Below are positions 1 through 64,000 of a DNA stretch of 64,000 bases, piece after piece. The stretch comes from an uncultured Clostridia bacterium. GTDB taxonomy: Bacteria; Bacillota; Clostridia; UBA1381. Made by a program: the position numbers and the translations under genes. The notes beneath the pieces are model-generated. The model was not told the DNA's origin. It did not search any database and was given only the letters and a program-made list of their open reading frames with translations. The first letter of the stretch is position 1. The number at the start of each line of letters is the position of its first letter. The stretch lies in NCBI GenBank assembly GCA_947631085.1, contig CANRJY010000002.1, positions 124,001-188,000 on the forward strand, in the 5' to 3' direction.

Positions 1-344
1 TGCTTTATCTGTTCGCCGATAGCCTTCGCTTCTCTTTTTTCGTTTTCGATATGACTGTTGATCTCCTTGATATAATCAAGCATTTCACTTGCCGTGCGCT
101 CGCCGCATTCGGTTGTTTTGTCCTTCGGTATGCCGCCCGACAGACGGAAAATATTTTCCGCGCTTTTTACGACCGCGTCATACTCGCTCGCTTCGTCGAA
201 GGCGCGCAGACGCTTTATTCCCGTCAGCACCGACATCGCGTTTTCGAGGTGAATATCCCTGCCGTAGACGTATTTTTCAACAACCGTGTCAAAATCCGCG
301 ATTTTGCCGGAAATCGTCACCGCCTTCAGCTTCATTATCGCCAT
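1..344 (-). CDS. ntpI: V-type ATP synthase subunit I, N-terminal part (runs off the window edge)
   Basis: Minus-strand reading MAIMKLKAVTISGKIADFDTVVEKYVYGRDIHLENAMSVL...; position upstream-adjacent in a V-ATPase operon; ATG at 344 with RBS. Confidence 0.75.
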   Translation of the reverse strand, partial: MAIMKLKAVTISGKIADFDTVVEKYVYGRDIHLENAMSVLTGIKRLRAFDEASEYDAVVKSAENIFRLSGGIPKDKTTECGERTASEMLDYIKEINSHIENEKREAKAIGEQIK

Positions 345-359
345 TGATAACTCCCCTTC

Positions 360-1397
360 CTATATACCGACGTGCTTTCTGATGGCGTCGGTATTCAGTC
401 CGTATCGAACGCCCTCGACTATCGTCGTTATTCTCTGTAATTCCATTTCCTTTAAATATAAATACGCGTACACCGCCGCAAGCGACTGAGTGTGATTTGC
501 GAATATGGTCTTTGCCGCTTTACCGAGAAGCTTGTAATAGTTTTCCTCCACAAACCTCTCGCCGAGATTTTCAAAAAGCACGGCGTAATGCGTGTGAGAG
601 ACAAGCTCCAAAAATTTGTCGACCGTCTCCGCTCCGACAAGAGCGCTTATGTCGTCGGCTGACAATCTGTGCCGCACCGGCAGCAGATACGGGAAAATCA
701 GCTCGTTCGAGAACGAGAAATATTTCTTGCCGCGGTAGATCCACATGAGGTTTAGCATATCTATCTTGCTTCCGATAAGCTGCTTGAAAAGCTCGCGCTG
801 CTTCGGCGCCGCATTGCGGTTTATCGCGCGCCAAAGAGCGTCGTAATAGAAGCCGTCGAGCATCATGCCGGTGGTGAAAAAATCCGCCTCAAGATTTTCG
901 GCTCGCGCGAGCGTTTTGCTGTACGGCGTTTCCGAGCAAGCCGCGATACAGTCCGAAAGACTTGTCGCGTTTAGTATCAAATCGCGTTTTATGCGCGTGT
1001 GAGTGTTGAAAAACGCCTCGAACCTGCCGAGCTCCACCTCGTCGTCGGTTACGCTCTCGTGCGTGTAGAGGTGGCGTATCATGCGCTTTAAAAAGTCTAT
1101 TTCCTGACGCATGAACCAGAAATTAAGTATGCCGCGATTGGAGCGGTCTACGAAATTATAGAGCCTAACATATTCCTCGTACATCTCGTTCCTGACTGTA
1201 ATTTCCATCTGCCCTCGGTGGATATTGTTCACGTCCGTGTCCGCGAAGGTTTCGCCGTACGCGTCCGTGGCTTTGAGGTATATACAGATATCCTTAACGC
1301 TTTTCTTACTCAAAAGCTCCTCGAAATCCTCATGCGTGAGAAAACGCGCGTGCATGGCTTTGAGCTTCGCGGCAACCGCGCTGTATTCGTCGCCCAT
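360..1397 (-). CDS. ntpC: V-type ATP synthase subunit C (V0 d-like)
   Basis: 345 aa, MGDEYSAVAAKLKAMHARFLTHEDFEELL..., typical of the AtpC/d family; operon context. Confidence 0.85.
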   Translation of the reverse strand: MGDEYSAVAAKLKAMHARFLTHEDFEELLSKKSVKDICIYLKATDAYGETFADTDVNNIHRGQMEITVRNEMYEEYVRLYNFVDRSNRGILNFWFMRQEIDFLKRMIRHLYTHESVTDDEVELGRFEAFFNTHTRIKRDLILNATSLSDCIAACSETPYSKTLARAENLEADFFTTGMMLDGFYYDALWRAINRNAAPKQRELFKQLIGSKIDMLNLMWIYRGKKYFSFSNELIFPYLLPVRHRLSADDISALVGAETVDKFLELVSHTHYAVLFENLGERFVEENYYKLLGKAAKTIFANHTQSLAAVYAYLYLKEMELQRITTIVEGVRYGLNTDAIRKHVGI

Positions 1398-1400
1398 AGC

Positions 1401-1721
1401 TTAACTCATCTGCCTTCCGATCACGTTTTCGACTATTCTGTTTATCCATGTTTCCCTGTTAGCCTTGTATTTATCCTCCAGCGCCGCGATTTTTTCGTCG
1501 AGCCCTTTCTTTATTGCCGCGATTTTTTCCTCGGTTTCGGTTTCTTCGACGTTTTTGAGGTATTCCTCGCGCTTTTTGGCGCGTTTTTCGATATCCTCCT
1601 CAAGCTCCTTCGTCTTTTCGGCTATGGTTTCCTCGAGGTCGCCGTCGGCTTTTTTCGCGTCGGAGATAATCTCCTGGGCTTTGTCCTCGATTTCAATAAT
1701 TTTCATGATAAGTTCTTCCAT
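1401..1721 (-). CDS. V-type ATP synthase subunit G/H-like coiled-coil protein
   Basis: 106 aa, highly charged coiled coil directly upstream of subunits C and I. Confidence 0.65.
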   Translation of the reverse strand: MEELIMKIIEIEDKAQEIISDAKKADGDLEETIAEKTKELEEDIEKRAKKREEYLKNVEETETEEKIAAIKKGLDEKIAALEDKYKANRETWINRIVENVIGRQMS

Positions 1722-1736
1722 TATGAAACATCTCCT

Positions 1737-3104
1737 TTAATTTTTCAAACTCTGTAACGGCGCGGGGATCCTGCCGCCTCTGGAGACAAATTCCTCGCTC
1801 GAATATCCGCTTACCTTCATGACCGGTCCCGTTCCGAGAAGTCCGCCGAACTCTACCTCGTCGCCGACTTTTTTGCCCGGAGCGGGGATCACGCGCACCG
1901 CCGTTGTTTTTGTGTTGATCATACCTATCGCGGCTTCGTCCGCTATTATCGCGGATATGGTGGACGGGGGAGTGTCGCCGGGAATTACTATCATGTCAAG
2001 CCCCACCGAGCATACGCACGTCATGGCTTCGAGCTTTTCAAGGCTCAGCGCGCCCGCCTTAGCCGCGCTTATCATGCCCGCGTCCTCGCTAACCGGTATA
2101 AACGCGCCCGACAAGCCGCCGACGTAGCCCGACGCCATAATTCCGCCCTTTTTGACCGCGTCGTTCAAAAGCGCCAGCGCCGCCGTAGTGCCGTGCGCGC
2201 CGCACTTTTCTATTCCCATTTCCTCCAATATATACGCAACGCTGTCGCCGACCGCGGGAGTTGGCGCGAGCGATAAATCGACTATTCCGAACGGAACATT
2301 CAGCCGCTTCGACGCTTCCTGCGCCACGAGCTGTCCCATGCGCGTTATCTTGAACGCCGTCTTTTTAATAGTTTCCGCGACCGTTCCGAAGTCCGCGCCC
2401 TTTACCTTTTCGAGCGCGCATTTCACAACCCCGGGTCCCGAAACGCCGACGTTTATTACACATTCTCCCTCGCCCTCGCCGTGGAACGCGCCCGCCATGA
2501 ACGGGTTATCCTCGACGGCGTTGCAGAATACCACGAGCTTCGCGCACGCAAAGCCCTGCGTGTCGGCGGTAAGCTCAGCCGCTTTTTTCACGACCTCGCC
2601 CATCTGCTTTACCGCGTCCATATTAATTCCCGCGCGTGTCGAGCCGACGTTTACGCTCGAGCAAACGAGATCCGTTTCCGCGAGTGCGCGCGGAATTGAT
2701 TCGATAAGTACCTTTTCGCCTTCGGTGTAGCCCTTATGAACAAGCGCGGAATATCCGCCGATGAAGTTTACTCCCGTAGTTTTCGCGGCTCTGTCGAGCG
2801 TTTTCGCGAGCTTAACGCAATTGTCAACCGTAGGATTATCCAAAGCGTCAACGAGCGACGCGATAGGCGTTACCGATATGCGCTTGTTTATGATAGGTAT
2901 TCCGAACTGCTCCTCTATGTCCTCTCCGACCTTTACGAGGTCTTTAGCATATGTCGTGATTTTATTATATACCTTTTCGCAGACCTCGTCTATATCTGGT
3001 CCGGCGCAGCTTTTCAAGGAAATACCCATCGTGATCGTACGCACGTCAAGGTTTTCCTTGTCTATCATGTTTATTGTTTCGATTATTTCAAACGGATTTA
3101 TCAT
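1737..3104 (-). CDS. PFL/DUF711 (UPF0210) family protein
   Basis: 455 aa, [30 protein letters not shown]..., glycine-rich DUF711 family; paired with an ACT-domain gene. Confidence 0.85.
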
Positions 3105-3132
3105 AAATTTTATACATCTCCCTTTAAGGATA

Positions 3133-3239
3133 AAAGTTTGAAAGAAAATCGTTCAGATTGCCGTTTTGCAGACAGGGTGCTGTACGGAGGTACCGCCCCT
3201 GTCGAAAAATGGTGAGCTGGGCGATTTTACTCAAACTTT
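3133..3239. repeat. Intergenic palindromic element (nested inverted repeats)
   Basis: Outer arms AAAGTTTGAaagAAAATCG (3133-3151) and CGATTTTacTCAAACTTT (3222-3239); inner arms GACAGGG (3171-3177) and CCCTGTC (3197-3203). Confidence 0.6.
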
Positions 3240-3241
3240 GT

Positions 3242-3511
3242 TTATATGCGGTGCATGGAGCTGAATATTTCTTCTCTCTGCACATGGATGGACAGCTCCA
3301 TGTCCTGTTCGATAATATGCAGCTTATCGCTGAGCTGCTTTACGGCAAGCTCCGAGCCTTCCAGATCCACGAGCATTATCATTGTGAACATATCCTGCAT
3401 GATGGTTTGGGATATATCGAGTATATTGATATCGTTTTCAAACAAGGCGCCGCTGACGCGCGCGATTATGCCTTTCTTGTCCTTGCCTACTACGGTTACG
3501 ACTGCTTTCAT
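3242..3511 (-). CDS. ACT domain-containing protein (UPF0237)
   Basis: 89 aa, MKAVVTVVGKDKKGIIARVSGALFENDINILDISQTIM. Confidence 0.9.
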   Translation of the reverse strand: MKAVVTVVGKDKKGIIARVSGALFENDINILDISQTIMQDMFTMIMLVDLEGSELAVKQLSDKLHIIEQDMELSIHVQREEIFSSMHRI

Positions 3512-4251
3512 GGTTTTTGTTCTCCTTTTCTTTGTCTCAAAGCCTCATACATCAGCACGCCGGCGGCTACCGAGGCGTTTAGGGAATTTATTTCTCCGCT
3601 CATCGGGATGCTTACGATAAAATCGCACCGCTCCTTTACGAGCCTGCCTATTCCTTCGCCCTCGCTGCCTATCACAAGAGCGAGCGCGCCCTTTAAATCG
3701 GCTTCGTACATACTGCCGCCGTCCATGTCCGCCGCGGCTATCCATAAGCCCTCTTTTTTGAGCGTCTCTATCGTTTCGGCGATATTCGTCACCTTCGCTA
3801 CCGGCGTGTACTCTACAGCGCCCGCAGACGTTTTCGCGGCGACGCTGTTAAGTCCCGCCGCGCCGCGCTTCGGGATTATTATTCCGTGCGCTCCGACGCA
3901 GTTCGCGGTTCGTATGATCGCGCCCAAATTATGCGGGTCGGTTATTTTGTCGCAGATGATCACAAACGGCGGCTCGTTTTTTTCTCTCGCTTTTGCGAGT
4001 ATATCGTTCACCGTCGAATACTCGTACGCGCTCACATACGCGATTATTCCCTGATGGTTCCCGCCCTCGGCGATCGCGTCGAGCTTTGCCTTGTCTACCT
4101 CCTGAATGATTATCCCCGCCGCCTTCGCCTGCTTTATCACGGGAATTATATTCGAGGCATATTTCCCCTTTTTTATCAATATCTTATCTATCGAGCGCCC
4201 CGCTTTTATCGCTTCGAGCACCGGATTTCTGGCTATGATTTTATCGTCCAT
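3508..4251 (-). CDS. rlmB: 23S rRNA (guanosine-2'-O-)-methyltransferase RlmB / SpoU family
   Basis: NPVLEAIKAGRSIDKILI..., DPHNLGAIIRTA, VIGSEGEGIGRL, NSLNASVAAGVLMYE; start set at MDDKIIARNP (AGGAG upstream). Confidence 0.9.
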   Translation of the reverse strand: MDDKIIARNPVLEAIKAGRSIDKILIKKGKYASNIIPVIKQAKAAGIIIQEVDKAKLDAIAEGGNHQGIIAYVSAYEYSTVNDILAKAREKNEPPFVIICDKITDPHNLGAIIRTANCVGAHGIIIPKRGAAGLNSVAAKTSAGAVEYTPVAKVTNIAETIETLKKEGLWIAAADMDGGSMYEADLKGALALVIGSEGEGIGRLVKERCDFIVSIPMSGEINSLNASVAAGVLMYEALRQRKGEQKP

Positions 4252-4341
4252 TTTTACTCCTAAAAATATTACAAAAACCACAAGAAAGCACCAAATAGCA
4301 AAATCCGGCCACTCCCTTGTGGTTGGCTTGTCGATATTCTA

Positions 4342-5547
4342 TTATTTCAGGAACTTGTCGTGAATAGCCACAACAGCTCTTTCAGCGTCTTTTCTGTCTA
4401 CGAGTACGGAAATCTTTATCTCGGACGTCGCGATCATATTGATGTTGATGTGCGCGTCGTAGAGAGCCTCGAACATCTTCGCCGCGACTCCGGCGTTGTT
4501 TACCATGCCCGCGCCGACTATCGAAACCTTTGATACGTCGGTTGTCGATTTGACCTCGTTCGCGTTTATAACGTCCTTGTTTTCCTCAAGAAGCTTGAGC
4601 GTCAGCGGCAGATCCTCCTCGGTTACCGTGAAGCTTATATCCTTCTTGCCGTTGTTTCCGATCGACTGAATTATGAGATCAACGCTTATTCCGCTCTTCG
4701 CAAGCAGACTGAATACAGTAAACGCTTTTCCCGGAGTGTCCTCAACTCCGCAAAGCGCGATACGCGCGACGTCGTTATCTCTCGCTACACCTCTTACAAG
4801 CATCTTCTCCACTTGCTTTACCTCCTTAACATATGTGCCTTCGTTATTGTTCAGACTTGATCTTACGCATAATTTCACATTATATTTTTTCGCCATTTCA
4901 ACGCTTCTGTTGTGGAGCACGTTCGCTCCGAGCGACGCGAGTTCGAGCATTTCGTCATACGAAATATCGTCGAGCTTATACGCGTCCTTCACTATTCTCG
5001 GATCGGCTGTGTACACTCCGTCAACGTCGGTGTAGATCTCGCACACGTCCGCGTGCAGAGCCGCCGCCAAAGCGACCGCCGATGTATCCGAGCCGCCTCT
5101 GCCGAGCGTCGTTATATCGTCGTATCTGTTTATTCCCTGGAAGCCCGCGACTATCACTATTCTGCGCCTGTCAAGCTCCGCCTGGATTCTTTCCGTGTCT
5201 ATCGTTTTTATTCTTGCGTTCGAGTGCTTTCTGTCCGTATGGAAACCCGCCTGCCAGCCGGTGAGCGATATTACCGGATATCCCAATTTTTCTATCGCCA
5301 TCGCCAAAAGCGCTATTGAAATTTGCTCGCCCGTGGCAAGAAGCATATCCATTTCTCTTTTTGACGCATTCGGATTTATCTCCTTCGCCTTTTCTATCAA
5401 ATCGTCGGTCGTGTCACCCTGAGCGCTTACGGCTACGACAATGTTTTTGCCCGATTTATACACGTCCGTGATGCGCCGCGCGACGTTCATTACGCGCTCG
5501 GCGTCTTTGACCGACGTGCCGCCGTATTTCTGAACTATAAGCTCCAT
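4342..5547 (-). CDS. lysC: Aspartate kinase
   Basis: 401 aa, MELIVQKYGGTSVKDAERV..., two ACT domains at the C terminus. Confidence 0.95.
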   Translation of the reverse strand: MELIVQKYGGTSVKDAERVMNVARRITDVYKSGKNIVVAVSAQGDTTDDLIEKAKEINPNASKREMDMLLATGEQISIALLAMAIEKLGYPVISLTGWQAGFHTDRKHSNARIKTIDTERIQAELDRRRIVIVAGFQGINRYDDITTLGRGGSDTSAVALAAALHADVCEIYTDVDGVYTADPRIVKDAYKLDDISYDEMLELASLGANVLHNRSVEMAKKYNVKLCVRSSLNNNEGTYVKEVKQVEKMLVRGVARDNDVARIALCGVEDTPGKAFTVFSLLAKSGISVDLIIQSIGNNGKKDISFTVTEEDLPLTLKLLEENKDVINANEVKSTTDVSKVSIVGAGMVNNAGVAAKMFEALYDAHININMIATSEIKISVLVDRKDAERAVVAIHDKFLK

Positions 5548-5597
5548 ATTTATTCTCCTTTTTTCATATATATGCGGAAAATTATCCCCGCTGTATA

Positions 5598-6497
5598 TTA
5601 TATTTCACAAAGCGCCGCGCCGACATTATCGACCGATAAAATCATGCACGTCCATTGATGTGAATTTTTCTCGAAAAATCCGCGCATACCGTTGTTAAAT
5701 TCCGTGTAGTCCTTATCGAGCACCGATACTATCGTAGGACCCGAACCGCACAGGTAGGTCGCGCATGAGCCGAGTTCGTATGTCTTTTCAAAAATCTCGT
5801 CCATGCCGTCGATATACGCTTTTCTGTAGCTCTGATGCATTCTGTCCTCGACGGCGTACCGAAGCGTTTTCATATCGCCCGATATCAGGCAGTCGCGGAA
5901 CATCAGTGCGCGCGATATGTTGAACGCCGCGTCCCTGACCAGAATTTCCTCCGGCAGTGCGCCGCGCGATTTCCTTGTGGCAACGAAGTAATCGGGGATC
6001 ATCACGGCGAATTTTATCGTCGGACGGAGCTTCGCGCTTTTTACAATCGTTTCCGTTTCCTCCGTCATTGAAACGCAAAAGCCGCCGTAAAGAGCGGGAC
6101 CGGCGTTATCGGGATGACCTTCCATTTTCGCGGCTAGGTGCATTATCTCTTTATATGAAAGCTTCCTGCCCGACATCACGTTCGCGGCTAGCATTCCGCC
6201 CACGATACAGGCGCTGCTGCTGCCCAAGCCTCGCGTCATAGGTATGCGGCTGTTTTGGACTATTTTTATCCCCGTCGGCTCGTAGCCCGTTTCGTCGAAC
6301 ACGCTTCTCATGGCGCGGTAAATCAGATTATTTTCATCTCTCGGAGCGTGCTCGGACGCGCTCGCGCTGTAGATCCGCAAGCCCTCGGGAATTTCCTCAA
6401 ACTCCATGCGGCTGTACAAATTGAGCGCCACGCCTAACGTATCAAACCCCGCGCCCATATTCGCGCTCGTCGCGGGAACTCTAACCTTTATCATCAA
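5598..6497 (-). CDS. thrB: Homoserine kinase
   Basis: 299 aa, VPATSANMGAGFDTLGVAL, MTRGLGSSSACIVGG (GHMP motifs). Confidence 0.95.
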   Translation of the reverse strand: MMIKVRVPATSANMGAGFDTLGVALNLYSRMEFEEIPEGLRIYSASASEHAPRDENNLIYRAMRSVFDETGYEPTGIKIVQNSRIPMTRGLGSSSACIVGGMLAANVMSGRKLSYKEIMHLAAKMEGHPDNAGPALYGGFCVSMTEETETIVKSAKLRPTIKFAVMIPDYFVATRKSRGALPEEILVRDAAFNISRALMFRDCLISGDMKTLRYAVEDRMHQSYRKAYIDGMDEIFEKTYELGSCATYLCGSGPTIVSVLDKDYTEFNNGMRGFFEKNSHQWTCMILSVDNVGAALCEI

Positions 6498-7705
6498 TCC
6501 AATATCCTGTAGCTTGAAACCACGCCGCCAAGCTGTGATAATTTTTCCTTTGCTTCCGTGCCGGTGAGCTTTTCCGTCACAAACGCGGACTCGCCCGAAA
6601 CCATTTCATCGACGAACTCGCACTTACCGAACGCCTTTGAAACCGCGTCGGCGGAATTTGTCGTTCTGACGAAATAACGGAACATTACCTCGTCGTCACC
6701 AGCCATAATATTTCCCTCGGGCTTTTCCCAGAAGAAGTGCTTGCTTCTTACCCTGTGCTTTACCGCGTCAACTATATCCGCGACAACGGCGCTCGCGGTC
6801 GGGAGCTTGCCCGCGCCGCGTCCGTAGAACATTACGTCGCCCACGCAGTCGCCCTTTACCATTATGGCGTTGAACACGCCGTTTACGCCCGCCAGCGGGC
6901 TTGAATTATTCACTATCATCGGGCATACGGTCGAGTAAATTTTGCCGTTTTCGAAGAATTTAGCGTAGCCTATCAGCTTTATCACGCTGTCCATCTCGTC
7001 CGCGTATTTCACGTCGTCGAGCGTCACGTTCGTTATGCCCTCTGTTTCGATATCGTTATAGTCAACGGCTTTTCCCGACGCGAGCGACGCCAAAATCGCG
7101 ATTTTCCTGCAAGCGTCATGTCCCTCTATATCCGCGGCGGGATTTCTCTCGGCATAGCCCTTTTCCTGAGCGTCTTTGAGCGCCGTTTCAAAAGCCTTGC
7201 CCTTCGAAATCATTTCATTTAAAATATAATTTGTCGTGCCGTTTAAGATGCCCGCTATCGTCACAATGTTATTTGCCGTAAGGCACTGGTGCATCGGGCG
7301 GATGATAGGGATACCGCCGCCGACGCTCGCCTCGAACATATAGTTTACGTTCTTTTCGCGCGCGATCTCGAGAAGCTCTGTGCCGTATGTCGCGACAAGC
7401 TCCTTATTCGACGTTACCACGCTCTTTCCCGCTTCGAGAAGCGCCTTTGTGAACTCGTACGCCGGATGAAGCCCGCCCATTACCTCGGACACGACAGTTA
7501 CCTCGCCGTCGTTTAATATATCGTTAAAATCCTTTGTAAAAAGCTCCTTTTCCGGGTGGTCGTCAAAATCACGTATATCAAGAATATGTTTAATGTCGAT
7601 AGTCTCGCCCTCGGTCGAGCGCGCAAGCGTACCGCCGTTTTTCCTGATAATATCGTATACGCCGCTGCCGACAGTGCCGTAGCCGATGATTGCAATTTTT
7701 GCCAT
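6494..7705 (-). CDS. hom: Homoserine dehydrogenase
   Basis: 403 aa, IGYGTVGSGVYDII, ILNGTTNYIL, C-terminal ACT. Confidence 0.95.
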   Translation of the reverse strand: MAKIAIIGYGTVGSGVYDIIRKNGGTLARSTEGETIDIKHILDIRDFDDHPEKELFTKDFNDILNDGEVTVVSEVMGGLHPAYEFTKALLEAGKSVVTSNKELVATYGTELLEIAREKNVNYMFEASVGGGIPIIRPMHQCLTANNIVTIAGILNGTTNYILNEMISKGKAFETALKDAQEKGYAERNPAADIEGHDACRKIAILASLASGKAVDYNDIETEGITNVTLDDVKYADEMDSVIKLIGYAKFFENGKIYSTVCPMIVNNSSPLAGVNGVFNAIMVKGDCVGDVMFYGRGAGKLPTASAVVADIVDAVKHRVRSKHFFWEKPEGNIMAGDDEVMFRYFVRTTNSADAVSKAFGKCEFVDEMVSGESAFVTEKLTGTEAKEKLSQLGGVVSSYRILD

Positions 7706-7777
7706 TCCGGTTTCCTCCCAAATAAAATTGTTATATTTCAGTAGTATATTCTATCACAACGCATTTTTAAAGTCAAG

Positions 7778-7820
7778 AACAGACGCGACAAAACTTATGT
7801 GGTTTTGCCGCGCCTGTTTT
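7778..7820 (-). terminator. Putative terminator downstream of radC
   Basis: Minus-strand hairpin AACAGGCGCGGCAAAAC...GTTTTGTCGCGTCTGTT with G-U pairs; weak T tract. Confidence 0.5.
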
Positions 7821-7832
7821 GTATATTTTTTA

Positions 7833-8543
7833 TTAAAATTTGTATACTTTTCTCACATTATTGCGCCGTTCCATATCCTTAACGCCTATACAGCCCTCAT
7901 CAGTGGCGATTACATGCTCGATAAGCTTTACGCCCACGTTCGCGAGCGCCTTCTCCACCATATTCGTTACGGAGATGTCCGGTCCGGATGCTTCAAGCCT
8001 GCCGCTCGGGTGATTGTGCGCCAAAACGACTCCCGCCGCATCGCACATTACCGCGTCTCTGACTATGCTTGTAATATTCACGTTTGCGCTTTCAAATCCG
8101 CCCTCGGACATGAGCTTTTCCTTGATTATGCGCCCTTTCGCGTTCAGGCATATCAGATACAAAGCTTCATTTGCCCTGCCGTAAAACAGATTTTTAAAAT
8201 ATTTTATGACGTTGTCCGACTTTAGCTTGGACATATCAGTAACCTCATAGCTATTGCAGTACCGCACGAAAGCCGATAAAATGTCTATGTAATCGCATAC
8301 CTTGTCCCCCACGCCGTCAACCGCTTTCAACTGCTCCCTGGGAGCTGTGAAAACCCTGTCAAGACCACGGCATTCATTTATCAGCTCGTGAGCGATTATG
8401 TTGGTGTTGACTCTCGGAAGCGCGTAGAACAGCAAAAGCTCCAATATTTCATGCTCCTCCATATTTGAGAAATCTTTGTTTTTAAGAAATTTTTTTCTTA
8501 GCTTTTCTCTGTGTCCGGCGTGGACATTTTTAGGCTCAGACAT
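7833..8543 (-). CDS. radC: RadC family JAB/MPN-domain protein
   Basis: 236 aa with AHNHPSG catalytic-type motif. Confidence 0.9.
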   Translation of the reverse strand: MSEPKNVHAGHREKLRKKFLKNKDFSNMEEHEILELLLFYALPRVNTNIIAHELINECRGLDRVFTAPREQLKAVDGVGDKVCDYIDILSAFVRYCNSYEVTDMSKLKSDNVIKYFKNLFYGRANEALYLICLNAKGRIIKEKLMSEGGFESANVNITSIVRDAVMCDAAGVVLAHNHPSGRLEASGPDISVTNMVEKALANVGVKLIEHVIATDEGCIGVKDMERRNNVRKVYKF

Positions 8544-8573
8544 TTAAACACCTCTGTCATTAATTTATTGTGC

Positions 8574-8604
8574 AAAAAAAGCCCGACATAAGCCGGGCTT
8601 TTTG
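8574..8604 (-). terminator. Rho-independent terminator for the ABC ATPase gene
   Basis: GCCCG acataag CCGGGC flanked by A7/T5. Confidence 0.8.
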
Positions 8605-8612
8605 ATGGCATA

Positions 8613-9722
8613 TTAGTGAATAATAGCAAGCTCTGTTTCCTTGTCGAATATATGGAGCTTGTTTGTCTCGAACGCAACCTTTATCGTGTCGCCGAGCTTA
8701 GCTGTTGAACGCTGATTTACTCTTGCCGTAAACGGAACGCCCGCGATTGTCAAATACAGATATGTCTCCGCGCCCATCATTTCCGTAACGTCAACGTATG
8801 CCGACGCAACAGCTTCGGGTCTTGACGCGAGGAACGCCTCATCGTCATGGATATCCTCGGGTCTGATACCGAGTACAACAGTCTTGCCTATGTACTTCTT
8901 CAGCTCCGGAGTAACCTTTCCGTCAGGAATTTTAATCGTGTCGTTAGCAAATGTAGCGTATAAGCCGTCTCCTTTTTCCGAAAGAACAGCGTCAACGAAG
9001 TTCATCTGCGGCGAGCCGATAAAGCCTGCTACGAAGATGTTATCGGGCTTTGAATAGAGGTTAGACGGTGTGTCAACCTGCTGGATAACGCCGTCCTTCA
9101 TAACAACGATACGCGTACCCATTGTCATAGCCTCTGTCTGGTCATGCGTTACATAGATGAACGTTGTCTGAAGTCTGTTATGGAGCTTCTTAATCTCGGT
9201 TCTCATCGCAACTCTCAGCTTAGCGTCGAGGTTTGAAAGAGGTTCGTCCATAAGGAATACCTTAGGATTTCTTACGATAGCACGACCCATCGCAACACGC
9301 TGTCTCTGACCGCCCGAAAGAGCCTTCGGCTTTCTGTCGAGAAGATGCTCGATATCGAGGATCTTAGCAGCCTCTGTAACGCGCTTCTTGATCTCATCCT
9401 TCGGAGTCTTTCTCAGCTTCAGACCGAACGCCATGTTCTCAAATACCGTCATATGCGGATACAGAGCGTAGTTCTGGAAAACCATCGCGATATCTCTGTC
9501 CTTCGGAGCAACGTCGTTAACGAGTCTGCCGCCGATGTAGAGTTCGCCGTCCGAAATTTCCTCAAGGCCCGCAACCATTCTCAATGTGGTTGACTTACCG
9601 CAGCCCGAAGGTCCTACCAAGATGATAAATTCCTTGTCTTCGATATCGAGACAGAAGTCGCCTACAGCCGTTACGCCTCCCGGATATCTCTTATAAATGT
9701 GCTTTAATTGTAAATCTGCCAT
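8613..9722 (-). CDS. Sugar ABC transporter ATP-binding protein (MsmX/UgpC/MalK type)
   Basis: 369 aa, Walker A GPSGCGKSTT, LSGGQRQRVAMGRA, MDEPLSNLDAKLR, C-terminal TOBE. Confidence 0.95.
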   Translation of the reverse strand: MADLQLKHIYKRYPGGVTAVGDFCLDIEDKEFIILVGPSGCGKSTTLRMVAGLEEISDGELYIGGRLVNDVAPKDRDIAMVFQNYALYPHMTVFENMAFGLKLRKTPKDEIKKRVTEAAKILDIEHLLDRKPKALSGGQRQRVAMGRAIVRNPKVFLMDEPLSNLDAKLRVAMRTEIKKLHNRLQTTFIYVTHDQTEAMTMGTRIVVMKDGVIQQVDTPSNLYSKPDNIFVAGFIGSPQMNFVDAVLSEKGDGLYATFANDTIKIPDGKVTPELKKYIGKTVVLGIRPEDIHDDEAFLASRPEAVASAYVDVTEMMGAETYLYLTIAGVPFTARVNQRSTAKLGDTIKVAFETNKLHIFDKETELAIIH

Positions 9723-9948
9723 GTCTTATAATCCCCTCTCGTCTTTATAAATTTTTTTAATTAAAAGCGAATCCGTCCGCTTATTTTCTATACTAATATG
9801 ATAACACATTTTTCTTGAAATTGTTAGTCGTATATTATACAAAATTACTTTTAAAAGTTTGGTAAAATTCACTAAACATAACTGTCGCTTGTCAAAAATA
9901 ATAGTTAGTTTTTATGAAAAATTACCAAAAAGCATTTATTATTATGCA

Positions 9949-12015
9949 TTATCCCTTTTTAGCGTTTTCGATGATCTTATCGGCAACGTTCTGCGGCGCC
10001 TGCTCGTAGCGGGAGAACTCGAACTTGAATATTCCCCTGCCCTGGCTCATGGAGCGAAGGTCGGTAGCGTATTTGAACATCTCCGACATCGGAACCTCCG
10101 CCTCGACCATGTTAAGACCTTCCATATCGCTTTCGCCCATTCCCATAATCTGACCGCGGCGCTTGTTGATATCGCCGATTATATCGCCCATGATGCTCTC
10201 GGGGATATAAACCTTGAGATTTCCGAGAGGCTCGAGGATAACGGGGTCAGCCTTTGAAAGACCATCCTTATACGCGAGTGAAGCCGCGGTTTTGAACGCC
10301 ATTTCCGACGAGTCGACCGGATGGTACGAACCGTCGAGAAGCGTAGCCTTCAGATTAACAACAGGATAACCTGCCAAAACGCCCTTCTGACATGAATCTC
10401 TCAGACCCTTTTCAACCGCGGGGAAGTAGTTCTTCGGAACCGAGCCGCCGAATACCTTCTCCTCGAAAATCATATCCTCGGAAATACCCGGCTCAAACTC
10501 TATCTTAACATGTCCGTACTGACCGTGTCCGCCCGACTGCTTCTTATGCTTTCCTTCAACCGTTACCTTCTTGCGTATCGTCTCGCGGTACGGAACGATC
10601 GGATCTTCGAGTACAACGTCCGCGCCGTACTTCGACTTTAATTTGCTTATGATAACGTCGATATGCTGTTCGCCCTGACCGTTTATCAAAGTTTGCTTTG
10701 TCTCGGAATTGTTCGAGATGCTGAATGTCGGATCCTCCTCGGTGAGCCTTGTAAGACCGCTTACGATTTTTTCCTCGTCGCCCTTTGCCTTCGGCAGAAC
10801 AGCCATAGAAAGCACGGGATCGGGGAACTCAATGCCCGTTAGGATTATGTTCTTGTTTCTGTCGCAGAGCGTGTCGCCCGTCTGCGTCTTGTCGAGCTTC
10901 GCCGTACAGCCTATATCGCCCGCGGTTATCTTGCCCGTTTCAGTCTGCTTTTTACCGCATATCGTGTATACCTTGCCGATTTTTTCGTTTACGCCCTTGT
11001 TCGGATTATAAAGAACGGAATCCCCCTTTATCTCGCCCGAATATACTCTGAACAGCGACATTTTTCCAACATACGGGTCGGCGATAGTCTTGAACACTAT
11101 AGCCGCGGTCGTTTCCTCGGCGCTTTGAACGAGCTCAACCGGCTCTGCAGTGTCGGCAACTCTCGCGATTTCCTCTATTTCCGACGGAGCGGGCAGATAC
11201 TTGCCTATTCCATCCATGAGCGAGCGAACGCCTATATTGTCCTGACCGCTTCCGCAGTAAACGGGATAAATGCTGCCGTCCTTAATACCCTTTCTTATAG
11301 CGCCCTTTATCTCGTCAACGGTGAACTCCTCGCCCTCGAAATATTTAACCATTAATTCCTCGTCGGTGTCCGCTACGGCTTCCATAATCATCTCGCGAAG
11401 CGGAGCGACTGTTTCAGCCATACCCTCGGGAACGTCCATTTCAACTCTGTGCTTGCCGTCGTAGCGGCGCGCCGTCATGTCAACTATATCAACGAAGCCC
11501 TTGAACTCTCCGTCCTCCTGAATCGGATAAACGAATGGAGTTACAGCCTTGCCGAATACGTCTTTCATCTGCTCAAGAACCTTCTGATAATCGGCGTGAT
11601 CATCGTCGATTTTATTTACGAAGAACATCGTCGGGATCCCGCGCGTTTTCGCGTATTTGAACACATGCTCGGTACCTACCGATACGCCGCTTCTGCCGCT
11701 CAGAACGATAAGAGCGGAATCCGCCGCGCGCAAGCCCTCTTTAACTCCGCCGACGAAATCGAAAAATCCCGGCGTGTCGATAATATTATACTTCATATCC
11801 TTCCACTCTATCGGAGCAACCGCCGTAGAAATAGAAAACTGGCGCTTGATCTCCTCGGGGTCATAGTCGGTTGTGGTAGTGCCGTCCATAACCTTGCCGA
11901 ATCTGTCGATAGCGCCGGCATTAAACAGCATAGCCTCCGTAAGCGTTGTCTTGCCGCATTTTCCGTGTCCCATCACGACAACATTACGAATGGCGTTCAT
12001 TTGATAATTTTTCAT
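9949..12015 (-). CDS. Elongation factor G-like GTPase (EF-G paralog)
   Basis: 688 aa, P-loop GHGKCGKTTL, DTPGFFDF, NKID, EF-G domains IV/V (SGGHGQYGHVKIEFEP). Confidence 0.9.
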   Translation of the reverse strand: MKNYQMNAIRNVVVMGHGKCGKTTLTEAMLFNAGAIDRFGKVMDGTTTTDYDPEEIKRQFSISTAVAPIEWKDMKYNIIDTPGFFDFVGGVKEGLRAADSALIVLSGRSGVSVGTEHVFKYAKTRGIPTMFFVNKIDDDHADYQKVLEQMKDVFGKAVTPFVYPIQEDGEFKGFVDIVDMTARRYDGKHRVEMDVPEGMAETVAPLREMIMEAVADTDEELMVKYFEGEEFTVDEIKGAIRKGIKDGSIYPVYCGSGQDNIGVRSLMDGIGKYLPAPSEIEEIARVADTAEPVELVQSAEETTAAIVFKTIADPYVGKMSLFRVYSGEIKGDSVLYNPNKGVNEKIGKVYTICGKKQTETGKITAGDIGCTAKLDKTQTGDTLCDRNKNIILTGIEFPDPVLSMAVLPKAKGDEEKIVSGLTRLTEEDPTFSISNNSETKQTLINGQGEQHIDVIISKLKSKYGADVVLEDPIVPYRETIRKKVTVEGKHKKQSGGHGQYGHVKIEFEPGISEDMIFEEKVFGGSVPKNYFPAVEKGLRDSCQKGVLAGYPVVNLKATLLDGSYHPVDSSEMAFKTAASLAYKDGLSKADPVILEPLGNLKVYIPESIMGDIIGDINKRRGQIMGMGESDMEGLNMVEAEVPMSEMFKYATDLRSMSQGRGIFKFEFSRYEQAPQNVADKIIENAKKG

Positions 12016-12094
12016 TTTATTTCCTCCTTAAACCGAACATAGTCCGGCAATATTCCATATATATTATTTACCCTTATTATATATAAACGAAACA

Positions 12095-12137
12095 TAAAAA
12101 CAACCGTCATATTACAAAAATATAACGGTTGTTTTTT
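12095..12137 (-). terminator. Terminator downstream of the RHH gene (possibly bidirectional)
   Basis: AAAAACAACCGT ... ACGGTTGTTTTTT hairpin. Confidence 0.7.
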
Positions 12138-12165
12138 GTGAAAAATGACGAAAATTCAGTATGTT

Positions 12166-12342
12166 TTACTCGTCCAAATTATCTAAAGCGTACTCTAAAC
12201 ACTGATTTACGACCTTATTGAATGAAATTCCGTTTTTTTCGCTCAATTCCATCAGCTTGTCAAAGCATTCCGGTTTTATACGGATAGTGCGGTTGATAGA
12301 TGATATTTTTTGCGTTTCTTTTTTTATTTTAAGCTTCTCCAT
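12166..12342 (-). CDS. Small ribbon-helix-helix (CopG/Arc-like) DNA-binding protein, 58 aa
   Basis: Not in the ORF track: MEKLKIKKETQKISSINRTIRIKPECFDKLMELSEKNGISFNKVVNQCLEYALDNLDE; RHH-like pattern; AAGGGG RBS. Confidence 0.75.
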   Translation of the reverse strand: MEKLKIKKETQKISSINRTIRIKPECFDKLMELSEKNGISFNKVVNQCLEYALDNLDE

Positions 12343-12427
12343 GTCAATTACCCCTTGAAATTGTATTGTGTAATTGTATTATTTATTAAGAAATTATTAA
12401 TTTTTTAATATTTTTTTAATAATTACG

Positions 12428-12456
12428 TTGACAATCAGTAAAAATGGTGCTATAAT
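12428..12456 (+). promoter_or_regulatory. SigA-type promoter for the stalk-protein operon
   Basis: TTGACA-17 nt-TATAAT with extended TGc. Confidence 0.8.
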
Positions 12457-12462
12457 ATTATT

Positions 12463-12492
12463 ACAAAGTTGTTAATAATTTAATAACTTTGT
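12463..12492 (+). promoter_or_regulatory. Inverted repeat just after the predicted start site (operator or 5' hairpin)
   Basis: ACAAAGTTGTTAA taat TTAATAACTTTGT, 12/13 complementary. Confidence 0.55.
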
Positions 12493-12622
12493 AACTAATT
12501 TCGATATAAAGGAGATGATGCCTATGAAAAGCGGCTGATTATGTAAACAACACATAAATTTTTGGAGATATGTATGAAGAAGGGAGAAAATCGTTATGAA
12601 AAACAATACTGCATTTAAGTGA

Positions 12623-12736
12623 ATGAAACTGTTTATTTGTACTCAAAACCGACCGAATATGCGCGAGCTGCTGATTTTTTTGACAGCCGAAAACGCGGAA
12701 CCGAAGGAAAAGAATTTGAAATTCAAAAAGAATTAA
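12623..12736 (+). CDS. Putative 37-aa small ORF, hypothetical
   Basis: MKLFICTQNRPNMRELLIFLTAENAEPKEKNLKFKKN; ATG abuts the TGA of an upstream 8-codon ORF (MKNNTAFK) preceded by AGGGAG. Confidence 0.35.
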   Translation: MKLFICTQNRPNMRELLIFLTAENAEPKEKNLKFKKN

Positions 12737-12751
12737 AAGGAGTGAGTTACA

Positions 12752-13756
12752 ATGAAAAAAGCGGTTACATTCATAATAACAATAATGGCGGCTATGTCGG
12801 TTTGCGCCGCGGCGTATGCGGCAGACGCCGGAAATATTGCAAGGCTCGTCGAAGAAAAAGCTCCCGCGGAGGACAAGCCCGAAGCGTCCGAAACGCCCGC
12901 AGCTACGGCGGAACCGACGGCTCAGACGAAAAAATTTATAGTGAAATCGGTCAACGGAAGCGTGGAAATATCGGCTGACGGGAAAACCGTAATTTTTCCC
13001 GACGCGAAGCCGTTTATTGACGAAAACGGACGCACTCAAATACCGGTGCGCGCCGTAACCGAAGCTCTTGACGCGGCGGTAAACTGGAACGACGCGGAAC
13101 AGGTTGTTACAATAAAAAAAGACGGTCTGCTTCTCACTCTGAAAATAGGCTCAGATATAATGACCGTCAACGGCAGACAAATAAAAATGGACACATCTGC
13201 GGTTATTATTGACGACCGTACATATGTGCCGCTGCGTTATATCGCGGAGGCTTTGGGTATGAGCGTCGAATGGGAGAGCAATACCCTGCCCGAAACCACG
13301 CCCGCTCCCGACAGCGATTTCGGCGGCGAAATAATTCTCCCTCCATATACAGGTGATCTGACAATACCGGAGGACTATATAATTGACGCAAACCTTATAG
13401 GAATTTCATGTTTTGAAGGCTTGAGATATAACATGACCTTCGACGAAGCGGCGGCATTTATCAATCCGGAATACGGATATGTAAATGAACCCGATACGTC
13501 GCATAAAACGGTTATGTATAATATAGGAGCCGGAAAATATGTCACACTCATATTTGTCAGCACAGACAGCGATTATCGCCTGACGGAGGCGAGAAGAATA
13601 AGCCGCAGCGGCGAAACTAAAACATATGCCTGGAACGATGACGGCAGCCTGAAGCTTTACGAAAGCGCTTATGACGATAACGCTTCCGGCACAGCCGACA
13701 AGGTTCCCTCCGGCGGTTTCGGCGCGGCAGCTTCCGGCGCGGCGGATAAAGCTTAG
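12752..13756 (+). CDS. Secreted copper amine oxidase N-terminal-like (stalk) domain protein
   Basis: 334 aa, signal peptide, KPFIDENGRTQIPVRAVTEALDAAVNWNDAEQVVTI ... DDRTYVPLRYIAEALGMSVEW. Confidence 0.85.
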   Translation: MKKAVTFIITIMAAMSVCAAAYAADAGNIARLVEEKAPAEDKPEASETPAATAEPTAQTKKFIVKSVNGSVEISADGKTVIFPDAKPFIDENGRTQIPVRAVTEALDAAVNWNDAEQVVTIKKDGLLLTLKIGSDIMTVNGRQIKMDTSAVIIDDRTYVPLRYIAEALGMSVEWESNTLPETTPAPDSDFGGEIILPPYTGDLTIPEDYIIDANLIGISCFEGLRYNMTFDEAAAFINPEYGYVNEPDTSHKTVMYNIGAGKYVTLIFVSTDSDYRLTEARRISRSGETKTYAWNDDGSLKLYESAYDDNASGTADKVPSGGFGAAASGAADKA

Positions 13757-13795
13757 GAAAACCGATAAGCGCAAAAAGGATAGGAGGAAACGATT

Positions 13796-13903
13796 ATGAT
13801 AAGTGTAATTTCTTTTATAGTAGCTGTGATAACCGCCGTAACGATGGGCGGCACGGTAAACGCCGACGAGGACGAGCCGTCCGATATAAATTTCGGGGAT
13901 TGA
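13796..13903 (+). CDS. 35-aa secreted/membrane micropeptide, hypothetical
   Basis: MISVISFIVAVITAVTMGGTVNADEDEPSDINFGD; strong RBS TAGGAGGAA; followed by a terminator. Confidence 0.6.
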   Translation: MISVISFIVAVITAVTMGGTVNADEDEPSDINFGD

Positions 13904-13953
13904 TATCACTCATATCGGTCGGCGGTATATAAAATTTAATAAAGGGTTGAGAG

Positions 13954-13992
13954 TTTTCAGGCGGTCTGTTTCGGACCGTCTGAAATTTTTTG
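13954..13992 (+). terminator. Rho-independent terminator
   Basis: TTTCAGGCGGTC tgtttc GGACCGTCTGAAA + T6. Confidence 0.85.
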
Positions 13993-13993
13993 A

Positions 13994-14176
13994 AAGGGCA
14001 AAACCAATCTGTACCGCGCGCTGATTTCGCGCTCGGAGTACAAAAACGAGCTGACGCGCGAGTTTCTCGACGAGATCCACCACGGCTCAAAACACAGCCT
14101 GTTCGCCGCGTTATACGGAGGATACTGTCGGAGCGGCTTTCTTTGTTGTTTACTTTTTACTGTTACTGAGTTTTGA
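13994..14176 (+). pseudogene. Gene remnant without start codon
   Basis: Open frame KGKTNLYRALISRSEYKNELTREFLDEIHHGSKHSLFAALYGGYC..., coding-like composition, no ATG/RBS, sits after a terminator. Confidence 0.4.
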
Positions 14177-14385
14177 CGTTGAATATATCAATTATGTAAG
14201 CATTATTGTACTTTTTCCACTATCGGCATAAATTTACGCAATAAATTTCTACATTTTCTACAAGCAAAATCACTGAATTTATCTTGTATTTTCGCTCAAC
14301 TGTGCTATAATAAATTGTAATTAAGAAGTAATTAAAGAAGTAAATACTTTCGGCTAATGAAAATATATAAAAGGAGGCACACAAA

Positions 14386-15633
14386 ATGGAAGAAAAACAA
14401 GATTTAAGAGAACAAACAAATCCGATATACAACACGGCGAAAGCCGTTCTGCTGCATTACTGCATAGCGGGCGATAAGGACGCGCCGGTATTGGCGAAAA
14501 AACTTGGTATAGACGCCGACTCGCTTATCGGAACGGAGGAACAGAAGGTGGCGCTCAGCCTTGAACTGACCTTATTGCTGGAATCGCGTTTCCGCTCAAC
14601 AAACAAAATTGCAGGCAATTATAAAAACAGCACAGTTTTAGACATTCCGTGCGGATATGCGCCGCGGGCGCTATGTGAAACGTTTAGGGATATGCGTTAC
14701 ATAGGCTGCGATTTGCCTATCGTAACGGACGAGATTGCGCCGGTTATCGGTGAAATCTGCGCCGAACGCGGAATAAAGGACACGGAGTACCACAGTGCGG
14801 ACGCGACGAATTACCGTTCGCTTCGTGACGCGCTCAACACGGTTGACGGAGAAATTACCATATTAACCGACGGACTGCTCACATATTTCAGCAACTCCGA
14901 GCTTACCGAGCTTTGCACGAATATCCGCCGTTTGCTCAAGGAGTTCGGCGGTCGATGGATAACGTCCGATCCGGACATGAACCCGCTGTTCATGGCGGCG
15001 CTTAAGGCTGTCCACGGTAAAGCGGCGTTCGAGGATTTGATAAAGACTATGGATGTATACTCCGAGAAGTCGGACACAAACATAGAGGTGCAGAACATGA
15101 CCGTTTTGGCGTACGATTACGAAAACAGCATGAAAACGGTAACGGATTTCCTGCGCTCGGTAGGCTTAAAATGGGAGCGCGTTCCGATGTCTAATTATAT
15201 AACGGAGATCCACAGCCTCGCGGATTATTCCGACGAAGTAAAAATGGATTATATAAAATCGCTTGAAAATGTATACATCTGGATTTTCACGCCCGACGAG
15301 GACTACAAAGAAACAGAGGAAAACTATGATAGCGACAGCTTCGGCGTTAAAGCAAAGGCGCACGGCGGCAAAATGGAGATAACGCTGCGCGGCAGACTCG
15401 ATTCGATAACTGCACCGGAGCTGCTGGGAATTTATGAAAAAACAACGGCTGCGGAAAAGGTTGAAAAAATCGTCGTTGACGCGTCCGAGCTCGAATATAT
15501 TTCGTCGGCGGGACTGCGCGTGCTGCTTATTATGATTAAGCAGGTTGGAAACGGCAATCTCGCCGTCACCGGACAAAACGAAGCGGTTCAGACTATCTTC
15601 GACCAAACGGGATTTGCCGATTTGATAGCATAA
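14386..15633 (+). CDS. Class I SAM-dependent methyltransferase (LCM-like) fused to a C-terminal STAS domain
   Basis: VLDIPCGYAPRALCETFRDMRYIGCDLP (motif I) and KMEITLRGRLDSITAPELL...VVDASELEYISSAGLRVLLIMIKQ (STAS). Confidence 0.8.
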   Translation: MEEKQDLREQTNPIYNTAKAVLLHYCIAGDKDAPVLAKKLGIDADSLIGTEEQKVALSLELTLLLESRFRSTNKIAGNYKNSTVLDIPCGYAPRALCETFRDMRYIGCDLPIVTDEIAPVIGEICAERGIKDTEYHSADATNYRSLRDALNTVDGEITILTDGLLTYFSNSELTELCTNIRRLLKEFGGRWITSDPDMNPLFMAALKAVHGKAAFEDLIKTMDVYSEKSDTNIEVQNMTVLAYDYENSMKTVTDFLRSVGLKWERVPMSNYITEIHSLADYSDEVKMDYIKSLENVYIWIFTPDEDYKETEENYDSDSFGVKAKAHGGKMEITLRGRLDSITAPELLGIYEKTTAAEKVEKIVVDASELEYISSAGLRVLLIMIKQVGNGNLAVTGQNEAVQTIFDQTGFADLIA

Positions 15634-15699
15634 TTTCCACAGACAAACCAAATATTTAATTATAAAAGCAGGAGTTATAAAATACGATACGCTCTTTTG

Positions 15700-17355
15700 T
15701 TATCTGTATTTTCCGAACAGCTCCGCTACCGTATCATAGGCGATTTTCGGGCGGCGGTACTCGTCTACCACGCCTTTGTTGTTGTGGCAGCGCGCGCGGC
15801 TTTGAAACCAGTCCCCCTCCTCGGTTACGCGACAGTCGGCAAACTGCCACACAAATACGCCGCTTATTCTGTCATCGTTCATATATACTTCAAGATTATC
15901 ACGAATTATATCGGACTGCCCTTCCTCGCTCCATTTGCAGCGCGTTCTGTCGCGGTATCCGTAAATCGCCGCCGCGCCAAGCTCGCTTACTATAACCGGC
16001 TTGTTTTCGCCGCCGGATTTGTATATCCAGTCCAATTCCTCGTTATTTCTTTCGGCTATATCGCAGTCTATATACCAGTTTGAATACATATTAAACGACA
16101 CTATATCGGGCAAATCGAGACAAATATCGGTAAAGTGGCGGCAGGTAGCAGAAGTGGTCGGACGGGTTTTATCCATTGACTTTATCTGCCCGTACTGCTT
16201 TTTATACATTTGCCTGCCCTCGTCCGTTTCCGACGCGCACTCGTTTAAAATGCCCCAGATTATGATTGACGGGTGGTTATAATGATTTTCAATCATTTCG
16301 CGTATGCAGTCCTCGCACTGACGCTCAAAATTCGGATTTTGCATATCCTTTAAGCCGAGCCCGCGCGCGTGATTTTCCTCCCAAACCATTATTCCGCGCT
16401 CGTCGCAAAGGTCGAGAAAGCGCTCGTCGTTCGGGTAGTGACAAGTGCGCACGGCGTTCGCGTTCGCCGCCTGCATCAAGTCCATATCCTGAACCATATG
16501 CTGCACCGATACCGCGCAGCCGTCTACGGCGTAATCCTCGTGGCGGTTGAAGCCTTTCATATATACGGGCTTATCGTTTATAAAAATTTTTGCGTCTCTC
16601 ACCTCGACCGTTCGGAAGCCCACGCGCTCGATCAAATCGTCTGTCGGCACGCCGTTTATGAAAATCTCCGATGTGAGCTCGTACAAATTCGGTTCTCCCA
16701 CGAACCACGGCTTTATGCCGTCAAAATCCTGTTCGAACGCCACGGTCGTCCCCGACGCGGCGGGTATTTCCGCTTCACGCTCCGCTTCTGCGCCTGCGAG
16801 AGCGGTTTTTACCGTAACGGTTTTTGCGGTCTCGGATAAATTTTTTATCATAACCTCGGTTTCGGCGCTCCATTTGCCGTCTTTGAGCGACGGCGTGAAG
16901 CGTATGCGCTCTATGTAAACGTCAGGCAGATACTCAAGCGCTGCCGAACGCGTTATCCCGCCGTATGTGTAATAATCGTTCGGAATATGCAGCGCGCTGC
17001 TCTCGCCAAAGGAATTATCCACATCGACACGCAGCTCATGCGCGCCCTCGTTTACATTTTTCACGACCGCCGAAAACGGCGTGAACGCATTATAGTGATG
17101 CGTTATTTTCTCCCCGTCGAGGTACACGTCCGCGGTATGGCTAACGCCCTTAAATTCAAGGCGGATATTGCCGGATTTTTTTATGTTTATCGTTTTTTTA
17201 TATGTTCCCCGTCCGCGGTAATTGAGCAGATCGGGGTGCTGCTCCCAGCAGGCGGGAACAGGAAGCCTGTAGGTTTTTCCGCCGGCTGTGAAATCCCACA
17301 TTCCGTCAAGCTCCCGCGTTTCTCTTATTTTGTGCGTGTCAAACAAACGAATCAT
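15700..17355 (-). CDS. Glycoside hydrolase family 2 (beta-glucuronidase/galactosidase-like)
   Basis: 551 aa, MKGFNRHEDYAVDG, NAVRTCHYPNDERFLDLCDERGIMVWEE, WGILNECAS, VSELGA. Confidence 0.9.
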   Translation of the reverse strand: MIRLFDTHKIRETRELDGMWDFTAGGKTYRLPVPACWEQHPDLLNYRGRGTYKKTINIKKSGNIRLEFKGVSHTADVYLDGEKITHHYNAFTPFSAVVKNVNEGAHELRVDVDNSFGESSALHIPNDYYTYGGITRSAALEYLPDVYIERIRFTPSLKDGKWSAETEVMIKNLSETAKTVTVKTALAGAEAEREAEIPAASGTTVAFEQDFDGIKPWFVGEPNLYELTSEIFINGVPTDDLIERVGFRTVEVRDAKIFINDKPVYMKGFNRHEDYAVDGCAVSVQHMVQDMDLMQAANANAVRTCHYPNDERFLDLCDERGIMVWEENHARGLGLKDMQNPNFERQCEDCIREMIENHYNHPSIIIWGILNECASETDEGRQMYKKQYGQIKSMDKTRPTTSATCRHFTDICLDLPDIVSFNMYSNWYIDCDIAERNNEELDWIYKSGGENKPVIVSELGAAAIYGYRDRTRCKWSEEGQSDIIRDNLEVYMNDDRISGVFVWQFADCRVTEEGDWFQSRARCHNNKGVVDEYRRPKIAYDTVAELFGKYR

Positions 17356-17370
17356 AATTTTCCTCCTGTT

Positions 17371-18348
17371 TTACGGGTTTTTAAGCTCAATTTTTCCGTC
17401 CATTCCGTCAGTGCAGCTGATTTCATTTTCGGTGTTTATAAAAATCGCTTCAAAGTCATTATGTTCTTTTCGGTATTGCTCCGCTTTCTCGGCGCCCATT
17501 ACGAACAGCGCGGTCGACAGCGCATCCGCACGCGTCGGGTCGCTGCAGATTACGGAAACGGACGTCAGTCCGCTTTCCGCCGGACAGCCTGTCAACGGGT
17601 CGATTATATGATGATATTTCCTGCCGTTTTCCTCAAACACCTGCTCGTATGAACCCGATGTGGACATACACTCATCCGAAATCGTTACCACCGCAATATA
17701 TTCGTCGGGATTTTGCGGGTCGGCAAGCCCTATCGTCCAGCCGGAGCCGTCCGGCTTCTTCCCTATCGCCCGAATCGTGCTGCCGAACGAGACAAGCGCC
17801 GATTCTACTCCGCACTTTCGCAGCACATCCGCCGCCGCTTCGCTTGCGTAGCCTTTAGCTATGCCTCCCAAATCAAGCTTGGCTCCGTTTTTGAGCGTAA
17901 CGTGCGTTCCGTCAAGCGAGACATTTTCATAGCCCACATATTTCAGAGCCTCGGATATTTCTCCGTCCGAGGGTACGCGGTATTTCTGCCCGAAAAAGCC
18001 CCATGCATCCATCAGCGGCGTAACTGTGGGGTCAAACGCGCCGTCAGCGGAACGGCTTATATCGAGCGCGGTTTTGATGACCTCGGCGGTTTCCGTGCTG
18101 ACGTCTCCCGAGCCCGACTCGTTGAGCGGATAAATATCGCCGTTTTCGTTTGAGCGCGACATGAGCTTATCGAGCCTGTAAATTTCCTCTTCCGCGCTCT
18201 CGATTCCGGCCGCGGCGTTTTTACCGTAGGCGGTTACGGTCACTGCTGTATCCATCGCGTATATCGTTTTCCGCTCCGGCGTATTCGCGCACGAACAAAG
18301 CGCCGCGCATAAAAGCGCGCTCAGCGCGGCTATTCCAATTTTTTTCAT
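17371..18348 (-). CDS. apbE: FAD:protein FMN transferase (ApbE), lipoprotein
   Basis: AMDTAVTVTAYG, LDLGGIAKGYASE, HHIIDPLTGCPAESGLTSV; start set at MKKIGIAAL. Confidence 0.9.
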   Translation of the reverse strand: MKKIGIAALSALLCAALCSCANTPERKTIYAMDTAVTVTAYGKNAAAGIESAEEEIYRLDKLMSRSNENGDIYPLNESGSGDVSTETAEVIKTALDISRSADGAFDPTVTPLMDAWGFFGQKYRVPSDGEISEALKYVGYENVSLDGTHVTLKNGAKLDLGGIAKGYASEAAADVLRKCGVESALVSFGSTIRAIGKKPDGSGWTIGLADPQNPDEYIAVVTISDECMSTSGSYEQVFEENGRKYHHIIDPLTGCPAESGLTSVSVICSDPTRADALSTALFVMGAEKAEQYRKEHNDFEAIFINTENEISCTDGMDGKIELKNP

Positions 18349-18365
18349 TTCTGACTCCTTTAACG

Positions 18366-18392
18366 AAAAACCACTCAATTTGAGTGGTTTTT
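18366..18392 (-). terminator. Terminator after rnfB
   Basis: AAAAACCACTC aattt GAGTGGTTTTT. Confidence 0.7.
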
Positions 18393-18402
18393 CACTGTTT
18401 CA

Positions 18403-19257
18403 TTATGATACCGCCGCTTCCTCGGGCTGCTCAACAACAGGCTTCGCGCCCGGGCGCGGTTCGGAATGAATTACTCCGCGCGGACACTTTTTAGCGCAAA
18501 GTCCGCAGTTTTTGCACTTATCATAATCTATTATCGCATGATTGTTCACAACATGAATAGCGTCAAAATTGCACGCCTTCTCGCAGAGATGGCAGCCGAT
18601 ACAGCCCTTCTTGCAGTACTGGTTCACGAACTTGCCCGTTTCGGGGTTCGAGCAAAGCACCCAGTGTCTCTGATTTTTCGGAACGAGCTGAATAAGTCCC
18701 TTCGGACATGATTTTACGCACTTGCCGCACGCCTGACACTTATCGCCGTCGATCACCGCTACTCCGTCAACGATGCTTATCGCGCCGAACTGACACTCGC
18801 TTACGCAGTGACCGAGCCCCAAACAGCCGCTCGCGCAGCGCTTTAAGCCGCCCGCGAATTTTGACGCCGCGATACAGTCGTCTATGCCCTCGTAGTCGTA
18901 TTTATAAACCGCGTTTGCGCAGTCGCCGCCGCACATAACGCGCGCAACGACCTCCTCTACCTCGCCGGCTTCAGTCCCCATAATATCGGCTATTTTCGCC
19001 GCGACAGGGGCTTTTCCGACGGTACAGCCGTTTACCGGAGCTTCGCCGCTTGTGACAGCGTCCGCGTATGCCGCGCAGCCCGCGTAGCCGCACGAGCCGC
19101 AGTTCGCGCCCGGAAGCACCGCTATTATCTGCTCCGTCCGCTCATCGACCTTGACCGCGAACACGTGCGCCGCGAACGCGAGAAGCAGTCCGAAAACAAG
19201 ACCTGTTCCGCCAACGACGCATACGGGTATGATTATACTTGTTATATCCATTATCAT
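18403..19257 (-). CDS. rnfB: RnfABCDGE electron transport complex subunit B
   Basis: 284 aa, LPGANCGSCGYAGC, two ferredoxin-type 4Fe-4S clusters. Confidence 0.95.
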   Translation of the reverse strand: MIMDITSIIIPVCVVGGTGLVFGLLLAFAAHVFAVKVDERTEQIIAVLPGANCGSCGYAGCAAYADAVTSGEAPVNGCTVGKAPVAAKIADIMGTEAGEVEEVVARVMCGGDCANAVYKYDYEGIDDCIAASKFAGGLKRCASGCLGLGHCVSECQFGAISIVDGVAVIDGDKCQACGKCVKSCPKGLIQLVPKNQRHWVLCSNPETGKFVNQYCKKGCIGCHLCEKACNFDAIHVVNNHAIIDYDKCKNCGLCAKKCPRGVIHSEPRPGAKPVVEQPEEAAVS

Positions 19258-19266
19258 TACCCTCCT

Positions 19267-19851
19267 TTATATTGAAAATCCGGAAAATCCCATAAATGCT
19301 ATTGACATCAACCCTGCCGTTAAAAGTGCGATCGGGAAGCCTCTGAACGCCTTCGGGATCGCGTTCTCGTCCATCGCCTCGCGTATGCCCGCCATCAGCA
19401 CTATCGCCAATGTGAAGCCGAGCGCCGCGAATATGCCGTAGAGCAGAGCGAACAGGAAGTTGTCCGGATAGTTCTGAACGTTTAAGAGCGCCGCGCTCAG
19501 TACCGCGCAGTTTGTGGTGATAAGCGGAAGATAAATTCCGAGCGCGTTGTACAGCGACGGCATAGACTTCTTCACGAACATCTCAACAAACTGAACAAGT
19601 CCCGCGATGATAAGGATAAACAGAATAGTCTGCAAATACTCCAGTCCGAACGGGATAAGCAGAAACTTATTCGCTACCCATGTAATCGCGGAGGAAAGCG
19701 CCATAACGAACGTTACAGCCATGCCCATGCCCACAGCCGTGTCGATCTTTTTCGACACGCCGAGGAACGGGCATATTCCGTAGAATTTAACCATTACAAA
19801 GTTTTCCGTCAGAAGCGCGGAAAGTAAAATCGAAATTATCTGTACAGCCAT
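19267..19851 (-). CDS. rnfA: Rnf complex subunit A
   Basis: 194 aa, [27 protein letters not shown]. Confidence 0.95.
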
Positions 19852-19854
19852 TTT

Positions 19855-20472
19855 TTACTCCCCTTTCTTCGCCTTAGACGTTATAAAGTTTATAATTCCC
19901 ACAAGCAGTCCGAGCACGATGAATCCGCCCGGAGCCATTATCATGATCGTAGCCGGCTGAACGTGCGTTCCGTAAAGCTCGATACCCATGATCGTACCCG
20001 CGCCGAGAATTTCGCGTATTGACGAAATTATGCAAAGCGCGCCCGTGAAGCCCAGTCCCATGCCAAGTCCGTCTACCGCGCTCAGGAGCGGTCCGTTCTT
20101 CGACGCGAAAGACTCGGCTCTTGCCAAGATTATACAGTTTACAACTATAAGCGGTATAAACAATCCCAGTGACGCGGACAAGTCCGGCAGATACGCCGAA
20201 AGGCACATCTGAACGAGCGTTACAAACGCCGCGATTATTACTATATAAGCCGCTATTCTGACCTTATCGGGTATTATCTTCCGAAGAAGCGATATAAGCA
20301 GGTTCGAGCATATCAGAACCGCCGTAGCCGATAAGCCCATACCGATACCGTTCTGCAAACTCGTCGTGACCGCCAGTGTCGGACACATACCCAAAAGCTG
20401 TACGAACGTCGGGTTTTCCTTCAATATGCCGTTCATAAATACCGACGGCACTGTTTTCTTGTTTTCAGCCAT
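19855..20472 (-). CDS. rnfE: Rnf complex subunit E
   Basis: 205 aa, GILKENPTFVQLLGMCPTLAVTTSLQNGIGMG. Confidence 0.95.
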   Translation of the reverse strand: MAENKKTVPSVFMNGILKENPTFVQLLGMCPTLAVTTSLQNGIGMGLSATAVLICSNLLISLLRKIIPDKVRIAAYIVIIAAFVTLVQMCLSAYLPDLSASLGLFIPLIVVNCIILARAESFASKNGPLLSAVDGLGMGLGFTGALCIISSIREILGAGTIMGIELYGTHVQPATIMIMAPGGFIVLGLLVGIINFITSKAKKGE

Positions 20473-21077
20473 TATTCCGCTCCCCCTTCCAGAAGAATTT
20501 CAGTAGCGTCGAGAGCTATATTTACGCCCCTCGTAACGCCGTTGGACGTTTTTGTCGCGCCCGCTATCGCCTGTATGTCGTTATCTCCCGGCGACGCTTT
20601 TACAACATTTACGTCGTCCTTTTTGCCCTCGTACTGGTCGCGGAACTCCTCTTTGTCCGCGTTCGCACCAAGACCCGGAGTTTCGTTCATGCTTATAATG
20701 TCAACTCCCGTGACGGTAAGCTCCTTGTCAACGCCGGTCATTGTTTCAATTCCGACGTCGTAGCCGGACGTAACTGTTTTCACGCATACGCCCATATCCG
20801 CGCCGGAGCTGTCCTTCGCGATAAACGCCTTGCTTATCTCGCCGCCGTTATCCTCGGCTATATCGGTAAGCTCCGCCGTAAGCTCGGTTTCCTCAAACTC
20901 CGCCGCGTCGGGCATAACCGTTTTCATCGCCTCCTGCTCCGCGATAAGAGAGTTCTGCTCTATCAAAGGAGCGGTCACTCCGTTTACAAAGGCTAAAATC
21001 GCGGCAAGTATCGCGGTTATCAGGAATAATATGATACCTACCTTTATGATCTCGCCCACATTCATTTTCTCTTTCAT
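20472..21077 (-). CDS. rnfG: Rnf complex subunit G (FMN-binding)
   Basis: 201 aa, NETPGLGANADKEEFRDQY, GATKTSNGVTRGVN. Confidence 0.9.
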   Translation of the reverse strand: MKEKMNVGEIIKVGIILFLITAILAAILAFVNGVTAPLIEQNSLIAEQEAMKTVMPDAAEFEETELTAELTDIAEDNGGEISKAFIAKDSSGADMGVCVKTVTSGYDVGIETMTGVDKELTVTGVDIISMNETPGLGANADKEEFRDQYEGKKDDVNVVKASPGDNDIQAIAGATKTSNGVTRGVNIALDATEILLEGGAE

Positions 21078-22030
21078 CTCTTAACCGCACCTCCTCTGTT
21101 GCCGAACGACTTCGGAACGGTGTAATTTTCAATAAGCGGCGCGGCAACGTTCATAAGGAGTATCGAGAACGACACGCCCTCGGGATAGCCGCCGAAGCGC
21201 CTTATCAAAAATGTCAGAACACCGCAGCCTATCGCGAATATCACCATGCCCTTCGGCGTGGTCGGCGTGGTGGTGTAGTCGGTCGCCATAAACACAGCGC
21301 CGAGCAGCAAGCCGCCGGTCAAAACCTGATACGCGAGATACTCAACGTTCATCGCTTCCTTGCCGAAGAAGAACGTCAGCACCGCGAACGAAGCCACATA
21401 CACGACCGGAATCGTCGGCTTTATGACGCGTTTTATCAGAAGATACGCGAAGCCCGCAAGAATTGCAATTCCCGAAACCTCGCCGATAGTTCCCGCCTTA
21501 ACGCCCGCGAAGCACTGCAAAAGCGAGGGAAGCATACCCTGCGCGCCGTCCTTCATTATAGCGAGCGGCGTAGCCGACGCGACAGCGTCAACGAGCGGCT
21601 CACGGAACGTTGTCATCGCGCCTGTCCATGCGATAAGCATGAAGCAGCGCGCCGCGAGAGCGGGGTTTACGAAGTTTTTGCCCAAGCCGCCGAAAAGCTG
21701 TTTTACTATTATGATAGCGAACGCCGAGCCCACGCAAACCATCCAAATCGGGATCCGCGGCGGCATATTGAGCGCCAATAAAAGTCCCGTTACCGCCGCG
21801 CTTAAATCGCCCACGGTATTCGGCTTTTTCGCCAATAAATTGAATATCCACTCAGCCAATACAGCCGAAACGATCGCCGCGCCGATAACCACCGACGCGT
21901 ACCAGCCGAACATAAATCCGCCGACAACCGCCGACGGTATGAGCGCGATTATAACGTCGCGCATTATGCTCTGAACGGTAGCGTCGGTATGTACATGCGG
22001 TGACGATGAAACCTTATAATTACCTGCCAT
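21074..22030 (-). CDS. rnfD: Rnf complex subunit D
   Basis: MAGNYKVSSSPHVHTDATVQSIMRDVI, GLLLALNMPPRIP, MATDYTTTPTTPKG. Confidence 0.95.
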   Translation of the reverse strand: MAGNYKVSSSPHVHTDATVQSIMRDVIIALIPSAVVGGFMFGWYASVVIGAAIVSAVLAEWIFNLLAKKPNTVGDLSAAVTGLLLALNMPPRIPIWMVCVGSAFAIIIVKQLFGGLGKNFVNPALAARCFMLIAWTGAMTTFREPLVDAVASATPLAIMKDGAQGMLPSLLQCFAGVKAGTIGEVSGIAILAGFAYLLIKRVIKPTIPVVYVASFAVLTFFFGKEAMNVEYLAYQVLTGGLLLGAVFMATDYTTTPTTPKGMVIFAIGCGVLTFLIRRFGGYPEGVSFSILLMNVAAPLIENYTVPKSFGNRGGAVKR

Positions 22031-23348
22031 TTTTCTGCGCCTCCTCACGCTGCTTCTTAAGTACCTCCGGCTTGATCATTCGGATATACTGGAGCAGATT
22101 TTTATTCGCCGGACAGATGTACGAGCACAGTCCGCACTCGATACACTCCGTCGCGTAATATTTCGCCGCCATATCCACGTCGCCCTTTCTCGCCGCCTGA
22201 CGCAGTCTGTACGGCATGAGCTGCATCGGACAATGGTCAACGCAGCGCCCGCACTTGATGCACGGCGTGACGGGGTCGTAGGTTTTCGGTGCGTGCAGAA
22301 GCGCCAAAATCGACGACGTTGTCTTGACGATAGGATAATCCGTGTTGTATTCCGCGATACCCATCATAGGACCGCCCGAAATAACCTTTTCCGGTTCTTC
22401 GATAAATCCGCCCGCCTGCTCTATTACGAACGACGCGGGAACGCCCGTGCGTACGCGGAAATTGGAAGGCTCTTTAACAGCGTCGCCCGAAACCGTGACG
22501 TTTCTCTCGATAAGCGGCATACCCGTCGTTATCGCCTTAGCTATCGTAACTGCGGTCGCGCCGTTTACGACTACCGCTCCCGCGTCTGCGGGCAGCTTTC
22601 CCGCCGGAACTCTGCGTCCCGTAACAGCTTTTATGAGCTGCTTCTCCGCGCCCTGCGGGTACTTTACCTTCAAAGGCACAATATGGATATGCTCGTTGCA
22701 CTCGGGCGAGGCTTTCAGAGCCGCTATCGCGTCGGGCTTGTTAAGCTCCACGCCGATATAGCCGTCCCTGAGGTTTAAAATTCTCATTACTATTTTAAGT
22801 CCGATGATCATCTCGTCAGTGTTTTCGAGCATATATCTGTGATCCGCCGTGATATACGGCTCGCACTCGGCGCAGTTTATTATCGCGTAGTCCACCTTTG
22901 TTTTAGGGCTGAGCTTAACGTGCGTCGGGAAGCCCGCGCCTCCCATGCCGACTATGCCCGCCTCTCTTACCGCGTCAAGCAAATCCTTGTCGAGCATTTT
23001 CTTGTAATCTCTCGGCTTTACCGTGTCCGCGACGGTGTACTTTTTGTCGTTTTCAACGAAAATAGCGTCCGTCATGCTGCCCGATGCGTCGTAATACGGC
23101 TCAATTTTAATGACCGCGCCCGAAACCGACGAATGAACAGGAGCGCATACATACGCGTCCGCGTCGGCGATTTTCTGTCCGACGCATACCGTGTCGCCGA
23201 CGGCAACAAGCGGAGTAAGCGGCACGCCTATGTGCTGGCGGAGCGGATAAATATGAATATCGCAGTCCGGCAGCGGCTTTGTGGCGCGGCTGTTGGTCAG
23301 ATCCTTATGGTCGGGAACATGATGACCGCCCTTGAATGTTGATGCCAT
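22020..23348 (-). CDS. rnfC: Rnf complex subunit C
   Basis: 442 aa, GGHHVPDHKDLT, VREAGIVGMGGAGFPTHVKLSPK, CxxCxxC cluster. Confidence 0.95.
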   Translation of the reverse strand: MASTFKGGHHVPDHKDLTNSRATKPLPDCDIHIYPLRQHIGVPLTPLVAVGDTVCVGQKIADADAYVCAPVHSSVSGAVIKIEPYYDASGSMTDAIFVENDKKYTVADTVKPRDYKKMLDKDLLDAVREAGIVGMGGAGFPTHVKLSPKTKVDYAIINCAECEPYITADHRYMLENTDEMIIGLKIVMRILNLRDGYIGVELNKPDAIAALKASPECNEHIHIVPLKVKYPQGAEKQLIKAVTGRRVPAGKLPADAGAVVVNGATAVTIAKAITTGMPLIERNVTVSGDAVKEPSNFRVRTGVPASFVIEQAGGFIEEPEKVISGGPMMGIAEYNTDYPIVKTTSSILALLHAPKTYDPVTPCIKCGRCVDHCPMQLMPYRLRQAARKGDVDMAAKYYATECIECGLCSYICPANKNLLQYIRMIKPEVLKKQREEAQKNGR

Positions 23349-23570
23349 GTCTAAATATCCTTCCTTTCATTGTAATCTCTGTAAACTTTGTTAAATTTTC
23401 GTCATTTTCGACGAAAATTATCGAATTTTATAACATTGTGTATATTATATCATACAAAGCGGAATATTTCAATTATATTTAATCAATTTTACTTGAAAAA
23501 ATTTTTTAATTTTACTATAATATATTAAAGAATACAAAAAATTTGTCCGATTTTTTAAGGAGAATACAAA

Positions 23571-23975
23571 ATGGAACAAATGGGAATTATTCAGGAATGT
23601 ACGGGCAGAACGGCGAAGGTCATGATCATCCGCTCGTCCGCCTGCGGAGATAACTGCGCGTCGTGCGGTATGTGTCCGGGACGCGAAACGGTTATAGAGG
23701 CGCGAAACGAATGCGGCGCGCAAAAGGGCGACAGCGTGATAATAAACATGAGCGGCGGCAGAGTGCTGCGCGCGGCGTTTTTGGTGTATATAGTGCCTAT
23801 TATATTTCTTTTGCTCGGCTGCGTTTTGGGAAATTATATTTTCGGCACGGAAACGGCGGGAATAATCTGCGGCTTCGCGCTGACGGCATTGTCGCTGTTT
23901 ACGATACACCTGTTCGATAAAAAGCTGAAGCCGAAATACAGTCCGTCTATCATACGGATAAACAATCAGGAATAA
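23571..23975 (+). CDS. SoxR-reducing system RseC-like protein
   Basis: 134 aa, MEQMGIIQECTGRTAKVMIIRSSACGDNCASCGMC + two TM helices; divergent from rnf. Confidence 0.85.
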   Translation: MEQMGIIQECTGRTAKVMIIRSSACGDNCASCGMCPGRETVIEARNECGAQKGDSVIINMSGGRVLRAAFLVYIVPIIFLLLGCVLGNYIFGTETAGIICGFALTALSLFTIHLFDKKLKPKYSPSIIRINNQE

Positions 23976-24009
23976 AAAACAGGCAGTCAATTATGACTGC
24001 CTGTTTTGT
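23974..24009. terminator. Bidirectional terminator between the RseC-like gene and ackA
   Basis: AAAAACAGGCAGTCA atta TGACTGCCTGTTTT. Confidence 0.85.
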
Positions 24010-24014
24010 TATTG

Positions 24015-25208
24015 TCAGCCTTCAACAAGTCTGCAGGTGTCGATCGCTATCATCAATTCCTCGTTTGTCGGAATAACGAGCGTCTTAACCGCAGCGCCAT
24101 CAGCGGAAATGTCTACCGTTCCTCTCACCGCGTTCTTTTCGGGATCTATCTTAATTCCCATAAACTCAAGTCCGTCAACGATTGCAGCTCTCGTCTGCGC
24201 GTCGTTCTCGCCTACGCCGGCGGTGAATACGACCGCGTCGATTCCGCCCATAGCCGCCGCGTACGAGCCGATGTATTTCTTTACCTGATACGCGAACATA
24301 TCAAGCGCCAGCTTCGCTCTTTCGTTGCCCTCCTCGGCGGCCGCGGTCAAATCGCGGAAGTCGGACGAAACGCCTGAAACGCCCTGAACGCCGCTCTTTT
24401 TGTTCATCAGATTGTCAACCTCTTTCGCGCTCATGCCCTTGTTTACGAGATACGTAACAACAGCGGGATCCATTGAGCCTGTTCTCGTTCCCATAGGAAC
24501 GCCGTCGAGCGGAGTAAATCCCATTGACGTGTCAACGCACTTTCCGCCGTCAACAGCCGTGATCGACGAGCCGTTTCCGAGGTGGCACGTAACGATTTTC
24601 AATTCCTCGGGCTTCTTGCCGAGCACCTTCGCCGCCTCGCCCGCAACGTATTTGTGGCTCGTGCCGTGGAAGCCGTACTTTCTTATTCTGTCCTGCTCAT
24701 AACACTCATACGGAAGCGCGTACATATACGCCTTCGGCGGCATTGTCTGATGGAACGCCGTGTCGAACACCGCTACCTGCGGAACGTTCGGCATGATTTT
24801 TGTGCAGGCTTCGATACCGATGATGTTCGGCGGATTGTGAAGCGGAGCAAGCGGCGTACATTTCTCGAGCGCCTTCATAACAGCCTCGGTTATAATGCAC
24901 GAATCGGCAAACTCCTCCGCGCCGTGTACAACTCTGTGACCGACCGCGCCTATCTCGTCCATCGACGAAATAACGCCGATCTCACCGTCAACGAGCGCGT
25001 CGATAACCATCTGAATAGCGTCGCCGTGATCCTTCATCGGCTTTTCGATCTTGGTCTTTGTACCCTTGCCCACATTTGTATGCTGGAGATTAGAACCGTC
25101 GATACCGATCCTCTCGCAAAGTCCCTTTGCCATAACGTCGTGGCTTGTCATATCGATAAGCTGATACTTAAGCGACGAGCTGCCGGCGTTTATAACTAAT
25201 ATTTTCAT
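24015..25208 (-). CDS. ackA: Acetate kinase
   Basis: 397 aa, [39 protein letters not shown]. Confidence 0.97.
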
Positions 25209-25245
25209 TTGGTTTTGTTCCTTTCTGTTAGAATTTTCGCACCCC

Positions 25246-26244
25246 TTAATTATTCTGCGCCTGTATAGCCGTGATCGCTATTACGCCCGCAATATCCTCG
25301 GCGCTGCAGCCTCTTGATAAATCGTTTACCGGCTTCGCTATGCCCTGGAGCATCGGTCCGTATGCTTCCGCTTTTGCGAGACGCTGAACCAGCTTGTAGC
25401 CGATGTTTCCGGCGTTCAGATCCGGGAAAATAAGTACATTCGCGGTGCCGGCTACATTCGACGCGGGAGCCTTCTGCTTGCCTACGCTCTCAACTATCGC
25501 CGCGTCAAGCTGTAATTCGCCGTCGAGCTTTAAATCGGGAGCTTTTTCTTTCGCCAGCTTCGTCGCCTCCTGAACCTTGTCAACAAGCTCGCTCTTAGCG
25601 CTGCCGTATGTCGAGTATGAAAGCATCGCTACTCTCGGATCGTCGCCTACAAGGCTCTTGTACGAAGCAGCCGACGAAATTGCGATTTCCGAAAGCTCGT
25701 CCGCTGTCGGGTTCTGATTGAGCGCGCAGTCGCCGAATACAAATGTTCCGTTGTCGCCGAACTCGCAGTTGGGTACGTTCATGATAAAGAACGTCGAAAC
25801 TATCTTCGTGCCGGGAGCTGTCTTTAAAATCTGAAGCGACGGTCTTATCGTGTCGGCGGACGAGTGGACCGCGCCCGAAACCATGCCGTCCGCGTCGCCC
25901 TGCTTAACCATCATAACCGCGTAATACGACGGGTCTTTTATCGTTTCCGCCGCCTGCTCGGGAGTTACTCCCTTTTTCTTTCTCAGCTCATAGAACGCGT
26001 TCGCATATTCCTCGTTCTTCGGGCTGTTTTCGGGATCGACTATCTCAATTCCCTCTATGTCCAAATTCTCCGTTGCCGCGACAGCCTTTACCTTGTCGGG
26101 ATTGCCGACGAGAATAAGCTTCGCATAGCCTTCCTTTTTAACCGTGTCCGCAGCTCTGAGCGTTCTGATTTCCTCGCCCTCGGCAAGCACGATTGTCTTG
26201 ATGTCCTTTTTTGCTCTTTCCTTTAAAGCGTCAATAAATGCCAT
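25246..26244 (-). CDS. pta: Phosphate acetyltransferase
   Basis: 332 aa, [51 protein letters not shown]. Confidence 0.95.
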
Positions 26245-26366
26245 TGTTTATACCTCTTTTCTTTTTTTCGGTATGCCCCGATTATTCTGATTATATTATA
26301 TATCATTTGGGACGCGTTTTCAAGGGTTATTTGCCAAAAATTTCATAGCGCGGAAATTTCTTCGCA

Positions 26367-26408
26367 CAAAAAAAGTTCCGGTCAGGTCTTCTCTGCCGGA
26401 ACTTGTTC
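26367..26408 (-). terminator. Terminator downstream of hydG
   Basis: AAGTTCCGG...CCGGAACTT with A7 (T7 on minus). Confidence 0.8.
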
Positions 26409-26519
26409 AGGTATATGGATTTAGAAAAAAAGGGGGATAGAAATGTATTATTTTTCAATGTCTGTAATAATTCCCATATAATATAATACCACATTAATTG
26501 GAATAAGTCAATACATTTT

Positions 26520-27938
26520 TTAAAATCTAAAATCTCTTTTTCCTGATTCTATCTCTTTTATATAATTTTCAGCAATTTTTCTGACGTTTTCGTTCGGAAT
26601 TTTCTTAAGCTCCGTCTCTATAAGCTTCTCTCCCACCGCTTTTGTGTCCTCCGACGCATAATCAACAAGATATTCCTTAAGCGTCATAAGCGCGTTTGGC
26701 TGACAGCAGTTCTGTATCGCGCCCGTTTTCGCGAGCGACATAAATCTGTCTCCCGTTCTTCCCTCGCGGTAGCAAGCGGTACAGAACGACGGAATATATC
26801 CGAGCTTCATGAGCCAATTTACGACCTCGTCGAGCGTGCGGGTGTCGCTTCTGTCAAACTGCGCCGTGTTGTTTTCTTCTGTTTCCGGCTCAACATATCC
26901 GCCCACGCTCGTGCTCGACGCGCCGCTTATCTGCGATATGCCGAGCTCCAAAGCCTTTCTGCGATTTTCCTCTGTCTCTCTCGTTGAAACTATCATTCCG
27001 GTGTACGGAACGGCGATTCTGATAATCGCGATTATCTTTTGCCAAACCTTGTCGGGGACGGCGTTTGAGAAATCGCCAACGTCTATATCGTCTGCGGGAC
27101 AAATTCTCGGCACGCTTATCGTGTGCGGTCCTACGCCGAATACGGCTTCGAGATGCTCCGCGTGCATGAGAATGCCGACAAGCTCGTAGCGGTACATTTC
27201 AAGCCCGAACAGAACGCCCAGTCCCACGTCGTCGATACCGCCCTGCATAGCCCTGTCCATAGCCTCGGTATGATAGCAATAGTCATGCTTCGGTCCCGCC
27301 GGATGCAGTTTTTCGTAGTTTTCCCTGTTATACGTCTCCTGGAACAGGATATATGTGCCTATTCCCGCGTCCTTGAGGCGCTTGTAGTTTTCAACGGTAG
27401 TAGCCGCGATATTGACGTTTACGCGCCTTATCGCGCCGTTTTTGTGCTTTATTGAATATATGGTGTTTATACATTCGAGTATATATTCGAGAGGATTATT
27501 TACCGGATCCTCGCCCGCCTCGAGCGCGAGACGCTTGTGTCCCATGTCCTGGAGCGCGATCGTCTCCGCCTTTACCTCCTCCTGTGTGAGCTTTTTGCGG
27601 CAGATATGCTTGTTTTTTACATGATACGGACAGTATACGCAGCTGTTTATACAGTAGTTCGACAGATACAGCGGCGCGAACATCACTATTCTCGTACCGT
27701 AAATTTTCTGCTTTATTTCCCTTGCGAGAGCGTACATCTCCTCGTTTAAATCATCCATTTCACATTCGAGCAGCAGCGCCGCCTCGCGGTGAGTGATACC
27801 CTTGCAGACGCGGGCGCGGTCGATTATGGATTTTATCAGCTCCCTGTTGTCTTTGTTGTTTTTTGCATATTCCAATGAGGCGAGAATTTCCTCGTGATTT
27901 ATAAAATCGTCCGCCTTCATAGATTTGGGATTATACAT
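26520..27938 (-). CDS. hydG: [FeFe] hydrogenase maturase HydG (radical SAM)
   Basis: LYLSNYCINSCVYCPYHVKN (CxxxCxxC), C-terminal CTACYREGRTGDRFMSLAKTGAIQNCCQPNALMTLKEYL; start set at MYNPKSMKADDFI. Confidence 0.93.
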   Translation of the reverse strand: MYNPKSMKADDFINHEEILASLEYAKNNKDNRELIKSIIDRARVCKGITHREAALLLECEMDDLNEEMYALAREIKQKIYGTRIVMFAPLYLSNYCINSCVYCPYHVKNKHICRKKLTQEEVKAETIALQDMGHKRLALEAGEDPVNNPLEYILECINTIYSIKHKNGAIRRVNVNIAATTVENYKRLKDAGIGTYILFQETYNRENYEKLHPAGPKHDYCYHTEAMDRAMQGGIDDVGLGVLFGLEMYRYELVGILMHAEHLEAVFGVGPHTISVPRICPADDIDVGDFSNAVPDKVWQKIIAIIRIAVPYTGMIVSTRETEENRRKALELGISQISGASSTSVGGYVEPETEENNTAQFDRSDTRTLDEVVNWLMKLGYIPSFCTACYREGRTGDRFMSLAKTGAIQNCCQPNALMTLKEYLVDYASEDTKAVGEKLIETELKKIPNENVRKIAENYIKEIESGKRDFRF

Positions 27939-28009
27939 TTGTACTCGCTTCCTTTCAATGGCATTATACCACAAGGAATCGGCATAGTCAATCTGAATTG
28001 TTAAAAAAA

Positions 28010-28498
28010 TCACACATAATAATCGGGGATAAATGTTTCGCGCATATCTATGAAGCCTTTGAAATCCTTTTGCCGTTTTCCGTCTATGGTAAAACGTACG
28101 CTGTCTATCCCGTCTATGCTTGTCAGACTGTTTACTATGGAATAAATCGTGAGTATCTCCAAATCGCGCCCGTCGGGATGATTTTCCGCCATTTTGCTTT
28201 TTATATTCACATATGCCATTTTCCCGTCTGTCTTAACGCTCATACAGTTTTTTATATCGGGGATGAGCCGCCTTATTTTCGGATTGTCGTCCCTGCCGCG
28301 GATGAGCTCGTCCAAAACGATTTTTGCTTCCTTCTGCGGAGTGGAGTCTCTTATGTAAACCTTTAGCGGGATCAAACGCAGCATTTGCGCGTCTACAAAA
28401 TACAATTTCACCCCTACCATCGGTTTTTCGCTTCCGCACGACAAAAACAGCGTAGATATGGTTAACATAATTACCACCGCGGATATAATTCTTTTCAT
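28010..28498 (-). CDS. GerMN-domain lipoprotein
   Basis: MKRIISAVVIMLTISTLFLSCGS lipobox; VKLYFVDAQMLRLIPLKVYI...VLDELIRG. Confidence 0.75.
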   Translation of the reverse strand: MKRIISAVVIMLTISTLFLSCGSEKPMVGVKLYFVDAQMLRLIPLKVYIRDSTPQKEAKIVLDELIRGRDDNPKIRRLIPDIKNCMSVKTDGKMAYVNIKSKMAENHPDGRDLEILTIYSIVNSLTSIDGIDSVRFTIDGKRQKDFKGFIDMRETFIPDYYV

Positions 28499-28571
28499 AG
28501 CAAAAACCTCCATAACTGTATAGGTGGGTATATACAGTATATGAAGGTTTTTGCCATTTTATTCCTCTAAA

Positions 28572-28820
28572 TTATTGCTGCAAGCTAAGCTCCAGCGCGC
28601 GGGCGAGCTGATCCGGACAGGATGTTCCGCGGCCGTTGCAGTTTGTGCCTTTCAGACGTTTTATAACCTCTTCGGCGCGCATTCCTTCAACGAGAGCCGC
28701 TATTCCCTGTGTGTTTCCGTTGCAGCCGCGGACGAAATGAACATTTTTTACTATTCCGTCCTCGAGCTCGAAGCTTATCTGCGACGAGCATGTACCCTGT
28801 GTATCATAGGTATATTTCAT
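28572..28820 (-). CDS. TSCPD domain protein (TIGR03905 type)
   Basis: MKYTYDTQGTCSSQISFELEDGIVKNVHFVRGCNGNTQGI...GTSCPDQLARAL. Confidence 0.85.
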   Translation of the reverse strand: MKYTYDTQGTCSSQISFELEDGIVKNVHFVRGCNGNTQGIAALVEGMRAEEVIKRLKGTNCNGRGTSCPDQLARALELSLQQ

Positions 28821-28831
28821 TTTTGCACTCC

Positions 28832-31800
28832 TTACTTTTGCGGAACATATTCGGCTGTGCTTCCGAGCGTCGGCGTCATACCCGCCGCGCTGTTCCATAT
28901 AAATACTCTTACGGTGTAATCCGCCGCGTTATTCTTGAATTTAAGCTGCTTTTCAAATGTTATGTTCGTATTGACCTCCTGAGGCTCAATAATACATTCC
29001 ACAAGCTTATTGTCCGAGCTGTAAAGCGCGCCTATTATCGAGATGCTTTCGTCTTTATCCGCCGTACCGAGCACAGATACCGTGTCGCCCTCGACGCCGC
29101 TTATCACATATGTTCCCACAGCGGGCAGCTGAGGCTGAGGCGTGGGTACCGGCGTTTCTTCGGGCGCGGGTGTTTCGTCAGGCGCTGTTGTTTCCTCGGG
29201 CGCAGCCGTTTGATCAGGCGCGGTTGTTTCGTCGGGTGCAGCCGTTTGATCAGGTGCGGTTGTTTCGTCGGGTGCCTGTGTTTGATCCGGCGCTGTCGTC
29301 TCGGACGGCGCCGATGTTTCATCAGGCGCACCCGTTTCCTCGGGCGCGGTCGTTTCATCAGGAATATTTGTCGGTTCCGGCGTTATTTGCGGCTCCTCGC
29401 TCGGAACGGGCGTGGGTGCCGGCGTTGGTACAGGTGTGGGTACCGGAGTCGGTACAGGTGTGGGTACCGGTGTGGGTACCGGCGTTGGTACAGGTGTGGG
29501 TACCGGCGTTGGCACCGGAGTCGGTACAGGTGTGGGTACCGGCGTCGGCTTAGACGTTGGTACCAGCGTGGGTACCGGCGTTGGTTTCGCCGTTGGTACC
29601 GGAGTTGGAACAGGCGTAGGTGTTGTTTCTACGATGTCATTTTGTCTTACTCCTATTAAAATATTATCAACACCAAGATTTGCCGTCGCACTTCCTCTTG
29701 TGCATCCGCTTACTCCGGTCACGCTAAGCTTCGGAACAGTGCCTTTTGTTGTTCCCGAACCAAGTGTAAATGTATTTTGAAGCGTGTATTGTCCGCCTCC
29801 GGTTTTTGTATATACATTTACCTCGTTGCTTGCTCTCATATATTCAACCTTGATTCCGTACCACCATGATGTCTGTGAATATGAAAAGTTTTGAATCGTA
29901 GTGTCAAGCGGCTTCGTGTCCGACGAACCCTTTGAGAAATAATCGCTGAACACAAGCTTACCGCTGTCCGCGGTTTTTATTTCAAACGCTCTGCCGTCCG
30001 CAGCTGTCGTATATGTATTGCTTGCGCTGACGCTTTTTGTGTCTGCAACTCTAAGCAAAATATTATCCTTATTCGTGTCGCCCGGTTTAAAATCAACCTG
30101 GAAAACGAGCTTGCCCGAGCTCAGCGGGGTTTCCGGATTATATGCCCATCCGTCCTGTCCGTTACCCGCGTCATTGAAGTGCAGATAATTTCCGCTGCCG
30201 TTATCCGGAGATTCAATCTTCGGCTTATTTGTTGATGTTTTGAACATTACAGAGAGTTCTTTTCCTGCTCCGTTGGCAATCTTTTCGCCGTCGTTATATT
30301 CCGTTCCCGAAGTTATATTGTCAAAATTCCATGTTTCGCTTGATATTGTCTCGGCGGTAAGCTTTATTTCGGCAGTAGTTCCAAGTTCCTCGTTTGAAAC
30401 GGTGATTTTTCCGCTTGCTTCCATATATCCGTCACATTTTGCGGTATAATCATAAGAACCGTTCTGAAGCTTTATTTTTACATTACCGCTTGAATCCGTA
30501 ACATAATTTTTTGCATTTATGTTGACCGTCGCATTTGCAAGAGCCTTTCCGGTGCTGTCCTTAACGGTTATTGTGGACTCTGCTATGAACAACTCCGCGC
30601 CGAGATAATAGCTGAGATGCGGAGGCTGATTATATGCCGTATTCTGCCATGCTATCGCGCAGCGATATTGACTGTCGTGCATAAGCGTTGTCAACATATA
30701 CTTTGTCGGGCAAAGCGAAAGGAAAACTCTCAGTCCCGTATTGTCGGATTTTCTCAAAATAATTTCCTCGCGCCAGTCGCCGAACAAATCAGCCTGCAGA
30801 CACGGATTATACTTTGTATCGTTATTGGTAGATACCCCGTCTAAAGGCAGTAATCTGCCGAAAGACAAGGAATTATCGTCCCATTTCTGTATTCTGCCTT
30901 TGTCATAATGCTCACGGTATATATCCCCGTCCCAATATATCGGAAAGTTACCATATGACTGTTTGTTGTCATGCAGTGTTGTACTTGTTAAAAGAGTACC
31001 GTCAATAGTACGAACTCCAAATGCCGAGTCCCAAGCGAGAACGCCGTATTTCGGACTGAAATTATCCATTACGCCTCTGCCATCGTCATCGGTGGAGGTA
31101 TAATGCCAAAACGCCTTACCGTCCGCCGAGCGGAATCCGATTCCCCAGTTTGGACTGTCCTCAAGCGGAGCGAATATTTCCTGCTTACCGTCATTGTTGA
31201 AGTCGGAAACGTGCAGAGCGTCTCCATGACCCCAACCCATTGAATGCAAAAGCGATCCGTTATCGTCAAGAGCCGCGCTTCCGTAAACTATTTCATCCTT
31301 GCCGTCGTTATCCAAATCGGCTATCGACAGGTTATGATTTCCCTGTCCGTAAAATGGGTCGCTCTTGTTGCTGCCGCTGTCTTTTTTCCAAACCTCGGTA
31401 AGGTTTGTTCCGTCCCAATTATATGCCACAACAACAGACTTTGCATAATAACCTCTGCACATAATAAGACTCGGTTTCTTTCCGTCAAGATATGCCGTGC
31501 CGGCAAGGAAACGATCCATTCTGTTAGAGCTGCTCTTGTCTCCCCAATCACTTAATTGTCCTCTTTGGGGATCGTAATCGATCGTCTGCATCGCCTTTCC
31601 AGTTTCTCCGTTGAATATCGTCAGATATTCGGGACCTTGTATTATTCTTCCGTCCGAGCCCACATAAGATTTTTCATTATCGGTGGCATTTTTTATTGTA
31701 TCCGTATTTCCCGCCGCGGTAACATATGCGCCCGTGCCGTCTTTCGAGCCTGGAGCCGTTTTCATAGCTACCTCCGCCTTACCGTCGCAGTCGTAGTCGT

Positions 31801-32521
31801 AAACCTGGAACTGCGTATAGTGCGCGCCGGCGCGGATATTTTGACCGAGATCTATGCGCCATTTTTTTGTTCCGTTCATTTCGTAACAGTCTATATATAC
31901 GTTTCCTGTTACTCCGCCGCCTGCGTTATCTTTGGAATTGCTGGGATCCCATTTTAAAATAATCTCATACTCGCCGTCGCCGTCAACATCGCCGACGGAA
32001 GCGTCGTTTGCCGTATATGTACAGCCGCCTGTTCCGTTAGGGGGAGTTTCCGTGGCTATATCAAAATACGCATACGGAGCATTTTTATAAGAAGAATTTA
32101 CCGCTCCCGTATATACGGGAAACACATCTGACCGGGCTCCTACCGTGCTGCCCGAGACCGCCGCAACGGTATATTTTGAGGACGTATTTCCTGCCGTATC
32201 AATATAGTTTGTGTTATGCAGCTTCTCTTTTATAAGGGTTCCGTCTCTGTAAATATTAAAGCATGTTGACGCTGATTCATTACCCAATAATCTCCAGCTC
32301 AAATACATACCGCTTCCGTTTGAAACATTCGAGCTCTGATTTTTAGCCGCAAATCCGCCTCTTGATATTGTTTCCATTTTGCGCGAATTATAGTCGGAAT
32401 GCACATATGCGGTTCCGTCACTTCTCACATCCACGGTACCGGCAGTTACCGCCATAGCTGGTACCGCGCCGGAGAACATCATCGCTGCGCATGTCATTAA
32501 ACTGATAAATCGTTTCTTCAT
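28832..32521 (-). CDS. Secreted rhamnogalacturonan lyase (PL11-type) with Pro/Thr-rich linker and C-terminal 'FIW' module
   Basis: 1229 aa; signal peptide; [76 protein letters not shown]. Confidence 0.9.
29130..29630 (-). repeat. Low-complexity tandem repeats encoding (ET)[11 protein letters not shown] and (VPTP)n linkers
   Basis: About 12-nt units ggtaccggtgtg/ggtacaggcgtt and 12/24-nt Asp-Glu-Thr/Ala-Pro units. Confidence 0.85.
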
Positions 32522-32637
32522 AAAAATACTCCCTTCATAAAAATAATATCATAATAAATTAATTATATACTATTAATAATAATTTTTCAAGCATAAAATT
32601 TCAAATTTTCGTCAGTTTTTACAAATTCATGATTTAA

Positions 32638-32672
32638 AACGAGCCGCCCTTTATTGCAGGGCGGCTCGCTGT
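32638..32672 (-). terminator. Terminator downstream of the second PL11 gene
   Basis: CGAGCCGCCCT ttattgc AGGGCGGCTCG. Confidence 0.7.
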
Positions 32673-32687
32673 CTGATTTTTGGGATT

Positions 32688-35600
32688 TTATTTAGCTTCT
32701 TTTTCAAGCTTGATGTTATCGTAATAATTATCTCCGCCGGCAGTTCTTCTGAATTTAATTTGCTTCAGCTTCCTGTCGCGTCCTTCGGTGAAATAGCCGT
32801 TTGCGGATATTATCGGAGTCGTCATATCGGGAGCTTCGCTGTATTTATCGCCGTGAGCGTAGATGCTTACAACGACTACATTGTCGGTAAGGTCGCCGTC
32901 TATAACCACACGGTACCATTTCTCGCCTTCAAGCTTCGTTTCCGAAAGCGCCGCCGCCTTGGGCGGTACCAAGTCGCTCGAATTATTCTGCGTCGCGCCG
33001 AGCAGGGTTTCATCACTCGTTGTATATAAAGCGTCCTGATAATCCATCATATGGAAGAACGAAGCGCTCGTGTCCTCCGCCGCCGCGACTCCGGTCGCCG
33101 CGTCAAACGCGTGAGCCGCATTGTCGAGATATGTTCTGAAATATCTTCCGTATCCCGAATTTACCGTAGTCTTGTCGATGTACATATCATACGAGAGCTT
33201 AAAACGTCCGTCTGATATCTCGTCGTCAAGAACATACTGAACACCCTTATCCGCGAGATGTATTTTCGGCGTGGCGTTTCCGCCTATGTCATCGCCGGTT
33301 TCCGACAAAGGCTCAAAATCTGTTCTTGTGGTCGTCGCCGAATCAGATGAGGTAACCCACTTGTTCTCAGCGTTATCTTCCATAAGGAAGTTTTCCGTTG
33401 ACTCAAACACCGTTTCAAATTCAGCGGGTTTGAGCGTGGGCGCAGGAGTGGGCGTCGGGGTCGGAGTCGGGGTCGGAGTCGGCTCCGGCGTAGGAGTCGG
33501 AACCGGCGTCGGCGTAGGCTCCGGCGTCGGCGTTACAACCGGCGTGGGAGTCGGAGGAGCGGGCGTCGGCGCGGGCGATGCAGCCGCAGCCGCGCTTATG
33601 GGCTCAACGCCCTCCGCTGTTTTCCACAGGAATACCTTCACCGTGTAATCCTTCGCTTTGTTGTCAAACTCTATCGTGTCCGAAACGGCTTTTTGAATTT
33701 CGGGATTTTCCGCCTTCTTTATCTTTGTTTCAACGAGCGTGCCGCCGTCGTAAAGCGCGCCTATGAGAGCAACGCTTTCATGCGCTTCCGATACCGCGTA
33801 CGAAACATTTACCTTGCTGCCCGATACGCTTGTTATTCTTACGTTGTCCGTCTCAGGCTCGGGAGTGATCTCAGGTATGTATGTCGGAGCAGGTCCGTCC
33901 GCCGCTACGCGCTTGTATGTGAGGTCGGAAATTCTCGGACTTGTCGTGATTCCGCCGGTGCCGTCCTTTTTAATATAGAAACGCATCGTCTCGAAGCTCG
34001 CGCCGTTCAGGTCGAATGTCTTTGTGTAAATATATCCGTCCGAGCTGAATGTATCATCCGAGCATCCCGAAATCGTTGCCGTGCATTTGCCGGCGCTGTA
34101 GTCGAAATCAAGAACCACATGCCATCTTACAAAGCTTCTGCCGAAGGTGTTTTCGCCTTCCGCTCTCAGTCTTTCCCAATTTGAAGCGCTTTCCGCTTCA
34201 CCGTCTCCGATTTTACTCATCGTACCTTGAGCCTTACCCGTCTGAGCCTGCGACAATTCGAGAATATTACTTCCGTCTTTGCCTATGAACTGCAAACCGA
34301 AGGTATACTCGTGTCCGTTCCAGCTCCAGCCGGAACCGCCTACATTCTTTATTCCGCCGTTTGTGAAGTTGAACGTCAGCGTAGCTCTGTTGTCGCTGTA
34401 GGCTTCGAATTTTTTCGTTATGTTCATGCCGTCCGCAGCGTCCTTCATGTCAAGAACAAGACCATTTTCGGTGCCGGTAAACGTTGCTCCCGAAGGTGCG
34501 GCAGCGTCGGCCGCGAAGGGGGTATCATTCGTCATATCGGTTTCCGAAAGCGGATATACAACAACATAGCAGTACGCTTTACGTCCGCCGTCATTGGTGC
34601 TTGCCTGAATGTATGTGGAGCCTTCCTTGCCCACCGCGGTAACATTTCCGTCCTGATCGACCGTTACAACACTGTCATCGCCGGATGACCATGTTACTGT
34701 CTTATCGGTCGCGTTTTCGGGCTCAATTATAGTCTTTACCTGTGACGTCATGCCCGCGCCGAGCTCCATCTGCGTCGGTGTTACGCTTATTTTTGTTACA
34801 TGGTTCTGATAGACGGTAACCTCGCACGCTGCCGAGAATGTTCCGTTTGTCGTGTCGTCCGCCGTAGCGGTTATTGTAGCCTTACCTTCCGAAACCGCCG
34901 TGATATGACCGCCGTCAACCGTCGCAACGTCCTCGTCCGACGACGTCCATGTGACCGCCTTATTCGTAGCCGCAAACGGGCTGAGCTGCGCGACAACGGA
35001 TACGTCTTTTCCTTTTTCTATTTCAACGCTGCTTTGCGAAAGCGTTATTCCGTCAACCGCAACTATGCCCGGTTTTTCGTATGTCACCTTTGTATACGGA
35101 TATGCCGGCGCGAGATAGTTGAGCTTATTGCCCGCCTCGTCCGTAGCGAGAGCCGCCGAGCCTATGTAGTAGCTCGTGTGCGGGGGCTGGTTATAGCCTA
35201 CGTTCTGCCATGCGATAGACTCTCTGTACTGCGCGTCGTGCATGAGCGTTGTAAGACGGTATGTCGTCGGTGACGTCGGAGCGATAATTCTCAAAACCGT
35301 GTCGTCATCGGCAGGCATGATTATTTCTTCTCTCCAGTCGCCCAAGACATCCGCGACAAGCGACGGATTACGTTTCGTGCTGTTGTTTGAATTTCCGGGG
35401 AGATAGCCCTGACCGTTAAAGAATATTCTGTCCGTGCCGCCTGTTGACGCATTATATTTAGCCATCTGGTTATCGTCCAAAAGCTCGCGTCCGAGATCCG
35501 CGTCCCAATATACGAGGAAATTACAGAAGCTTCTTGAGTTGCCGTTAGGCTTATTTCCCACAGAATTTCCCTTTAAATCATACGCGCCCGGATTTGACGC

Positions 35601-37133
35601 GTCCCAGCCGAGAGCGAGCGCGTCCGGATGAGTTGACGCGTACGCGTCGTCGATATTGTCCATTACGCCTCTGCCGTTATCGCTTGAAACCTTGTTGCTC
35701 CATATGGTTTGACCGGTTGCCGCCACTCTGAGCTGCTGACCTTCCTTGAAGCCCTCGCTGTCCTCCTTAACGGAGTATACCTCTGTGATACCGTCGTTGT
35801 TGAAGTCGGAAACGTGCATCGCGTCGCCGTGACCGAGCTGCGTGTTTCCGAGAACGGTCACGCCGTCGTCGTCAAGGCAAGCCGAGCCGTACACGATTTC
35901 GTCTCTGCCGTCATTGTCTATATCGGCAACCGAAAGGTTGTGGTTGCCCTCGCCGTACATCGTCGTGCCTTTTGTGCCGCCGTTATGCTCCCAAACGAGC
36001 GCTAGCTTTTCGCCGTCCCAGTTGTACGCGCGGATCATGGCTCTGTTGTAGTAGCCGCGGCACGCGATATAACTCGGGTGTACGCCGTCGAGATACGCGA
36101 CCGCCGCGAGATATCTTTCGCTTCGGTTCATCTTGTTGTCGCCGTAGTAGGAGCCGTCTTCGGGGCCGAGCGGGATCGCGTCCGTCGTGTATAACGGTCT
36201 GCCCGTTTCGCCGTCGAATATCGTGTAATACTCGGGACCGTTGTTGTTTCCCTTTCTTAACGTCGTCGCGTTATTGTCGGCATTTTTGATTTCATCCGTG
36301 TCGCCGACGGTGGTTACAAAAATCTTATCCCAGCCGCCGCTTGCGTTTTTAACGAGCGAATACGAGCCCGGAGCGGTGATCGTCGCCATTTCCGACTTGC
36401 CGTCGCCATCGAAATCGTAAACTATAAACTGCGCGTAATGCGCGCCCGCGGCGATATTGTTGCCAAGGTCTATGCGCCACATATAGCCGCCGCTGTCCGC
36501 GCTGATTTCATATGCGTCAAAAACGCAGTGACCGGTCGTATTTCCGCTTGCCGAATCCTTGGAATCATTAGGATCCCATTTTAAAACGATCTCATAATCG
36601 CCGTCGCCGTCGAGATCGCCGAGGCTCGCGTCATTGGCGCCGCCGCTGTCCTTGCCTCTTGTATAGTCCGAAAGAGCCGTTGTGTTCGCGTGAGCGATAT
36701 CTGTCGGCTTTGATATGGGAACGTCGTAATATGTAAAATTCGCGTCTCCCTTTGTCTGTACAGCCTGAACCTGCGGCTCGTTCGACGCGTCCTCGCCGGT
36801 GGGAACAACGGCGTATTTGTCGTTTACCGTACCCGTCTTGTCCGTGTAGCAGGTAGCGTCGTGAACGCCCGTCGTAGCGAGCAGCTCGCCGTTCTTGTAA
36901 ATGTCAAACGCCTGATTTTCAAGACTTTCCGTTCCGAACAGACGCCATGACAGATACACTCCCGTTGTGTTTTTTACCGCTATAAGTCCGCGGTTGAGCT
37001 TTTCCATCTGCCGCTCGTGCTCCTGATACTGCGGCGTTATCGCTTCCGCAGCCGATACACTTGCTGCCGCCGGTATAAGCGATACCACCATCGCGGCGCT
37101 CACCGCCGCGCTTAAAATTCTTTTTCTCAGCAT
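32688..37133 (-). CDS. Secreted rhamnogalacturonan lyase (PL11-type) with two Big_2-like Ig domains, 'FLW' module, TP-rich linker and C-terminal putative CBM
   Basis: NDASLGDLDGDGDYEIVLKWDPNDSKDSA, QYRESIAWQNVGYNQPPHTSYYIG; Big_2-like VTWTSSDEDVATVDGGHITAVSEGKATITA; start set at MLRKRILSAAVSAAMV. Confidence 0.9.
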   Translation of the reverse strand: MLRKRILSAAVSAAMVVSLIPAAASVSAAEAITPQYQEHERQMEKLNRGLIAVKNTTGVYLSWRLFGTESLENQAFDIYKNGELLATTGVHDATCYTDKTGTVNDKYAVVPTGEDASNEPQVQAVQTKGDANFTYYDVPISKPTDIAHANTTALSDYTRGKDSGGANDASLGDLDGDGDYEIVLKWDPNDSKDSASGNTTGHCVFDAYEISADSGGYMWRIDLGNNIAAGAHYAQFIVYDFDGDGKSEMATITAPGSYSLVKNASGGWDKIFVTTVGDTDEIKNADNNATTLRKGNNNGPEYYTIFDGETGRPLYTTDAIPLGPEDGSYYGDNKMNRSERYLAAVAYLDGVHPSYIACRGYYNRAMIRAYNWDGEKLALVWEHNGGTKGTTMYGEGNHNLSVADIDNDGRDEIVYGSACLDDDGVTVLGNTQLGHGDAMHVSDFNNDGITEVYSVKEDSEGFKEGQQLRVAATGQTIWSNKVSSDNGRGVMDNIDDAYASTHPDALALGWDASNPGAYDLKGNSVGNKPNGNSRSFCNFLVYWDADLGRELLDDNQMAKYNASTGGTDRIFFNGQGYLPGNSNNSTKRNPSLVADVLGDWREEIIMPADDDTVLRIIAPTSPTTYRLTTLMHDAQYRESIAWQNVGYNQPPHTSYYIGSAALATDEAGNKLNYLAPAYPYTKVTYEKPGIVAVDGITLSQSSVEIEKGKDVSVVAQLSPFAATNKAVTWTSSDEDVATVDGGHITAVSEGKATITATADDTTNGTFSAACEVTVYQNHVTKISVTPTQMELGAGMTSQVKTIIEPENATDKTVTWSSGDDSVVTVDQDGNVTAVGKEGSTYIQASTNDGGRKAYCYVVVYPLSETDMTNDTPFAADAAAPSGATFTGTENGLVLDMKDAADGMNITKKFEAYSDNRATLTFNFTNGGIKNVGGSGWSWNGHEYTFGLQFIGKDGSNILELSQAQTGKAQGTMSKIGDGEAESASNWERLRAEGENTFGRSFVRWHVVLDFDYSAGKCTATISGCSDDTFSSDGYIYTKTFDLNGASFETMRFYIKKDGTGGITTSPRISDLTYKRVAADGPAPTYIPEITPEPETDNVRITSVSGSKVNVSYAVSEAHESVALIGALYDGGTLVETKIKKAENPEIQKAVSDTIEFDNKAKDYTVKVFLWKTAEGVEPISAAAAASPAPTPAPPTPTPVVTPTPEPTPTPVPTPTPEPTPTPTPTPTPTPAPTLKPAEFETVFESTENFLMEDNAENKWVTSSDSATTTRTDFEPLSETGDDIGGNATPKIHLADKGVQYVLDDEISDGRFKLSYDMYIDKTTVNSGYGRYFRTYLDNAAHAFDAATGVAAAEDTSASFFHMMDYQDALYTTSDETLLGATQNNSSDLVPPKAAALSETKLEGEKWYRVVIDGDLTDNVVVVSIYAHGDKYSEAPDMTTPIISANGYFTEGRDRKLKQIKFRRTAGGDNYYDNIKLEKEAK
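33430..33590 (-). repeat. Tandem repeat encoding (TP)n linker
   Basis: ggcgtaggagtcgg-type degenerate 6/12-nt units; [23 protein letters not shown]. Confidence 0.8.
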
Positions 37134-37230
37134 ATTTTTTCTCCTCTCTCTTGTAAAAAATAGCATATATATTATTTTACACTATATTTATATTTTTTTC
37201 AAGTGTTTTTTCGTCATTATTCATGAAAAA

Positions 37231-37326
37231 TCAGGCTTGTATCCCGCCCATTACGGCTGCGACTATACACGGCACCACAAGCGTTATGAAAATCACCGCG
37301 GCAACAGTTAAAATCACCTTTTTCAT
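37231..37326 (-). CDS. 31-aa hydrophobic micropeptide, hypothetical
   Basis: Not in the ORF track: MKKVILTVAAVIFITLVVPCIVAAVMGGIQA; strong RBS GGAGGCGGGGAA; just upstream of the PL11 gene. Confidence 0.6.
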   Translation of the reverse strand: MKKVILTVAAVIFITLVVPCIVAAVMGGIQA

Positions 37327-37465
37327 TTCCCCGCCTCCTTGTCTTATTAATAACTATGCCGCGTAAAATCATGAAATGACCGCGCGCGGGCGATATTTAT
37401 TGTGAAAATTATACAAAAGCCGCATAGGCAAAATATAAAATTATACAAATTTATACACAATTTAC

Positions 37466-37494
37466 TTGACTATATCCCGATTTTATCTTATAAT
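37466..37494 (+). promoter_or_regulatory. SigA-type promoter for the hybrid kinase
   Basis: TTGACT-17 nt-TATAAT. Confidence 0.75.
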
Positions 37495-37546
37495 TAAATT
37501 AATGAATCATAAAGCGGGCTTTATCGCTTGCGCAAGGAGCTATAAT

Positions 37547-40468
37547 ATGCAGTCAGATAATAAAATAACACGCAGTATTCTTCCGGTGGCAGCACTGATA
37601 ACGGCTATTATAATCGCGTTTGTGCTGTTTACGCATCAAACACGCGAACGAACCATAGAGCAGAACGCGATTTATGTTGAGGATTCGGTTACTCAAAACG
37701 CGCGCCATATCGACAGGATGCTTCTCAATATGCGCAACAGCATATCGTCAATGGCGTATGTGTGCAGCAACACTATGGACCCTGCGGAAATAAATAAGGA
37801 AAGACTCGATACCATAGCCGAAAATTCGTATTTTATGTTCTTGAATTTTATTGACGACAAGCAGCAAAGCCGCGGTATTTCCGGCAGCAAGCTGGACGTG
37901 TCGCAGAGGCGCTACTATCTCGACGGCATGAATGGAAATGTCGGTATCGATGTTATATTTGATTCCACCATGTCCGACGAAACGCTTGTGGTGTTCTATT
38001 CTCCCGTAAAAAACGGCGACAAGGTGAGCGGCGTGCTTGTCGGATACTGTAACGAAAGCCAGATGCGCGATGTTTTATCAGCGTCGTTTTTCGGCGAGAC
38101 ATCGGAGACATACTTATGCATGGACGACGGAAGCATCATAGCGCAGTCCACAAACAACGATGACCGCGAAAACATATTCGATACGCGCTACGGCATGACG
38201 GACGAGGAGCATAACGATTTGATCCGCGCGTTTGAAAATCACGAGCCAAAGGGCTTTACATATCAAGGCTCGAAGGGCAGAGGCAACGCCTATGTGACTA
38301 AGCTTTCGAATGTGGACTGGATGCTGATGCAGACATTCCCCTCGACCGTAACGAGCCGCATGGTGAGCGACGCAAACCGCGCGGGATTTATTCTCGAAAG
38401 CATACTGCTCGGCCTTTTCGCCATATATATCGCGGCTATCCTTATTTCGGCAAGACGCAAGCAAAAGGCGATTTTAAAGGAAAACCAAAAATTCACGAGC
38501 ATAGTGGACGGCGTAACAAATCTGTTTACGCGCTTTATTGTAGTGGATTTGGAAAACAACTCCTATGAATATCTCCGTAATTTTTCGGAGTACGACGTGC
38601 CGAAGAGCGGCGTATATACCGACATGCATCACCGCATGATACATCTGTACCGATATGACGCAAACAGCACCGTAAATCCGGAAACTGTATTTTCAAAGGA
38701 ATATCTGCAGCAGCATCTTGACGCAAACACACCGTATCTGCAGTTCGAATACATGACCGAGGACGGCAAGCATTGGGATAATGTGTCTGTAATTGCTATG
38801 AGCCGCGAAAACGGCGTTTCTCAGACTGTTCTGTTCGCCATTCAGGATATAACCGACCTTAAACGCGAGGAGCTGCGCACGCGCACGGCTTTGCAGGAGG
38901 CGTACAATGCGGCCGATTTCGCGAACCACGCAAAGAGCGACTTCCTGTCGAGAATGTCGCACGACATAAGAACGCCGATGAACGCGGTTATGGGCATGAC
39001 GGCGATCGCCGCCATGCATCTCGACGATACCGAGCGCGTCAGGGACTGCCTGAACAAGATAACAATCTCAAGCCGTCATCTGCTAGGGCTTATAAACGAG
39101 ATTCTCGATATGTCAAAAATAGAGAGCGGAAAGTTTACGCTGAATGAAGAGGAAATAGATCTCTCGTCGATGATCGACGATCTGCTCACGATAATGCACC
39201 CGCAAATCGCGGCGAAAAATCAGCATTTAAAAATTAACGTGACTAATATAACTCACGAAAAGGTAATCGGCGACTCAATGCGCATACAGCAGGTATTTGT
39301 AAACATCATGGGCAACGCCGTGAAATTCACGCCCGAGGGCGGAAATATTGTAATGACGCTCACCGAAAAGCCTTCGGGCGTTTCCGGAAGCGGCTGTTAT
39401 GAATTTATCTTCGAGGATACCGGCATAGGTATGAGCAAGGATTTTATCGGGCGCATTTTTGAGCCGTTTGCCCGCGCAAGCGATTCGCGCACGGGACGCA
39501 TCGAGGGCTCAGGACTCGGTATGCCGATAGCGCAGAATATAGTTCGTCTTATGAACGGCGACATAAAGGTGGAGAGCGAGCTCGGCAAGGGTTCAAAATT
39601 CACCGTTACGCTCTATCTCCCGCTCTGCGGCGAGGATTCGGGCGACATATCGCATCTGAAGGATCTGTCGGTGCTCGTTGTGGACGACGACCAAATCACC
39701 TGTGAAAACGCGTGTGATTTGCTCGCGAGCATCGGTATGCAGTCGGAATGGGTAACCTCGGGCGACGACGCCATAGAGCGGCTCACGGCTGCACAGGAGG
39801 CAAACAGACATTATGCGGCTGTTATTCTCGACTGGAAGATGCCCGGCAAGGACGGCGTGCAGACGGCAAGGGAGATCCGCCACAAGATAAACAAGGATAT
39901 ACCCATTATAATCCTCTCCGCATATGATTGGTCCGCAATCGAGCATGAGGCGAGAGCTGCCGGCGTAAACGCGTTTATCACAAAGCCGCTGTTTAAATCA
40001 AGGCTCACTTACGTTATGAAAAATCTCGTAACACCCGATTCCATACCCGATAATTCCGACGTAAATCAGCTTCGCAGCGCAAATTATGAAAATAAGAGAA
40101 TACTTTTGGTCGAGGATAACCAGCTCAATATGGAAATAGCCGAAGAAATCCTCTCGACTACCGGCGTGACGGTGGAAAAGGCTTACGACGGCAAGGAGGC
40201 TGTCGATAAAATCATGGCGATGCCGGAAAATTACTACGATCTGATATTTATGGATATACAGATGCCGAATATGAACGGCTATGAGGCCACTTCGGCGCTG
40301 CGTATGTCCGAGCGCGAAGATCTTAAGAAAATACCGATTATCGCGATGACGGCGAACGCTTTCTCGGATGACGTATACCAGTCCAAGGCGGTCGGTATGA
40401 ATGAGCATATTTCCAAGCCCATAGATATTTCAACGCTTCTTAAGGTACTTGATACCTGGCTTAAATAA
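37547..40468 (+). CDS. Hybrid sensor histidine kinase with two receiver domains
   Basis: Extracellular Cache-like sensor, H-box FLSRMSHDIRTPMNAVMGM, HATPase GIGMSKDFIGRIFEPFARA, REC LVVDDDQ...LDWKMPG and LLVEDNQ...MDIQMPNMNG; start set at MQSDNK. Confidence 0.92.
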   Translation: MQSDNKITRSILPVAALITAIIIAFVLFTHQTRERTIEQNAIYVEDSVTQNARHIDRMLLNMRNSISSMAYVCSNTMDPAEINKERLDTIAENSYFMFLNFIDDKQQSRGISGSKLDVSQRRYYLDGMNGNVGIDVIFDSTMSDETLVVFYSPVKNGDKVSGVLVGYCNESQMRDVLSASFFGETSETYLCMDDGSIIAQSTNNDDRENIFDTRYGMTDEEHNDLIRAFENHEPKGFTYQGSKGRGNAYVTKLSNVDWMLMQTFPSTVTSRMVSDANRAGFILESILLGLFAIYIAAILISARRKQKAILKENQKFTSIVDGVTNLFTRFIVVDLENNSYEYLRNFSEYDVPKSGVYTDMHHRMIHLYRYDANSTVNPETVFSKEYLQQHLDANTPYLQFEYMTEDGKHWDNVSVIAMSRENGVSQTVLFAIQDITDLKREELRTRTALQEAYNAADFANHAKSDFLSRMSHDIRTPMNAVMGMTAIAAMHLDDTERVRDCLNKITISSRHLLGLINEILDMSKIESGKFTLNEEEIDLSSMIDDLLTIMHPQIAAKNQHLKINVTNITHEKVIGDSMRIQQVFVNIMGNAVKFTPEGGNIVMTLTEKPSGVSGSGCYEFIFEDTGIGMSKDFIGRIFEPFARASDSRTGRIEGSGLGMPIAQNIVRLMNGDIKVESELGKGSKFTVTLYLPLCGEDSGDISHLKDLSVLVVDDDQITCENACDLLASIGMQSEWVTSGDDAIERLTAAQEANRHYAAVILDWKMPGKDGVQTAREIRHKINKDIPIIILSAYDWSAIEHEARAAGVNAFITKPLFKSRLTYVMKNLVTPDSIPDNSDVNQLRSANYENKRILLVEDNQLNMEIAEEILSTTGVTVEKAYDGKEAVDKIMAMPENYYDLIFMDIQMPNMNGYEATSALRMSEREDLKKIPIIAMTANAFSDDVYQSKAVGMNEHISKPIDISTLLKVLDTWLK

Positions 40469-40495
40469 ATAGTAAAACAAAAGGAGGAATGCTTT

Positions 40496-42427
40496 ATGGA
40501 AATAGATTTTTCCGTTTACGATTCGCTGCCCTGCTGCGCTGTTGTTTTTCTGATTGACGATGAACTGCGGATTGTACATTCGAACAGGATCTATGATAAG
40601 TTATTCGACAACGAATACATTCATATGCAAAATGATGATAAACAAAAGTTTTTGGAATCGGTAAGACTCGCCGATTCTCCGCGTCAGATTGCGATAAAAC
40701 TCGTAAATTTGGCTGACACGCCGGTTTTCGTAAACGTTGTTACCGTAAAGCTGTCCGACACTCACGCGCTCGCGATAATGATCGACGATACCGAGCGGCA
40801 GGAGGAAATGAAACGGCTTCGAGAAAAATCGACCATAGACCCGCTTTCAAAGGTTTACAACCGCGTTACGGCTATAGACATGATCAACGAGCGGCTCGAA
40901 AATATGGAGCCGTATACCGAATGCGCTTTTGTTGTGCTCGATATAGATAATTTCAAAAACGTGAACGACACGTTCGGTCATTTATACGGCGACGCGGTAA
41001 TTTCCATGGCGGCGCAGCACATAAAGAGCGCACTTGACGACAAAGCGATCGTAGGACGTTTCGGCGGCGACGAGTTTTTCTTCTTTATCGATAACGTGAA
41101 CCGCGACGCACTTGAAGCGAGAGCCGAAAATATCCGTTTGGAAATACTCAGAATGAGAAACAACCCCGACGATGACAGCGATATTTCGTGCAGTATGGGT
41201 ATAGCGATAGGTCACGACGGCGCTACTTACACCGAGCTTTTCAAGCAGGCGGACAGCGCGCTTTACTCCGCTAAATCAAACGGAAAAAACCGCTACGAAT
41301 ATTTCAGCGGCGAGTATTTTGACGAGCATGCTATAGGCTACATAGGCGAGGAGGACGAAAGCGCACAGATTCAGGCGACGGAGGAAACGCAGGATATCAC
41401 AAAGGTTGCCCTTGAAATCGCGTCGAAGTCCGTCACCAACGAAAGCGCTATCGTAAATATTATGCGCCATGTCGGAATGGTTTTGGGACTTGACTGCGTC
41501 CAGATAATGAAATTTGATACCGTCGAGGATAAGGTCGGAATCGAGTTTCAGTGGTGGAAGGAATACAATGGCGCGTATAACGTGGTAAGCGCGGACAAAA
41601 AGGCGGGATACTATATGCACAGCGATTTGATGCTTTTCAGAGACAGATTCCTCAAAGACAATATATTCCGCTACACTCCCGATTTCAAGGAGGGATTTTC
41701 GCCGAAGTACCGCGACGTGTTTGTCGCGTCCGAAAAGTTCAGCATGTTTTACGCTTCAAACACCGCGAACGAGGAAATTTTCTACGTTGTCTGCTTCCAC
41801 AACTACGACAAGCTGCGCGTATGGGAGCCGAATGAAACAAACGATATGTTCGAGATAACAAAAATCATATCGATGTTTATGAAATCCTCGCACACGATGT
41901 CGGAACGCGAAAAACAGCTTGAAAGAAATCTCGACTTTACTCCCGACGGACTTTACACCTTGGCAAAATTCGACGAGGAGGCGGGACGCGTAAACCGCGA
42001 GGCGCGCAAAAACGGCAACAGGATCGCCATTATTCATTTTGACTTTAAATACTTCTACAAATTCAACAGAATATACGGCAAGCCCGAAGGCGACAGGCTC
42101 ATATCCCTGTTCTCAAAATTCCTTCTCACGGGCGACAAAACGAAGGTGGTTTCCGCAGGTATAAAAGGCACTGATATATTTATATCATTCGTGCGCTATC
42201 CGAAAGGCATGAACATATGCCCGATAGTCGAGGCGAAGCTGAACGAGTTTTGCGACAGCGTCGGAAAATACAAATCATTTCCGCCTGTCATAAAAGCGGG
42301 CGTATGCTCGTTTGACCCGGGCGATCCTATTTATAAGGCAATAGACATCGCAAAGAACGCAAAGCGCGGCTTGCAGCCTGACAGATGCGTGTGCGTTGAG
42401 GAAACCGACGTGGACTTTGATTTTTAA
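40496..42427 (+). CDS. PAS-GGDEF (active-type) protein with C-terminal GAF-like and degenerate GGDEF regions
   Basis: GRFGGDEFFFFIDN; 28 nt downstream of the hybrid kinase; C-terminal NRIAIIHFDFKYFYKFNRIYGKPEGDRLI lacks GGDEF. Confidence 0.85.
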   Translation: MEIDFSVYDSLPCCAVVFLIDDELRIVHSNRIYDKLFDNEYIHMQNDDKQKFLESVRLADSPRQIAIKLVNLADTPVFVNVVTVKLSDTHALAIMIDDTERQEEMKRLREKSTIDPLSKVYNRVTAIDMINERLENMEPYTECAFVVLDIDNFKNVNDTFGHLYGDAVISMAAQHIKSALDDKAIVGRFGGDEFFFFIDNVNRDALEARAENIRLEILRMRNNPDDDSDISCSMGIAIGHDGATYTELFKQADSALYSAKSNGKNRYEYFSGEYFDEHAIGYIGEEDESAQIQATEETQDITKVALEIASKSVTNESAIVNIMRHVGMVLGLDCVQIMKFDTVEDKVGIEFQWWKEYNGAYNVVSADKKAGYYMHSDLMLFRDRFLKDNIFRYTPDFKEGFSPKYRDVFVASEKFSMFYASNTANEEIFYVVCFHNYDKLRVWEPNETNDMFEITKIISMFMKSSHTMSEREKQLERNLDFTPDGLYTLAKFDEEAGRVNREARKNGNRIAIIHFDFKYFYKFNRIYGKPEGDRLISLFSKFLLTGDKTKVVSAGIKGTDIFISFVRYPKGMNICPIVEAKLNEFCDSVGKYKSFPPVIKAGVCSFDPGDPIYKAIDIAKNAKRGLQPDRCVCVEETDVDFDF

Positions 42428-42441
42428 AATTAAACTAAAAA

Positions 42442-42470
42442 AAGCGGACTGCATCGCTGCAGTCCGCTTA
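42442..42470. terminator. Bidirectional terminator
   Basis: AAGCGGACTGCA tcgc TGCAGTCCGCTT. Confidence 0.85.
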
Positions 42471-42477
42471 ATTTTTA

Positions 42478-44139
42478 CTATCTCGCCAGCATTCTGTTTA
42501 CGGCGCTTATCAGCGCGTAAATCGACGCGGTGTTTATGTTGTGGTCAACGCCCGCGCCCCAGTAAATACGCTTGCCGCCGTGCTCCTTTATGCCGATGTA
42601 TGTCGCCGCCTTTGAATCCGACGAGCGCGTGAGCGCGTGCTCGGTGTAGTCACTTATCTCGAAATCGAGATTGAGGAAGCGTCTCAAACCGTTACACAGC
42701 GCGTCGAGAGGACCGTTGCCTATGCCCTCTATCGACGAAACCTTGCCGTTATATTCAAGCGTGGCGGTGAGTATCGTAGACGCGTCCTCCGACTCGCTCG
42801 AACGGTAAAAACGCGTTTTTATCGGCTTTCCGACGTTCACATATGTATCCTTGAACGCCTGATGTATTTCGTGGTTCGTGAGCACCGTCTGCTTCTCGTC
42901 CGACATATCGTTTATCAGCGCCGAAAACTCGATAAGCATCTTCTTCGGCAGCACATAGCCGTACTTCTTTTCGAGTATATAGCTTACGCCGCCCTTTCCC
43001 GACTGGCTGTTTATCAAAATCGGCTCATATTTTCTGCCGATATCGGTCGGGTCTATCGTCAGATACGGGTTCGCCCACATATGCGACTCGTCGTGCTCGT
43101 ACTCGTCCATGCTCTTTTTTATCGCGTCCTGATGCGAGCCGGAGAACGCGACGTACGCCATCTCGCCCGCGTATGGGTGACGCGGATTTATCGGGAGCTT
43201 GTTGTATTTCTCAAATACCTCTATGATCTCGTCAATATGCTCGATATTCAGCTTCGGATCAATGCCCTGACAGAACATATTAAGCGCGACCGTGATAATA
43301 TCGGTGTTGCCCGTGCGCTCGCCGTTGCCGAAAAGCGTTCCCTCGATTCTGTCCGCTCCCGCCAAAAGCGCCAGCTCGCTCGAAGCCACGCCCGTACCTC
43401 GGTCGTTGTGCGCGTGAACGCTTATGACGAGGTTTTCACGGTTGTTCAGGTGCTTGCACATATATTCTATCTGATCCGCGTATACGTTAGCCGTCGCGAC
43501 CTCGATCGTCGAAGGCAGATTTATTATGACCTTCCTGTCGGGAGTGGGCTTGAACACGTCAAGAACGGCGTTCGTGATCTCAACCGCGTATTCGGGCTCG
43601 GTGCAGGTAAAGCTCTCCGGAGAATACTCGTAGCGGATATTGCCCTCGAGCTGCCCCTCGACGAGACTTGTCACCAGCTTCGCCCCGTCAACCGCGAGCT
43701 GCTTTATCTCTTCCTTATTCTTATGGAAAACTACGCGTCTCTGCAAGGTCGAGGTCGAGTTGTACAGATGCACGATAGCGTTTTTCGCGCCCTTCAGAGC
43801 CTCTATCGTTTTCGCGATAATATGCTCGCGCGCCTGAGTGAGCACCTGAATGGTAACGTCGTCGGGAATGAGGTTTTCGTCGATCAGACGGCGCACGAAA
43901 TCAAACTCCGTGTTCGACGCGGCGGGAAAGCCGACCTCTATCTCCTTGAAGCCGAGCTTTACGAGGAACGTGAAAAACTCGATCTTTTCGTCTATCGTCA
44001 TAGGCGAATAAAGCGCCTGGTTTCCGTCGCGCAGGTCGACGCTGCACCATATCGGCGCGTGGGTTATTTCCTTATCGGGCCATTCGCGGTTCTCCAGCGG
44101 AACCGGATGGTACATCTTTCTGTATTTCTTGTAATTCAT
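42478..44139 (-). CDS. leuA: 2-isopropylmalate synthase
   Basis: 558-aa track ORF; DLRDGNQALYSPM, HNDRGTGVASSELALLAGADRIEGTLFGNGERTGN; start at MNYKKYRKMYHP (GGAGGG RBS). Confidence 0.95.
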   Translation of the reverse strand: MNYKKYRKMYHPVPLENREWPDKEITHAPIWCSVDLRDGNQALYSPMTIDEKIEFFTFLVKLGFKEIEVGFPAASNTEFDFVRRLIDENLIPDDVTIQVLTQAREHIIAKTIEALKGAKNAIVHLYNSTSTLQRRVVFHKNKEEIKQLAVDGAKLVTSLVEGQLEGNIRYEYSPESFTCTEPEYAVEITNAVLDVFKPTPDRKVIINLPSTIEVATANVYADQIEYMCKHLNNRENLVISVHAHNDRGTGVASSELALLAGADRIEGTLFGNGERTGNTDIITVALNMFCQGIDPKLNIEHIDEIIEVFEKYNKLPINPRHPYAGEMAYVAFSGSHQDAIKKSMDEYEHDESHMWANPYLTIDPTDIGRKYEPILINSQSGKGGVSYILEKKYGYVLPKKMLIEFSALINDMSDEKQTVLTNHEIHQAFKDTYVNVGKPIKTRFYRSSESEDASTILTATLEYNGKVSSIEGIGNGPLDALCNGLRRFLNLDFEISDYTEHALTRSSDSKAATYIGIKEHGGKRIYWGAGVDHNINTASIYALISAVNRMLAR

Positions 44140-44168
44140 AATTATTCCCTCCATATCGCAATCGTTTA

Positions 44169-44205
44169 ACTAAAAAAGCTGAGTCACGCAACATGACCCA
44201 GCCCA
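44169..44205 (-). terminator. leuA attenuator terminator
   Basis: Minus-strand GCUGGGUCA uguugcg UGACUCAGC UUUUUU, between the leader peptide and leuA. Confidence 0.8.
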
Positions 44206-44258
44206 TAAATCCATACTTCACGCACAGAAAAACAAAACTGACGACCACATTGCCGGCT

Positions 44259-44309
44259 TCAGCTTAGTAGAAGTAATAGCATATTATTGTTAAATACCGC
44301 TTTTTTCAT
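44259..44309 (-). CDS. Leucine leader peptide MKKAVFNNNMLLLLLS
   Basis: ATG AAA AAA GCG GTA TTT AAC AAT AAT ATG CTA TTA CTT CTA CTA AGC TGA; five consecutive Leu codons; upstream AGAGGT RBS. Confidence 0.85.
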   Translation of the reverse strand: MKKAVFNNNMLLLLLS

Positions 44310-44338
44310 AGTACTCTACCTCTTTCCGTGTTGAATAT

Positions 44339-44367
44339 ATTCTACAATAAATTCCTCAATATGTCAA
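44339..44367 (-). promoter_or_regulatory. SigA-type promoter of the leu leader
   Basis: Minus-strand TTGACA-17 nt-TAGAAT. Confidence 0.75.
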
Positions 44368-44406
44368 TATCTTTTTTTCGAAAAATTGAAAATTTTTTGT
44401 CAATCT

Positions 44407-45456
44407 CTAATCCCCGAACGTATCCGCTATGCAGAAGAACGGCGTATAACCCATTTTATTTTCATAATCGAATTGCAGCGCTCTTATAACTCTGTCGGCG
44501 CGATCCTCCTCAACCACCGCTATTATGCCGTTTTTCCATGCCCGCGCGCATTTTACGCCTGTGTATTCCATAATTTTATCCGCCATAAAAAGCTGTTCGC
44601 GGTTAAGTCCCCACAGCCGTTTCAGCGATTGCTGCGACGCGTTTATCACTTTGAAAAGCGCGTCCGTTCCGTACCGTTTAAGTCCCTCGACGGCCGCGTC
44701 TATGCGGTCGTTCTCGTCAACGATATGCATGAGTCTCATAAACTGCACCTTGTCCTTTATAAACCGCCGAAGCACCTCGACCTGTTCCCTTGTCACTTCC
44801 GAAAACGACGTGATATGCGGATATACCGCGCGCACGCTTTCAAGCAGGGCGGCAGCCTCCGCCGAGCGTGAACGCGCTTTTTTCCTGCCTTGAACTGACA
44901 ATAATTTAAATCCCGTCAGCGGAAGCGGCACTCGCTCGGCTGTAACTCCGGACGTGTCGGTACACCAGCCCTTTTTATTCGCGAACAGCGACGCGTACGC
45001 GGACGGGTTTTCCCCGCCGGCGCAAAGCTCGGGCAGGTTTTCACATTCCATATCGTTGATTTTAAGAACCGCTCCAACCACCGCCGCTCTGTATTCACGC
45101 TCTGAATCGAAAAAGTCGGGTATGGATGAGCACGCCAAAAGCTCCGCGCCGGAAATCCCCATCGGAGCAAGACGCGAAATCGCCTGTAATGTGCGGTTTT
45201 TCGCAGGAAACGGGCTCAGAAGATGATGCGAGCGGCAGTTATTGCTGTCGCTGTCCTCAAGCTTTATTATATCGCCCCCGACCGCTCTGCCGCAGACCTG
45301 CACGCACATGGAAAGCGAACAGTTGAGCGAGCGGCTCTTCGGTATGTCAACGTCGCCGAGCAGGCTGCATAAGAGTCCCGACCGAAAAAAGCACAGATAC
45401 GAGGCTGATTCGCTGTACCGTCTGTAAAAATCTGTTTTCAGCTCTGTTAAATTCAA
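44407..45456 (-). CDS. Galactokinase-like (GHMP kinase fold) protein with degenerate motifs
   Basis: C-terminal FMRLMHIVDENDRIDAAVEGLKRYGTDALFKVINASQQSLKRLWGL resembles the GalK C domain; TTG start preceded by AGGAG likely (an upstream ATG at 45477 is an alternative). Confidence 0.5.
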   Translation of the reverse strand: MNLTELKTDFYRRYSESASYLCFFRSGLLCSLLGDVDIPKSRSLNCSLSMCVQVCGRAVGGDIIKLEDSDSNNCRSHHLLSPFPAKNRTLQAISRLAPMGISGAELLACSSIPDFFDSEREYRAAVVGAVLKINDMECENLPELCAGGENPSAYASLFANKKGWCTDTSGVTAERVPLPLTGFKLLSVQGRKKARSRSAEAAALLESVRAVYPHITSFSEVTREQVEVLRRFIKDKVQFMRLMHIVDENDRIDAAVEGLKRYGTDALFKVINASQQSLKRLWGLNREQLFMADKIMEYTGVKCARAWKNGIIAVVEEDRADRVIRALQFDYENKMGYTPFFCIADTFGD

Positions 45457-45535
45457 AAAATCACTCCTTTTTCTCATTATTTCCAAATACCGCGGATTAA
45501 TGCGGAGAGCGCGGAAATATATATTTCCCAAACAC

Positions 45536-45564
45536 TGGACAAATTCACGGCAAAATGTTATAAT
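45536..45564 (+). promoter_or_regulatory. SigA-type promoter for the DUF445 gene
   Basis: TGGACA-17 nt-TATAAT. Confidence 0.75.
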
Positions 45565-45572
45565 AACCTCAC

Positions 45573-45621
45573 GGCGTTACCAAAAGCAAAGCTTTTGACG
45601 CCTGAGAGAACATTGTATCAT
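45573..45621 (+). ncRNA. Putative structured 5'-leader motif, copy 1
   Basis: ggcgttaccaaaagcaaagcttttgacgcctgagagaacattgtatcat; matches 61579-61627 at 42/49 positions with no gaps. Confidence 0.6.
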
Positions 45622-45703
45622 AACGCTGCGGCGACGCTGCCGCCTTGCAGTTATGATATAATATTCAAAATGAGACAATATTAGAGAAAATTTTTGAGAA
45701 AAG

Positions 45704-46609
45704 GTGTTATATATGAATTTTTCATTTCTTATACCGCCTCTGATCGGCGGAGTTATAGGCTATATCACAAACGCCGTGGCGATTAAAATGCTGTTCAGGC
45801 CTCGCCGCGCCGTTTATATCGGCAAGCATCGGCTTCCTTTTACGCCCGGACTTATCCCGCGCGAGAAGGCGCGTGTGGCGAGATCCGTCGGAAATGTGAT
45901 AAGCACTCAGCTTCTTAATACCGAGACTTTAGCCGCTGTTCTGACGTCGGAAAATACTACTTCAAAAATAAGAAACGGCATAAAGGAATTTGTGGAGAAA
46001 AATAAAGATAATAATACCTCTCTCGGGAACGCCATGCTTTGGTTCATGTCCGAGAGCGACGCGGACGCCGTTACTTCAAAAGTCCAAAACGAGGCGGCGC
46101 GGTTTATTTACAATAAAATCACGGGAACACAGGCGCGCGAAGCAATCTCCTCGGGCATATCGAATCTTATAAAGAAAAAGATGGGCTCGATAGGGCTCGG
46201 AGTGCTCGATAAGCTGTTCGATCCCATCGCGCGCGGAATCGGCAGCGCGGTCAACGACGCTATTTACGAAAACGGATACGAGATCGTCGAAGAGCTTATT
46301 TCGTCGGAAACCGATAAGCTGAAAAAGCTGAAAATATGCGATGTGATCGATATGAATAAGGACAAAATGTCGTCGATCGCGGATTTTGTTATGAATATTT
46401 ATATGCGCGTTATCAGAGAACGGCTCGGACAGATACTTGAGAGCATAGATATAGCCAAGATCGTCGAGGACCGCATAGCCTCGTTCGACGTTATTCAGCT
46501 TGAAAATATGATTTTCGGAATCATGAAAAAGGAATTAAACGCAATCGTATATTTGGGGGCGCTGCTGGGCTTTATTATGGGCTGGCTCAATCTTCTTGTT
46601 AAATTCTGA
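45704..46609 (+). CDS. DUF445 family membrane protein (YheB-like)
   Basis: 301 aa, GGVIGYITNAVAIKMLFRPRRAVYIGKHRLPFTPGLIPREK. Confidence 0.9.
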   Translation: MLYMNFSFLIPPLIGGVIGYITNAVAIKMLFRPRRAVYIGKHRLPFTPGLIPREKARVARSVGNVISTQLLNTETLAAVLTSENTTSKIRNGIKEFVEKNKDNNTSLGNAMLWFMSESDADAVTSKVQNEAARFIYNKITGTQAREAISSGISNLIKKKMGSIGLGVLDKLFDPIARGIGSAVNDAIYENGYEIVEELISSETDKLKKLKICDVIDMNKDKMSSIADFVMNIYMRVIRERLGQILESIDIAKIVEDRIASFDVIQLENMIFGIMKKELNAIVYLGALLGFIMGWLNLLVKF

Positions 46610-46610
46610 T

Positions 46611-46637
46611 AAAAAAGGACGCCGCGGCGTCCTTTTT
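46611..46637. terminator. Bidirectional terminator
   Basis: AAAAAAGGACGCC gcg GGCGTCCTTTTT. Confidence 0.8.
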
Positions 46638-46639
46638 AC

Positions 46640-47206
46640 CTATATAAATTCCACTTTGCCGTCATCGACATGATATATGGCGCCGAGCACCTTAGGCGCG
46701 TCCTCTCCCCCGCCGAATATGTTCAGGCTTTCTTTTATTATTCTGACGCTTTGCTCCACGTTCAGCCGGCACGCTTTGTAACCGTCGGTTTCGCCTGCCG
46801 CGGCGCGGAGAATTTCATCGGTTATGAATTTGATATACCCGTCCGGATCGTGATTTACAGCCGCGTCAACCGCCCCGCAGCATGTGTGTCCCAGCACCAC
46901 AACAAGTCTGCATCCCAAATGCTCGAGGGCGTATTCCACGCTTCCTATTTGGTGCTTATCCATTACGTTGCCGGCAACGCGTATCACAAACAGCTCGCCT
47001 ATTCCCGCCATAAATATACTTTCCGGAATCACTCTCGAATCGGAGCAGGAAATTATTACCGCATACGGCGACTGCCCCTCTCTGTATGTTTTTTCCCTTA
47101 CGGCAGGCGAGATATCACCCGTGCATATGAGCGCGTCCATATACGCGGCATTCCCCGCTTTGAGCTTTTCCAGCGCCGCATCCGCCGATATTGCGTTATT
47201 GTGCAT
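46640..47206 (-). CDS. Beta-carbonic anhydrase
   Basis: 188 aa, SCSDSRVIPE, GNVMDKHQIGSVEYALEHLGCRLVVVLGHTCCGAV. Confidence 0.93.
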   Translation of the reverse strand: MHNNAISADAALEKLKAGNAAYMDALICTGDISPAVREKTYREGQSPYAVIISCSDSRVIPESIFMAGIGELFVIRVAGNVMDKHQIGSVEYALEHLGCRLVVVLGHTCCGAVDAAVNHDPDGYIKFITDEILRAAAGETDGYKACRLNVEQSVRIIKESLNIFGGGEDAPKVLGAIYHVDDGKVEFI

Positions 47207-47311
47207 AGCTTTATCCTCCCGTCTGATTTATGCTGTAAAAATTATATATTTTTTTACGGAGTCTGTCAACTTTGTTTTGCAAAATTCCGTATAAAACCTT
47301 GCGCCGAAATA

Positions 47312-47340
47312 TTGACTGCATTTTAAAAATGTATTAAAAT
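47312..47340 (+). promoter_or_regulatory. SigA-type promoter for the ABC exporter operon
   Basis: TTGACT-17 nt-TAAAAT. Confidence 0.65.
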
Positions 47341-47375
47341 AGTAATGTAAAACCGCAAAAAAGGAGGGAAACGCG

Positions 47376-49073
47376 TTGAAATGGTTTATTTCGTATGTAA
47401 AGCCGTATAAGCTCAGGATCGCGCTGGAGCTTATCATTAAAACCATAGCCACCACTATGGATCTGTGCATACCGTGGATACTCGGGCATATCATCGACGT
47501 TGTTATCCCCTCCGAAAATACAGCGTTTATCGCGATTTGGGGCGCGCTGATGATAGTTTGCTCGTTTGTGTGCGTCGCGGGGAACATATCGGCGAACAGG
47601 CTCGCCTCGTCGATCGCGCGCGATACGACAATGAACGTGCGCCACGATTTATTTGAAAAAATCATGTCGCTTTCGTCTCAGCGTACGGATTATTTTACAG
47701 TTCCCTCGCTCGTTTCGAGAATTACCACCGATACATATAACCTAAACAGCATGACGGGAATGCTTCTGCGTCTCGGCATACGCGCGCCGATACTGCTATT
47801 CGGCGGTATGATAATAACGCTTTCAATGGACGTGCCGCTCGCGCTTATATGGATAGCGGTTCTGCCGCTCGCGATAGGCGTGTTCACCGCCGTTTCCATG
47901 CACGGCGTACCGCTTTTCTCAAGACTGCAAAAATCAATCGACGAGATGGTTCAGGTAATACGCGAAAACATCTCCGGAGTGCGCGTGATAAAGGCTCTTT
48001 CAAAAACCGAATACGAAAAGGAGCGCTTTTCGCGGGTGAACGAGCGCGTTTCGGTCAACGAGGAAAAGGCGAACGTAGCGATGAGCCTTACAAATCCGAC
48101 GATAAATATGCTTTTAAATCTCGCGCTGTCAATAGTTATTTTTATCGGCGCGTACAGAGTGAGCGCGGGGCAGACGGGAGTGGGGACTATCGTCGCGTTT
48201 ACCTCGTATTTTACTGTTATTCTGAACGCCGTAATGGGCATTACGCGAATTTTCGTGGTAGTGTCGCGCGCCGCCGCCTCGTCCAAGCGAATAAGCGAGG
48301 TGCTCTATGACGCGAAGGATTTGGAAAGAGTCGATACGGACAATACCTGTGATGATTTTATAAAATTCGATAACGTCAGCTTTTCGTACAACAAAAAGAA
48401 AAACAATCTCAGCAATATTTCGTTTGCCATGAAAAAGGGCGAATCTCTCGGCATAATCGGCGCGACGGGCTCGGGGAAAACGACGCTTATAAATCTTTTG
48501 ATGCGCTTTTACGACGCGGACAGCGGGAATGTGTACATAGACGGCAGGGACATACGCTCCTACGACAACGAGGTTCTCAGAAAGAAATTCGGCGTTGTGT
48601 TCCAAAACGACATAATTTTTGCCGACAGCGTGAGAAACAACGTCGATTTCGGGCGAAATTTGAGCGAAAAAGACATAATTTCCGCGTTAAAAAGCGCGCA
48701 GGCTTACGATTTTGTAAGCAATCTACGCGGCGGGCTTGACACAGTTTTAAACCCGAAGGGCAACGACCTTTCCGGCGGACAGAAACAGCGGCTCCTGATT
48801 GCCCGAGCGCTCGCGGCGAAGCCGGATATACTGGTGCTCGACGATTCCTCGTCCGCACTCGACTACAAAACCGACGCGGCGTTCAGGGAAGCGCTCAAGA
48901 AAAATTACGGCAATTCCACGGTTATAATAGCACAGCGAATAAGCTCGGTCAAGGATTCGGACAATATAATTTTTCTCGACAACGGCGAGATCGAGGGCAT
49001 GGGCAAGCATGAGGATTTAATGCGAAATTGCGCGATGTATAAGGAAACGGCGGATTTGCAGATGGGAGTGTGA
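47376..49073 (+). CDS. ABC exporter half-transporter A (TMD-NBD)
   Basis: 565 aa, Walker A GATGSGKTT, NDLSGGQKQR, Walker B ILVLDDSSSALD. Confidence 0.93.
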   Translation: MKWFISYVKPYKLRIALELIIKTIATTMDLCIPWILGHIIDVVIPSENTAFIAIWGALMIVCSFVCVAGNISANRLASSIARDTTMNVRHDLFEKIMSLSSQRTDYFTVPSLVSRITTDTYNLNSMTGMLLRLGIRAPILLFGGMIITLSMDVPLALIWIAVLPLAIGVFTAVSMHGVPLFSRLQKSIDEMVQVIRENISGVRVIKALSKTEYEKERFSRVNERVSVNEEKANVAMSLTNPTINMLLNLALSIVIFIGAYRVSAGQTGVGTIVAFTSYFTVILNAVMGITRIFVVVSRAAASSKRISEVLYDAKDLERVDTDNTCDDFIKFDNVSFSYNKKKNNLSNISFAMKKGESLGIIGATGSGKTTLINLLMRFYDADSGNVYIDGRDIRSYDNEVLRKKFGVVFQNDIIFADSVRNNVDFGRNLSEKDIISALKSAQAYDFVSNLRGGLDTVLNPKGNDLSGGQKQRLLIARALAAKPDILVLDDSSSALDYKTDAAFREALKKNYGNSTVIIAQRISSVKDSDNIIFLDNGEIEGMGKHEDLMRNCAMYKETADLQMGV

Positions 49074-49076
49074 GAA

Positions 49077-50846
49077 ATGGCGCGGCGCGGACTAAGTGAC
49101 AAAACTGATAAACCTAAGGATATAAAATACGTTTTAAAGCGCTTATGGGGCTATCTTATGCAGTATAAGCTTTGGCTTCTCGCGGCTCTCGTTCTGACGG
49201 GCGCGGGGAATGTTTGCGCGCTTATCGGACCGAGCTTGTCGGGGCGGGCGATCGACGCTATTCATCTCGAAGGGACGGATTTTAAAGAGGTCGGATTTTA
49301 TGTTGTGCTGATGATAATTTTGTATATTCTCTCGTCGGTGCTGTCGTATCTTTTATCGGTGCTGATGATCCATGTGACGCGAAAAATCGTGTTCGCGATG
49401 CGGCGGGACGCTTTTAACAGTCTCGCGTCTCTGCCGGTGAATTATTTCGACTCGAATTACGCGGGCAATATTATAAGTAAGCTCTCATACGATATAGACA
49501 CGGTCAACACGTCGCTCTCGTCCGATTTGGTGCAGATTTTCGCGAGCGCCATAACTATCATCGGAGCATTTGTGATGATGGTCGTGATATCGCCGGTGCT
49601 CGTTACGATTTTCCTTGTGACTATTCCTCTTTCGATATTCGTCACAAGCTATATCGCGAAAAAGGTTCACCCGCTTTTTAAAAAGCGCTCGGCGGCTCTG
49701 GGCGATTTGAACGGCTACGCCGAGGAAATGATCACGGGGCAGAAAACTATCCGCGCGTATTCGGGTGAGGAAAATATAATCGGCAAATTCGACGAGAAAA
49801 ACGAATACGCGTGCCGCTCGTTTTACAACGCCGAGTATTACGGCAGTATGTCGGGGCCGTCAATGGGATTTATAAACAATCTGTCGCTGTCGCTTATAAG
49901 CATTTTCGGCGCTGTTCTGTATCTTTTCGGGAATATCAGTATCGGCTCGATCTCGTCCTTCGTGCTGTATTCGCGCAAATTCGCCGGACCTATTAACGAG
50001 CTTGCGAACATCATAAACGAGCTTCAGTCCTCGTGCGCGGCGGCGGAGCGCGTGTTCAAGCTGATCGACGAGGAAAAGGAAAACGCGCGCGACGTAATTG
50101 ACAAAACGGCTGTGATAAACAACACGGACGTGAGCCTTGAGCACGTTAAATTTGGCTATATCCCAGGCAGGACGGTAATCCACGATTTGAGCCTTGAGGT
50201 AAACGAGGGCGCGCTTATCGCTATAACCGGCCCGACGGGAGCGGGCAAAACGACGCTTATAAATCTTTTGATGCGCTTCTACGACGCTGACAGCGGCAGT
50301 ATAAAAATCGACGGCGTGAGCATAAAATCAATCAGCCGCGAGGATCTGCGCCGCCTTTACGCTATGGTTCTGCAGGACACTTGGCTTTTTAACGGCACGG
50401 TCTACGAGAACATAGCCTACGCGAAGCCCGACGCGTCGAAGGAGGAGGTGATCGCGGCTGCGAAGGCGGCGAAAATACACGAGTTCATAGTGCGCCTTCC
50501 CGACGGCTACGACACGGTTTTGAGCGAAAACGGAATAAATATTTCGAAGGGACAAAAACAGCTTCTGACGATAGCGCGCGCTATGCTCTGCGACGCGAGA
50601 ATGCTGATACTCGACGAGGCGACCTCGAACGTAGATACGCGCACGGAGCAGTACATATCAAACGCGATGCGCTCTCTTATGAGCGACAAAACGTGCTTCG
50701 TTATCGCGCACAGGCTTTCCACTATACGCAACGCCGATATGATACTCGTCGTGAACGACGGCGACATAACCGAAACCGGCACGCATGACGAGCTGATGGC
50801 GAAAAAAGGCGCGTATTACAATATGTATATGTCCCAATACAGATAA
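49077..50846 (+). CDS. ABC exporter half-transporter B (TMD-NBD)
   Basis: 589 aa, GPTGAGKTT, NISKGQKQLLTIARAML, LILDEATSNVD. Confidence 0.93.
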   Translation: MARRGLSDKTDKPKDIKYVLKRLWGYLMQYKLWLLAALVLTGAGNVCALIGPSLSGRAIDAIHLEGTDFKEVGFYVVLMIILYILSSVLSYLLSVLMIHVTRKIVFAMRRDAFNSLASLPVNYFDSNYAGNIISKLSYDIDTVNTSLSSDLVQIFASAITIIGAFVMMVVISPVLVTIFLVTIPLSIFVTSYIAKKVHPLFKKRSAALGDLNGYAEEMITGQKTIRAYSGEENIIGKFDEKNEYACRSFYNAEYYGSMSGPSMGFINNLSLSLISIFGAVLYLFGNISIGSISSFVLYSRKFAGPINELANIINELQSSCAAAERVFKLIDEEKENARDVIDKTAVINNTDVSLEHVKFGYIPGRTVIHDLSLEVNEGALIAITGPTGAGKTTLINLLMRFYDADSGSIKIDGVSIKSISREDLRRLYAMVLQDTWLFNGTVYENIAYAKPDASKEEVIAAAKAAKIHEFIVRLPDGYDTVLSENGINISKGQKQLLTIARAMLCDARMLILDEATSNVDTRTEQYISNAMRSLMSDKTCFVIAHRLSTIRNADMILVVNDGDITETGTHDELMAKKGAYYNMYMSQYR

Positions 50847-50949
50847 TCATTCTGTGAAATAAATGATATGCGCCGTAACCGGCGCATTGAAGATTACGGC
50901 GTTGTGATATATGACCGCCATTCGGCAAATTATGAAAGGATACATAATA

Positions 50950-51753
50950 ATGAATATAAATAATATTGTTGATATCGCGGTATTTGCCGGACAATCCAAT
51001 ATGTCCGGACGCGGAAACGCGGCGGAAGCGCCATACTGCGGCACGGACGCGGGATTGGAGTATAAAGCTGTCAGCAATCCCGCCGCGCTCGTACCCATAA
51101 CCGAGCCCTTCGGACTCAACGAGGATAAAGCGGGCGCTATCGACGACCGAGACGGCAGCGGCGGCACAAAACGGCGCGGAAGTCTTGTGTCATGCGCCGT
51201 TAACGAATACTACAGGCTGACAAAAAGGCAAACTGTGGCTGTGTCCGCATCAGTCGGCGGCACGTCTACAGAGGAATGGAAAAAATATTATATCAGCGAC
51301 GCCGCTGCGCGGCTCGATATGGCGGTAAGCTTTTTAAACAGCATAAATGTGAGCATAGGTCATATATTCGTGGTATGGTGTCAAGGCGAAACCGACGGCG
51401 ACTTAAACGTCTCTGCTGACAGGTATATAAAAAATACGATCGAGCTGTTTGAAGAATTAAAAAAACACGGCGCGGAAAAATGTTTCCTGATACAAACCGG
51501 TCATTTCAACTATATAGATTATCCCGACAGCGGCGTAGGCATCTCCGCCCTTGAGCACGACCGTCGCTACGGCGTAATTCGCGCCGCGCAGGAGGAATTG
51601 TGCGCGTGTAATAAGGATTTTATCCTTGCCGGCAGCTTTAAGGGACATATAAAAAATATGATCGACGAGTTTCATTATAACCAAACCGCATATAATGAGG
51701 TGGGTAAAAACGCGGGCAGGATCATCGCGGAATTTGTTAACGGCAGCGGCTGA
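50950..51753 (+). CDS. Sialate O-acetylesterase-like (SASA/CE6-type SGNH hydrolase)
   Basis: VFAGQSNMSGRGNAAEA, VVWCQGETDG, DEFHYNQTAYNEVG. Confidence 0.85.
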   Translation: MNINNIVDIAVFAGQSNMSGRGNAAEAPYCGTDAGLEYKAVSNPAALVPITEPFGLNEDKAGAIDDRDGSGGTKRRGSLVSCAVNEYYRLTKRQTVAVSASVGGTSTEEWKKYYISDAAARLDMAVSFLNSINVSIGHIFVVWCQGETDGDLNVSADRYIKNTIELFEELKKHGAEKCFLIQTGHFNYIDYPDSGVGISALEHDRRYGVIRAAQEELCACNKDFILAGSFKGHIKNMIDEFHYNQTAYNEVGKNAGRIIAEFVNGSG

Positions 51754-51782
51754 TTACCGCTGCCGCAGGTACATGGCAAAAT

Positions 51783-52238
51783 TCATATTTTTTCAATTAC
51801 ATATTTCATTACAAAGAAGTTTAACACCATCGTAATCGGCGTTACAAAAATTTTTGAAATAAGCGTTGAAAATCTTTGAACGAGCTCTATGGATATATTC
51901 GTTATAATTACATTGTTTATTACGCCCAAAAGCTTTGATACAAAGAAAATCAACACGCATTGATATAACAGGTAGATTACATATTTCCACTTTAACGGGA
52001 TTTTGCTGTTATTTTTAAATACCTTGCGCGTCGCGAATATAAAAACAAACGTGACCCCGACCCAAGAGCTGATTATGTTGTTTAATACAATATTATCCGA
52101 TACAAAACCCAATATTGTATATATACAAAAATCCATTATCCATCCTATACCGCTCAATCCCACAAATTTAACGGCCTGCATCAATAAATTCTTCAATGTT
52201 ATACTTCCTTTATCTTTATTTTCCTTACAATAATTCAA
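51783..52238 (-). CDS. GtrA family membrane protein
   Basis: 151 aa, four TM segments, FVGLSGIGWIMDFCIYTIL ... FIFATRKVF. Confidence 0.85.
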   Translation of the reverse strand: MNYCKENKDKGSITLKNLLMQAVKFVGLSGIGWIMDFCIYTILGFVSDNIVLNNIISSWVGVTFVFIFATRKVFKNNSKIPLKWKYVIYLLYQCVLIFFVSKLLGVINNVIITNISIELVQRFSTLISKIFVTPITMVLNFFVMKYVIEKI

Positions 52239-52347
52239 CCGTACCGCATATTGAACGGCGGAATTTTTAATTTCATAATTAATTATACTACCATATTCAT
52301 ATCAAATTGTCAATATAAATCGAATCGTACACAGATAATCAATTATA

Positions 52348-52376
52348 TGGACAAACGGGAAAAGCTGTGATACAAT
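52348..52376 (+). promoter_or_regulatory. SigA-type promoter
   Basis: TGGACA-17 nt-TACAAT. Confidence 0.65.
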
Positions 52377-52410
52377 AAGTATATAATTACAATATCAAGG
52401 AGGAAAAAAT

Positions 52411-55400
52411 ATGAAAGGGAAAAGATTTATAAGCGCGTGTCTCGCGGCAGTGACAGCGGCGGCATTTGCCTTTTCGGTAAGCGCGAACGAGACAACCGCG
52501 CTTGACGGTTTGAGCGAAAACGGCGCGGAAATTCATTTTGACATGAGCAAGCGCGAAACGCTCTGCCACGGTTCGACGGGATTTTTGTACGGCGCGGCCG
52601 AGATAAACGTACCGTCGATAGATCTGCTCTACGGCTTAAAGCCCGACACAATGGTGCAGAAGGCGTACGGCGGCTTGCAGCACCCGACGGGCGACGCGGT
52701 CAGGACAAGGTCGGCTCTCGAAGCGGCGGGCGTGCGCGATATGCAGGTTTATCTGCAGGACATCTACCTCGAATGGCCCTACAACGCGCCGATGAAAAAC
52801 GGCTCGCTCGACGTTGACGGCTACACGAAAACGTGCGAGGAGATCCTCTACGCGATGATTTGCGACAAAGCCGACGCGAGCACCGAGGGCGCTTTCCTCG
52901 GCAGCGACGGAAGCTATTATAAGCTCAACGAAACGGAAGCGGCAAGATACAGCTACGTTTTGTTCAACGAGCCCGACAACATCTGGTACGGAAGAAATCT
53001 CGCGGGACTTGAGAAGGCATGGAAGCAGGTTTACGAGGCGGTTCATAAAATAGATCCGAACGCGCGCTGCGCGGGTCCGAACTTCGCGGGCTTCAACGCG
53101 GGCACATACGACAGCTTCCTGTCCTACTGCTATGACAACAACTGTCTGCCCGAGCTTATAACATGGCACGAGCTCGGCGACAGCTCGCTGACATCATTTT
53201 TCAACAACTACGATTCCGTTAAAAGCTCGGCGGCAAAATATTATACCGACGCATACGCTGCAAAATCGGGCAGAAGCTATCAGCCTGAGCTGCTCGTAAA
53301 CGAGTACGCGCGTCATTACGACATAGCCACGTCGGGCGGGCTTGTGAAGTGGCTTTCAATGTTCGAGGACAAGGACATGAGCGGCTGTATGGCGTACTGG
53401 GGCATGGCAAACTCGCTTAACGAGGTCGCAGCCGACCAGAACAGCCCCTCGTCAACGTGGTGGGTATATCACTGGTACGCGCAGATGACGGGCGAGCAGT
53501 GTCCGCTTACGTCTCCCGCGTTCGCCGCGACGCGCTTTTACGGCGTGACCTCGTATGACGAGGAAATAAACACAGCCTACGCGCTTTTCGGCGGCAGCGA
53601 GGATAAACGCGGCAAGGAAACGGTGTATCTTGACAATATGAACGCGACGTCGCTCGCGAACGCAAACGGCGCGGTCAATGTAAAGATTTACGCGGTCGGG
53701 TTCTCGGGTCAGCAGGGCGCGAACTACAAGCCCGAGGTGATATTCAACGGAGCGGTCAATGTTACGGACAACTCGCTTAAGATCCAAATTACCGATACGG
53801 ACGAAATGAACGCGTATTTCGCGGTTATAACGCCCGCTCCCATTCCCTCGGAAACGACCGAAACAGAAAACGTAAAGCTCTCGACCGATCCCTACGAGGC
53901 GGAGGACGCACAGCTTCTGGGCGGCGCGAAGGCGTACACGCAGACCGGCTGGAGCACATGGGCGGTTTCGGGTCGCAGAGATGTGGGCAGCATCAACAAT
54001 AACGGCGACGGATTGAAATTTACTATCAGCGTCCCCGAGGACGGAGATTACGATTTAAGCCTTTTCTACTCGCTCCAGGCTCCGTATGTAAATCCGCAGA
54101 CGCTCCGACCCGACGCGGGCGGACAGAACCGCGCGCAGGGCAAAATGCTGCCGTTCGGTATGCAGATCGACGGCGGCGATGTTGAAACGATTTATCTCGA
54201 ATCGACCGTAACGTGGAACTACCGCAGGCATTACGACATGATCCGCACCCTTACGGCGGGCGAGCATACCGTCACGTTCACGCAGATAAACGGCGACGAG
54301 GGCAGTAAGGGCAATTTACAGCTCGCAGCCGCGGTCGATAAGCTGGACGTTAAAAAGCACGACGCAAGCTTCCGCGATTTTGAAATAGACTTATCCGAAA
54401 TGGCGGCGTTTAAGGAGGACGGTAGGTATATCGTAACGGCTGTCGCGCCCGAGAGCGGATATTATAAGGTTTCGGGCGGCGATTTCAAAATCTCGCGCCG
54501 TCTTATAGATTATGCTCCCGACGCGGATTCATACTCGACGATATCAACCTACGACACGCCCGTTTCCGATACGTTCTATCTCTCGAAGGGCGCGAACACG
54601 CTCGTTATAGAGGGAAACGCGTCAACGGTCGGATTTGCGTATGTCCCCGACGCTTCGGGCGCGGCGATCGAGGCAAAGAACATAGCGATACACGGTCCCA
54701 ACGCGTATTGCGCGGAGAACGGCTTTGCCGAGGGCGGACATGTTATAAGAGATCTCGGCGTAGGCACGGACGCGGACGAAACGGCGGCGGACAACTATAT
54801 CGAATTTAACGTGAATGTGAAATCGGACGGAATGTACAATTTTGAGATAGAGTATTCCAACGACGAGCCCGCGCCCGTAATGCTCAAGGACAACGGCGAC
54901 ACATATGTGCATCCGTACAATATCGATCTCGTCGAGCGGTACGCGCAGATCAAGGTAAACGACGCGGAGCCGGAGACGGTATATTTCAGGAACACGTTCA
55001 GCTGGGACACGTTCCGCGCCGTCAGCGTGCCGCTCAAATTAAAGGCGGGCGATAACACGATAAGGATTTACAACGACAATTCCTATCATTTCAGCCCGAT
55101 AGTAAATTCTACCGCGCCGGAAATAAGCGCCGTTGCGGTCAAGAGCCTGAACAGGTCTGAGGACATTATCACAATAACCTCCGCCGGCACGGATATTGAC
55201 ACTTCCGCGCTCGACAAAACCATATCCGAAGCGAATGAAATTCTCGCTCATTCGGACGAATACTCGGCAGCCACCGTCGCCGCGTTAAAATCCGCTCTTG
55301 AAAACGTGAGCCGCGAAACTCAGAGCGACGTGAACAAATCGCGCAAAAACATACTTGACGCGATAGACGGACTAAAGCCCGAATCTCTTAATTTGGCGGA

Positions 55401-56121
55401 CTATTATGCGACCTCTTTCGCTTCCACGAGTATCGGAAACCCCGAATACTCATACGACCAAAATCCGTCAACCGCATGGACAGCGAAACGAACCGCGTCT
55501 CCGTACGCGGCGTACGAGGTGTTCTACGCGGGCGACGGAAAGGTATTTGATTTAACGGAAATAACAATGACCGGAAACGGCAATACGCGCGTCGTATATC
55601 TCGGAACGGACAGCGACGATATTTTGAAAACGCCGGCAGAAATGGGTTCAAAATCAGATCTCGCTTCAAAGGACTCAAATTTGTACGTTCCGTTCGCCAA
55701 TCTCTACAGTGCGAAAATATTAGGTACGACCTCCGGCGCGAACGTTACCACCGCTCTCACGGGCAAATACAGGTATTTCATAGTAGCGGCGGCGACATGG
55801 GAGGAGACGAGCGTAAACGAGCTTGAACTTTCGGCGAAGATATCCGCCGAAGAACCGAAGCTCAAAACTCATATAGATATAACCTCGGACGCCGACACGG
55901 TATACGCGGATTACACTATCATAAACGAACATGGAAATTTGCGCGCATACCTCGCGAAATACAAGGATAACGCTCTCGTTGAGGTTACATCCGGAGAAGC
56001 TACCGAAAACGCGTTAAGACTCTCGATCCCCGCGGACGAAGGAAATTTCGAATACAAGGCGTTCCTTTGGGACGATAAGCAGTCGCCGATATGCGATTGC
56101 GCCGAATTATCCGAAAAATAA
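52411..56121 (+). CDS. Secreted multidomain glycoside hydrolase (clan GH-A, GH39-like) with CBM-type domains and C-terminal 'FLW' module
   Basis: 1236 aa, signal peptide, VLFNEPDNIWYG (NEP acid/base-like), LLVNEYARHYD; CBM6/35-like YEAEDAQLLGGAKAYTQTGWS. Confidence 0.7.
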   Translation: MKGKRFISACLAAVTAAAFAFSVSANETTALDGLSENGAEIHFDMSKRETLCHGSTGFLYGAAEINVPSIDLLYGLKPDTMVQKAYGGLQHPTGDAVRTRSALEAAGVRDMQVYLQDIYLEWPYNAPMKNGSLDVDGYTKTCEEILYAMICDKADASTEGAFLGSDGSYYKLNETEAARYSYVLFNEPDNIWYGRNLAGLEKAWKQVYEAVHKIDPNARCAGPNFAGFNAGTYDSFLSYCYDNNCLPELITWHELGDSSLTSFFNNYDSVKSSAAKYYTDAYAAKSGRSYQPELLVNEYARHYDIATSGGLVKWLSMFEDKDMSGCMAYWGMANSLNEVAADQNSPSSTWWVYHWYAQMTGEQCPLTSPAFAATRFYGVTSYDEEINTAYALFGGSEDKRGKETVYLDNMNATSLANANGAVNVKIYAVGFSGQQGANYKPEVIFNGAVNVTDNSLKIQITDTDEMNAYFAVITPAPIPSETTETENVKLSTDPYEAEDAQLLGGAKAYTQTGWSTWAVSGRRDVGSINNNGDGLKFTISVPEDGDYDLSLFYSLQAPYVNPQTLRPDAGGQNRAQGKMLPFGMQIDGGDVETIYLESTVTWNYRRHYDMIRTLTAGEHTVTFTQINGDEGSKGNLQLAAAVDKLDVKKHDASFRDFEIDLSEMAAFKEDGRYIVTAVAPESGYYKVSGGDFKISRRLIDYAPDADSYSTISTYDTPVSDTFYLSKGANTLVIEGNASTVGFAYVPDASGAAIEAKNIAIHGPNAYCAENGFAEGGHVIRDLGVGTDADETAADNYIEFNVNVKSDGMYNFEIEYSNDEPAPVMLKDNGDTYVHPYNIDLVERYAQIKVNDAEPETVYFRNTFSWDTFRAVSVPLKLKAGDNTIRIYNDNSYHFSPIVNSTAPEISAVAVKSLNRSEDIITITSAGTDIDTSALDKTISEANEILAHSDEYSAATVAALKSALENVSRETQSDVNKSRKNILDAIDGLKPESLNLADYYATSFASTSIGNPEYSYDQNPSTAWTAKRTASPYAAYEVFYAGDGKVFDLTEITMTGNGNTRVVYLGTDSDDILKTPAEMGSKSDLASKDSNLYVPFANLYSAKILGTTSGANVTTALTGKYRYFIVAAATWEETSVNELELSAKISAEEPKLKTHIDITSDADTVYADYTIINEHGNLRAYLAKYKDNALVEVTSGEATENALRLSIPADEGNFEYKAFLWDDKQSPICDCAELSEK

Positions 56122-56144
56122 ACGATTTTAAACAAAACAACATC

Positions 56145-56198
56145 AAAAAAACAGCCTCGGCAGTGGATCAAAGGATGACCCGCCCTGAGGCTGTTTTC
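56145..56198. terminator. Terminator
   Basis: AAACAGCCTC ... GAGGCTGTTT. Confidence 0.75.
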
Positions 56199-56234
56199 TT
56201 TATATTTTATCTGTATTTACTCCGTGATTATCAA

Positions 56235-59200
56235 TTATATATCTGAACCGCTGAGTGAAATTGCGCTTATCATCGATGTGAACTCGGCGCGTGTGATGCT
56301 TGACTTCGGCGCAAGTGTGCCGTCGGGATAACCTTTGATCACGCCCGCTCCGCACGCCCACTGTATCGCGGGTACCGCGTATTCGCTTATATCAGCCGCG
56401 TCGGGATAACTTAATATATTCGTGTTCTCGCCGATTGATACATCAGCGCCTATGTAATTCTTCATGTATCTGTACAGGATCGCCGCCGTCTGCTCGCGCG
56501 TAACGTTTTCCTCGGGCCTGAATATTCCTTCTCCGTAGCCCGTAACTATGCCGTTTTCAGCCGCCCATGCCACATATGGAGCGTAGTACGCGTTCGCGTC
56601 AACGTCGGTGAACGGCGAGGCTTTAGTTGTTTCAGCCGCGCCCATACGGCCTACGATAGTCACAAGCATTCCGCGTGTAAGCGTTGCATCCGGAGCGAAC
56701 TCCGTATCGGTCACGCCGTTTATAAGTCCCTCGGTATATGCCGCCTTTACCGCGTTATAGAACCAATCCGTCGGCTTTACGTCCGTAAACGGCAAGCTGC
56801 CGGTTGACGGAGCGGCCGTAGGCTCGGGCTGCTGTGTCGCCGCGGGAGCGGTTGTTTCCGCGGGAGCCGCTGTTGCTTCGGGAGCGGTTGTTTCCGCCGG
56901 AGCGGCTGTAGGCTCAGTCGTCGGTGCGGGCGATGCTGTCGGTGTCGCAGCCGACGAAGAAGGCTTAAATCCTCCGCCGCCATGCGTGGTCGGAGCGGCT
57001 GTCGCCGCTGGCGTTGCCGTCGGCTCAGCTGTTGCTTCCGGTGTTTGTATCGGTTCCGCTGATGCCTCGGGAGTTTGCGTCGGTTCTGCTGATGACGGGC
57101 GGAAGGATAAATTCTTTATAGGATTTCCGTCCTCGTCGGCGTAACATCCTATCTCACCATCGAATGTCACAACCTCACCATCGGATATTGCCGTTACTCC
57201 TTTAAGATTGGCGAATCCCGCCACGCCCGCGTCCGAGGTAAAGGTGCAGGTGTCGTCCATTTCCGTTTTTATGGGGCCCTCGAACGGTCCGTCGGCCTGA
57301 TAAATACCGTATTTGCATTCCGTGTTGGCAGCCCTTACCTTGAGAGTGCTGTTGTTTTCAAGCTTAATTCTGCCATTATATGTTGTGCCGTTATCATCGG
57401 CAGCTTCACTATTCATATTAAGTCCTACGTTAAGTATTCCCTTATTGCTGACTGCCGAGGCGGTCAGGCTTGAATTGTCCTTTATGACGATTTCGCTGAC
57501 CTCACAGCCGATAGCCGCGTGCACGAACTCTGTATCCGCAGTTGAACCGCCTTCCGCCTTAACCTGCGCGCCGCCGCTTATTGTCAGGGAACCACCCGGC
57601 CACGTCGCTATTCCTTCGCTGTCTTCGTATGCGTCTCCACCGTAGGCGTTGACCTCCGCGTTTGATATATCGATATTTTTATAGACGAGTATGCCGTCTG
57701 AGTCTGTTTGAGCGTCTTGTTCCGATTCGTCATACGAGGTGTTTCCTCCGAAGGCGTTAAGAGTGCCTTTTCCGGTTATTGTCAGATTGCCTTCGCAGGC
57801 AACGCCAAAGCTGTCAACGTTTACTCCGTCGCCCGAGATTACCGTAAGAGTGCCGTCTATGTCAAGCGTTAAGTCGCCGCGCACATTTATTCCCGACGTG
57901 CAAATGCTGGTATCGTTTCGCGTAAATCCTGCCGCGGCGCTTTTAATATACGGAGCTTCGCCCTCGGGGACGTAAAGCGTTGAGCCCGCGCTCATGTAAA
58001 GTCCGTCCTCGTGCGTTGTAACAAAACGGAAATCCGAGGTGAGCGTCAGCTTATTTTGCTCGCATATCGCGCCCGGCACTTCGACAGGGTCGGACTTTTC
58101 GCCGGTGTGAAAGTCGTATTTTGAATACAGCGTGCCGGTTTCGCCGTCGAAATAGAGTATCTTGTCACCCTCGGCAACATCCGCCGAGTTTTTAAATTCG
58201 ATATACTTCGCGATGTTTCCGTCAGTGTCAACATAGCTGTTTGTCAATTTGTCAGTTCCCCTTGTGTATGCCAGCACTTCGCCGTCCGCCGACGTTGCCG
58301 TAACACCGACAAGATCGGCGCCTGACGCTTTCATTTCTCCCGCGGCGATAAACGTGCAGGTGCTGTCCATTTCTACGGGAAGAACCGCGTTTGGAAAGTG
58401 TGAAATGCCGACGCCGCGGTCAGAACCATCGGCGCTCACTATGATTGAACTGTTGTTTTTAAGCGTAATACCGCCGTTATAAATCGTGCCGTTACCGAAA
58501 GGTTCGCCGCAAATCATGATCAAGCCGCAGACGTCGTCTTCCTCTCCTCCCGTCGCCGAGGCGACAAAACTCGAATTGTCCTTGACTGTAAGATAGCTCG
58601 TCACGCACGCGTAGCTGTAGAATCGATCGTAAAAATCTCCTTCTCCTCGATTTTCACCGCTTTGCGCCGTGACAGAGGCTCCTTCGCCTATGGTAACGGA
58701 GTGCTCCGGATCGGTCAATATACCATGACTCAGTCCGTACGCATCGCCGCCGATAAAACGGGCGTTGGCAACGGATATATCCAAATCTCCGTATATGTAT
58801 ATACCGAATGAGTCCCATCTGCCGGATTCCGCCGCCTCGTCGTCCTTCGTGTCACCGCATATCGCTTCAAGACTGCCTTTTCCGGTTATTTTAAGGTCGC
58901 CGTCCGAAAGAATGGCGCGTCCGGAAGCGTCCGTACCCGTTCCCGATTGCACGGTCAAAGTTCCGTCTATGTCTATCGTGCTGCCGTCTGCGGCAAATAT
59001 TCCGGTGTACTCGTTAAGTTTATCGTCTCCTGTAAATCCGCCGGCAGCGCTCAGTATCGACGGGTGCTCACCCTCGGGAACATAGAGCGTAGTGTTGGAG
59101 TCTATGAAAAGTCCGTCCTTAGCCGTCGTCACAAACTGGAAGTCCGATGTGAGCGTCAGCTTGTTTCCCTCACATATCGCGCCCGGGAAGCTGTCTATCG

Positions 59201-61361
59201 GCTCGGAAAACTCCTTGGTGTCATAGTCCATCTTTGTGTACAGCTTGCTCGTTGCGCTGTCGTAGTATAGGATATGGTCTTTTATCGCGGCGTCCGCTAT
59301 GACCGTTATCGGGAAGTTGTCCCTCGCATAGAAAGCCGCGTCGCTGAAGCTTGACGCATCTTCGGGAGCCATGCCCAAAGCTTCCGGATTGCCGCTCATG
59401 ATTACAATCATCATCGCGTCAAGAACTACACTTTTTTGCCTCCATTGATTGTAAGCCGTTTCAAGGTCTGCAGGGATCCCCTCGCCTATCTCCTCGGGGT
59501 GAGCATTATAGTATTCGACGACGCTGTTGTACGCTTTAAGAGCGTCTTCGGTTTGTGCGAGTACGTCCATAAATCCTACCTGCTCAAGGTACGCTTCGCT
59601 TATTTCTTTGTCCGCTGCGATCGTCTCGCCCCAGTCGGCCCACTCGGCTTCGTTATTTTCGCTTGTGGTTTTTATAAAGCTTTCGCCTTCGTTCACTACG
59701 CCCTTCGCATATTTGCTCTGAGCATTATTTACAGCTTCATAGGACCTCATACAAATCTCGGACGGAAACTCCTGATTTGTTATCTCGTATTTTCCGTCGG
59801 CGGTCTTGTTGGTCACGACAACGGAAAATTTTGCGTTTGCGGGTATGTATACGGGCTCCTCCAAATCGAAACGGTGATAACCGCCGTACTCATACGTTTT
59901 TTTGCCGCTCGCAACAAGCTCTCCGTCGGTCGGAGAAGCGCTTTGGTCGCTGAGCATATATATTTCGAATGTTGTTTCCGTACCCGGGAGCTCCGTGTAA
60001 AATGTCAGTGTTTTTGCCGTTAAATCCACATCGTCGTTTTTAAATGTATTCGCCATGGAGGTCGGTTCGTCAAAGACATTATTCTTGTACGAGCTGTAAA
60101 CGGGCATATAATCATACTTAAAGCTGCGGTAAGCGCCGCTTGCGCTCTCGTCGGGGGTGACGTCAAAATCAAATGCCTCCGGAGTCTCTAAGGTATGGTC
60201 GTAGTAAGATAAATAGAAATATCCGTGGTCGCCCCAGATGTTTTTATTCGGAAATTCGCTCTCATCGCTGCCCCAGCTGTTTTTTACTATCCACGCTCCG
60301 TTTCCCGGAGGTTCTTCAAAGAAATTTTCCTTCGGGAAGCTGTCGTCCCAGCCTACTATCATGACGGCGTGATCCATATGTTCTCCGTTTTCGCTGTCCT
60401 CCTTATTACTCAACGGCGTATAATGCGCCCATGACGCGGGATTGATATTGTGGTGTTCGCTCTTCTCCGGCTCTGATGACGTGTCGGCGGCATAAAGGAT
60501 ATGTACCGCGCGTCCCTTCATGAGCTGCTCCTTTATCGCGTCCGTTCCCGCTTGATTATAGACGTAATTATATTTTTTCTCAGTCTCATCGTATTCGAAT
60601 TGAGCCGGAGACGGCAGCATGAAGCTCTCCTCGAGCGGATATACCTGTCCGAAGCGGTCCTGCTCGTCAATGCTCCAATCGTCAAAAGGGCTGTATAAAT
60701 AGGGTTCAAACCCTTCCACATACTCCAAATAATTTTTGCCCGTTTCGGGATCCCTGTATACTATAGTTTCTTCCTTGCCGCGGTAGGGGAATTGCTCTTC
60801 CAGCATAGGACCTATTCCCGCCGAGTATATAGACGTTGCGGTCGTGCCGCCGCCGCCTTTATCCATTTTTCCGCTGCTGCTTATGTCGGGATCTGTAAAG
60901 TATATTCCCTCTCCGCCCTGATCGCCGAAATCCTCGGGAAGAGCGTTATTTGCAAACCACGCGAGATGATGCTCGGATAAGTCCATTTCCCAAGGCATAC
61001 TTTTGTTCCATTCATCATACGACATTCCGAGATCCGTTAAAATACTCGTTTCCGCCGCGGCGGTTGCCGCAAAACCCCAGCAAGTGCCTAAAAATCCTTG
61101 GTTCTTTACGGGTGTGACGTAATTCTTTTTCACTCCGCTTCCGTCAAGATCCGCGTTTCGCAAATCGAACGTCTCGGGATATTCGTTTTCCGAAGCGAGA
61201 CTTATATCCGACGGGTTATAGAAATATTTTCGGCTTTCTATAAGTCTTTTCGCCGCGTCCTCGGCAGCGCTGTCCGCCAAATCGAACGCAAGCGCCGGTA
61301 CCGCCGAAGAAACCATGGCGGACGCCAGCATCATTGACAGAAATCTTTTCAGATATTTCAT
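56235..61361 (-). CDS. SLH-anchored C1 (papain-like) peptidase with duplicated beta-rich modules
   Basis: 1708 aa; VKNQGFLGTCWGFAATAAAE (Cys), MDHAVMIVGWDD (His), IVKNSWGSDE (Asn); three C-terminal SLH repeats. Confidence 0.9.
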   Translation of the reverse strand: MKYLKRFLSMMLASAMVSSAVPALAFDLADSAAEDAAKRLIESRKYFYNPSDISLASENEYPETFDLRNADLDGSGVKKNYVTPVKNQGFLGTCWGFAATAAAETSILTDLGMSYDEWNKSMPWEMDLSEHHLAWFANNALPEDFGDQGGEGIYFTDPDISSSGKMDKGGGGTTATSIYSAGIGPMLEEQFPYRGKEETIVYRDPETGKNYLEYVEGFEPYLYSPFDDWSIDEQDRFGQVYPLEESFMLPSPAQFEYDETEKKYNYVYNQAGTDAIKEQLMKGRAVHILYAADTSSEPEKSEHHNINPASWAHYTPLSNKEDSENGEHMDHAVMIVGWDDSFPKENFFEEPPGNGAWIVKNSWGSDESEFPNKNIWGDHGYFYLSYYDHTLETPEAFDFDVTPDESASGAYRSFKYDYMPVYSSYKNNVFDEPTSMANTFKNDDVDLTAKTLTFYTELPGTETTFEIYMLSDQSASPTDGELVASGKKTYEYGGYHRFDLEEPVYIPANAKFSVVVTNKTADGKYEITNQEFPSEICMRSYEAVNNAQSKYAKGVVNEGESFIKTTSENNEAEWADWGETIAADKEISEAYLEQVGFMDVLAQTEDALKAYNSVVEYYNAHPEEIGEGIPADLETAYNQWRQKSVVLDAMMIVIMSGNPEALGMAPEDASSFSDAAFYARDNFPITVIADAAIKDHILYYDSATSKLYTKMDYDTKEFSEPIDSFPGAICEGNKLTLTSDFQFVTTAKDGLFIDSNTTLYVPEGEHPSILSAAGGFTGDDKLNEYTGIFAADGSTIDIDGTLTVQSGTGTDASGRAILSDGDLKITGKGSLEAICGDTKDDEAAESGRWDSFGIYIYGDLDISVANARFIGGDAYGLSHGILTDPEHSVTIGEGASVTAQSGENRGEGDFYDRFYSYACVTSYLTVKDNSSFVASATGGEEDDVCGLIMICGEPFGNGTIYNGGITLKNNSSIIVSADGSDRGVGISHFPNAVLPVEMDSTCTFIAAGEMKASGADLVGVTATSADGEVLAYTRGTDKLTNSYVDTDGNIAKYIEFKNSADVAEGDKILYFDGETGTLYSKYDFHTGEKSDPVEVPGAICEQNKLTLTSDFRFVTTHEDGLYMSAGSTLYVPEGEAPYIKSAAAGFTRNDTSICTSGINVRGDLTLDIDGTLTVISGDGVNVDSFGVACEGNLTITGKGTLNAFGGNTSYDESEQDAQTDSDGILVYKNIDISNAEVNAYGGDAYEDSEGIATWPGGSLTISGGAQVKAEGGSTADTEFVHAAIGCEVSEIVIKDNSSLTASAVSNKGILNVGLNMNSEAADDNGTTYNGRIKLENNSTLKVRAANTECKYGIYQADGPFEGPIKTEMDDTCTFTSDAGVAGFANLKGVTAISDGEVVTFDGEIGCYADEDGNPIKNLSFRPSSAEPTQTPEASAEPIQTPEATAEPTATPAATAAPTTHGGGGFKPSSSAATPTASPAPTTEPTAAPAETTAPEATAAPAETTAPAATQQPEPTAAPSTGSLPFTDVKPTDWFYNAVKAAYTEGLINGVTDTEFAPDATLTRGMLVTIVGRMGAAETTKASPFTDVDANAYYAPYVAWAAENGIVTGYGEGIFRPEENVTREQTAAILYRYMKNYIGADVSIGENTNILSYPDAADISEYAVPAIQWACGAGVIKGYPDGTLAPKSSITRAEFTSMISAISLSGSDI

Positions 61362-61543
61362 AATAACTGTATTCCTCCTTAAAAAAATTTAAATAAAGCT
61401 CAATAGATTAATTTTATCATTTTGAATAAAAAAAATCAATAAAACGTCATAAAAATCATTTTTTAGAGCGTAAATGTTGGCTGACCGATATTTTACGGCA
61501 TATAAAATTTCGTAAAACTCCGAATTTACGACGCAAATGTAAA

Positions 61544-61572
61544 TTGATTTATTTTAAGATATGTGCTATAAT
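61544..61572 (+). promoter_or_regulatory. SigA-type promoter for the clostripain-like gene
   Basis: TTGATT-17 nt-TATAAT, extended TGc. Confidence 0.75.
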
Positions 61573-61578
61573 GATTTT

Positions 61579-61627
61579 GGCGTTACCTAAATCGTAGATT
61601 TTGACGCCTGTGAGAACATTGTATTAT
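61579..61627 (+). ncRNA. Putative structured 5'-leader motif, copy 2
   Basis: ggcgttacctaaatcgtagattttgacgcctgtgagaacattgtattat. Confidence 0.6.
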
Positions 61628-61652
61628 GCCTTCTACGGCAAAAGGAAGGAGA

Positions 61653-64000
61653 ATGAAGATGAAAAAGATGAATAAATTTATTTCGGCGGTTTTGGCGCTG
61701 TCTTTGACGCTCGGCGCATCAATTTTGCCCGTATATGCGGACGAAACGGCGGCTTACGACATATCTCCCTCGTCAAATACGGCGGCGAGGACGCTGAAAA
61801 GCAAAAATGAAAGCGACTGGACAATATGCGTGTATCTCTGCGGCACAAATCTTGAAAGCGGCGCAAGCAGCGGTACATATAACCTTTTGCAGATGCTCGA
61901 GGCGGACATTCCCGAGAATGTGACGGTTCTCGTAATGACCGGCGGCGCGCGCGAATGGGATCCTTTGGGACTGGCGGACAGCGCGGTAAAGGACAGAACA
62001 ATAAAAAGAGGCGCTTATTACAAGCCCGATCCCGATCACACGCAGATTTTTGAAGTTACCGACGACAAAATGAAGCTGCTTTATACCTATAAGGAAAATA
62101 TGGCGATGAACGACATGGCGACGGCGGCGGAATTTATGGAATTTGCGCTGCGTTACGCGCCGTCCGAGCATCTTATGATAGATTTTTGGGATCACGGCGG
62201 CGGTCCGCTGGGCGGAGCTATTCAAGACGAATACACGAGAAAAATAGCGTCCGTTCCCGAAATAGCGGATCTTGCGGAGGCGGTAAGCGACGCGCGCGGC
62301 GATAAGATAGATATTTTCGGCTTTGACGCTTGTATGATGTCAAGTATTGAAATCGCCAATGTTTTGTCGCCTTACGCCGATTATCTTGTAGCCTCCGAGG
62401 AGATCGAACCCGGCAACGGCTGGAATTACAAATGGCTGAGCGGCGTCGGCGGCAGCGCCGAGGACGTGGGCAAAAGAATTGTGGATTACTTCGGCAAAAC
62501 CTACAGCGACGAGGATGAATGGTCAGACGCTCTTGATATAACTCTCGCGCTGACCGATCTTTCTCAGATGGGCGAAGTGAGGGACGCGTTTAACAAAATG
62601 GCGGAGGAATTAAACGACGCGCTCGTTAACGACCCGAAGGAGTACGCTCTTATCGCAAGAGAAGTGATGCACGCCAAAACCATGTATGACGGTTCGGACG
62701 GTCTTATTGATTTATATGATTTCGCGGACGAAATGAAGGACATTCTTCCTTCCGCACAGGGCGTTATTGACGCGCTAGGAACGCCCCCGGGAAGCACTCC
62801 CGAATCTGCCGTGGGCGAAGCGACGGGCGAAAGCCCCGCCGTAGTATACAGAGGCGTAGGCTCGAGCTACAGCGAATGTCTGGGAATGTCATTCTATTAT
62901 CCGACCGTTAAGACGCATTTCGGAACGAACAAGAGAAATAAAAAAAATATAGAATTATATAGGAGCTTTGGTCTGTCCGATACATACAGCGATTATATAG
63001 ACGCGCATATAAAGGAAACAAGCGCGCTTCAGACGTTTAAAGGCGAATTTGTTGTCGGTTACGACTCCGAAACATACGATCCCGTGCTGACGATACCAAA
63101 TATCGACGATGCGCTCGCGATTAAATCCGTTTATTTAAAGATGCTCTATATTCCGAACACGGAGGACGATGAGGAAAGCTCGTATCTTCTCGGCACGGAA
63201 TCGGTAACGGAGGACTGGGACAACGCGAGCTTTACCGCCGCTGTTCCGGAGGAATGGTTCTCTCTGAACAACGAAATATTTACCATTGAAAAGGTCTCAG
63301 AAGATTTGTACGGCACATACGAAATATACACAATGCCTGTGGTCATCGGCGATAACGACTTTTTATCCTATATGTCGCTTTACAAGCCGGCCGACGACTC
63401 GAATTATTACATAGTCGGCATAATAGACAATGACGGCAGCAGCAACGCGGCGGACAGATCGTATATGCCCGAGGGTGATTTTACATTCAGTCCCGTGCTT
63501 ATCAACGACGAGAACGAGGAGGATTATATCGTAAACAAGCCCTATACAATAACCGAAGCCGCAGCCGAAAAAGCAGAGGGCTATGCTCTGCTTCCCGAAT
63601 ACACGGAGCTTGAGGACGGCAGCGACGCGTCATACACAGTGTATTTTGTGGCAACCGACATGAAGGACAACGAATACGAAACGAACGCCTCAAACTACAT
63701 AATAATCAACGATTTCAGCGAAATTTCGATTAACGCTCTGCCGCCGCAGATCTACACCGGCAGCGAGATCACTCCGAGGCTTTCATACAGCTATAATGAC
63801 GAAGGCAATCTGTTTATCAATTTAATCGACGTGCGTTACGAGAACAACGTAAACGTCGGCACGGCGACCGTCACGGCAACATCACTCGACGAGGAGCTGC
63901 CCGGTTCTCTCACCACTGAATTTGAAATCAAGCCGCTCGAGGAAATTTTCGGCGACCTCAGCTATGACGACTGGGATTTTGACGCTGTGAATTATATGTA
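61653..64000 (+). CDS. Clostripain-related (C11) cysteine peptidase, truncated by the window end
   Basis: MKMKKMNKFISAVLALSLTLGASILPVYA...; WTICVYLCGTNLE, MIDFWDHGGG, DIFGFDACMMSSIEIANVL; GGAAGGAG RBS. Confidence 0.9.
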   Translation, partial: MKMKKMNKFISAVLALSLTLGASILPVYADETAAYDISPSSNTAARTLKSKNESDWTICVYLCGTNLESGASSGTYNLLQMLEADIPENVTVLVMTGGAREWDPLGLADSAVKDRTIKRGAYYKPDPDHTQIFEVTDDKMKLLYTYKENMAMNDMATAAEFMEFALRYAPSEHLMIDFWDHGGGPLGGAIQDEYTRKIASVPEIADLAEAVSDARGDKIDIFGFDACMMSSIEIANVLSPYADYLVASEEIEPGNGWNYKWLSGVGGSAEDVGKRIVDYFGKTYSDEDEWSDALDITLALTDLSQMGEVRDAFNKMAEELNDALVNDPKEYALIAREVMHAKTMYDGSDGLIDLYDFADEMKDILPSAQGVIDALGTPPGSTPESAVGEATGESPAVVYRGVGSSYSECLGMSFYYPTVKTHFGTNKRNKKNIELYRSFGLSDTYSDYIDAHIKETSALQTFKGEFVVGYDSETYDPVLTIPNIDDALAIKSVYLKMLYIPNTEDDEESSYLLGTESVTEDWDNASFTAAVPEEWFSLNNEIFTIEKVSEDLYGTYEIYTMPVVIGDNDFLSYMSLYKPADDSNYYIVGIIDNDGSSNAADRSYMPEGDFTFSPVLINDENEEDYIVNKPYTITEAAAEKAEGYALLPEYTELEDGSDASYTVYFVATDMKDNEYETNASNYIIINDFSEISINALPPQIYTGSEITPRLSYSYNDEGNLFINLIDVRYENNVNVGTATVTATSLDEELPGSLTTEFEIKPLEEIFGDLSYDDWDFDAVNYM

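What the first reader, a model, noticed from the sequence alone, without database searches (positions are those of the whole stretch)
45573..45621. Novel-looking 49-nt structured 5'-leader motif shared by two unrelated genes
Two intergenic segments, before DUF445 (45573-45621) and before the C11 protease (61579-61627), are 42/49 identical with no gaps. Both begin 8 or 6 nt after a -10 box (TGGACA-17-TATAAT and TTGATT-17-TATAAT), so the motif would form the extreme 5' end of each mRNA. It folds as GGCGUU/GACGCC with an ACC bulge and an inner stem AAAAGC/GCUUUU in copy 1 versus AAAUC/GAUUU in copy 2. One inner pair changes from G-C to U-A, which is covariation. An invariant single-stranded tail follows: CUG(A/U)GAGAACAUUGUAU. 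I cannot match it to a riboswitch class I know. It could be a ligand-sensing RNA, a protein-binding site or a 5' stability element.
Basis: partly seen in the sequence, partly recalled or inferred. Interest (0 to 1): 0.8.

Follow-up and report, generated by a model that had tools for sequence, protein, structure and literature searches.

The report
Small mobile hairpins targeting promoter boxes
The shared 49-base motif is not a riboswitch but part of a roughly 98-base repeated DNA hairpin element, found in up to 74 copies per genome in gut Clostridia, that sits exactly behind the -10 box of promoters and carries a short internal sequence complementary to that box, which suggests a mobile element that finds promoters by base pairing.

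Summary
The motif is part of a 98-nt unit (45565-45662): AACCTCAC, hairpin HP1, GAGAAC, hairpin HP2 ending in TATAAT. The copy at 61579 is decayed. The genome holds 16 copies, one Faecalispora genome 74, many in exact head-to-tail arrays. Nothing in Rfam, viral contigs, plasmids or phages matches. HP1 covaries strongly, but G.T and A.C mismatches are equally rare (40 v 38; tRNAs in the same loci 24 v 1): a DNA palindrome is conserved, not an RNA helix. Downstream genes are unrelated. First units of arrays follow an extended -10 box with a -35 signal at 17 bp; inner units do not. An internal guide (ATTGNANCA) complements TGNTATAAT, and the free base N covaries between guide and flank. A subfamily with guide CTTG follows TATAAG, away from promoters. 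Unlinked copies in the window's genome are nearly identical, unlike other genomes. Best reading: non-autonomous elements whose target choice works like IS200/IS605 guides. The known partner enzyme (Y1 transposase) is absent from several copy-rich genomes; the mover is unknown and transposition is inferred, not shown.

The parts
45536..45541 (+). -35 hexamer TGGACA of the host promoter (outside the element)
   Evidence: sequence; family-wide -35 signal at spacing 17 for first units only
45556..45564 (+). extended -10 box TGTTATAAT, the left flank of the element and proposed target
   Evidence: TATAAT in 119 of 128 and TG in 109 of 128 first units
45565..45662 (+). complete 98-nt unit of the element (copy 1), between two TATAAT boxes
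   Evidence: R1 hit 45565-45615 at 78.5 bits; tandem period of 98 in own genome
45565..45572 (+). conserved left end AACCTCAC; CTCA can pair with TGAG after HP1
   Evidence: alignment, pair counts
45573..45602 (+). HP1: outer stem GGCGT/ACGCC, 5' bulge TAC, inner stem and short loop
   Evidence: 93.8% of cells paired, 121 cells changed on both sides, 0 of 500 shuffles
45603..45611 (+). conserved linker TGAGAGAAC
45612..45620 (+). internal guide ATTGTATCA, complementary to TGATATAAT at the right end (apart from the constant G.T) and, but for base N, to the -10 box at the left flank
45612..45662 (+). HP2: imperfect palindrome ATTGTATCATAAC...GTTATGATATAAT; its 3' arm ends in TATAAT and is the right end of the unit
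   Evidence: in-register pairing over 175 unique sequences
45713..46609 (+). downstream gene, DUF445 protein (PF04286)
61544..61572 (+). promoter TTGATT-17-TATAAT (TGCTATAAT) of the second copy
61579..61621 (+). decayed copy 2: HP1 and the GAGAACATTG tail remain; AACCTCAC and HP2 are lost
   Evidence: R1 24.3 bits, E 0.0011

Best explanation
A family of small (about 75-145 nt), gene-less repeated DNA elements of Clostridia, mainly Oscillospirales by record titles. Each unit is AACCTCAC - HP1 - GAGAAC - guide - HP2, with the right end TGNTATAAT lying in the 3' arm of HP2. Shown by sequence: the left flank is an extended -10 promoter box, the guide at the foot of HP2 is complementary to both the right end and the left flank, and copies have spread or been homogenised within genomes. 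Inferred: the element moves as a strand that folds into the two hairpins, and its insertion point is set by pairing between the guide and TGNTATAAT (TATAAG in a second subfamily). It therefore lands precisely between the -10 box and the start of transcription of promoters and becomes the 5' leader of whatever gene is there. Tandem arrays arise by repeated insertion at the promoter-side box or by unequal exchange, and units decay at the promoter-distal end. The moving enzyme is unknown. Any effect on expression is a side effect unless shown otherwise.
For: Copy number and dispersal: 16 matches in the own genome at 0-2 mismatches; 27 in G051 and 13 in G029; 24 in G253; 74 in G329 and 28 in G334. 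In the own genome the apical part of HP2 is at least 80% identical at 9 of 10 unlinked loci (median 98%), against a best median of 65% in five other genomes. DNA level: G.T 40 v A.C 38 in 166 distinct units; tRNA control 24 v 1. Covariation of HP1. HP2 in register with covarying positions. Target: TATAAT in 119/128 and a -35 peak at exactly 17 bp for first units only; inner units have TATAAT in 40/88 and no -35 peak. Guide and flank: T~A 158, G~C 11, with the AAG/CTT pairs in several lineages. At the free base N of TGNTATAAT the guide is complementary to the left flank in 54/96 against 27.7 expected, 0/2000 shuffles; shuffled within genomes 52/87 against 38.5, 0/3000; G329 alone 12/18 against 6.3, p 0.003. 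Bases 10-12 show no left-right correlation, so the match is about 9 nt. The TATAAG/CTTG subfamily is not at promoters. Polarity: first unit complete and last not in 47 arrays, the reverse in 12. Gain or loss of one unit exactly between TATAAT boxes: L272 v L291. Unrelated downstream genes.
Against: No clean pre-insertion site was found; the orthologous G334 sites retain a 5' stub of a unit or one unit fewer, so insertion into a naive promoter is inferred. No enzyme was found: Y1_Tnp, IS110-type and RT families are each absent from some copy-rich genomes. There is no autonomous version in the loci held and no gene that clusters with arrays like a REPtron. The left-right match at base N could also come from exchange between repeats after insertion. 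In Faecalispora, HP2 apical parts are diverse between loci, so spread there is old. The guide lies beside HP2, not 5' of HP1 as IS200/IS605 would need for the left end.
Confidence: 0.6

Rival explanations
1. The promoter-leader unit is copied between loci and expanded by homologous recombination, gene conversion and slippage, with no transposition; TATAAT is simply the shared homology at both ends.
For: Exact tandem periods, arrays that differ by whole units between orthologues, and stubs after deletion; no transposase family common to carriers; the left-right match covers only about 9 nt.
Against: Upstream flanks of different loci are unrelated right up to the -10 box, so exchange would have to start in 6-9 nt of homology; near-identical HP2 at 9 of 10 unlinked loci in one genome; a changed guide goes with a changed flank.
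Confidence: 0.2
2. A cis-regulatory RNA leader (riboswitch, protein-binding site or 5' stabiliser).
For: The position is at the 5' end of transcripts from good promoters; the hairpin is strongly conserved; 94 of 105 arrays are followed by a co-oriented ORF with a ribosome-binding-site-like sequence; the decayed window copy 2 keeps HP1 and the tail.
Against: No G.U preference; diverse housekeeping genes; arrays of up to 7 units containing -10 boxes; the CTTG subfamily lies away from promoters; no Rfam match; no terminator-like run of U after HP2 in the copies read.
Confidence: 0.12
3. A double-stranded operator: palindromes bound by a dimeric regulator just downstream of the -10 box.
For: The pairing is DNA-level and the location suits a roadblock.
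Against: The stem sequence changes freely as long as complementarity is kept (10 of 16 pairs changed on both sides); an operator would conserve sequence.
Confidence: 0.04

Closest known systems
IS200/IS605 insertion sequences and their gene-less derivatives (IS608 model)
   Same: Subterminal hairpins, no inverted terminal repeats, insertion 3' of a short fixed sequence, and a guide 5' of a palindrome complementary to the cleavage site; changing the guide retargets IS608 (PMC8266576; PMC5934647 abstract), which parallels the AAT/ATT and AAG/CTT subfamilies here.
   Different: No Y1 transposase in several copy-rich genomes; a single guide beside HP2 seems to serve both ends; the target is about 9 nt and is the extended -10 box.
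REP/BIME elements with TnpA-REP (RAYT)
   Same: Short dispersed palindromes with a bulge and a conserved adjacent sequence, often in tandem (PMC8266576).
   Different: No GTAG tetranucleotide, direct rather than inverted pairs, placed at promoters, RAYT-type gene missing in carriers.
MITEs that bring or modify promoters (Correia, RUP, BOX; from general knowledge)
   Same: Short, gene-less, in high copy in intergenic regions.
   Different: No terminal inverted repeats; the TATAAT type lies downstream of an existing -10 box, in the direction of transcription.
Riboswitches and other 5' leader RNAs
   Same: Location at the start of the transcript and a conserved hairpin.
   Different: DNA-level conservation, no common regulon, tandem arrays that include -10 boxes.

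Membership tests
IS200/IS605 (Y1 single-strand transposons and derivatives) | Y1 HUH transposase in the genome to mobilise the element | tested here: not met
   PF01797 absent from G253 (99% complete, 24 copies), F. jeddahensis (74), C. minihomine, A. senegalensis and others; present in 18 of 32 genomes, without evident relation to copy number
IS200/IS605 (Y1 single-strand transposons and derivatives) | Imperfect hairpins near both ends, no inverted terminal repeats | tested here: met
   HP1 and HP2; ends AACCTCAC and ATAAT are not inverted repeats of each other
IS200/IS605 (Y1 single-strand transposons and derivatives) | Guide 5' of the palindrome complementary to the cleavage site at each end | tested here: inconclusive
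   Met for the right end and, with the same guide, for the left flank; no separate guide was found 5' of HP1
IS200/IS605 (Y1 single-strand transposons and derivatives) | Clean empty site after excision, no target duplication | tested here: inconclusive
   Orthologous sites carry stubs or one unit fewer, none is wholly empty
REP/BIME with RAYT | GTAG tetranucleotide next to the palindrome and a RAYT gene in the genome | tested here: not met
   Conserved flanks are AACCTCACG and CTGAGAGAACATTG; PF01797 absent in carriers
Cis-regulatory RNA / riboswitch | RNA helix evolution (G-U tolerated far more than A-C) | tested here: not met
   40 v 38 in elements, 24 v 1 in tRNAs
Cis-regulatory RNA / riboswitch | Associated genes share a pathway | tested here: not met
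   LytR, DUF445, CoaBC-like flavoprotein, RpiB, FtsK, LemA, class II tRNA synthetase, MgsA, FTHFS, LepA, SpoU, RuvC, PolA, Ppx/GppA
Cis-regulatory RNA / riboswitch | Match to a described RNA family | tested here: not met
   No gathering-score match in the window; only chance matches near the motifs
IS110-type (bridge RNA) element | IS110 transposase in carriers | tested here: not met
   PF02371 in only 3 of 10 carriers
Retroelement (group II intron or RT driven) | Reverse transcriptase in carriers | tested here: not met
   PF00078 absent from G329 (74 copies), G331, G334 and G051
CRISPR array | Constant repeats with unique spacers and cas genes | tested here: not met
   The variable part (HP2) is near-identical between units of most arrays; cas genes were not searched

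The most novel reading that the evidence does not exclude
A new transposition or recombination system in Clostridia, with an unidentified enzyme, in which a 98-nt folded DNA strand is directed by an internal guide to the extended -10 box TGNTATAAT, the stretch that is melted in open promoters, so that the element installs itself between the -10 box and the start of transcription of active genes.
Probability: 0.35. Interest if true: 0.88.

Novelty: new variant of a known kind. Interest (0 to 1): 0.68.

Why it matters
If true, a common group of gut bacteria carries a miniature element that targets the core promoter itself by base pairing and rewrites the 5' leaders of dozens of housekeeping genes. 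It offers a natural case of target choice tied to promoter identity, makes the search for its enzyme concrete, and warns that a conserved, covarying 5'-leader hairpin need not be a regulatory RNA. The G.T against A.C count is a cheap test that separates the two readings.

Tried and rejected
Rfam at gathering score and permissively: nothing. Literature searches by sequence and by concept found no description. Viral contigs, plasmids and phages: no match. Y1/RAYT, IS110 and RT as obligatory partners: rejected. Autonomous version with a gene between HP1 and a distant HP2 arm: none in the loci held. Genes between neighbouring arrays: LCP, HD, glycosyltransferase, ferredoxin and CYTH-like proteins as read from the translations, no recombinase. 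HP2 pairing: an uncollapsed count leaned towards G.T, the count collapsed by context was even (15 v 16), so HP2 is not used as a main argument. An earlier script for the stem count failed through a wrong pattern length and was replaced; a first tRNA control mis-parsed its input and was replaced. One group in the HP2 homogeneity test (G336) included one locus twice and is not used.

Full report
What was claimed and what is there. The two 49-nt segments exist at the given places and are 42/49 identical; both lie just behind a promoter -10 box. They are not a pair. A pattern for the tail finds 16 matches in the window's genome, many more in genomes of the same family and over 115 stretches in a collection of one genome per species, with names such as Faecalispora jeddahensis, Clostridium sporosphaeroides, C. 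minihomine and Anaeromassilibacillus. A model of the left part (R1) finds 24 copies in G253, 74 in G329 and 28 in G334. In a sample of 300 genomes across the phylum only the window's own genome matched, so the family is patchy and concentrated in some lineages of the class; viral contigs, plasmids and phages gave nothing.

Anatomy. Aligned loci show a unit that runs from AACCTCAC to the next TATAAT: AACCTCAC, HP1, GAGAAC, ATTGNANCAT..., HP2...ATGNTATAAT. In the own genome it is 98 nt and often repeated head to tail at exactly 98 nt; other species have units of other lengths and arrays of up to 7. In the window the unit is 45565-45662. The second window copy has lost both ends. HP2 pairs in exact register with its own right end; position 4 (G) is almost never a standard pair and positions 7 and onward covary.

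DNA, not RNA. HP1 covaries strongly (93.8% of cells paired; 121 cells changed on both sides against 32 in shuffles). In RNA helices G.U is tolerated and A.C is not. In 166 distinct units the stem has 40 G.T and 38 A.C mismatches; tRNA stems found in the same loci have 24 and 1. The complementarity itself is conserved in a way that ignores the RNA wobble pair. This favours a palindrome used as DNA and speaks against a riboswitch.

Where it sits. For first units of arrays the flank is TATAAT in 119 of 128 and TG-extended in 109, and a -35 signal stands out at exactly 17 bp; inner units lack the -35 signal and keep TATAAT in only 40 of 88. So the promoter belongs to the host site, and the element follows its -10 box. 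Genes downstream are unrelated; 94 of 105 arrays are followed by a co-oriented ORF with a ribosome-binding-site-like sequence.

How it may find its place. The last base of the left flank and the first base of the internal guide covary: T with A 158 times, G with C 11 times, C with G twice (the tables include some chance matches). The G/C subfamily occurs in several lineages and in the same Faecalispora genome as the T/A type; its flank is TATAAG and these copies lack the promoter context. Within TGNTATAAT the base N is free; the guide's partner base complements N of the left flank in 54 of 96 first units against 27.7 expected, and the left N equals the right N in 59 of 96. Shuffling within genomes leaves the effect (52 of 87 against 38.5; G329 alone 12 of 18 against 6.3). 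Beyond these nine bases left and right ends do not correlate. That is what guide-directed targeting would leave, and it resembles IS200/IS605 target choice, where guides 5' of the palindromes pair with cleavage sites and can be changed to retarget the element (PMC8266576).

Dynamics. In the own genome the apical part of HP2 is nearly the same at 9 of 10 unlinked loci but unlike that of other genomes, the sign of recent spread. Between F. jeddahensis and C. sporosphaeroides, about 90% identical around most shared sites, many sites are shared; some differ by one whole unit cut exactly between TATAAT boxes (L272 v L291) and some keep only a stub (L290, L292, L295). Promoter-distal units are more often incomplete (47 arrays against 12).

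What is missing. No clean empty site and no enzyme. Y1 transposase is absent from several copy-rich genomes; IS110-type and RT families too. Host Xer recombinases or an unknown enzyme remain possible; neither was tested. Homologous exchange between repeats could produce part of the pattern, including the match at N. The statistics use unique sequences and within-genome shuffles, not a phylogeny. Transposition is therefore the best inference, at about 0.6, not a demonstrated fact.

Verdict. An apparently undescribed, widespread family of miniature hairpin elements at extended -10 boxes; a variant of the REP/IS200-MITE kind by design, but not a member of either by the tests made here.

Noticed in passing
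L080 5995 onward, L091 1818 onward, L129 4857 onward: A second, different tandem repeat (TATAATAAACGCAA...GCCGTTTTTGC...TTTATGGTATAAT) and other repeats are also bounded by TATGGTATAAT, so more than one element type may use this boundary.
   Followed up: no
L166 near 1501-1551 (minus strand): A distant relative follows a copy of the 5' part of a tRNA-like gene (GCCCCCGTAGTTAAATGGATATAAG|AACCGC...), with the apparently full gene about 145 nt further on.
   Followed up: no
L172, L173, L174: In another family the element lies among clusters of other small hairpins separated by CGATATA or ATAATAAG-like spacers.
   Followed up: partly
G000 contigs C17:12-33, C32 end, C13:347-368; also G029:C7 and G009:C28 starts: Contigs often break inside or next to the arrays, so copy numbers in draft assemblies are probably underestimates.
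   Followed up: no
L048 against L077, 60 nt upstream of the first unit: Between two strains 99% identical downstream, the stretch just upstream of the -10 box is much more diverged than its surroundings.
   Followed up: no
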